Positions 1-29,314 of a stretch of 29,314 nt of DNA are shown in pieces. This DNA is from a virus: positions 1 through 29,314 of the IMG/VR virus record IMGVR_UViG_3300028883_000113. One strand, written 5' to 3'. Under the pieces are notes generated by a model that saw only the letters and a list, made by a program, of their open reading frames with translations, made no database searches and was not told the DNA's origin. The stretch's first letter is position 1, and each line of letters opens with the position of its first letter. A program made the translations under genes and the position numbers.

Positions 1-127
1 ACCAATCACAGTTCCAATCTGTTTCCGCAATAGTTCCACATCATCACTGTCAGGTGCAGTGGACCTGACAAGATGCCAGCAGGCAAGCAGGGCACATGAC
101 ATCACAATCCAGTAGTCATACTGGACA
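1..127. repeat. Left copy of 127-bp terminal direct repeat
   Basis: Bases 1-127 are identical to 29188-29314. The repeat lies inside a coding sequence that reads through the junction without a frame change, so it is not a separate element. A length of 127 equals a common maximum assembler k-mer, so it most likely marks a circular contig rather than a biological terminal repeat. Confidence 0.95.
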
Positions 128-561
128 CCACTGGTCTTGCCCTGTTTGGTCTTGGGAATGGGTCTGGGAATCCTACTGTCAAGGATGCTTTCAAGCATTT
201 CAGATGCATGGGCAATGGCAGCAGTCTTGGCTGCTGCTGAATCCTTGGGGCTTGACTGAATCTTCCAACTGTTGTCAGTGGGATCATCACTGGAAGCAAA
301 AAGAATATAGAGGGTGTCTTCTGCTGCCACATAAACCCAATCATAGTCACTGGACAGGGCTGCAACATTAGCAACAGGGGCACCCTGATCTTCACCATTC
401 AGGAACAGGGTTGTCACAGTTCCACTGTCATGCAGCTTGAAGGTGTTCCCATCATGCTGAACAAACTTGTAGTCATCCAGGGTGATCTTCAGGTCATAGT
501 CATCAATTCTGTTGAAGTGTTCCTGAAGGTCTGCCGCGGCACAATATGTTGCTGAAGACAT
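1..561 (-). CDS. Head-tail adaptor (Mu gp36-like), N-terminal part, cut by window edge
   Basis: The frame opens at ATG 561 (MSSATYCAAADLQEHF) and stays open to base 1, exactly 187 codons. It continues across the circular junction into 28747-29187, giving a 333-residue protein. The start resembles DUF1320/Mu gp36 adaptors, which join the portal ring to the tail. The helical stretch SAAAKTAAIAHASEMLESIL followed by DSRIPRPIP matches the family pattern of a helix, then a Tyr/Arg-Pro turn, then a second helix. Between the first helix and this stretch lie about 80 extra residues of predicted beta structure (roughly 20-100), so the domain appears to carry an insertion. It follows the endolysin in the circle and precedes the gp37-like gene. 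The family call is from motif resemblance only. Confidence 0.7.
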   Translation of the reverse strand, partial: MSSATYCAAADLQEHFNRIDDYDLKITLDDYKFVQHDGNTFKLHDSGTVTTLFLNGEDQGAPVANVAALSSDYDWVYVAAEDTLYILFASSDDPTDNSWKIQSSPKDSAAAKTAAIAHASEMLESILDSRIPRPIPKTKQGKTSGVQYDYWIVMSCALLACWHLVRSTAPDSDDVELLRKQIGTVIG

Positions 562-573
562 GATTGATCCCCT

Positions 574-942
574 TTAGTATAGCCAGACAACCCCTGCAGG
601 CTTGTCAGGGTCATCATCCACATGAATGAAGGTTTTTGCAATTCCTATTCTGGTGAATCCTGCCTTCAGGAGTGCATGAAGAATGGCAAACCTTTCCTGG
701 GAAGTGTCAGCATTGTCAATGTCTGCAGCATGACCCTTGACATGGGCACTGCTGTCAACCCCACCAATCTGCCTGTTGTGTTCCCTGCACCTGACACCAC
801 TGCTGATCTTGAAGGGAATGCCTGCTTCATCCCTGGCTGCTTGAAGCCTTCCCACCAGGGATGACTTGACCCCTGCTGACCTGCAGCCACAGGGGCACAT
901 GAATTCAGACCTGCTGAAGTTGGTGGTCAGATCACCCATCAT
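574..942 (-). CDS. Endolysin, M15-type zinc peptidase
   Basis: A 122-residue single-domain peptidase expected to cut peptide crosslinks of host peptidoglycan at lysis. It has the M15A/peptidase M15_3 signature: SAHVKGHAAD at 65-74 supplies zinc ligands His67 and Asp74, and FIHVD near 106-109 supplies the third ligand His107. ISSGVRC at 47-52 is the conserved strand before the active site. No signal peptide or cell-wall-binding domain is visible, so release should depend on a holin. ATG 942 is favoured because AAGGAA lies 3-8 bases upstream; ATG 939 is the alternative. It overlaps the upstream membrane protein gene by 11 bases, typical of a coupled lysis cassette. Confidence 0.9.
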   Translation of the reverse strand: MMGDLTTNFSRSEFMCPCGCRSAGVKSSLVGRLQAARDEAGIPFKISSGVRCREHNRQIGGVDSSAHVKGHAADIDNADTSQERFAILHALLKAGFTRIGIAKTFIHVDDDPDKPAGVVWLY

Positions 943-1192
943 TCAGTTCCTTGATCAGTGCCTTTCTGACATCCACCCAGACAGCATTGTCAATGCCAGT
1001 CTTGGTGCTTTCAACCAGCTTGTCACCCAGATAGATGACAACCTTGATGATTGCGCGCTTTGTCAGCAGGGCATTCACCAGCACCCTGAACACTGCATTC
1101 CAGGCTGTCCTGGTCCCAGGCAGGAAGAAGGACACCAGTGCTGCCACTGCTGCAGAAACCCATTGCCAGTTGTTGATGATGAATTCAGTCAT
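932..1192 (-). CDS. Small membrane protein, holin candidate
   Basis: An 86-residue protein with a hydrophobic N-terminal segment (about 10-27, VSAAVAALVSFFLPG) and a second weaker apolar stretch (about 32-45), then an amphipathic, charged C-terminus ending KALIKELNDG. It lies directly upstream of the endolysin and overlaps it by 11 bases, which is the main argument for a role in host lysis. I see no match to a named holin family. It could instead be a pinholin or an accessory membrane protein next to the real holin. Confidence 0.6.
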   Translation of the reverse strand: MTEFIINNWQWVSAAVAALVSFFLPGTRTAWNAVFRVLVNALLTKRAIIKVVIYLGDKLVESTKTGIDNAVWVDVRKALIKELNDG

Positions 1193-1204
1193 GGTGCTTC
1201 CCCT

Positions 1205-1528
1205 TTATGGTAGCTTTTGCAGGATGGTCTTGATGTCTTCCTTGATGGTCTTGATGTCATCCCTGACACCCTGCATGTTGTCCTTGTTGGCAGTGTCTTG
1301 GTCAGATGCATGTTGGGCAAGTAGGTTGATGTCATTTGAATTGGCTTTGATTGCATCCCACATTGCTGGATGCTCACCAGTTTCTGCACTGACAACCTGT
1401 TCCAGTTCATTCAGCCTGTGGGCATTGACTTGGAAGTTGCCCAAGGCAGTGCTGATGATTGTGATGAACAAAACAATAGTCTTGACATCCAGGTTCTTCT
1501 TCATCCAGTCTGTCACAATCCCCCCCAT
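1205..1528 (-). CDS. Membrane-anchored coiled-coil protein of the lysis cassette
   Basis: A 107-residue protein with one hydrophobic helix (about 17-31, TIVLFITIISTAL) followed by a long heptad-like helical region rich in Glu, Asp and Asn (about 36-107, with DDIKTIKEDIKTILQ near the end). This topology resembles XhlA-type hemolysin/holin partners or inner-membrane spanin subunits, but no family motif is decisive. Its ATG (1528) starts inside the end of the previous gene, in the sequence ATGGGGGGGATTGTG, and the ribosome-binding site is weak. Translation probably depends on coupling or on a frameshift (see the slippery run at 1519-1525). Confidence 0.6.
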   Translation of the reverse strand: MGGIVTDWMKKNLDVKTIVLFITIISTALGNFQVNAHRLNELEQVVSAETGEHPAMWDAIKANSNDINLLAQHASDQDTANKDNMQGVRDDIKTIKEDIKTILQKLP

Positions 1529-1836
1529 TCCATGCTTGACACAAGCAGGGCACAGGCAACAGTGCCCAGGATGTCACCCAGGCTGTCCCATGCCCATCTT
1601 TGAATTGACCCATAAACCCTGGCAGGGTTCCCACCAGTTTCAATAAAGAATTCAATGACTTCCCAAAAGACTGCACCCACTGTGATCAGGGCAGCAGTTT
1701 CCCAAGGACCAAACCAGATCAGCAAGATTCTTGCCAGAACCCCACCCCCCAGAATATGGAACCAGACCCACTGGTTCAGACAGAACCCATACTTGATCAG
1801 GGGAATGCTGAACAGTGTGCCAGTCAATGACTTCAT
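1513..1836 (-). CDS. Multi-pass membrane protein of the lysis cassette
   Basis: A 107-residue very hydrophobic protein with about three membrane segments (roughly 22-43, 46-65 and 86-101), including ALITVGAVFWEVIEFF. The Trp/Glu-containing segments and the GGGNP-type loop recall small VanZ-like or periplasm-facing phage membrane proteins, but I cannot assign a family. It could be the true holin or antiholin of the cassette, because multi-pass holins are common and its partner downstream is single-pass. It starts 4 bases after the stop of the 57-residue gene and overlaps the next gene by 16 bases. Confidence 0.6.
   Translation of the reverse strand: MKSLTGTLFSIPLIKYGFCLNQWVWFHILGGGVLARILLIWFGPWETAALITVGAVFWEVIEFFIETGGNPARVYGSIQRWAWDSLGDILGTVACALLVSSMEWGGL
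1519..1525 (-). other. Candidate -1 slippery heptamer G GGG GGA
   Basis: On the minus strand codons 105-106 of the 1513-1836 gene are GGG GGA preceded by the last G of TGG. A -1 slip gives GGG GGG and continues with ATT GTG, exactly the frame of the 1205-1528 gene, yielding a 210-residue fusion. The phase was checked from both start codons. The overlap could equally be a simple coupled start. Confidence 0.35.
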
Positions 1837-1840
1837 GGTC

Positions 1841-2014
1841 TTATTTTGCCTGCTTGGGTGCAGGTTCAGGCACCAGCCTGAACCCCCTGATCATGTTACC
1901 AGGACCATGACCCACAAGCACCTTCTTCTTGTTGATTGTGCAGGACAGTTCCCCAGTGGCGGGGTTCCTGGTCACCTGCCTGATCTGTCCGTCTGGGCAC
2001 TGCACCTTCATCAT
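1841..2014 (-). CDS. Small basic protein, unknown function (57 aa)
   Basis: The frame opens at ATG 2014 (MMKVQCPDGQIRQV) and ends at TAA 1841-1843. The start overlaps the upstream stop as ATGATGA and has AAGGTGA just upstream; ATG 2011 would remove one residue. The protein has two cysteines, a basic KKKVLVGHG segment and a Pro/Ala-rich tail (PEPAPKQAK). Domain-like turns suggest a small beta protein. No family is recognised. It lies between structural and lysis genes. Confidence 0.6.
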   Translation of the reverse strand: MMKVQCPDGQIRQVTRNPATGELSCTINKKKVLVGHGPGNMIRGFRLVPEPAPKQAK

Positions 2015-2349
2015 TTCACCTTCTTGAATGACTTGCCTTCCTGCTTCTTCAGGTCTGCAAAGTATTCCTTGAATTCAATGATTGCCTTCAGCCTGTCCTG
2101 CTTTGCCCCAGGCATGAAGGGAATTGCTGCAGCCATGTCACAGATGTAGTCAATGACTTCATCATCAGCAGTAAGACCTTCAGCATCTAGGACTTCCTGC
2201 ACCTTCAGTGCAAGCTTGATGTCCTTCACACCTTCCAGGGGGTGCTTCTGCCCCCACATGGGGCTTTTCATGAAATCCTGCAGGGTTGCCTTCCAACTGA
2301 AGGCTTCACCTTCATCAAATTCCACTCGCTTGAATTCCACTGTTTTCAT
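2011..2349 (-). CDS. Hypothetical helical protein (112 aa)
   Basis: A soluble, acidic-to-basic protein beginning MKTVEFKRVEFDEG, with predicted helices around 55-112 (KLALKVQEVLDAEGL and LKAIIEFKEYFADLKKQ) and a Lys-rich end. It starts after the AGGGAAACACA leader shared with two other genes of this genome and overlaps the preceding gene by 4 bases. Position between the fibre and lysis genes suggests a morphogenesis or late function. The size and helical C-terminus would also suit a tail chaperone-like protein, but a better chaperone pair exists at 26532-27238. Confidence 0.65.
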   Translation of the reverse strand: MKTVEFKRVEFDEGEAFSWKATLQDFMKSPMWGQKHPLEGVKDIKLALKVQEVLDAEGLTADDEVIDYICDMAAAIPFMPGAKQDRLKAIIEFKEYFADLKKQEGKSFKKVK

Positions 2350-2627
2350 TGTGTTTCCCTTTTCTTTTCCCTGACAATACCCCTATCAAGCACATGATCC
2401 AGGGGGTGCATGTGCCCTGTGACTTTCTGATCAGGGGTGTGATGTTTCTTGCATTCAGCAAGGTATGCTGATTCACATTCATTAAAGCTGTCAGACTGCT
2501 TGACCAGCTTGCCATTCAAAAGGGTGAAGTATTTCTTGCTGACCCCATTGTCCCTGACAAACTGGCTCCTTCTGTTGTTCAGATGAATCTGAATATCATG
2601 ACCTGCTGAACATTTACGAATAAGCAT
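2346..2627 (-). CDS. Hypothetical protein with Cys/His pairs (93 aa)
   Basis: Begins MLIRKCSAGHDIQIHL and contains spaced Cys and His residues (Cys6, His10, Cys52 and Cys59 with His61-His62), which could bind a metal but do not form a standard zinc ribbon. The middle is basic. It ends in RETQ, the codons of which form the ribosome-binding leader of the next gene. It lies 8 bases downstream of the fibre-like gene. No family recognised. Confidence 0.6.
   Translation of the reverse strand: MLIRKCSAGHDIQIHLNNRRSQFVRDNGVSKKYFTLLNGKLVKQSDSFNECESAYLAECKKHHTPDQKVTGHMHPLDHVLDRGIVREKKRETQ
2347..2360 (-). promoter_or_regulatory. Repeated ribosome-binding leader, copy 1
   Basis: The minus strand reads AGGGAAACACAATG, continuing as AAA into the gene starting at 2349. 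The same 17 bases, AGGGAAACACAATGAAA, occur at the starts at 14129 and 27238. AGGGAA is the Shine-Dalgarno core. Confidence 0.7.
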
Positions 2628-2635
2628 AATGCACC

Positions 2636-4357
2636 CTAGCTGGTTGCCAGGAATCCAAACCCTTCAAGGTCTGCAAGCAGGGTGTTGAATTTGGTGATCA
2701 TGTCTTCAAGGATGGTGTTACTGCCAGCATCCCCAGTATTCAATGACCCACTTGTCACATCAGCAATGTGTGCCTGCTGTGCTTGGGGTTCACCACCACC
2801 CATTGAAAAGCCACCATCAAACCTAACATCACCAGCATCAACAAAGATGGAGTAAGGGCCATTGGTGACTGTTCCAGCAAAGGTAGGCGCATCATCAATG
2901 TACAGTGATGCCAGATTTGTAACTGTAGCACCGCTATTCACAACAGTAGTTCCATCCACCCGTATGTTTGCAATGACGGCGTGTGTACCTGATGCATGTG
3001 TTGTGTAAACAGGGGCAGACCTTAAGCCCATTGCGCTCCCGTTCTCACCAATTGTGTATGAGTACCCCATATTGATACCGATTGCGGCACTTGGCTCAGT
3101 ATCAATTCCGATCACATCATTCAGCCTGACCCCTGCTGTTCCACCATCAAGGGTGAGAAGTCCTGCGTCTGTGATGATTGTGCCTGCTCCATTTGACTTC
3201 AGCCTTCTTAACTGGTCAAAGGTCCATGCCAGTGTTTCTGTGTCCGAAACCAAGGTGTAAACTTTAAGCTGTCCACCATCAGTCCCACCCTTGGCAGCAA
3301 CCAATGATGCCCTTGCCTTTGTGTTGGCATCATTAGATGTGACCTTGAAGTCAATTCTTGAAAGATCACCTGCATCTGTTCCAGTATTCTGAATTGTCAG
3401 GGTGGGGTCAGATGCACTACTGACAAGCGATACATCCCCACCAAAGGTTGCACTTCCATCATTAGCAAGGTTCAGGGCGGTGGTCCATGTGATAGCAGAA
3501 TCAGCAGCAGCAGAGCCAGCAACGCGAAAGGTATGTGAGCCATCAGTTATATAATAAAGTCCCGCTTCCTGCGCGGCAATTCGTTTTGAATTGCTTGTGA
3601 CTGATGAACCATCTACATAAACATTTGACCCAAGTGCTGTGAAGTCGGTTGTCGTAGTCGCAAATAATGAGCCTTCATGTCCAATCTGAAGTGCTGTGAA
3701 ACTGGTATGCCACGCCGCAAGAGAACTATTCCCAAGCCCCATCATCAGGGCTTTGGCGGCTCCACCTTCAAAGCGGGCTACTTCAGTGCCTGTAATAGTG
3801 GTTGCATCATCAGCAGCATAGATTTGAGTAACAGTGGCAGCATTCATCAAAGGCGTGCCACCACCAATGGCGATTGAATTTGTTTGCTGTACTGCACCAG
3901 TGCCCAGTGATTGTGCATATATTACAGCACTTGGCTTCTCGCCATTGAGATAACCTGGAATAGCAAACCGCATTGCCTTTGCAGTTTCATCAGTTCGCGT
4001 TTTATTGCTTCCATCCGCACCTGCCAGAATAGTGATTGTGCCACCACATAGGTCTAGCATCCCATAGGCTTCAACCTGTTCATTGGTGGTGTCCACAATG
4101 AAGATGTCACCACCATCACTGTCCTTCCTGACAAGGAAGGCTTCAGGATCAGTGTTGTCAATGGTCATGGTCCCCTGGACCACTTCATCAACCTGAATCT
4201 CACTGCTGCCCTGGATTTCCAGGTCACCTGTGACAGTCAGGTTGCCTGTGATCGTCTGATCCCCTGGTCCAAAGTAGACCCTGATTGCAGTGTCACCACT
4301 GGCATCTTCCACAAACTTCTGATATTCCCTGTCGATGACAGAATGGGGCATTGTCAT
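2636..4357 (-). CDS. Fibre-like structural protein, possible head fibre or receptor-binding protein
   Basis: A 573-residue protein. The N-terminus (1-60) includes a typical virion-attachment stretch: a FGPGDQTITGNLTVTGDLEI repeat pattern, as in shufflon-type and beta-helical phage fibres. The middle is Gly/Ser/Thr/Ala-rich with many short beta repeats and few lysines. The C-terminus (about 535-573) is helical, ending TKFNTLLADLEGFGFLATS, like a trimerisation segment. It starts 4 bases inside the preceding gene and lies in the head operon just after the capsid proteins, not beside the distal tail genes, so it could decorate the head rather than the tail tip. Codons for residues about 113-492 are rich in CpG, unlike the rest of the genome, suggesting exchange of the central domain. 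Confidence 0.75.
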   Translation of the reverse strand: MTMPHSVIDREYQKFVEDASGDTAIRVYFGPGDQTITGNLTVTGDLEIQGSSEIQVDEVVQGTMTIDNTDPEAFLVRKDSDGGDIFIVDTTNEQVEAYGMLDLCGGTITILAGADGSNKTRTDETAKAMRFAIPGYLNGEKPSAVIYAQSLGTGAVQQTNSIAIGGGTPLMNAATVTQIYAADDATTITGTEVARFEGGAAKALMMGLGNSSLAAWHTSFTALQIGHEGSLFATTTTDFTALGSNVYVDGSSVTSNSKRIAAQEAGLYYITDGSHTFRVAGSAAADSAITWTTALNLANDGSATFGGDVSLVSSASDPTLTIQNTGTDAGDLSRIDFKVTSNDANTKARASLVAAKGGTDGGQLKVYTLVSDTETLAWTFDQLRRLKSNGAGTIITDAGLLTLDGGTAGVRLNDVIGIDTEPSAAIGINMGYSYTIGENGSAMGLRSAPVYTTHASGTHAVIANIRVDGTTVVNSGATVTNLASLYIDDAPTFAGTVTNGPYSIFVDAGDVRFDGGFSMGGGEPQAQQAHIADVTSGSLNTGDAGSNTILEDMITKFNTLLADLEGFGFLATS

Positions 4358-4545
4358 GATGTCACCACCACTTTCACTGAATCATGTTCATTGTTCTTTG
4401 CATGTTCCATCTGAACCCTTGACAGTCTTTTCCCTGTCACTGGGTCAGTTGGTGTGGCACCAGACCCTGCAGCCTGCTGCACAATCTTCAAGCATGTTTC
4501 CCCTGCAGTGCTTTCAGTGAAGTTTTCTTTTTTGAAGTTGCCCAT
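4354..4545 (-). CDS. Small hypothetical protein downstream of capsid gene (63 aa)
   Basis: Begins MGNFKKENFTESTAGETCLK and is hydrophilic, with a helical centre and a basic RLSRVQMEHAKN segment. It has a good ribosome-binding site (AAAGGA nine bases before ATG) and overlaps the fibre gene start by 4 bases. Position after the capsid gene and before the fibre suggests a head accessory role; no family is recognised. Confidence 0.6.
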   Translation of the reverse strand: MGNFKKENFTESTAGETCLKIVQQAAGSGATPTDPVTGKRLSRVQMEHAKNNEHDSVKVVVTS

Positions 4546-4569
4546 TGTCAGTCATCCTTTCAGGAATCA

Positions 4570-4587
4570 GGGGGGGGTGCCCCCCCC
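4570..4587 (-). other. G8/C8 inverted repeat between two late genes
   Basis: Eight G, then TG, then eight C form an inverted repeat (7-bp stem with GTGC loop), extendable by short flanking complementarity with a bulge. No T-run follows on the minus strand, so a classical terminator is unlikely. It lies in the 49-base gap between the 73- and 63-residue genes and could stabilise or cleave the capsid mRNA. Confidence 0.5.
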
Positions 4588-4594
4588 ATTGATC

Positions 4595-4816
4595 CTATTT
4601 GGCAGCAGCCTTGGGTGCAGGCTTCTTCTTGGGCGGGTAGCCAAGCTTGAATCCCTTCTGTGTCAGGGCATTGATCACATTATGTGCAGGCACCTTGGCA
4701 GGCTGTCCATCAGCCCTGGTCATGTGGACCAGTGTGTCAGGGTCGGGATAGTGGTAAGACTTGTCTTCCCAATTGAAGCGAACCCCACCCATCTGCTGAA
4801 TCTTTCCAGGTTTCAT
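4595..4816 (-). CDS. Small basic protein following the capsid gene (73 aa)
   Basis: Begins MKPGKIQQMGGVRFNWEDKS and ends in a Lys/Pro/Ala-rich tail (PPKKKPAPKAAAK). The core looks like a small beta/alpha domain with HNVINALTQKGFKLGY. AGAAGG lies eight bases before ATG 4816. Phages often place a decoration or head-completion protein here, and the size would suit that, but no family motif confirms it. Confidence 0.6.
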   Translation of the reverse strand: MKPGKIQQMGGVRFNWEDKSYHYPDPDTLVHMTRADGQPAKVPAHNVINALTQKGFKLGYPPKKKPAPKAAAK

Positions 4817-4896
4817 GTCACATGCCTTCTTTCAGTTGTGTGCCAGGGCAGGTGGCATGTGGGAAACACAACCACCCACCCCAACACAGTGTTCAG

Positions 4897-5760
4897 TTAG
4901 TCAGTGTTGCAAGCAAAGTAGACACCCCAGGCATCCACCAGTTCAACCTGTTTCCAGCGACCTGTGGCAACAATTTCCATACCACGCAGGGAAGCATTGG
5001 ATTCTTCTTCCACGTCCATCAGGTCTTTGGTGTGCAGACCAATGGCATTGCGGGTCCAGATGCCGTTGGCAGCAACATCACTGCTACCGACATCTTCAGC
5101 AATTTCATTGCTGATCAGGGCAGGCATCCCAAACTGGGTGTCAACCATGCCCATTTCAACCCACTTCTGGGCAACACTGCCTGCATTGATTGCTGTGGTG
5201 TTGGCCAGCAGGGACCGCAGGCCCTTTGCCCCAAAGTAGGACTTGGGTGACAGGCCAGCAAACAGGGCAGTCAGGTCACCATTGGCAGCCTTGATCTGTC
5301 TGATTGCGTCATACCAGTGGTCAACTGTCATGGTGGTAGCAGCACCACAGACTGTCTGGGACAGACTGGGGAACAGACCAACAATGTCATCTTCCAGCTT
5401 TGCCATCATGGCACTGGCAAACAGGGTGCTGATCTGGTTGACCACATCAGACCTGGACCCCTGGACAGCCATTTTGGTGGCAACTGCCATGATGACATGC
5501 TCCTCAAGGGCAGCAGCAGTGGCAGCATTGGTGATCTGTTTGTTGGTGCTGTGGTCTGTTCCTTCTGCAACCTGGGTCACATCACTGGATGCAACTTCAC
5601 CAAAGACAGTGAAGTCAAAGGTGCTGCCAGGGATTCCCACTGTGTCTACATGGCGCACAGCTTCCAGAAGTCCTGCATTGTCCTGCAGGAGCATGATTGC
5701 TTCACCCTGGATGTCATCTACTAATCCAGCAAGTGAAGTGGTCGTTGATTCATTGGACAT
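4897..5760 (-). CDS. Major capsid protein, HK97-fold type
   Basis: A 287-residue protein following a scaffold gene, as expected for the capsid subunit. Features fit the family: an N-terminal arm (SLAGLVDDIQGEAIMLLQ), an extended beta hairpin (TVGIPGSTFDFTVFG, then E-loop EVASSDVTQVAEGT), a long spine helix with Ala (AATAAALEEHVIMAVATKMA), a peripheral region with LSPKSYFGAKGLRSLL, and a C-terminal strand (LVDAWGVYFACNTD). No N-terminal prohead protease site is obvious and no protease gene is present. The start at 5760 has GAAAGGTTGAATC upstream. Separation from scaffold by 38 bases and from the next gene by 80 bases suggests strong independent translation. Confidence 0.85.
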   Translation of the reverse strand: MSNESTTTSLAGLVDDIQGEAIMLLQDNAGLLEAVRHVDTVGIPGSTFDFTVFGEVASSDVTQVAEGTDHSTNKQITNAATAAALEEHVIMAVATKMAVQGSRSDVVNQISTLFASAMMAKLEDDIVGLFPSLSQTVCGAATTMTVDHWYDAIRQIKAANGDLTALFAGLSPKSYFGAKGLRSLLANTTAINAGSVAQKWVEMGMVDTQFGMPALISNEIAEDVGSSDVAANGIWTRNAIGLHTKDLMDVEEESNASLRGMEIVATGRWKQVELVDAWGVYFACNTD

Positions 5761-5798
5761 GATTCAACCTTTCATTCAGTGCAGCCCAGTCATGGGGG

Positions 5799-6425
5799 TC
5801 AGCCATTGCGCCTGTGTTTATTCGGCCAAAGCTTCCTATAAAGGTCAGGGTTTAGTCGGGCAATGTTTGCCTTGGACCCATACTTCTTCAGGGCAGCTTG
5901 TTCATTGGCATCAACTTCCCTTCCCCCTGGTTTTGAATCATCAGGGGCAGGGGCTGCTGGTTTGACAATTGTTGACGCGACTGTCTGCAGTGTCTTGGTG
6001 TCAAAGTCTGCATATGGTTTTGCAGCATCTTCACCCAGGGCATCAGCAATCTTGTTCAGGGCTTCACTTCTGATGCCCTGTTCAAGTGCATCATATTGTT
6101 CAGCCTTGGGGGTCAGTTCAGCCACCTTTTGTGTCAGGGCTTCATTGACCTTGGCAAGTTCACCATCTTCCTGCAGTTTCTTCAATCGCGCCTGTTCCAG
6201 TGCATCCTGTTGTTCCTTCAGCTTGGCTTCTGCAGCTTCAGCCCTGGCAAGGGCTTCATTTTTCTTCTGGCTGATTTCAGACAACCGCTTTTTTGCCCAG
6301 TCAGGTGCATCATCAGGGATGTTGTCACCACCACCATCGGGTGGGGGTGTTTCAGCAGGGGGCTTGTCCCCACCACCATCATTGTCTGGACTTAGGAAAA
6401 GGAATGCATGTTCTTTCAACATCAT
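5799..6425 (-). CDS. Capsid scaffolding protein
   Basis: A 208-residue highly charged protein directly upstream of the capsid gene. It starts with a Pro/Gly/Asp-rich disordered stretch (residues 12-40), then a long coiled coil rich in Ala, Glu, Lys and Gln (about 45-115, for example EALARAEAAEAKLKEQQDAL), and ends with a basic segment (KLWPNKHRRNG) that would bind the capsid subunit. This layout is typical of scaffolds that guide procapsid assembly. ATG 6425 overlaps the upstream stop by 4 bases and AAAAGGGG lies before it. Confidence 0.85.
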   Translation of the reverse strand: MMLKEHAFLFLSPDNDGGGDKPPAETPPPDGGGDNIPDDAPDWAKKRLSEISQKKNEALARAEAAEAKLKEQQDALEQARLKKLQEDGELAKVNEALTQKVAELTPKAEQYDALEQGIRSEALNKIADALGEDAAKPYADFDTKTLQTVASTIVKPAAPAPDDSKPGGREVDANEQAALKKYGSKANIARLNPDLYRKLWPNKHRRNG

Positions 6426-7135
6426 TGAACCCCTTTTGTGGGTGGTTCAGCAACTTCACAGGGCATCCTTGAAACAGAATGCACCTTGAAGACTTGCTGA
6501 TCAGGGAAGGTTTTGATCACTTGTTCTGCAGCAATGACTGACCGTTTCTTCCCTGGTGTTAAGGTCAAGCTTGCTGCTCCATTGACAGGGGTTGTCCCTT
6601 TGACATGGTGGTTCATGAAGTCCTGTGCAATGGATTGTTCATATTGAATCCCCTGGGGGAATTGAAGGCTGATGAAGTCCAGCCCAACTGTGTAAACTTT
6701 CTTATATCCCAGATGCAAAGCCAACCAAAGGGTTGCCACCCCTGACTGTCCTGTTGTGGGGTAATCATGGAAGGGGGTGCCTTCAGGCACCTTTTTGGTA
6801 TAGTCGCCATTGAAAAAGAAGACGCCTGCAGCCTGTTCTTCAGGGGTGAAGTGATAGTGCCTGTGATAGTGGCTGGTCATGATGACAACCTTGCCAGGGT
6901 GCTTGATCATTTCAGCCTGGACCCTGGGTGACCTTTCAAGGGCACAGGCACACAAGGCACCATATTTCAAAGTGTGGACACAGATGATGTCACCATCAAA
7001 GTTGTCCCAGTCATTCCAGATGAAGGTGGTGGGTGCAGGTGGATGAAGGGCAGCAAGCCCCTGGTCAACACACTGCTGCTGATCAAGTTCAGTCCTGCCT
7101 ATCACAAGGCACTGGTCTGAAGTTCTGCTGATCAT
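6422..7135 (-). CDS. Glycosyltransferase/MptE-like Rossmann protein
   Basis: A 237-residue protein from ATG 7135 (MISRTSDQCLVIGR). A TTG at 7171 is in frame but lies inside the upstream gene without a ribosome-binding site, so I reject it. The N-terminus has a Rossmann-like strand. The centre has GQSGVATLWLALHLGY followed by KKVYTVGLDF, the pattern of DUF115/MptE-like and CST-type sialyltransferase families, where it forms the nucleotide-sugar-binding core. A His-rich segment (SHYHRHYHF) precedes it. Such genes would transfer a sugar to a glycan or protein; the acceptor is unknown. It is coupled to the scaffold by a 4-base overlap, unusual for an enzyme. The exact family is uncertain. Confidence 0.55.
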   Translation of the reverse strand: MISRTSDQCLVIGRTELDQQQCVDQGLAALHPPAPTTFIWNDWDNFDGDIICVHTLKYGALCACALERSPRVQAEMIKHPGKVVIMTSHYHRHYHFTPEEQAAGVFFFNGDYTKKVPEGTPFHDYPTTGQSGVATLWLALHLGYKKVYTVGLDFISLQFPQGIQYEQSIAQDFMNHHVKGTTPVNGAASLTLTPGKKRSVIAAEQVIKTFPDQQVFKVHSVSRMPCEVAEPPTKGVQ

Positions 7136-7145
7136 GCCCGAAAGA

Positions 7146-7295
7146 TCAGACCTTGCCAGTGATGAAAGCAATCAATTCTTCCTTGGTGGTGAAGACCTGT
7201 TCTTCAGTCTTCATGTGCCCCAGGTCATTGCCCTTTGGGGGGTTCCAGATCGTGACCAGCCAGCCACCACCCACCTTCTTAATTGTCAGCTCCAT
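7146..7295 (-). CDS. Small protein, unknown function (49 aa)
   Basis: The frame runs from ATG 7295 to TGA 7146-7148 and encodes MELTIKKVGGGWLVTIWN at the N-terminus, then EEQVFTTKEELIAFI. The pattern of two beta strands and a helix resembles small phage domains with a GGW...V turn. It begins one base after the upstream stop and ends 10 bases before the next ATG, so it fills the gap precisely. Function unknown. Confidence 0.6.
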   Translation of the reverse strand: MELTIKKVGGGWLVTIWNPPKGNDLGHMKTEEQVFTTKEELIAFITGKV

Positions 7296-7296
7296 C

Positions 7297-7767
7297 TTAC
7301 TTCCCCATTTTGATTGTCAGCTTTTTGCCTGAAGCATGTTTCTTGATGTTCAAGGCAATCTGCCTGTTCATTCTTCCCATTGCAGAAGCAAGCACATTGT
7401 CAGACACAGGCTTTGACTTCAGTGTCACTGCCCTGCCCCTGTCTGCATTGCCAATAATCTTCCCTGATTCAGATGCTGTCCAGCCTATCCAGACCTTTGA
7501 CCTTGTTGCCCTTCTGGGCTGCAGGTCTTGCATCATGTCACCAGTCAGCACAAGGTTTGCCCTGTTGCTGACTTCTGATTGTCTTCTAAACTTCCCTGCT
7601 GCCTTCCTGCTGGCATATCTGGGGGAAAGGGGCTTGAACTTTTTACCCAACACGTCCACCCCATTAGTCATGGTTTCATCCCTGATCATGTCTGACATAT
7701 GGTTGCCAAGCTTGATCATGAAAGGCTTGCCCAGATTGACAATCTTTTGGCCCTGCAGAAACATCAC
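7297..7767 (-). CDS. Virion morphogenesis protein (Mu gpG-like)
   Basis: A 156-residue basic protein. The segment KKFKPLSPRYASRKAAGKFR followed shortly by LVLTGDMMQDL matches the phage virion morphogenesis (Mu gpG / tail completion) pattern of a 'plspry' turn, a Lys/Arg-rich loop and a TG-D-M helix. The C-terminus is Lys-rich. In related phages it acts at head-tail joining. It overlaps the minor head gene by 4 bases, the same order as F then G in Mu-like phages. Confidence 0.75.
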   Translation of the reverse strand: MMFLQGQKIVNLGKPFMIKLGNHMSDMIRDETMTNGVDVLGKKFKPLSPRYASRKAAGKFRRQSEVSNRANLVLTGDMMQDLQPRRATRSKVWIGWTASESGKIIGNADRGRAVTLKSKPVSDNVLASAMGRMNRQIALNIKKHASGKKLTIKMGK

Positions 7768-8555
7768 AGACCTGCCTGTTCCTGAAGGGTTTGGGGTTTG
7801 TAGGTTCCGGCATCCTTCTTCTGCTGGATGATTGCACCAGCCTTCACAGGATCATTGAACTTCTGTGAAAGGTCCGTCTGCACTGCCCACCTGTGCCTGC
7901 AGTTGAACCCACCACCATCAAGGAAGGCACCTGGGAACCTTTCATCAATCTGCTTCCTGGTCAGGGGTCCAGCATTCAGCATGGCAAGACAGACATCCCT
8001 GGTCTTTTCATCAGTTTTGCCAATGTAAAGATATTTTGTGTCTTCAGGCAGTGCTTCAGACATGACTGCATTCACCTGCCGGCTGAATGTCTTCAGGGCA
8101 GTATCAACCAAAGTCTTGACCTGTCCACCAGTCAGGGTCTTCCCTGCTGCTGCCTGCACTGATTTGGCAAGCTTGTTCTTGGGCACACCTGCCAGCACTG
8201 CCTTCACCAGTTCCCCCTTCAGTGTCCCTGACATCCTGGGCACCAACTGCATGAAGGTTGCCTGATTCACTTCAATCAGGGACTGAATCACCTGGGGGGT
8301 GATGGGTGCAACGGTTTCAATGTTTTGTAGAATGGCAAGCTGTGCAGCCCTTAGTGCTTCCAGGTCACCCCTAAACCCCAGGGTGTCAAGGATCAGACTG
8401 TCCATGTCAAGCTGGTTGATGAAGATGACCATGTTGCTTGCCTTGGTTCCAGTGAAGTTGTCAACAACCCACTGCCCCACAGCAAGGGTCACCCGTTCAA
8501 CTGCCCTGAACAGGTTGTCTGATGCTGATGCTGGCAAGTTAGGCATTCCTGACAA
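7764..8555 (-). CDS. Minor head protein, Mu F / SPP1 gp7-like
   Basis: A 263-residue protein following the portal, the normal position for this family. The C-terminal third carries the family signature: YLYIGKTDEKTRDVCLAMLN at about 175-194, then a loop ending GGGFNCRHRW at 214-223. Family members attach to the portal inside the head and help assemble or eject DNA. The N-terminal two thirds are helical. The ORF overlaps the zinc-ribbon gene upstream by 17 bases and the Mu G-like gene downstream by 4 bases. Confidence 0.85.
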   Translation of the reverse strand: MSGMPNLPASASDNLFRAVERVTLAVGQWVVDNFTGTKASNMVIFINQLDMDSLILDTLGFRGDLEALRAAQLAILQNIETVAPITPQVIQSLIEVNQATFMQLVPRMSGTLKGELVKAVLAGVPKNKLAKSVQAAAGKTLTGGQVKTLVDTALKTFSRQVNAVMSEALPEDTKYLYIGKTDEKTRDVCLAMLNAGPLTRKQIDERFPGAFLDGGGFNCRHRWAVQTDLSQKFNDPVKAGAIIQQKKDAGTYKPQTLQEQAGL

Positions 8556-8937
8556 ACCCCTTCAGGATCACATGGGTTCCTTCCCCACAGTGCCTGCACT
8601 TTGACCAGGACAGCAGCCTTCCTGATCCTGACACTTTGGGTGCCTTGAAATCATTGCCCTTCCCACAGTTGATGCAGAAGACCCTGATGCCCTGCTTGGA
8701 CTGCACAAAGGTTCCAGGTGCCCTGTGTCCAGGCATTGCAGCCCATTCCCTGATGACTGCATCCTGCTTCTGGTAGTTGTAGCTGTGGAACCTGGCATCT
8801 TTGGAAAGTCCCTTTTCAATGCCTTCCTGCATGTTCCTGATTTTTGCAGCCTTCATTGCCTGATTCCTGGCATGCAATGATTCAAGGTGATCATCAATGT
8901 TCACCCTGTCCAAGATGATTGCAGCAGACTTGTTCAT
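8539..8937 (-). CDS. Zinc-ribbon protein in head operon (132 aa)
   Basis: Two CxxC pairs (Cys88/Cys91 in CINCGKG and Cys114/Cys117 in CRHCGEG) form a four-cysteine zinc ribbon at the C-terminus. The N-terminal half is helical and basic, with HARNQAMKAAKIRN. It starts 4 bases inside the portal gene and overlaps the minor head gene. A DNA- or protein-binding role in head assembly or packaging is possible, but no specific family is recognised. Confidence 0.7.
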   Translation of the reverse strand: MNKSAAIILDRVNIDDHLESLHARNQAMKAAKIRNMQEGIEKGLSKDARFHSYNYQKQDAVIREWAAMPGHRAPGTFVQSKQGIRVFCINCGKGNDFKAPKVSGSGRLLSWSKCRHCGEGTHVILKGFVRNA

Positions 8938-10349
8938 TCCAGTTCCCCCTGGGGCTGCTGGTTCAGAGCATTTGCAATGGCTTGTTCACCTGCTGTCATG
9001 GGGGTGCCAGCCTGCTTGAATTCAGCAGACTTCTGCAGGTTTTCCCTGATGTGTTCTTCAGCCTGCATCAGTGGGGTGATGTCATTGTCAGGATCACCAG
9101 GGAAGGCATCTGGGTTGCTTTCCAGCAGTTCCTGTGCATATGTGGACCACCCATTCTGGACCTTCCATTCTGCCTGTTCACGTTTTTCCTGGGCAGTCTG
9201 CACCTGTTCAGTCTCATGAAAATCAAGCTCCATCCCATCAGGCAGGGACTTTCTGAAGTGATATTTGACTTGTGCTTGTCTGATCTTGTATAAGTCCCTG
9301 TGAATCATGCGCCAGTTTTCCAGGGTGCCTGCCCTGTTTTCCATCAGTTCCTGGTTCCTGATATTCAGTGCCAGTCCAGATTCAGGGGCAACCCCCTGCA
9401 CAAACTTGGCATCAAGCCCATAGTTCTGGGCAATGCTGGCATAAAGAAATTCAACCCCTGTGATGGTGTCTGCCACATGGCTGCTGATTCCCACTGCACC
9501 CATCTTCACCCCTGGGGGCAATTCAGTGAAGGCATCCTGACTGATGGTGATGTCACCTGCATTCTTGACCCCTTCAAGGTAAAGGTAATCAAAGTTTTGG
9601 AATCTGATGTTGGCATTCATTTCAGTCAAAGCAAGGTTGATGGACAGGTTGGTTTCAATGATGTCCATGCAGGGCATGAAGTTCATGAAGGCTTCTTCAG
9701 GGGGGGCACCTTCAGCAAAGCAGAAGATGCCAGGGAGCATCCCATATGGGTTCTTTCCCTGTAGGGGGTCTTCACGTTCAAGGACTTCACCACCCTTCAG
9801 ATACAAGAACTGTTCATCAGCAGACCAGAATGCCCAGACTTCCCCTTCAGTGCTGGTCACTTCACTGGATGCCTGGACAGGGTAAGTCACAGCAACAGGC
9901 TGCATGGGGTCACCATCAAAGATGGGCACAAAGTCCCTGATGATGTCCAGTTCAAGCCTGCCATTCCTGAAAGTGCTTTTCAGGAAGATACCTTTCAGCA
10001 GGTTCAGCATCCTTTCAGCCCTGGGCAGCTTCACCCCATCCATGACAGTGGCTTGCCTGTAGACCTTTACCGCTTCTTCATTGGCATCATCTGGGAAGAT
10101 TGCATTAGGCTTCACCTTGTGGACAAGGCTGATCCTTTTGATGATCCTTTGTGTGATGTTGTTGTTTGCAAAGGCAATCTGATTCACAAGTTGCCGGTCA
10201 AAGTATCCCAGGGTTTCTGCTTCAGTGTTGCCTTCATAGTATTCAACTGCCCTGTTGGCACTGTCAACCCTGGCATCAGCTTCAGCCTGTTGTGCCTGCA
10301 TCTGTGCATGCTGCATCCATCCAAGTGCTTGGTCAGACAGTGGCATCAT
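8934..10349 (-). CDS. Portal protein
   Basis: A 471-residue protein between TerL and the minor head protein, the standard place for the portal through which DNA enters and leaves the capsid. It starts with helices (QALGWMQHAQMQAQQAEADA), then NRAVEYYEGN and the stretch QLVNQIAFANNNITQRIIKR typical of SPP1/phage portal N-termini, and a stem/crown region with NLALTEMNANIRFQNFDYLY. The C-terminus is acidic and Gln-rich. Length fits the 450-500 residue portal class. ATG 10349 or 10346 may be used; AGGGGTG lies just upstream. A 191-base gap separates it from TerL. Confidence 0.85.
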   Translation of the reverse strand: MMPLSDQALGWMQHAQMQAQQAEADARVDSANRAVEYYEGNTEAETLGYFDRQLVNQIAFANNNITQRIIKRISLVHKVKPNAIFPDDANEEAVKVYRQATVMDGVKLPRAERMLNLLKGIFLKSTFRNGRLELDIIRDFVPIFDGDPMQPVAVTYPVQASSEVTSTEGEVWAFWSADEQFLYLKGGEVLEREDPLQGKNPYGMLPGIFCFAEGAPPEEAFMNFMPCMDIIETNLSINLALTEMNANIRFQNFDYLYLEGVKNAGDITISQDAFTELPPGVKMGAVGISSHVADTITGVEFLYASIAQNYGLDAKFVQGVAPESGLALNIRNQELMENRAGTLENWRMIHRDLYKIRQAQVKYHFRKSLPDGMELDFHETEQVQTAQEKREQAEWKVQNGWSTYAQELLESNPDAFPGDPDNDITPLMQAEEHIRENLQKSAEFKQAGTPMTAGEQAIANALNQQPQGELE

Positions 10350-10370
10350 GACACCCCTATTGTATAGAAT

Positions 10371-10387
10371 GAAAGTGGTCTGAATGT
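10371..10387. repeat. Direct repeat copy 1 in TerL-portal gap
   Basis: Reads GAAAGTGGTCTGAATGT on the plus strand. The second copy, 83 bases away, lacks one T (GAAAGGGTCTGAATGT). It lies 6 bases upstream of the candidate TACAAT element on the minus strand. Confidence 0.6.
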
Positions 10388-10453
10388 TAGTTCAGTGGTC
10401 ATCAGACAAGTTGAAGCAAAAAAAAGGGCTTGACAACCACAAACTGATTGGAA

Positions 10454-10469
10454 GAAAGGGTCTGAATGT
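10454..10469. repeat. Direct repeat copy 2 in TerL-portal gap
   Basis: Reads GAAAGGGTCTGAATGT on the plus strand and matches copy 1 except for one missing T. No promoter element is seen next to this copy. Confidence 0.6.
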
Positions 10470-10540
10470 CACACAGGGATTAGGTCAGATTTGCATTCCT
10501 TTCTGACCCACATGCAGTGAATATGAACACATCTGCAATT

Positions 10541-12085
10541 CTATCTTCCATATCTGGAAACCCCCCTGAATTCTTGTTCATTTATTTCATCACCATGCCT
10601 GCTGGCTTGCCCATAGCGGAAACCATCAGAACTGTGTTCCACCCCATTCTTGTCAATCCCATCACCCTTCCTGATTGTCTGTTCCAGGGACATGACAAGG
10701 GTGGGGCATCCAGGTTGCCAGAAGTGGACATGATGACTGCCATTGTCAGACCAGTCATGCAGCCTGAAGGCACAGACTTCCAGTGACAGCCTGTGGGAAG
10801 GGTTGGCTTCATTGGTCATATCAGTGACTTCCCAACCCCATTCCCTTGCCATTCTTTTCATGACATCATAGTCTGATTCAAAACCCCTGGTACTGCCAAA
10901 GCTACCACTGAAATCACCATATAGGATCAGGGACTTGTTTGCATGGTTGGCAAACCTTTCAAGGAATTCCTGCATGTGGGCTGCAGTGGTGGTCCTTTCA
11001 TCACTGACCACTTCCCCAAAATAATAGTCTTCCCCATGCACATCATGCAGCAGGTTCCAGCACATGGGGTGAATGTTGAAGTCACATTCCATGCTGATGG
11101 GCAAGCCTGGGTCATATGGGTCTTGATCAAGCCCCTGGACCTGGATGTCAAAGTCAGGGAATGCCCTGCCCCTGACTGATGCTACATAGCTGATGTCCAG
11201 GTTGCTGGCAACATCTGACTTGCTTCTGGTCCTGACCTGTTCATCATACCATGCTTGATCCTTCAGGGGGTGCAGCTTCCACAGCAGGGTGATGACCCTG
11301 ATGAAACCATGTTCCTGATTCCTTAACCTGTAGTGGTGGTTGTTCTTCCCCCAGGCAGAACTGACTGCAATCTTGCAGGATGTGGTGTCAGATGCTGATT
11401 CCCAGGCTGCTTCATCAGTGTGTTCCCACTTGGCAAATTCATCAAACAGTGCAGCCTTGAACCTTCCTGATGTTCCAAAGTTCACATTGTTGGCTTCACC
11501 CATGATGACACATTCAGTGACAGGGTTGACAAGCCTGTTGTAATTGTCCCAGGGTGATGTGTGCCCCAGTTCAAACCCTGCAGGCAGCATCCAGCCTGGA
11601 AGCCTTTTCAGCAAATATCTTGCTTTCTGCATCAGGGTGGACATATCACCCAGAGCATCAACATACTGCTGCTTTCTGCTGCCAAGCAGGAAGTCATTAC
11701 CTGGACCCTGGAACAACCAGAACCAGACAAAGATGCAGATGACAAGCCAACTGACCCCCATGTCCCTGGACTTTTCAATCAGCAGGTTTTCACCCTGCCT
11801 GATTGCATCCACAAGATCAAGGATGAACTGGTCTTGATAGTCAAAGGTGATGAAGGGCATGTGTGGGGAATCCCAACACAGTTCCCTGAACTTGTCACCC
11901 TTTGCATCATAGGTCCAGCAGAAGCAGTTGATGAAGAAAATGGGGTCAGCCTTGCATGCTGCAAGAATCTGTGATCTGACAGCAAGGTCATTGCCACCAG
12001 TTGTGATCAGCTTATACCTGAAGGCACCATTGCCTTCATTGCTTTTGGGCAAACCTGGCAAGCAGTGCTGCAACAGGGTCTTCAC
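10541..12085 (-). CDS. terL: Terminase large subunit
   Basis: A 514-residue packaging motor. The ATPase half has a Walker A-like loop, EKSRDMGVS at about 104-112, and Walker B, AALFDEF at about 211-217. The nuclease half has the acidic residues of the RNase H-like fold: MECDFNIHP around 332-340 and LILYGDFSGS around 386-395. Length is normal for the family. It begins with GTG at 12085 inside the TerS gene (50-base overlap), with a moderate GAAGAAAG upstream; TTG codons at positions 9 and 12 are weaker alternatives. It should dock on the portal encoded next. Confidence 0.9.
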   Translation of the reverse strand: MKTLLQHCLPGLPKSNEGNGAFRYKLITTGGNDLAVRSQILAACKADPIFFINCFCWTYDAKGDKFRELCWDSPHMPFITFDYQDQFILDLVDAIRQGENLLIEKSRDMGVSWLVICIFVWFWLFQGPGNDFLLGSRKQQYVDALGDMSTLMQKARYLLKRLPGWMLPAGFELGHTSPWDNYNRLVNPVTECVIMGEANNVNFGTSGRFKAALFDEFAKWEHTDEAAWESASDTTSCKIAVSSAWGKNNHHYRLRNQEHGFIRVITLLWKLHPLKDQAWYDEQVRTRSKSDVASNLDISYVASVRGRAFPDFDIQVQGLDQDPYDPGLPISMECDFNIHPMCWNLLHDVHGEDYYFGEVVSDERTTTAAHMQEFLERFANHANKSLILYGDFSGSFGSTRGFESDYDVMKRMAREWGWEVTDMTNEANPSHRLSLEVCAFRLHDWSDNGSHHVHFWQPGCPTLVMSLEQTIRKGDGIDKNGVEHSSDGFRYGQASRHGDEINEQEFRGVSRYGR

Positions 12086-12563
12086 CTTTCTTCAGGTCAG
12101 GCAAGTCTTCAGGGGTCATGTTGGCATTCATGTTCAGGACAGGTGGCTTGCCAACTTCATGCTCCATCAGCAACTTCAGGCTTGTGGTGTCACCTGCAGT
12201 CAGTGCCTTTTCAATCATGTTTGCCACAATTAGCTGCCTGATGTTCCTTTGTCTTCCCACAGCATTCAATTTGATGTCAACCTTCTTCAGCTTCCCTTCA
12301 TGATCCAGGGTGTCATATCTGACAAACACTGATTTTGCTTCCATGACTTCACGAATGATGTCTGCCCAGGCATTCCCCTTCTTTGCCCTGCCCTTTGGAT
12401 TTCCAGATTGCCCCTTCACCCATGACCCTGATGTTGGTGATCTTTTCCTTGGGGTGTTCTTTGACTGTTTTGCAGCCTGTGGCTTCAAGGCAGCTTCCTG
12501 CTTTTCAGCAGCCTGCTTGGACTGGGCTTTTGGCTTTGAATTTGTGTTCTTCCTGGCTGGCAT
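12036..12563 (-). CDS. Terminase small subunit candidate with DUF5681 motif
   Basis: I take ATG 12563 (MPARKNTNSKPK) because AGGTG lies five bases upstream; ATG 12566 and a longer form from 12698 are possible but the longer one crosses a candidate terminator. The 175-residue protein has a Lys/Ala/Gln-rich flexible N-terminus (1-50) and then the motif WVKGQSGNPKGR at about 60, the hallmark of DUF5681, common in genes directly upstream of TerL. The rest is helical. It probably recognises the packaging site. It overlaps TerL by 50 bases. Confidence 0.75.
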   Translation of the reverse strand: MPARKNTNSKPKAQSKQAAEKQEAALKPQAAKQSKNTPRKRSPTSGSWVKGQSGNPKGRAKKGNAWADIIREVMEAKSVFVRYDTLDHEGKLKKVDIKLNAVGRQRNIRQLIVANMIEKALTAGDTTSLKLLMEHEVGKPPVLNMNANMTPEDLPDLKKGEDPVAALLARFAQKQ

Positions 12564-12622
12564 CATTTCACCTGTTTTGTCAGTGGTGCAAGTTAGGTGC
12601 ATAACGGGGGTCATATCAACAC

Positions 12623-12651
12623 AAAACCCCCAAAGGTACAGGAAGGGGGTT
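12623..12651 (-). terminator. Candidate rho-independent terminator upstream of TerS
   Basis: On the minus strand AACCCCC (12651-12645) pairs with GGGGGTT (12631-12625) around a 13-base loop, followed by TTGTGTT. A 7-bp stem and a short T-rich tail make a moderate terminator. It would end transcription of the early region before the packaging genes, allowing separate late control. Confidence 0.5.
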
Positions 12652-12741
12652 CTGTGTGCTTGGACGATTAAAAAGCAGTGATGTGCAGGGTACTGCAACC
12701 CATTATGTCAGCCCATTGGACACCCCCTTTGTGGCTGGTGT

Positions 12742-12828
12742 TTATTCATATTGAATGCTTTTGATATAGCGCATCATGTAGGTTTGAACCAGCTTGCCAC
12801 CAACAAGCCTGGAAACACCACGTTCCAT
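12742..12828 (-). CDS. Possible 28-residue peptide
   Basis: ATG 12828 follows directly after the TAG of the 45-residue gene (TAGATG), and the frame ends at TAA 12742-12744. The peptide is basic (MERGVSRLVGGKLVQTYMM at its start). No clear ribosome-binding site is seen, so translation would rely on coupling. It may be a real micro-protein or chance. Confidence 0.3.
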   Translation of the reverse strand: MERGVSRLVGGKLVQTYMMRYIKSIQYE

Positions 12829-12966
12829 CTACAGGATAAACCACCAAACAAACGGCACGATTATCCAAAGTGGCGAAGCCTTGCCAGCGATTACGATGGC
12901 GGCCATTGCGATTATCATTGCGACCATAACGAGGTAGCCGCCTTCAATTTTCTTTTCGCTACTCAT
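12829..12966 (-). CDS. 45-residue double-pass membrane protein in CpG-rich islet
   Basis: ATG 12966 to TAG 12829-12831 encodes a 45-residue protein starting MSSEKKIEGG, then a strongly hydrophobic helix (about 11-27, YLVMVAMIIAMAAIVIA), a short GKASP turn and a second apolar segment (33-45). AGAGAGAAAG lies a few bases upstream. The codons contain many CpG steps (12 CpG in 12841-13000), unlike neighbouring genes, so it looks recently acquired. Size and topology would fit a holin, antiholin, small superinfection-exclusion factor or toxin-like peptide; no family assignment is possible. Confidence 0.65.
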   Translation of the reverse strand: MSSEKKIEGGYLVMVAMIIAMAAIVIAGKASPLWIIVPFVWWFIL

Positions 12967-12989
12967 TAAACGCTTTCTCTCTGTTCATT

Positions 12990-13184
12990 TCATCCCCCAT
13001 GCTTCTTTATGAATTCCCATTCAGCAGGCAACCATTCCTTCAAATCACTGACAACTGCTTCCATTGCATCCAGTCCCAGTGGATTGTCACCAAATATCCT
13101 GTTCTGGTTCAACAACCTGAACTTTTCAAGCAGTGCTTCAAAAGGTGGGGCAGGGACTGTGCCTGTGGGGGGGGGCACAGACAT
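12990..13184 (-). CDS. Hypothetical protein (64 aa), overlapping the 134-aa gene
   Basis: I choose ATG 13184 because GGGAAACA, similar to the repeated leader, lies directly before it; ATG 13232 would extend it to 80 residues. The protein has a Pro/Thr-rich start and an acidic helical C-terminus (LGLDAMEAVVSDLKEWLPAEW). It overlaps the end of the 13138-13542 gene by 47 bases. A run of nine C on the coding strand lies at the overlap; losing one C would fuse both frames into one 183-residue protein. Function unknown. Confidence 0.55.
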   Translation of the reverse strand: MSVPPPTGTVPAPPFEALLEKFRLLNQNRIFGDNPLGLDAMEAVVSDLKEWLPAEWEFIKKHGG

Positions 13185-13542
13185 TGTTTCCCAGTACCCT
13201 GCCCAGAATGTCTGCAAATTGTTCACGCTCATGGCTGATCACATCAGCCCTTTCAGCAGCAATGGCTTCAGCCTTGATCTGGTCCCTGTGGGATGCAACT
13301 GCAAAGATGCCTTCCTTGCCTGCTGCTTCCACTATTGCCTGAATGACATGGGTGAACTGGGCATCAACCAGCCCAGACCACTTCATGAAGGGGGCGGTTT
13401 CTTGCCCTGTGTCCAGGTATTCCATGACAATCTGGTCTTCCCTGGGCACCAGTTGCCAGTTCCTGCCACCTTCAGTGCCTATGATGAATAAGCTGGTGGT
13501 CCTGGTCCAGGGTTCATGGCTGATAAATGCTTCAACCTTCAT
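13138..13542 (-). CDS. Hypothetical protein (134 aa)
   Basis: Begins MKVEAFISHEPWTRTTSLFI. The first half looks like a beta sheet with a GTEGGRNWQLVP turn; the second half is helical (AIVEAAGKEG, then KAEAIAAERADVI). The last 14 residues (after GNN) are encoded over the C9 run in a frame different from the downstream gene and look like an accidental tail, which is why a frame change is suspected. It touches the exonuclease gene: its start and the exonuclease stop share base 13542. No family recognised. Confidence 0.6.
   Translation of the reverse strand: MKVEAFISHEPWTRTTSLFIIGTEGGRNWQLVPREDQIVMEYLDTGQETAPFMKWSGLVDAQFTHVIQAIVEAAGKEGIFAVASHRDQIKAEAIAAERADVISHEREQFADILGRVLGNNVCAPPHRHSPCPTF
13167..13175 (-). 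other. C9 homopolymer at the overlap of two reading frames
   Basis: Nine C on the minus strand lie in both frames of overlapping genes. Reading as C8 would take the upstream gene (from 13542) into the frame of the downstream one (to 12990). This could be a slippage site, a phase-variable tract or a sequencing error in a single gene. Confidence 0.45.
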
Positions 13543-14129
13543 CAGAACACCTGCAGTGAATGAAGGTCATCAAACACCATTGCCAGCTTTCTGGTCTGCC
13601 TGATGTCATACATGGCTTCATGGGCTGCTTCATCATCCCAGGGAATGCCTGCCTTTTCACAGCATTCCTTCAGGGTGAATCTTTTCATGCTGCCCCTTTC
13701 ATTAATCCACATCAATGCAGCCCACTGCATGACATCAATGGGGGGGAAGTAGAACCAACTGCCAACATACTGGTCACCAGCAAGGTTGAACAGTTCCCTG
13801 ATGAAGTCCATGTCAAATCTGGCATTGTATGCAAAGAACTGGAATTTGTCCTTGGGGTCAAATGGGTTCACAAACCCCCTCATGACCTGCATCAGTTGCT
13901 GGTGTGCCTGTGCCACTGTCACCCTGTCTGGTGAAGTCAGGTCTTCATAGGTCAACCCGTTCACTTCCAGTGCCTTGGCATTGGTGTTCTGGTCGGGCAG
14001 GGGTCTGATCTGGATGTTGAAGTCTGTCTGTTCCACACCATCAATGATGATCATGCCTGCAATCTGAAGCAGGGCATCAGTCTGGGGGTTGGTGCCCCCT
14101 GTTTCTGTGTCAACCCAGAATTCTTTCAT
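13542..14129 (-). CDS. DEDDh-type 3'-5' exonuclease
   Basis: A 195-residue protein of the DnaQ/RNase T superfamily. ExoI is WVDTETGG (Asp7, Glu9), ExoII is AYNARFDMDFI (Asn102 to Asp106), and ExoIII is HEAMYDIRQT (His170, Asp175), giving all expected DEDDh catalytic residues. Two metal ions would be used to remove 3' nucleotides. Lacking a polymerase domain, it may trim recombination ends with the ERF protein or degrade host nucleic acid. ATG 14129 carries the repeated AGGGAAACACA leader; an upstream extension to 14252 lacks support. It overlaps the sulfotransferase gene by 4 bases. Confidence 0.9.
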   Translation of the reverse strand: MKEFWVDTETGGTNPQTDALLQIAGMIIIDGVEQTDFNIQIRPLPDQNTNAKALEVNGLTYEDLTSPDRVTVAQAHQQLMQVMRGFVNPFDPKDKFQFFAYNARFDMDFIRELFNLAGDQYVGSWFYFPPIDVMQWAALMWINERGSMKRFTLKECCEKAGIPWDDEAAHEAMYDIRQTRKLAMVFDDLHSLQVF

Positions 14130-14752
14130 TGTGTTTCCCTCTCCCCCATGAAATGCAATGGGGCTTGTGTTGATCCTGCAGGGGGGGTGAAGCCTGTGAA
14201 CCTTTCCTGTGGCAGTTCCCACCCCCTGGGATATTTGGCAGTGACACCCCACAGGTCAAGGATTCTGTTGATGACCCTTCTGGGGTTGATGATCAATGCC
14301 TTGTATTCAACCACCATGTCAGGCATGTTGTCAATGTGAAGCTTGGCATACCTGTCCAGTTCCTTGACCATCATCACAGGGTTCCTGGTGGGTTTCCTGC
14401 CCTTCCCTTGCCTAGCATATGCCTGAACAATCTCAACAGGGTTCCTGTGAAGGAAGACATATTTGGTGCCAATGTGGGCAAGATTGTTCACACTTGGAAT
14501 GATGTGCTGCTTGTGGACTTCTTCATCATAGACCCATCTTTCCAGGGTGTCATTCCATTCAAAACAATCACCATGCCTTCTGGGCAGTTCAGTCCACCAT
14601 GTGGTGAAGTCAGGGTGAATGCTTTTGTCATGATCCTTCAGCCTTCTGATGATCAGACCATTCACTCGCTGCCTTGCCTGCCAGTCAAGCAGGTCACCCA
14701 GTGCCTTCATCAATGAAGTGCTTGCAGTCTTGGGCATTGCAACAATCAGCAT
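14126..14752 (-). CDS. Sulfotransferase-like protein
   Basis: A 208-residue P-loop protein. AMPKTASTSLMKAL at about 5-18 is the 5'-phosphosulfate loop of the sulfotransferase family (consensus PKxGSTSL), and YVFLHRNPVEIVQAY at about 98-112 is the 3'-phosphate-binding region with Arg103. The Ser usually eight residues after this Arg is replaced by Ala111. The family moves sulfate from PAPS to sugar or other hydroxyls. No PAPS synthesis genes are present, so the host must supply the donor. At 208 residues it is near the short end for the family. It is coupled to the exonuclease by a 4-base overlap. The substrate cannot be predicted. Confidence 0.75.
   Translation of the reverse strand: MLIVAMPKTASTSLMKALGDLLDWQARQRVNGLIIRRLKDHDKSIHPDFTTWWTELPRRHGDCFEWNDTLERWVYDEEVHKQHIIPSVNNLAHIGTKYVFLHRNPVEIVQAYARQGKGRKPTRNPVMMVKELDRYAKLHIDNMPDMVVEYKALIINPRRVINRILDLWGVTAKYPRGWELPQERFTGFTPPAGSTQAPLHFMGERETQ
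14127..14140 (-). promoter_or_regulatory. Repeated ribosome-binding leader, copy 2
   Basis: AGGGAAACACAATG followed by AAA at the start of the exonuclease gene. Identical over 17 bases with the copies ending at 2349 and 27238. The upstream gene also ends in RETQ because the leader overlaps its last codons. Confidence 0.7.
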
Positions 14753-14979
14753 GTCTTGTCCTGTTTGTCCAGGTTGGTGAAGTCAATGGTCAGCACAAGC
14801 TTCCTTTCATGGACTTCATGGGTCAGGGTTGTGGCAAGCTTGGCTGCTGCATCATTGACAGCCTTTCTGATCACAGCATCAACCTTCTGCTGTGCTTCTT
14901 CCAAGATAGGCCCTGCAGCTTCATCAAGTTCATGCTTCAGCAACACAAAGAATGCTTCAATTTCACTGTCTGGAATCAT
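14746..14979 (-). CDS. Small helical protein (77 aa)
   Basis: I take ATG 14979 (MIPDSEIEAFFVLLKHELDE), which overlaps the HNH stop by 4 bases; an ATG 27 bases upstream is weaker. The protein is a continuous amphipathic helix for about 55 residues (EEAQQKVDAVIRKAVNDAAA) followed by a beta-like segment (KLVLTIDFTNLDKQ). It could be a small coiled-coil partner protein. It overlaps the sulfotransferase gene by 7 bases. Confidence 0.6.
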   Translation of the reverse strand: MIPDSEIEAFFVLLKHELDEAAGPILEEAQQKVDAVIRKAVNDAAAKLATTLTHEVHERKLVLTIDFTNLDKQDKTC

Positions 14980-15305
14980 TGCACACCTTCTTGTATGAAT
15001 GGACACCCATGCCCACCATCAGGGTGAATGCCCCTGTATATTCTGGAAAGGTTTTCAGCCACTGCCCAAGGGTCAGGAATGCCCTGCTTCACAAGCCATG
15101 AAAAGGTTGTCCCAAATTGATAGTCATGACAGTGCCTGTGGTGCATCCAGCACAGTGGCAGCAGGTTGTCAGGGTCCAGCCCACCCTGTGACCTGTGCTT
15201 CAGGTGGTGGGGGTGGGCACCCTTGATGTTGCAGCCTGGGATGCTGCAGGGCAGGGTGCTGATCCAGTCCCTGTAGACAGCATCAATGGCAAGTATTTCA
15301 GGCAT
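14976..15305 (-). CDS. HNH endonuclease
   Basis: A 109-residue HNH nuclease. CSIPGC (Cys20, Cys25) and PLCWMHH (Cys52, His55/56) form the zinc site; HPHHLKHRSQGGLDPDNLLP (about 31-50) holds the catalytic His and the Asn of the HNH motif. It resembles DUF968/Ref-type phage HNH proteins. HNH proteins near terminases can stimulate packaging cleavage in related phages, although here several genes lie between. It overlaps neighbours by 4 and 8 bases. Confidence 0.85.
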   Translation of the reverse strand: MPEILAIDAVYRDWISTLPCSIPGCNIKGAHPHHLKHRSQGGLDPDNLLPLCWMHHRHCHDYQFGTTFSWLVKQGIPDPWAVAENLSRIYRGIHPDGGHGCPFIQEGVQ

Positions 15306-15552
15306 TATTTACCAATTTCTTTGCAGCTACCAAAAACTTCTGCTTCCCCATCCTATTTGGAAACCCCTTCACCTGATAAACCACAGTACTGACTTCAGTG
15401 TCAGTTAGTTCAGCCCTTTCCCTGAATTCATAGTCTACCCCATTTTCTTTGACTGTGACCCCTATGAAATAATACCCGTCATATTTGTCAAGCAGTTCAA
15501 TGAAATCCTTCACACATTCCAGGTGCTGCTTCTTGACCTTGATGAATGGCAT
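15298..15552 (-). CDS. Hypothetical protein (84 aa)
   Basis: ATG 15552 (MPFIKVKKQHLECVKDF) lies one base after the upstream stop. The protein looks like an alpha/beta fold: helix CVKDFIELLDKYDGYYF, strands YYFIGVTVKENGVDYEF and TEVSTVVYQVKGF, and a basic C-terminal helix. No family recognised. Overlaps the HNH gene by 8 bases. Confidence 0.6.
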   Translation of the reverse strand: MPFIKVKKQHLECVKDFIELLDKYDGYYFIGVTVKENGVDYEFRERAELTDTEVSTVVYQVKGFPNRMGKQKFLVAAKKLVNNA

Positions 15553-15553
15553 G

Positions 15554-16030
15554 TCAGTCCTGCATTCCTTCCTTGATGGTGGCACCTGGGAACAGGTCAC
15601 CCTGTCCAGGGTTCACAGGGGTCAGCTTCCAGGCATAAACCCTGTCACCTTCATCAGACCTGAATTCTGCAAACTCTGATTTTGTCAGGGGTGCAGCCAG
15701 GGGTTTGGTGGTATTTCCACACCTTGGGCAGGCTGACATGGGGATTCCACATGTGACCCTGTGTGTGTGGTACTTCTTGCACGCAGGACAAAGCATGGCA
15801 GACAAGTTTGATATTCCCCGACTAATGGACTGATCCTTCAGCCTGAACCCAAAATATTGAACATGCACCCTGTTCAGTGCATCCCTGGTCCACCATGTGT
15901 GTGATTCCTTCAAATGCTGCATCAGCCACAAAAGCCTGTCTTCCTGCTTCCTGCAGGCAGCATCCTTTTTGGAAAGCTCATGACCTGTCAGTCCAGTGGT
16001 GTTGTGAAAGCGTGTTGCCTGGGGCATCAT
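15554..16030 (-). CDS. Winged-helix plus zinc-ribbon protein
   Basis: A 158-residue protein. Residues about 11-80 resemble the winged-helix domain of phage proteins with the pattern TGHELSKKDAACRKQ, W-T-RDALN, SISRGISNL, where SISRGISNL is the recognition-type helix. A zinc ribbon follows (Cys81, Cys84, Cys94, Cys101, Cys104). A DNA-binding role in replication or transcription is likely by inference. It overlaps the membrane protein gene upstream by 4 bases. Confidence 0.65.
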   Translation of the reverse strand: MMPQATRFHNTTGLTGHELSKKDAACRKQEDRLLWLMQHLKESHTWWTRDALNRVHVQYFGFRLKDQSISRGISNLSAMLCPACKKYHTHRVTCGIPMSACPRCGNTTKPLAAPLTKSEFAEFRSDEGDRVYAWKLTPVNPGQGDLFPGATIKEGMQD

Positions 16031-16464
16031 TCCCCCCAGGTGGTGTCAGGATCAGACACAGGGGGCAGGTAGACAATGGCACCATTGTCAATGATGACAG
16101 CCACATTCACAGCAAGGGTGTCATTCACACCCATGCCCTGCAGCTTTTCCTTCTCATTCTGCCAGGGTCCAAGGATCATGGCAAACAGGATTGCAATGCC
16201 AAAAGCCAGTTCAGGCAGGGTGAAACCTTTCTTCATTGTTGAAGCCTTTCTGGTGGGATACATTGCGTCATAGGCTTTTTTTGAAGCATCTTCTATTATT
16301 TTTTTCTGTGTCATGGCAAGACCCTTTGCCATTTCACCAGACAGCCATTGAATCATGTGGTAGCAATGTTCACATGCTTCATGTGCATCACCCATGTTTT
16401 CAATAAGACAAAATGAGAACTCGCTAGGGTCTTTATCTACAAGGTGCTGATATGATCCAGCCAT
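16027..16464 (-). CDS. Membrane protein with prepilin-like motif
   Basis: A 145-residue protein. Residues 1-76 are soluble with Cys/His pairs (ACEHCYH near 30-36). Residues 77-99 read MKKGFTLPELAFGIAILF and onward, a perfect type IV prepilin cleavage motif (Gly80 then Phe-Thr-Leu-x-Glu) followed by a hydrophobic helix; the remaining 46 residues are small and acidic. ATG 16236 at residue 77 could start a separate 69-residue form, with only AAGG upstream. Pseudopilin passenger domains are usually larger. It may interfere with host pili or secretion systems, or the match may be chance. It starts directly after the TAG of the gene upstream. Confidence 0.6.
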   Translation of the reverse strand: MAGSYQHLVDKDPSEFSFCLIENMGDAHEACEHCYHMIQWLSGEMAKGLAMTQKKIIEDASKKAYDAMYPTRKASTMKKGFTLPELAFGIAILFAMILGPWQNEKEKLQGMGVNDTLAVNVAVIIDNGAIVYLPPVSDPDTTWGE

Positions 16465-16824
16465 CTATTCCCCCAATTCAAGTTGGTGTTCAAGAATCCA
16501 ACTGTGGTGGGCGGCACCCGTCTTGACCCTGTAGTTGGGTTCATTCCGTCTGTGCAGCAAAATTTCAGTGATGATGTGACCCTTGCCCTGCTTGCCCTTT
16601 CGCCTGACCTGATCTTTGAAGTCAAACTTGTGAAACCCACACCTGTTGCCCTGAAGCTTGGTGATGGTGTCTGATTGCAGGTTGATCAGCTTGCTGGATT
16701 CTTCCAAGTTGGCTGCAAGCTTTTCATTGCTTTTGGTCAGTGAAGCATTCTTCATCCACAGAATATAGATGAAGGCCAACAGAATGATCAAAAAAGGTGT
16801 TCCCACATATGCAAAGGTGTTCAT
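16465..16824 (-). CDS. Membrane-anchored coiled-coil protein with SH3-like domain
   Basis: A 119-residue protein with an N-terminal membrane helix (about 6-24, YVGTPFLIILLAFIYILW), a short coiled coil (28-58) and a basic C-terminal domain with VRRKGKQGKGHI and NYRVKTGAAHHSWILEHQLE, a pattern of small SH3/KOW-like beta barrels. The topology resembles an inner-membrane spanin in its first half, but the barrel is unusual. It is coupled by 4 bases to the 48-residue gene upstream and abuts the prepilin-like gene downstream. Confidence 0.6.
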   Translation of the reverse strand: MNTFAYVGTPFLIILLAFIYILWMKNASLTKSNEKLAANLEESSKLINLQSDTITKLQGNRCGFHKFDFKDQVRRKGKQGKGHIITEILLHRRNEPNYRVKTGAAHHSWILEHQLELGE

Positions 16825-16967
16825 GGCATTCCTTCCTTAAATGATTGGATCAGTTCTTCTTCCCTGCTTGCCCATCCTGATGCCGCAAGGATGCAGGCAA
16901 CCAGGAAGCCAAAGATTGTGCCCACACCAAAGCAGATCAGCAGCCATGTCCAGTGCAGGGTGATCAT
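16821..16967 (-). CDS. Small membrane protein (48 aa)
   Basis: ATG 16967 to TGA 16821-16823, too short for many gene callers. It has one hydrophobic helix (about 5-30, WTWLLICFGVGTIFGFLV) and a short charged tail (REEELIQSFKEG). It overlaps both neighbours by 4 bases (ATGA at both ends), strong evidence that it is translated. Possible holin-like or superinfection-exclusion role; family unknown. Confidence 0.6.
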   Translation of the reverse strand: MITLHWTWLLICFGVGTIFGFLVACILAASGWASREEELIQSFKEGMP

Positions 16968-17191
16968 GTCAGCTTGACCCCATGCAGGTGCAGGACATCC
17001 TTGAACCTGTCCTTGAACCTTCTGGGCAGTTCATTGATGGGGGTGTCACCATACTTGGCACAGGTATGGTAGGATAGACCATGCAGCCCCAGGTGATCCT
17101 TCCTGATCCCATAGGTGCTGATGAACTGGTTGATGGTGATGTCTGTGGTGACCTGACCCCCACAGTGTTCACAGGTAGGAATTCCCTTCAT
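16964..17191 (-). CDS. Small Cys/His zinc protein (75 aa)
   Basis: Begins MKGIPTCEHCGGQVTTDITI with CEHC (Cys7, Cys10), later HTCAKYG (His43, Cys45) and a basic end (RRFKDRFKDVLHLHG). It is likely a single zinc finger or ribbon. It overlaps both neighbours by 4 bases and belongs to a run of several Cys-rich small proteins in the early region. Confidence 0.6.
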   Translation of the reverse strand: MKGIPTCEHCGGQVTTDITINQFISTYGIRKDHLGLHGLSYHTCAKYGDTPINELPRRFKDRFKDVLHLHGVKLT

Positions 17192-17370
17192 GCTTCAGCC
17201 CCTTGTTTTTTGGCAACTGACTTCAGCCCCTTCAGGAATCCAGCCTTGTAGTCTGGTCCCTTGATCCTGAACAGGGCATTCATGTTGCCCTGACTGGGCA
17301 TTTTGTTTGCCAGTGACATTGCTGCCCTTGCATCCATGTAGCCCAGTCTGAATTTTTGATTGGCTTGCAT
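17188..17370 (-). CDS. Small basic protein (60 aa)
   Basis: Begins MQANQKFRLGYMDARAAMSL and ends with KGLKSVAKKQGAEA; basic and helical. It has a GGAAGATCACAATG leader and is the first gene after the best promoter of the window (17388-17416). Function unknown; DYKAGFLKGL suggests a helical DNA- or protein-binding segment. Confidence 0.6.
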   Translation of the reverse strand: MQANQKFRLGYMDARAAMSLANKMPSQGNMNALFRIKGPDYKAGFLKGLKSVAKKQGAEA

Positions 17371-17387
17371 TGTGATCTTCCTTTTTG

Positions 17388-17416
17388 AATATATTACAAC
17401 ATTGCCCAGGGGTCAA
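17388..17416 (-). promoter_or_regulatory. Sigma70-like promoter upstream of 17370
   Basis: The minus strand has TTGACC (17416-17411), a 17-base spacer and TATATT (17393-17388), each one mismatch from consensus. It overlaps the stop of the upstream gene and would start RNA only a few bases before the AAAAAGGAAGATC ribosome-binding site of the 60-residue gene. Confidence 0.6.
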
Positions 17417-18093
17417 GGACCAAAGACAAACTTTTTCAGCTTTGCCAGTCTGCCTGCTTTCCTGGCACCCTGGAAAACAAGCTTACCCTGTTCATCCACC
17501 CTTTCAATCCTGACAGGGGTGACCCCCTTCTTGACCAGCCTGTTCAGCTTGTCTTCATCATCATCAGGGTGGACCACATATTCAATGGCACTGGGCTTGA
17601 AGACTGTGAAGATTGCAGATTCCCAATATTCACCATTTGTATCAACCTGAATCCCCTTCTTGTGGGCAAGGAACACCCAAGTCTTCCCAAGCTTGAAGTC
17701 ATGGGGAATGCTGGCAATCCTTCTGCTGATGCCCTGGCTGGTAGCTTCCTGGGTGAAGCTTTCGATTGAATAGAACTTTTCACCCACCCACAGAAGAAGT
17801 GCCTTGTCACCCATCAGGTGTAGCCTGTCATCCCACAATGGACACAAACCACAACCCCTGACTTCACCATCTTCAGCAAGACCAAGGCATGCCCTGTGCT
17901 TGAAAAGGGGTTCAGGATTAATCCAGGTGACCCCCCTGCTGAACTTGATGCCACCACCACAGGTGGGGCAGATGGTCAGGGGAAGGGGCAGCTTCCCACA
18001 TGCAAAGGGGGCACCATCTGCAATCAGATACAAACCCCCTTCTTTTCTCCACCCACATCCCCTGATTCTGTCCTGTCTTGTTTCAATGTTCAT
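17413..18093 (-). CDS. Cys-rich phage protein of the RGCGWRK family (226 aa)
   Basis: The N-terminal third carries RGCGWRKEGG at 11-20, CGKLP at 32-36, CPTCGGGIKFSRG at 42-54 and CGLCPL at 81-86, forming at least one zinc-binding ribbon. The next part has LLWVGEKFYSIESFTQEA and SRRIASIPHDFKLG, a pattern I recognise from a recurrent phage and prophage protein family without a defined role. The C-terminus is basic (KAGRLAKLKKFVFG). Length is normal for that family. A nucleic acid-binding role is inferred from cysteines and charge only. It is coupled upstream by 4 bases. Confidence 0.65.
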   Translation of the reverse strand: MNIETRQDRIRGCGWRKEGGLYLIADGAPFACGKLPLPLTICPTCGGGIKFSRGVTWINPEPLFKHRACLGLAEDGEVRGCGLCPLWDDRLHLMGDKALLLWVGEKFYSIESFTQEATSQGISRRIASIPHDFKLGKTWVFLAHKKGIQVDTNGEYWESAIFTVFKPSAIEYVVHPDDDEDKLNRLVKKGVTPVRIERVDEQGKLVFQGARKAGRLAKLKKFVFGP

Positions 18094-18440
18094 GAATCAC
18101 CCCTTGCTGAATCAATCAGGCTGTCAATTATCGCTGCAGCAGTTTCATTATCCATTGAAAACAGTGCCCTTTGCAGTGCATGAAGCTGTTCAATAAATTC
18201 ACCATAGATTTCATGACTTAATTGCCTGACCACATCCTTCTTCACCTGTTCCAGGTCTTTGGGATAGCAAGTGACCAGAATAGAATATACAGCTTTGAAT
18301 TCATATTCCTGCTGTGTGTCCCAGTCATATGGTGGTGCCGGTCCCCTGTTGTCCATCAGAATATGATTCATTCCCCTTGGGTCAACAGGTTTCCTTGTCC
18401 CTGTAAGTTGTTCTTTCAGTTCCTTGACAAATCTTGACAT
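18090..18440 (-). CDS. Hypothetical helical protein (116 aa)
   Basis: Begins MSRFVKELKEQLTGTRKP. After a Pro/Gly-rich segment (MDNRGPAPPYDW) the rest is helical (KAVYSILVTCYPKDLEQVKK; GEFIEQLHALQRALFSM). It starts with the leader AAGGAAGATCATG, identical to that of the ERF gene. First gene after the AT-rich gap at 18441-18601, suggesting its own promoter there. No family recognised. Confidence 0.6.
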   Translation of the reverse strand: MSRFVKELKEQLTGTRKPVDPRGMNHILMDNRGPAPPYDWDTQQEYEFKAVYSILVTCYPKDLEQVKKDVVRQLSHEIYGEFIEQLHALQRALFSMDNETAAAIIDSLIDSARGDS

Positions 18441-18450
18441 GATCTTCCTT
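18434..18450 (-). promoter_or_regulatory. Early ribosome-binding leader, copy 1
   Basis: AAGGAAGATCATGTCAA, 17 identical bases shared with 20345-20361 before and into the ERF gene. A close variant, AAGGAAGATCACAATG, starts the gene at 17370. Confidence 0.65.
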
Positions 18451-18601
18451 CTTCCTTTTTCACCTGACTGACTGACTGGACCCTTGGGGGCAGTTCAGGC
18501 AGGCAGGCTGGTGACTATCTTACATGATTTTCATTTTTCATTATAATTCTGAATATGAATTTGGTTTTGATTTTAATTGGCATATGCATCTGCATGTGCA
18601 T
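18441..18601 (-). promoter_or_regulatory. AT-rich intergenic region with repeats; promoter or origin candidate
   Basis: This 161-base gap has an AT-rich core (18523-18580) with TATAAT on the minus strand (18545-18540; the sequence also reads TATAAT on the plus strand) but no clear -35. On its upstream side lies GCATATGCATCTGCATGTGC (plus strand, starting near 18580), similar to GCATATGCAAGTGCAT in the promoter gap at 21501-21521. Short tandem CAGT and CTGC units follow. Shared elements suggest a common regulator; the AT-rich block could also unwind as an origin. Confidence 0.45.
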
Positions 18602-18988
18602 TCAGCTTGCACCTGCACCACCAGGGGCACATTCACCTGCATGGTTTGCAAGGTCTTCAGGGAATGGTTCACCTGGATGCCACCTGCACCAAGCTGCCCT
18701 TCTGTTGCTCCTGGTCATGTCCTTGACCTTTTCCTTGGCTTCAAGGGCAGTCCTGTTGATCAGCCTGCTGCTGTCTGTGGGGTGGGGTTCAAAGTAGTCC
18801 TTCAATGATTCCCAGACCAATTCAGCAGATGGTGTGATCATTGACATTCTGGAAGGGTCTGCAGGAATTGAATCTTTCTTCCAGTGATTCAGCAGCAGTC
18901 TGACATAGGCACCAAATTCAGTGTCTGTCAGTTCCTGGGTGTCTGTGATCAGGTCACCCACCTTCAGTGGCATGAATGGATATTTCAA
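18602..18988 (-). CDS. DUF1376 replication-associated protein
   Basis: A 128-residue protein starting at TTG 18988 with AGGAAGGAAG upstream; read as MKYPFMPLKVGDLITDT, the characteristic start of DUF1376, followed by LTDTEFGAYVRLLLNHWKKD at about 20-39. DUF1376 proteins sit in phage replication modules and often carry an extra helicase-loader or DNA-binding domain. Here the C-terminus is short and Gly/Ala-rich, so the extra domain is absent or lost. It is likely a partner for host replication proteins because the genome has no polymerase or helicase. Confidence 0.8.
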   Translation of the reverse strand: MKYPFMPLKVGDLITDTQELTDTEFGAYVRLLLNHWKKDSIPADPSRMSMITPSAELVWESLKDYFEPHPTDSSRLINRTALEAKEKVKDMTRSNRRAAWCRWHPGEPFPEDLANHAGECAPGGAGAS

Positions 18989-19032
18989 CTGTCTTCCTTC
19001 CTGTTCCCAGGCTGACCCTGGGTGCTGCCAAT

Positions 19033-19251
19033 TTACAATTCAAGCAGCCTTTTTGCAAGTTCAGTGTTAAATGGTTTGCTGTTTAACTGTTCCACCATGT
19101 GCAGCCCCATCATTGCACTTGCTTCAGCAATATCCCTGAATCCTGCTGTTTTGGGTTTCTGGGTTTCTGCAATCATCATTCCCATCATTGCAAGTCCAGC
19201 AAAGTGTTTGACTTCCCTTTTCATGTCTGCAAGCTTTTTGTCAGTTGACAC
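19033..19251 (-). CDS. Small helical protein (72 aa)
   Basis: Starts at GTG 19251 with AAGGATG upstream and reads MSTDKKLADMKREVKHFAG at the N-terminus. It has two helices with many Met and Ala (LAMMGMMIAET; IAEASAMMGLHMVEQL). It overlaps the zinc-finger gene by 11 bases. Function unknown. Confidence 0.55.
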   Translation of the reverse strand: MSTDKKLADMKREVKHFAGLAMMGMMIAETQKPKTAGFRDIAEASAMMGLHMVEQLNSKPFNTELAKRLLEL

Positions 19252-19489
19252 AATTCATCCTTCCATTTTTCCAGGCACCATATCTAATGCCCATTCTGTC
19301 ACAGTATGACTGACCCTTGATTGCTGCATCCATGCTAACAGTATCAAAACCCAGGGCACCACACTTGACACACCTAAACTGCTTGATCCTTGTCATGGTT
19401 GAAGTGGCTGTCCTTTGGCTGAAGTGGTACTTGGTGAAGTCTTCAGCCCTTTCCCATTCATGTGGGCAGTCTGGTATGCTGTCAGTCAT
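19241..19489 (-). CDS. Small zinc-finger protein (82 aa)
   Basis: ATG 19489 (MTDSIPDCPHEWERAEDF) overlaps the ERF stop by 8 bases; a longer start at 19549 lies inside ERF and is rejected. Cys8, His10, Cys40 and Cys43 (CPHEW and RCVKCGA) match the pattern of small phage CxH...CxxC fingers. The C-terminus has further basic residues and one late Cys. Likely nucleic acid binding. Confidence 0.65.
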   Translation of the reverse strand: MTDSIPDCPHEWERAEDFTKYHFSQRTATSTMTRIKQFRCVKCGALGFDTVSMDAAIKGQSYCDRMGIRYGAWKNGRMNCVN

Positions 19490-20351
19490 TTGGGGTCCAG
19501 TCTGGGAATTCCTGCTTGAATAACCCCCGCAAATCATCAATGATTCCAACCCTTTCCCTAAGGTGCTTCATGGCAATTGCCTGCAAATCTGTAGTTGAAA
19601 AGGTTGCTTGCAAATAGCCTGCAAGGGTTGAAAGTGCCTTCTGTTCCTTCCAGAACTTTTCAATGCCGATCAATTCCCTGTGAAAATCATCAACAGTTGG
19701 ACCAGCAGGAACACCCCGTTGCTGCTGTTCTTCCCTTCCCACTTTCCTAAAATTCAGTTCCTGGGTCACAAACACCCTGACATGATCATCCTTGGTGTTC
19801 TTCTGCACCCATTCAAGGTATTCATCAGGGACATCTGACCATGAAGAATCCTTGTGTTTCCCAAACCCCACAAGGTCAGTCCTTCTGATGGTGGTGGGTT
19901 TGGTGCCTGATCCTGCACCATTGCTGCCCCCTCTGGGCTGCTGCTTGTCTGCACCCCTGTTGTCCTGGTGGTCTGCATCCTTGATGTCATCCAGGCAGAA
20001 CAGTCCATTCAGGGCATACTTCCTGGCATAGCTGGAAGTTGCACCTGTGATCTGGGCTTCATCCATGCCCTTCTTGTGTTCAGGTTCCCTGGCATATGCA
20101 TTGACAGTGATGGATTCAGCACCCCTGGTCAGGCTGGCTGACACCTTGACATAGTGCCTGCCCTCTATGCAGACCACTTCATCTGACAGCAGCAGAATGC
20201 ACTTGTGTTCAGCAATGAAGGGTTTGCTGGCAGCAAGGATGTCTTCAGCAGACCTGAAGGCATACCCCCCAAATTCATTGAACTGCCCCTTTGGGGCTTT
20301 CATCCCTGACTGAATTGCAACCAGGGCTTCCTGCAAATTGGTTGTTGACAT
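19482..20351 (-). CDS. erf: ERF-family single-strand annealing protein
   Basis: A 289-residue protein from ATG 20351 (MSTTNLQEALVAIQSGMKAP). The ERF domain spans about 1-150, with YAFRSAEDILAASKPFIAEH and the signature MDEAQITGATSSYARKYALN followed by GLFCLDDIKDAD. It anneals complementary single strands during recombination and replication restart. After a Gly/Ser/Gln linker there is GFGKHKDSSWSDVPDEYLEW (about 182-201), resembling DUF3820/ExoX C-terminal domains, so the protein looks like a fusion. The exonuclease at 13542-14129 could supply single strands. It is preceded by a hairpin and the early leader. Confidence 0.85.
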   Translation of the reverse strand: MSTTNLQEALVAIQSGMKAPKGQFNEFGGYAFRSAEDILAASKPFIAEHKCILLLSDEVVCIEGRHYVKVSASLTRGAESITVNAYAREPEHKKGMDEAQITGATSSYARKYALNGLFCLDDIKDADHQDNRGADKQQPRGGSNGAGSGTKPTTIRRTDLVGFGKHKDSSWSDVPDEYLEWVQKNTKDDHVRVFVTQELNFRKVGREEQQQRGVPAGPTVDDFHRELIGIEKFWKEQKALSTLAGYLQATFSTTDLQAIAMKHLRERVGIIDDLRGLFKQEFPDWTPND

Positions 20352-20361
20352 GATCTTCCTT
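20345..20361 (-). promoter_or_regulatory. Early ribosome-binding leader, copy 2 (ERF)
   Basis: AAGGAAGATCATGTCAA at the ERF start, identical with 18434-18450. A second, start-less AAAGGAAGATCA lies about 40 bases upstream next to the hairpin, and could act as a ribosome standby or decoy site. Confidence 0.65.
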
Positions 20362-20399
20362 TCAGTGTAGACTTGTCTTTGATCAACTGATCTTCCTTT

Positions 20400-20428
20400 G
20401 CAGCCCCAGGGTGACCCCCTGGGGCTGC
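20400..20428 (-). other. 12-bp perfect hairpin in ERF leader
   Basis: GCAGCCCCAGGG (20400-20411) pairs perfectly with CCCTGGGGCTGC (20417-20428) around five bases. No T-run follows on either strand, so it is not a standard terminator. If transcription starts from the candidate promoter at 20432-20460, it lies at the extreme 5' end of the mRNA, the position of stabilising hairpins. Confidence 0.65.
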
Positions 20429-20431
20429 TGT

Positions 20432-20460
20432 ATGTTAGCACCACACACTGGGAAATTCAA
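20432..20460 (-). promoter_or_regulatory. Candidate promoter for ERF operon
   Basis: TTGAAT (20460-20455), 17-base spacer, TAACAT (20437-20432) on the minus strand; four of six matches in each box. It overlaps the last codons of the methyltransferase gene. Confidence 0.4.
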
Positions 20461-21110
20461 ATAGATTCTGAATTGTGATGCTTCAATAAGTATTCACCCC
20501 ACTGCACTGCCATTGCTTCTGCAATCCCTGGAAGTGTCTTTGACCTGATTGCCCCCCTGTCTTCTGATGGGGGCAGGTTGTACCATAGGGGCAGCTTGTT
20601 GCCCCCCTTTGTGATATGAAATTCACCATGCCCCACATGGGTCTTCTGGTGGAACAGGTCATCTTCTGCATAGTGCTTCAGCAGGGGCAACCCTTCAAGC
20701 CATAAACAGGTGCCCTTCTGTGCTTCATCACCGAACATCCACGGCTGAATAATCTGGTCTGGTTTCCTGTAGTGGGTGGACATGATGCCCTTGGGGTTCT
20801 CAATGGCAACATGGGGAATGTTTGTCTGTGTGAACTTCATGAAGAATTCAATTCCCTGCTGCTGCCTTCCATCTGCAATCTTTTCTGCAAAATGCTTTGC
20901 ACCACTTGAAGCAAGGTGTGTGCAGGGGGGGTGGGCAATCATTGCTGTCCATTCACCACTGTTCATCACAGGGATGACATCACCCCTGATGTGCCATTCT
21001 GGGTGACCACCAGTGCAATCCTTCAGGTCACAACTGTAGGCTTCAAGACCATGCCTTCTGAATGCAATGGTCACTGCCTGTGATTCTTCACATGCAATCA
21101 AAATCTTCAT
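20457..21110 (-). CDS. DNA cytosine-methyltransferase-like protein
   Basis: A 217-residue protein of a recurrent phage family usually annotated as cytosine methyltransferase. It starts MKILIACEESQAVTIAFRRH, the SAM-binding strand region, then AHPPCTHLASSGAKHF (PPC-containing motif IV with the catalytic-type Cys) and VAIENPKGIM (ENP in place of ENV, motif VI), then HYRKPDQIIQPWMFGDEAQK. It is much shorter than bacterial C5 enzymes and lacks an obvious target-recognition domain, so activity on DNA is not certain. It may modify phage DNA to escape restriction, or act on a nucleotide. It starts 3 bases after the upstream stop. Confidence 0.7.
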   Translation of the reverse strand: MKILIACEESQAVTIAFRRHGLEAYSCDLKDCTGGHPEWHIRGDVIPVMNSGEWTAMIAHPPCTHLASSGAKHFAEKIADGRQQQGIEFFMKFTQTNIPHVAIENPKGIMSTHYRKPDQIIQPWMFGDEAQKGTCLWLEGLPLLKHYAEDDLFHQKTHVGHGEFHITKGGNKLPLWYNLPPSEDRGAIRSKTLPGIAEAMAVQWGEYLLKHHNSESI

Positions 21111-21113
21111 TCA

Positions 21114-21440
21114 TCACAGACCATGCTTGTCACACTGCCCACAATTGCAGGTGCATGGTTCTTCTATGTAGATCCAGTTCCCACGTTCATCAAGGGTGAC
21201 TTCCCTGCCATTGGCAGTGTCAATGCAGACACCATTGACCACCTTTATGACACCACTGGTCTGCATGGGGTCACCTGTCAAGGGGTCCAGACCATTGGCA
21301 ACCCTTTCGCGCATTTGTGCAAGGACATCCATGTCAACTGGTTCATAGTCACCCAGTGGGGTGATCATTGCCCTTCCACTTTCATCATATATGATGTCTT
21401 GTGGCTGCATCCTACCCTGCTTGACTGCATATGTCTTCAT
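21114..21440 (-). CDS. Early small protein with C-terminal Cys cluster (108 aa)
   Basis: ATG 21440 (MKTYAVKQGRMQPQDIIYDE) with AAGGAAGGTC upstream; a longer frame to 21530 runs into the promoter and is rejected. The protein is acidic with short strands (REVTLDERGNWIYIEE) and ends CTCNCGQCDKHGL, a compact metal-binding tail. It is the first gene after the candidate promoter at 21488-21516. No family recognised. Confidence 0.6.
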   Translation of the reverse strand: MKTYAVKQGRMQPQDIIYDESGRAMITPLGDYEPVDMDVLAQMRERVANGLDPLTGDPMQTSGVIKVVNGVCIDTANGREVTLDERGNWIYIEEPCTCNCGQCDKHGL

Positions 21441-21487
21441 GTTGACCTTCCTTGTGTGGTGTTGGCCTTCCTTCTGGCCTTCACTGG

Positions 21488-21516
21488 ATAATACGGCAAT
21501 GCACCCGCATATGCAA
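21488..21516 (-). promoter_or_regulatory. Candidate promoter of the early operon
   Basis: TTGCAT (21516-21511), 17-base spacer and TATTAT (21493-21488) on the minus strand. It lies in the 108-base gap separating tail genes from early genes. Palindromic ATGCA-type elements overlap the -35, similar to the gap at 18441-18601, and may bind a regulator. Confidence 0.55.
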
Positions 21517-21548
21517 GTGCATTTTTGCAATCTATTTGAATAATTGTA

Positions 21549-22784
21549 TTAGAACTGCTGAATGAATCTCAAAGGGAACCCTGACCACTGCCATGCCTTC
21601 TGGGTGGTGGTGAAGTCCTTCTGGTTCACCTTGCACCACAGATAGTCTGATTCATCACCACTGTCTTCATCCAGTGCCAGGGTGAATGGCAGGTAGTTCA
21701 GCCCCACCTTCCTGATGAAGTCTGAAAGCAGAACCCTGCTGTCATCAGGTGCCTGCATGTCTTGGGGGTAGATGTTGCTGTCATCCATGCCTGCCCAGGT
21801 CAGGTCAAAGAACTGCTTGCCCACCATCCTTCTGAAATAGGTGCCCCTTCTGTAGGGGGCATAAGTATCAACCCCATCATTGGCTGAAAGGTATTCAGCA
21901 AAGGTGAAGTCTTTGCCTGCAGGACTGGTCCTGGTTTTTACCCCATCCATCATGAAGCCTGCCTTGACATTCAGGTCAGGGGCAACAGGAAAGGAATAGT
22001 AGGCACCCAGTTGATATGATCCAATTTCAAGGTCAGTGGCTGACATTTCCCCATCAATGGGCACTGTTTCAATGCACCAGTATCTTTTATCATCAATTTC
22101 AGTGAAGACCAGGATGGTGTCACCATCACCTTCAGGCACGATCAAGTTATATCTATAGATGATGTCAGCAGCATCATGGGTGGTGTCAGCACCAAGGACA
22201 GCCCTGTCCACAGTCAGGGTGTCACCTGCAATGCCTGTGACTTTGACAACTTCTTCAATGTCAAGCCCATTCTTCAGATACAACAATTCACCCACAGTGA
22301 AAACAGTTCCATCAGTGACATCCCATTCAGTCTCACTGACTGCAATGTCTTCATCAAGCACCTGTCCACTTTCAGGGCTCACTGTACCATTCAGAACTGC
22401 TGTGACCCCACTGCCCAGACCCCCAACAGTGGTGCCATCACCAGGGTTGGTGAATGCCCCTGTGCTGTATGCAACCCTGAAACCTACCTGTGCAGTGTCT
22501 GCATTGTGCCCCATGATCTTCAGAAAGTTGATGGGGTTGCTGCTGGTGACCTGGAAATCCATCTGGTGCATGATGTGTGCAGTGGTCCCTGCACTGGTGT
22601 TGAAGCTGCAGGGGCTTGTGGGGTTCAGATCAATCAGCTTGTATTTGTCATGTCCTGTGTTGTAGTCCCAGGCACCTGTGTTCTTGTCATCAAATTCCCC
22701 CCTGGAAAGACCCCTGCTGAATAGCCAGTTCATTGAATCAGGATAGACCCTGATTGAATCCCCATGCAATCTGTTGTAACTCAT
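21549..22784 (-). CDS. Distal tail structural protein (411 aa)
   Basis: A 411-residue beta-rich protein ending the tail operon. It begins MSYNRLHGDSIRVYPDSMNW, has Gly/Thr/Asp-rich strands with an apparent inserted domain (about 115-215, ending around AADIIYRYNLIV), and a C-terminal domain with KQFFDLTWAGMDDSNIYPQD and KAWQWSGFPLRFIQQF. Gene order (tape measure, 711-residue protein, this gene) suggests a baseplate or tail-tip component, possibly receptor contacting. No named family identified. A good AAAGG lies upstream of ATG 22784. Confidence 0.65.
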   Translation of the reverse strand: MSYNRLHGDSIRVYPDSMNWLFSRGLSRGEFDDKNTGAWDYNTGHDKYKLIDLNPTSPCSFNTSAGTTAHIMHQMDFQVTSSNPINFLKIMGHNADTAQVGFRVAYSTGAFTNPGDGTTVGGLGSGVTAVLNGTVSPESGQVLDEDIAVSETEWDVTDGTVFTVGELLYLKNGLDIEEVVKVTGIAGDTLTVDRAVLGADTTHDAADIIYRYNLIVPEGDGDTILVFTEIDDKRYWCIETVPIDGEMSATDLEIGSYQLGAYYSFPVAPDLNVKAGFMMDGVKTRTSPAGKDFTFAEYLSANDGVDTYAPYRRGTYFRRMVGKQFFDLTWAGMDDSNIYPQDMQAPDDSRVLLSDFIRKVGLNYLPFTLALDEDSGDESDYLWCKVNQKDFTTTQKAWQWSGFPLRFIQQF

Positions 22785-22796
22785 GGCACTGCCTTT

Positions 22797-24932
22797 CTAT
22801 GGGGGTGCAGTGAATTTGTAGACTTCCCTGCAAACAATTTTGAATCTTGTTGGGGTGACTTCTGTGTTCACAATCATGAATTCCCTGTCTGCATAGTCAC
22901 TGAAACCAAAAGGATCAAGCGGCAAATTGATGAATTCAACCCTGTCACCCCTTTGAAGCCCCCAGTGCTTGGGGTGATCCACATTGGCTGAAATTATCAA
23001 CTTTGGTTCCCCATCAATCTGATCATAGTAGTCAAGGAAGTCATCAACATCATCACTGTCCGTCAAATGTTCAAGGTTGACTTCAATCACATTTTCTTCA
23101 GTGGAAAAATTCCAGTCACTTCTGTTGCTGTTGGTTTTGGTGTTTTGGCCTGAATAATCACCTGTCACTGCCTGCCTGTTGTAGTTTGCCACTCGTTTTG
23201 AAACCATTGATTTGATTGGTGTGTGGCTGAACTTCACATCAGACAAATCATTGCCATTCAATGTGGCATTCACACTGGATGACTGTTTCTGATAGACAAT
23301 TCTTGCTTCAAGCCCAGTGCTGGATTCATCAAACAACCAAATGAAACAACCTTCAAACTGTATTCTTTCAAGGCACAGACGCAAATCATCCTTTTCAATG
23401 CCAGCAACCCTGACAAGCCAGTTCCTGTCTGTGTCAATTGTACTGCCTGACCAGTCTGTTCCATTCACTTCAACATAGTCAATGCCTGTGGCATCCCATC
23501 CAGACCATCCCTTCAGCATGTCCCTGAAGACCCTGTGTGGGTAGATTGCATCAACTGCAGACCCACCAGTCCACCTGCAATGTTCTAATCCCTTGCCCCC
23601 GAAATAAGCCTGCAATCTTTTCCTGGGTGTGTATGTCACCCGTTTGAAAACACCATAGACCCACGCCTTACTAACTTCTGTGCCAGCAGGGGCACCAGTT
23701 GGACTGATGAAATTGAACTGAATGTCTTCAGCAACTGCAGCCTGGGTTGACCCCGTTGAAGTGGTGTCTGCCTGGAAAACTGTTGCACTGCCAAGATTCC
23801 CTGAATTATAGACAACCAGTGGCTGAACTGCTGTTAGTACAGCACCCCCACCAAATGCAGATGGGTCTATAAGACACAGGACAGCAACCCTGACATCACT
23901 GATGTCTGCATCAGCTACAGGTGAATTTGCCCACTCACTGAATTCAACCTTGAAAGAATAGCTATTTGGTGTCCCCGTTGTGGAATCATTCACAGTGATA
24001 TATGCAGCCTGTGCCAAGTTCTTGTTGGCAGCATATTCCCTGTCATCAATAGTATAGCTTCCAACAGCACTGACTTCTGATGTGGCACCATTTGATGTCA
24101 GATAGTCATAGAATTCAACATCAGGGGCATGTGATATGATGCACCCTGCTGATGTGTTTTGTTCAACAGTGAATGAACTGTTTTTGACCATCCTTCCACT
24201 GTCTTCATCATACCCCCACACGGTTCCTGCTGTTATGTCTTCAACAGCATGATCAGCAACAAGCCATCTGTCATTGCCACTATCATCTACCCCCAAATAA
24301 ATGCAAGGACTGAAAGTGTCATTCCTTGTCAATTCAGTAAGGGCTGCATTTGATTCATTCCCATATTCCCTGGTGAAATCACCATATAATTCTGGCTTTG
24401 ATTTTCCCAAGGAATCAGGCGGCAGGACTTCCCCATCAACAGCATCTGAAGCTGCAACCAGATCACTGAAACATTTCACCCGGTCCCATGGTGCCCTGGC
24501 TTCAATGGTCAGGGTCACAGTCTGCAGGTCATGGGCAATGTCTACCAGCCGGCCAGTATATCTGATCAGTGCATCACCCCTGACAGAACACCCAACAAGC
24601 CAGTGCCTGATGCTGACATTCTGATTGATGAACTTCTTGCTGCCCCCAAACAGTTCTTCAGACAGCAACCCTGACTGGTTTGGGTATTTATTTGCAAGCT
24701 TGATCTTCACATCTGCAATGGATGCAGATGACCTGGACAGGTCCAGACTTTCACTGATGGTGCCCCAGTCCAGAACCCCTGAACTGTAATGATATGTGTC
24801 AAGCTTTCTGTCCTGGCTGCTGAAGTATAGGGTTCCAGGGGTTGTGTCATCATATGACAATTCAAGAAGGAAGTCAGCAACCACATGCTTGATGCTGGCT
24901 GCAGCTTCAAATTTTGCAGGCAGGGTGATCAT
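22797..24932 (-). CDS. Tail hub / tail-tip protein (711 aa)
   Basis: A 711-residue protein following the tape measure, the usual place of distal tail and hub proteins. The N-terminal part (about 1-160) has LYFSSQDRKLDTYHYSSGVL and TGRLVDIAHDLQTVTLTIEA, resembling the first beta domains of hub proteins. The middle is Ser/Thr/Ala-rich with Ig-like stretches. The C-terminus has RGDRVEFINLPLDPFGFSDY and ADREFMIVNTEVTPTRFKI, the pattern of hub-like domains that define a ring surface. It overlaps the tape measure gene by 4 bases. It is assigned from position and fold-like patterns; enzymatic motifs are not seen. Confidence 0.7.
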   Translation of the reverse strand: MITLPAKFEAAASIKHVVADFLLELSYDDTTPGTLYFSSQDRKLDTYHYSSGVLDWGTISESLDLSRSSASIADVKIKLANKYPNQSGLLSEELFGGSKKFINQNVSIRHWLVGCSVRGDALIRYTGRLVDIAHDLQTVTLTIEARAPWDRVKCFSDLVAASDAVDGEVLPPDSLGKSKPELYGDFTREYGNESNAALTELTRNDTFSPCIYLGVDDSGNDRWLVADHAVEDITAGTVWGYDEDSGRMVKNSSFTVEQNTSAGCIISHAPDVEFYDYLTSNGATSEVSAVGSYTIDDREYAANKNLAQAAYITVNDSTTGTPNSYSFKVEFSEWANSPVADADISDVRVAVLCLIDPSAFGGGAVLTAVQPLVVYNSGNLGSATVFQADTTSTGSTQAAVAEDIQFNFISPTGAPAGTEVSKAWVYGVFKRVTYTPRKRLQAYFGGKGLEHCRWTGGSAVDAIYPHRVFRDMLKGWSGWDATGIDYVEVNGTDWSGSTIDTDRNWLVRVAGIEKDDLRLCLERIQFEGCFIWLFDESSTGLEARIVYQKQSSSVNATLNGNDLSDVKFSHTPIKSMVSKRVANYNRQAVTGDYSGQNTKTNSNRSDWNFSTEENVIEVNLEHLTDSDDVDDFLDYYDQIDGEPKLIISANVDHPKHWGLQRGDRVEFINLPLDPFGFSDYADREFMIVNTEVTPTRFKIVCREVYKFTAPP

Positions 24933-26548
24933 AGACCCAACCTGATTGCATCCCTGATCTGGGGCAGCACTTCATTCCTGATATACTCCCTGTCACTCAC
25001 AGGAGCGTTGAAGTTCAGGATCACAGTGGGGGTTGCAATTGATTCTTCAGCAGGGGTCACTGTGACCTTTTCACCACCCCTTCTGTCACCCACAATGATG
25101 GGGGTGGGGCTGTCAAAGACTTCATCCAGCCCAGTGGCAGCAGACCTTGCCTGATTGATTGCAGTCTGAATGGTGCTGATCTGGATTGCACCAGTGGCAG
25201 CAACTGCTGCAGCATTGATGAAGTTCAGGGGGGGTGGGGCTGCAGCAAGTGCCTTGGACACACCTTGGGCAGTGTTGGCAACAGCAGCAAGCTGTGCAAT
25301 TCTCATGGCAAGGATTTGCCTGTCTTTGTCTTCACCTGCAGTGTGTGCAATGATGTCAGCAGCAGCCTGGGCTGCAGTTCCTATGCCTTCAAAGACAGTC
25401 CTGGTGTTTTCTTCAAACCTTTGGAAGTCTGTGGTCAAATCAGAAACAGGGGCTTGCAGGTCTTCACCAATTGACTTCCCTGCAAGCTTTGCCTTCTTGA
25501 TCATATAAGGAACAACCTTTTCCCCATACTGCCTGACTGCTGCACTGTAGCCTTCCCAGGCATCAGCCAGTTGATCTACCCTTTCCAGTTCTTCTTCCTG
25601 CTGCTTCTTTTCTTCCTTTTTGGTTTCAATCAAGGACTGTATCAGACTGTTTTGGGTAAGCTTCAGGAAGTTCAGGTTTTCTTCCTTGCTGACAACATCA
25701 TCATAGGTCAGCCCTAGGGCTTCAAATGCTTCACGCAGTTCAGACTTGGATAGGTCATCATAGCTGGCAACCAGCCTGTCTATTCCCCCCACCTGCATGG
25801 CAAGTGCCTGGGAAGCAGTCTGTGCCTGATCAATTCCCAGGGCAACCCCTTCCCACCATTCTGATCCAGGGGCACCCTGCAGGATATTCGACCATGCCAG
25901 GAACACAGTGTTCAGGGCCGGTGCCAGCTTGGAACCTGCCACTTCAGCAAGGTCACCCATTGTCATTCTCATTTGATCAATGCCAGCAGTGGCTTCAGCA
26001 GCCACTTCAGCCTGCCCCCCAAACAGTTCATTGATCAGGTCAACTGCACCACCTGCCTTCATTTCTTCAGCAGTCAAATTCTTCAACTGGGGGATCATTT
26101 CACCCAGTTCACCCTGCATCCCACTGAAGGTCTTGCTGACATTTTTGGTGGCACTGGCAAGGTCCATCCCTGTGGCAGCAGCAAGGTCAAGAATGACAGG
26201 CATCATCTGCTTGATCTGATCTTCACTGAATTCCAAGTTGGCAAGAAATGCCTGCTGCGCAATGATGTCTTCATCAGCAAATTTTGTACGCCTTTGCAGG
26301 GCACTTGCCTGCTTGGTCAGGGCAGTGGTGGACTTGCCAAGGGCAGCTTCAAGCTGTGCTTCAGCAGCAGCCTGTTGACCATGTGCCTGGACCAGCTTGA
26401 TTGCACCAGCCAGCATGACACCTGATGCAGCAGTATATTTGGCAGCACTGGCAGTCAGGCTGCCAATCTTCTTGTCCAGCCCCCCCACAGACTTGGACAC
26501 CTGTTCAGCACCAATCTGCTTCATGAGGATTTCAATGATGTTTGCCAC
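24929..26548 (-). CDS. Tail tape measure protein
   Basis: A 539-residue Ala/Gln/Lys-rich helical protein that sets tail length. The N-terminus (MANIIEILMKQIGAEQVSKS) and the region LAAATGMDLASATKNVSKTF followed by GELGEMIPQLKNLTAEEM match tape measure/minor tail proteins with a phage-related TMP domain. Around 380-470 there is a hydrophobic Ala-rich segment (KALAAAPPPLNFINAAAVAA, IQISTIQTAINQ). At about 0.15 nm per residue the tail would be roughly 80 nm. It starts at GTG 26548 with GAAGGTGACCA upstream and overlaps the chaperone ORF by 17 bases. Confidence 0.85.
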   Translation of the reverse strand: MANIIEILMKQIGAEQVSKSVGGLDKKIGSLTASAAKYTAASGVMLAGAIKLVQAHGQQAAAEAQLEAALGKSTTALTKQASALQRRTKFADEDIIAQQAFLANLEFSEDQIKQMMPVILDLAAATGMDLASATKNVSKTFSGMQGELGEMIPQLKNLTAEEMKAGGAVDLINELFGGQAEVAAEATAGIDQMRMTMGDLAEVAGSKLAPALNTVFLAWSNILQGAPGSEWWEGVALGIDQAQTASQALAMQVGGIDRLVASYDDLSKSELREAFEALGLTYDDVVSKEENLNFLKLTQNSLIQSLIETKKEEKKQQEEELERVDQLADAWEGYSAAVRQYGEKVVPYMIKKAKLAGKSIGEDLQAPVSDLTTDFQRFEENTRTVFEGIGTAAQAAADIIAHTAGEDKDRQILAMRIAQLAAVANTAQGVSKALAAAPPPLNFINAAAVAATGAIQISTIQTAINQARSAATGLDEVFDSPTPIIVGDRRGGEKVTVTPAEESIATPTVILNFNAPVSDREYIRNEVLPQIRDAIRLGL

Positions 26549-26936
26549 TGGTCACCTTCTTTTTTGCATCCCTGTAGGCTTCAGCCTGCATGAATGCCCT
26601 GTCAATTATGATCACTGCCCTTTTCCACCATCCGGGGTGTTCAGTGAAGTCACCTGGGAAGGGGGGCACATGGAACCTTTCACAATACTTCAGCCTGTGA
26701 ATGACATCTTGGACCCCCTTGTCAATGAAGGTCAGGGGGTGTGCAAGCATCAGGCTGAATTCAAAGTGATTGTCTGCCCATGAATTGAAAGTCCTGTGCT
26801 GGTCAATGGCATCATTGATCTGGATGACCTTGCCAGTGTCAGGATCATGAAACTTGAAAGGTGGTTTGCGCCAACTTTCAGGATTCTTGGGCAACCCCAG
26901 GACTGACACCCATGCTGTGAATGTCAGTCTGTGGTA
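26532..26936 (-). CDS. Tail assembly chaperone, downstream (T-like) part expressed by -1 frameshift
   Basis: The -1 frame downstream of the slippery site is open from 26936 to 26532 and reads YHRLTFTAW and then VSVLGLPKNPESWRKPPF. A GTG at 26909 could start a 125-residue protein alone, but position, phase and the absence of a strong ribosome-binding site favour expression as a fusion to the 104-residue protein (101 + 134 = 235 residues). In lambda-type phages the longer GT-like form recruits tail tube and tape measure. It ends within the tape measure gene start. Confidence 0.75.
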   Translation of the reverse strand, partial: YHRLTFTAWVSVLGLPKNPESWRKPPFKFHDPDTGKVIQINDAIDQHRTFNSWADNHFEFSLMLAHPLTFIDKGVQDVIHRLKYCERFHVPPFPGDFTEHPGWWKRAVIIIDRAFMQAEAYRDAKKKVTSGKHH

Positions 26937-27238
26937 GGGTTTCCACTGACTTCAATGACCCTTCCACCTATCGCCATGATCTGCTTGTCTGAATATTGTC
27001 TGAAGACCTTCAGGTCATCTTCTTCCAGACCCTTGATGAACTTGCCTGTCAAGCCTAGGCTGGCAGCTTCAGCACAGACCCTGACATTGGCAACCCCCTG
27101 TTCAATCATTTCTTGAATGATGATCCTGTTGGGGAAGTCAAGGACTTGCAGGTCTATGGTGGGCAGGACTTCCTTTTCCCATTTGTCAAGTGAAGCCTTT
27201 GCTTCCTTTTGCTTGGCTTCAATTTCATCCCTTTTCAT
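26924..27238 (-). CDS. Tail assembly chaperone, upstream (G-like) part
   Basis: A 104-residue helical protein between tail tube and tape measure genes, the normal place for the G-like chaperone. It begins MKRDEIEAKQKEAKASLDKW and includes NRIIIQEMIEQGVANVRVCA and FIKGLEEDDLKVFRQYSDKQ. It uses the repeated AGGGAAACACA leader. The slippery heptamer lies at codons 100-101, three sense codons before the stop, so most ribosomes would produce this short form and some the fusion. Confidence 0.8.
   Translation of the reverse strand: MKRDEIEAKQKEAKASLDKWEKEVLPTIDLQVLDFPNRIIIQEMIEQGVANVRVCAEAASLGLTGKFIKGLEEDDLKVFRQYSDKQIMAIGGRVIEVSGNPTTD
26936..26942 (-). other. -1 ribosomal slippery heptamer A AAC CCT
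   Basis: Codons 100-101 of the G-like gene are AAC CCT preceded by A, a perfect X XXY YYZ site. After -1 slippage the tRNAs pair with AAA CCC and reading continues TAC CAC AGA into the downstream ORF. Codon phase was verified against the start at 27238 (297 bases = 99 codons) and against 26909 (27 bases = 9 codons). Confidence 0.8.
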
Positions 27239-27249
27239 TGTGTTTCCCT
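27236..27249 (-). promoter_or_regulatory. Repeated ribosome-binding leader, copy 3
   Basis: AGGGAAACACAATG then AAA at the start of the G-like chaperone gene. Unlike the other two copies this one lies in non-coding sequence, so conservation is not forced by codons of an upstream gene. Confidence 0.7.
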
Positions 27250-27263
27250 TTCAAAGTTGGATG

Positions 27264-27298
27264 GGTGCCCCATCAACCCAGGTGGGAAGTGGGGCACC
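27264..27298 (-). other. Nested hairpin between tail tube and chaperone genes
   Basis: GGTGCCCC (27264-27271) pairs with GGGGCACC (27291-27298), and within the loop CCCA pairs with TGGG. No T-run follows on the minus strand. It may act as a 3' stabiliser of tail tube mRNA or a partial attenuator that lowers chaperone levels. Confidence 0.55.
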
Positions 27299-27310
27299 AT
27301 TGGCAGACAA

Positions 27311-28318
27311 TCAGGGAATCCACTGAAACAAATCACCACTGGAAGGGGCAGTGATCAACAGTGGCACATCTTGGAAGGCACCCTGATCAGTTTCACTGGG
27401 GGCAACATCAGCATTAATCTTGCCTTGCGCCTTGAATCCCATTGTGGCTGATGCCCATGTTGCATGGTTGCTGATTTCCACAGCAATGGTGTCACCTGCC
27501 CTGTGGGATTCCCAGAAGTTTGCGGTGTTGGGGTCATGCTTCACCCCAATCACACTGTTGACCTGGACCCCACCAATGCCCCTGGTGACAAGTTCAGGGT
27601 CACCATCAGACCCCTGAAAACCAGCATAGCTTACAGGGTTTGTGATGGTCAGTTCAAACTTGTTCATGATGACATCAACACCACCCACAGACTTCTTGGT
27701 CTGCATGTCGTATAAATAGCGATATGTGGAACCATAGGCACTGGGGCTGGTGGGGGCGGTTGTTGCATCTGCTTCCCTGTATTCAGTCACAAATGTCAGG
27801 TTTGCCTGCATCCTGCCACCATCAGTGTCTGCACTGGCACTGAAGCTGATTGCTTCCAGGCAGGCACCCACCCAATATCTGGATTCATCAGTCACAGGGC
27901 TGATCAGGCAGCAGGTCAATGTCCCACAGTTGGCACTGCCTGGATTGTCACCATGTGCTTGGGCAGTTGGTGCATAGTTATATTCGATGTCATAACTGCC
28001 AGGGCTGCTGCCCACAGTGTTCCAGGTCAATTCTTGCATCAAAACAGCAGCAATGGTGGTATCCCAAATAATTGGCACTGTGATGACTGTCCTTTGCCCA
28101 CCCTTGTCAGTGGTGTGGACATCAGCAGTCTTCAGGGTCCGTCCCTGTCCACCCCTGGGGGTGGTGTCCTGCACCACCTGCTTGGCAACTGTCACATCAC
28201 CTGCAAGCTGGACCAGTTGCATGGTTGAATTCAGTTTTGATCCTATGGTTGTCTCAGGTTTGTAGGCAAACCTGAATTCCTGCATTGAATAGGTGTTAAC
28301 GTCCACACTCATGGTCAT
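27311..28318 (-). CDS. Major tail tube protein
   Basis: A 335-residue beta-rich protein placed after the tail terminator-like gene and before the chaperones, as for tail tube subunits. It contains an N-terminal segment with FRFAYKPETTIGSKLNSTMQ and a long central region with RYWVGACLEAISFSASADTD and GRMQANLTFVTEYREAD, the strand-rich pattern of phage tail tube folds. The C-terminal part (after about 250) may be an additional Ig-like domain with WASATMGFKAQGKINAD. The start may be ATG 28318 or ATG 28312; AAAGGACC suits both. Confidence 0.8.
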   Translation of the reverse strand: MTMSVDVNTYSMQEFRFAYKPETTIGSKLNSTMQLVQLAGDVTVAKQVVQDTTPRGGQGRTLKTADVHTTDKGGQRTVITVPIIWDTTIAAVLMQELTWNTVGSSPGSYDIEYNYAPTAQAHGDNPGSANCGTLTCCLISPVTDESRYWVGACLEAISFSASADTDGGRMQANLTFVTEYREADATTAPTSPSAYGSTYRYLYDMQTKKSVGGVDVIMNKFELTITNPVSYAGFQGSDGDPELVTRGIGGVQVNSVIGVKHDPNTANFWESHRAGDTIAVEISNHATWASATMGFKAQGKINADVAPSETDQGAFQDVPLLITAPSSGDLFQWIP

Positions 28319-28327
28319 GGTCCTTTC

Positions 28328-28744
28328 TTATTCATGCACTTTGGCATGTGAGCATTCAAAGGTGATTCTGAACACCCAGTCTTCTTCATCACCAGGTTCC
28401 AGATCAACCCCAGTCACCACCCCCTGGAAATACTGCAGCAGCCCCCCTGCTGATCTTTTCACAGGGTTCTTTTCAAGTAAGTCCTGCAGGACATCCAAAA
28501 GGTGAAGCAGGTCATCAGTCAACTGCTTGCCCCTGCTGTCATGGACATCAATGGTCAGGGTCACCCTTTTGGTGTGTGATCCTGCAGCCTGGGCTGCAGT
28601 GTTGGAATCAGCCACCTTCAGGTGAATGTACTGGTCAGCACCCCTAGCTTCATCCTTGCTGTCCACCACATCATACTTCTTCACACTTTGCAGCACCTGC
28701 TTCACCCCTGGCAGAATCCTTGATCTGATTGGATCATATGTCAT
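28328..28744 (-). CDS. Tail terminator-like protein (Mu gp37-like)
   Basis: A 138-residue protein between the adaptor and tail tube. It begins MTYDPIRSRILPGVKQVLQS and has alternating strands and helices (QYIHLKVADSNTAAQAAG; VTLTIDVHDSRGKQLTDDLL; WVFRITFECSHAKVHE), an alpha/beta pattern like tail terminators that cap the tail tube for head joining. It is 2 bases from the adaptor stop. Assigned mainly by position and size. Confidence 0.6.
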   Translation of the reverse strand: MTYDPIRSRILPGVKQVLQSVKKYDVVDSKDEARGADQYIHLKVADSNTAAQAAGSHTKRVTLTIDVHDSRGKQLTDDLLHLLDVLQDLLEKNPVKRSAGGLLQYFQGVVTGVDLEPGDEEDWVFRITFECSHAKVHE

Positions 28745-28746
28745 GG

Positions 28747-29314
28747 TCAGAACCTTCTGATTCTGGTGGTGCCCAGGGTGCCTGTGTCCACCCCCACCTG
28801 CTGCACAGTCAGAACAAAGGTGTCACCATCATTGAACTTGCCTTCAGTGAACCTGCCCTTGACCCCACCACCCAGGGACTGCATCAGCCCAGTGATCAGG
28901 GTTGTGCTGTGAATGGTGTTGTTCTGGCTGTCCTTCACTGAATATGACAGGGTACTATTCAGGGTGCCTGCAGCCAGGGTGCCTGTGCCAGTAATGGTGA
29001 TGATGAATACTTCATAGTCAAGGACAGGATCACCCTGCACATCTGCAATGAATCCTGTGGTGTCTGCACCAACAGTGCCTTCATCCACCCATGCCTTGTC
29101 TGATCTGGTCTGCTCAAAAGATAGCTTGATGTCACCATCATTGATCTTGTCAACAATGCCCTTTTCCTGAAAACCACCAATGGCACCACCAATCACAGTT
29201 CCAATCTGTTTCCGCAATAGTTCCACATCATCACTGTCAGGTGCAGTGGACCTGACAAGATGCCAGCAGGCAAGCAGGGCACATGACATCACAATCCAGT
29301 AGTCATACTGGACA
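28747..29314 (-). CDS. Head-tail adaptor (Mu gp36-like), C-terminal part, cut by window edge
   Basis: This is the remainder of the adaptor that starts at 561 on the other side of the junction; 29188-29314 duplicates its coding sequence at 1-127. The segment holds the second adaptor helix (VMSCALLACWHLVRS) and a beta-rich C-terminal region of about 130 residues (for example VFIITITGTGTLAAGTL and DTFVLTVQQVG), which resembles an extra Ig-like or sandwich domain not found in short gp36 homologues. A GTG at 29292 can mimic a start, but the reading frame is open upstream, so it is internal. The stop is 2 bases before the next gene. Confidence 0.7.
   Translation of the reverse strand, partial: VQYDYWIVMSCALLACWHLVRSTAPDSDDVELLRKQIGTVIGGAIGGFQEKGIVDKINDGDIKLSFEQTRSDKAWVDEGTVGADTTGFIADVQGDPVLDYEVFIITITGTGTLAAGTLNSTLSYSVKDSQNNTIHSTTLITGLMQSLGGGVKGRFTEGKFNDGDTFVLTVQQVGVDTGTLGTTRIRRF
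29188..29314. repeat. Right copy of 127-bp terminal direct repeat
   Basis: Exact copy of bases 1-127. Removing one copy gives a 29187-bp circle in which the adaptor gene is a single 1002-base reading frame (561 down to 1, then 29187 down to 28747). Confidence 0.95.

Follow-up and report, generated by a model that had tools for sequence, protein, structure and literature searches.

A divergent family of sulfotransferase-like proteins in tailed phages, found with sialic-acid synthesis genes

The phage protein family described here shares its fold order (strand, PSB, helix ... strand, 3'-PB, helix) with proteins of the Pfam families Sulfotransfer_3 (PF13469) and Sulfotransfer_1 (PF00685), with the cytosolic SULTs, and with bacterial relatives of these enzymes. 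The PF13469/PF00685 proteins and the SULTs also have the PSB lysine, a K-x-H element, and the 3'-PB arginine in common with the family, but the phage proteins are only ~190–210 aa long and carry Ala in place of the PSB Gly and, in 8 of 9 family members, Ala or Cys in place of the 3'-PB Ser. The tyrosylprotein sulfotransferases TPST1 and TPST2 were the top Foldseek matches of the AF2 model of the phage protein, and the carboxyl-terminal element of one family member (YYKELVLHPxxxLxKIL in L033) matched them by sequence. However, the TM score to these proteins was about 0.5 at 12–15% identity, and TPSTs are larger and belong to the secretory pathway; we found no evidence here for a peptide acceptor such as theirs.

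In its proposed activity, the phage protein can be likened to WSCD1 and WSCD2, PAPS sulfotransferases that catalyze the 8-O-sulfation of sialate on finished glycans (PMC9304399). This is the same activity that gene context leads us to propose for the phage protein. WSCD1 and WSCD2, however, are deuterostome Golgi membrane proteins of ~570 aa, while the phage protein consists of a single domain. Echinoderms have 8-O-sulfated and 8-O-methylated sialic acids (PMC6994554), a suggestive pairing given that methyltransferases flank the phage enzyme or are fused to it. The sulfated sialic acids found in the literature, in these two reports, are of animal origin, so that an enzyme from a phage or bacterium would add a new source of this chemistry.

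Among phages, Sulfotransfer_3 has been reported in OM43-type phages, with a function stated to be unclear (PMC10580990); going by that description only, the likeness to our family lies in the presence of sulfotransferase genes in tailed phages. Other phage sulfotransferases, of a PKTGTTS type, form a different branch with little similarity beyond the N-terminal motif. Precedent for phage genes that alter the sialic-acid-like sugars of capsules comes from Acinetobacter, where two reports describe 8-epimerisation (PMC12053666) and O-acetylation (PMC6586298) of bacterial nonulosonates by phages or prophages, a chemistry that differs from sulfation. In phage DLP4, a NeuB-domain gene was reported without explanation (PMC6469090). 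No description of phage sialic-acid cassettes with sulfotransferases was found in the literature searched, which included few subscription papers and no preprints.

The window analyzed here is a 29,314-nt stretch, positions 1–29,314 of virus record IMGVR_UViG_3300028883_000113. Its bases 1–127 are repeated exactly at 29188–29314, forming a direct end repeat of 127 nt, and a 337-aa ORF crosses the join of the two ends; the genome is therefore closed, with a length of 29,187 bp. A typical tailed-phage gene set is encoded, including a terminase, a Mu F-like head protein, a major head protein, a tape measure protein, an Erf-like annealing protein, and an endolysin. The best identity found for the terminase was 46%, with ~40% being typical, and none of the terminase relatives examined carried a member of the sulfotransferase family. 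A preliminary description of the window had pointed to a sulfotransferase-like ORF beside genes for a DEDDh exonuclease and an HNH protein, all of which were recovered:

14126..14752, minus strand: sulfotransferase-like protein, 208 aa, ATG start (from the ORF, profiles, AF2 fold, and Foldseek)
13542..14129, minus strand: DEDDh (DnaQ/RNase T-like) exonuclease (PF00929, E=9.1e-14), likely ATG at 14129
14746..15006, minus strand: 86-aa ORF with no assigned function, overlapping the start of the sulfotransferase gene
14976..15305, minus strand: HNH-endonuclease-like protein (phrog_22514, E=7.6e-6)

The sulfotransferase ORF lies exactly at the coordinates described, but on the minus strand, and the plus-strand frame across the same positions is interrupted by stops. 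Its stop codon overlaps the start of the exonuclease gene (ATGA), and its start overlaps the stop of the upstream 86-aa ORF (ATGCTGA), so that the gene appears to share a single compact transcription unit with the HNH-like gene. At the level of sequence, the reality of the ORF beyond chance was confirmed by a match to PF13469 (E=3.3e-4) and by a leave-one-out family HMM, which recovered the window protein at E=1.6e-24 over residues 1–187.

Direct protein searches with the window protein yielded no significant match in viral_contigs, genome_contigs, INPHARED phages, plasmids, PDB, or PHROGs, and a gapped two-motif DNA pattern search yielded no matches. Homologs were instead recovered by scanning DNA with degenerate patterns of the N-terminal motif and then by family alignment; as these scans require the exact motif, members with other N-termini are missed. 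The 8 full-length homologs comprise 7 proteins in 5 uncultured phage contigs (L033, L071 with 2 tandem copies, L072, L079 with 2 copies, and L081) and one in a genome of the phylum Planctomycetota (L076). One of the 2 copies in L079 is fused to a methyltransferase, and in a sixth phage contig, L082, the gene is a deleted remnant. L033 showed 28% identity to the window protein (pairwise E=1e-18), while L076, the one clear bacterial relative to emerge from the whole-genome search, was detected at E=9.3e-13 with a two-sequence model and at 3e-32 with the full model. In the tree, a 100/99 branch split the 9 family members, window included, from 7 Bacteroidota sulfotransferases, and the window protein grouped next to L081 and L076 (80/81).

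Sampling of further bacterial phyla gave a more distant 444-aa relative in 1 of 398 genomes (phylum of a gammaproteobacterium), no family relative in 348 genomes (phylum of a Lachnospiraceae genome), and generic sulfotransferases only in 247 genomes (phylum of a Saprospiraceae genome). The 444-aa bacterial protein (L095, 8615–9949, minus strand) has a related sulfotransferase domain with the motif YKGHIHPTPNNL, and the genes around it show no visible connection to sialic acid. PKTA-pattern matches in bacterial genomes were rejected as other sulfotransferases or chance, and L035 and L073 as chance pattern matches.

Three elements of the window protein align with functional sites of known sulfotransferases:

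14711..14734, minus strand: 5'-PSB-like motif PKTASTSL, residues 7–14 (alignment, motif table)
14495..14512, minus strand: KQHIIP, residues 81–86 (profile alignment to PDB 2reo/2h8k, motif table)
14417..14446, minus strand: 3'-PB-like motif RNPVEIVQAY, residues 103–112 (alignment, motif table)

Both PAPS-binding elements that had been read from the sequence beforehand are present, PKTASTSL at residues 7–14 and LHRNPVEIV at residues 101–109, and the alanine noted in place of the usual serine is Ala111, 8 residues after Arg103. Lys8 of the 5'-PSB and Arg103 of the 3'-PB are invariant in all 9 family members. K81 is kept throughout the family except in L033 (Arg), as is H83 except in L079a (Tyr, giving KEY). 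In the profile alignment, the family K-x-H (K81 and H83 in the window protein) matches the KTH of human SULT1C3, the catalytic Lys/His of SULTs.

Some of these residues raise the question of whether sulfate transfer has been lost, leaving a PAPS-binding relic or noncatalytic paralog that is kept for binding or is decaying. The PSB Gly is replaced by Ala in 9/9 members (Ala10 in the window protein) and the 3'-PB Ser by Ala in the window, L079a lacks the His, and the gene in L082 (about 7990–8210) has an internal deletion of ~370 nt relative to L072, although the genes on either side are 93–97% identical. The sulfotransferase step is thus dispensable in some phages. The position 8 residues after the Arg, however, is Ala in the window, L081, L072, and L076 and Cys in L033, L071a, L079a, and L079b, with Ser in L071b; that is, Ala or Cys in 8/9 family members versus Ser in 7/7 Bacteroidota comparison proteins. 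As the replacement is common to the family, it does not reflect damage to the window copy. The same Ser-to-Ala change is also seen in the phage sulfotransferase-like proteins L024 and L037. Moreover, the window protein retains Lys8, K81, H83, and Arg103, and its ORF is intact and packed tightly between overlapping genes. A relic is improbable in our view, and the window protein is probably an active sulfotransferase.

Profiles, homologs, and the predicted fold all support the enzyme class that had been proposed, a PAPS-type sulfotransferase with a P-loop fold. On its own, the window protein matched Sulfotransfer_3 at 21.4 bits against a cut-off of 27, but other family members passed: L033 reached 27.3 bits, and L071a exceeded the cut-offs of both PF13469 (E=2.2e-8) and PF00685 (E=6.9e-7, residues 2–172). 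When the family profile was compared with PDB sequences, almost all matches were sulfotransferases, such as SULT1A3 (E=1.9e-6). The alignment with SULT1C3 (PDB 2reo/2h8k) spans the PSB, K-x-H, and 3'-PB, pairing PK.AsT with PKSGTT, K-x-H with KTH, and RNP with RNP.

Structure prediction and comparison with PAPS-dependent enzymes, the check proposed in the preliminary description, likewise gave a P-loop sulfotransferase-type fold. The single window sequence was uninformative in AF2 (pLDDT 35), but an 8-sequence alignment produced a model with pLDDT 72.1 and pTM 0.74. Foldseek ranked tyrosylprotein sulfotransferases first (E about 1e-5), with probability 1.00 to TPST, SULT, and Stf0. VIA-align Z scores of the same model were 9.4–9.9 for sulfotransferases and about 12 for shikimate kinases; P-loop kinases thus score at least as high as sulfotransferases, and the fold alone does not discriminate between the two. 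A small P-loop kinase-like protein of shikimate-kinase fold would account for these Z scores, but the Walker A motif GxxxxGK[ST] is absent, the loop reads VAMPKTASTSL with no Lys at the Walker position, and profile searches returned sulfotransferases and not a single kinase. For these reasons, we read the higher kinase scores as reflecting the P-loop core common to both folds and the chain length, kinase chains being nearer in size, and rejected the kinase reading on sequence as very improbable. The window ORF almost certainly encodes a sulfotransferase-superfamily protein, and its family forms a divergent branch within the superfamily of PAPS sulfotransferases.

An indication of the acceptor came from the genes surrounding the relatives. 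In L072 and L082, the order is HAD phosphatase, NeuB, NanE-like protein, sulfotransferase, and head-tail genes; in L082, a sialyltransferase-like/GT fusion is also encoded, as is a CMP-sugar cytidylyltransferase, and a neighbor there matches a sialyltransferase PHROG (phrog_4603, E=4.7e-12). L071 encodes a sialyltransferase-like protein, cytidylyltransferase, NeuB, methyltransferase, NanE, 2 sulfotransferases, and head-tail genes, in that order. The order in L033 is sialyltransferase-like protein, cytidylyltransferase, sulfotransferase, methyltransferases, NeuB, and head-tail genes, and that in L079 is sialyltransferase-like/GT, cytidylyltransferase, NeuB, NanE, TauE/SafE transporter, sulfotransferase, and sulfotransferase-methyltransferase. 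In L081, methyltransferases and a cytidylyltransferase precede the sulfotransferase, which is followed by NeuB and a GT29 sialyltransferase (E=5.6e-18). About 3 kb separates the bacterial relative L076 from NeuB (E=4e-76), and an alpha-2,8-polysialyltransferase (E=3e-22) is encoded in this interval.

NeuB (sialate synthase) was thus present in 6/6 family-bearing phage contigs, a small sample in which L072 and L082 are close relatives, one of them with a deleted sulfotransferase gene. It was found in none of 16 terminase relatives of the window phage and in 1 of 19 phage contigs with other sulfotransferases. Fisher tests gave p=1.6e-6, or 9e-6 with L072 and L082 counted once, values that are rough since contigs are not random draws and several cassettes are related. 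This link between the sulfotransferase family and sialic-acid genes is a new observation that was absent from the preliminary description. The sole NeuB-positive contig among the 19 controls, that of L037 (G882), encodes a different, PKTASTS-type sulfotransferase-like protein.

As a further observation on these 6 phage contigs (L071, L072, L033, L079, L081, and L082), near-complete nonulosonate pathways are encoded among the virion structural genes or next to them, with components drawn from NanE or a phosphatase, NeuB, CMP-sugar synthetase, and sialyltransferase-like proteins. In L079, a TauE/SafE-type anion exporter gene (6655–7407) directly precedes the 2 sulfotransferase-family genes, the second of which is methyltransferase-fused (7411–9245).

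These neighborhoods also bear on what had been said about timing and target. An early function, for which the only basis is the operon shared with the HNH and exonuclease genes, found no support; in 5/6 phage relatives, the sulfotransferase gene is located within the module of virion structural genes or adjacent to it. Of the suggested targets, a surface glycan fits the neighborhoods of the relatives, while a nucleoside or signaling molecule found no support. As this small, phage-enriched family is found in nonulosonic-acid (sialic-acid-like) cassettes, the acceptor would most likely be a nonulosonate or its carrier glycan.

The window phage itself has a different setting. Its sulfotransferase gene lies outside any glycan cassette, its genome contains no NeuB, and no recognizable cytidylyltransferase was found among the window ORFs scanned. 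The 127-nt end repeat and the ORF through the join ruled out that NeuB is missing simply because the window is incomplete. In a closed genome without NeuB, any nonulosonate would have to come from the host. One ORF in the window was weakly sialyltransferase-like:

6422..7171, minus strand: possible GT42/DUF115-like (sialyltransferase-like) protein encoded among the head genes; weakly supported, may be unrelated

This ORF, 7 kb from the sulfotransferase gene, weakly matched the alpha-2,3-sialyltransferase phrog_4603 (E=0.022), and an HMM built from 4 sialyltransferase-like domain sequences of the relatives ranked it first among window ORFs (E=0.021, ~37 residues), with the match confined to an SGxxxLxLAxxxGxxxxYxxGxD region. 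BLASTP against the sialyltransferase-like proteins of 2 relatives gave no match, which leaves the ORF as only a weak lead. The window phage could therefore at most attach a nonulosonate made by the host, or else the acceptor is another sugar.

Sulfotransferases switch acceptor readily, and the sialic-acid link of the relatives may not be transferable to the window protein. An active PAPS sulfotransferase whose acceptor has no connection to nonulosonates (a different sugar, a lipid, a peptide, or a small molecule) would agree with the lack of NeuB in the window genome and with the position of the gene among HNH and exonuclease genes rather than glycan genes. The distant bacterial relative (G194) also sits among unrelated genes, on a contig of 15 kb in which NeuB was not evident. 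On the other hand, both of the nearest neighbors in the tree, L081 and L076, are encoded close to NeuB, and the weak sialyltransferase-like ORF lies in the window head module. We regard an unrelated acceptor as a serious, if not a probable, alternative.

The window protein would most likely O-sulfate a surface glycan, using PAPS supplied by the host, and kinship and gene context favor a nonulosonate-bearing acceptor. Taken part by part, it is fairly likely that the acceptor is a carbohydrate, and possible, though short of probable, that it contains a nonulosonate. We infer PAPS use, activity, acceptor, and product location in the following mechanism. The ORF would encode a minimal single-domain PAPS-type O-sulfotransferase, in which PAPS made by the host would occupy the P-loop (Lys8) and a 3'-phosphate pocket (Arg103, with Ala111 replacing Ser), and K81 and H83 may serve as a SULT-like catalytic pair. 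A hydroxyl on a nonulosonate or its carrier glycan would be sulfated, and the product may be displayed on the virion or the host envelope, where it would alter the charge of the surface and its recognition by receptors or lectins. As a whole, this PAPS-type glycan O-sulfotransferase acting on a nonulosonate-containing glycan is our best explanation, which we put forward tentatively.

The tracking of sialic-acid synthesis genes by this family provides a concrete and testable acceptor for phage sulfotransferases, and suggests that some tailed phages make and sulfate their own sialic-acid-like glycans with genes adjoining those for capsid and connector. A broader reading, which we consider rather unlikely in its entirety, is that phages carry a dedicated O-sulfotransferase for nonulosonates, equivalent in prokaryotes to WSCD1/2, within a sialic-acid-like pathway among the virion genes (NanE, NeuB, CMP-sugar synthetase, sialyltransferase, methyltransferase, and sulfotransferase) that would coat virions or hosts with sulfated sialic-acid-like sugars. 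The window phage would then be a minimal member that uses host sugar.

Elsewhere in the window genome, an ORF at 20457–21110 (minus strand), which lacks a Pfam match, adjoins the gene for the Erf-like annealing protein (19482–20444) and matches phrog_757, annotated as "DNA methyltransferase" (E=7e-61).
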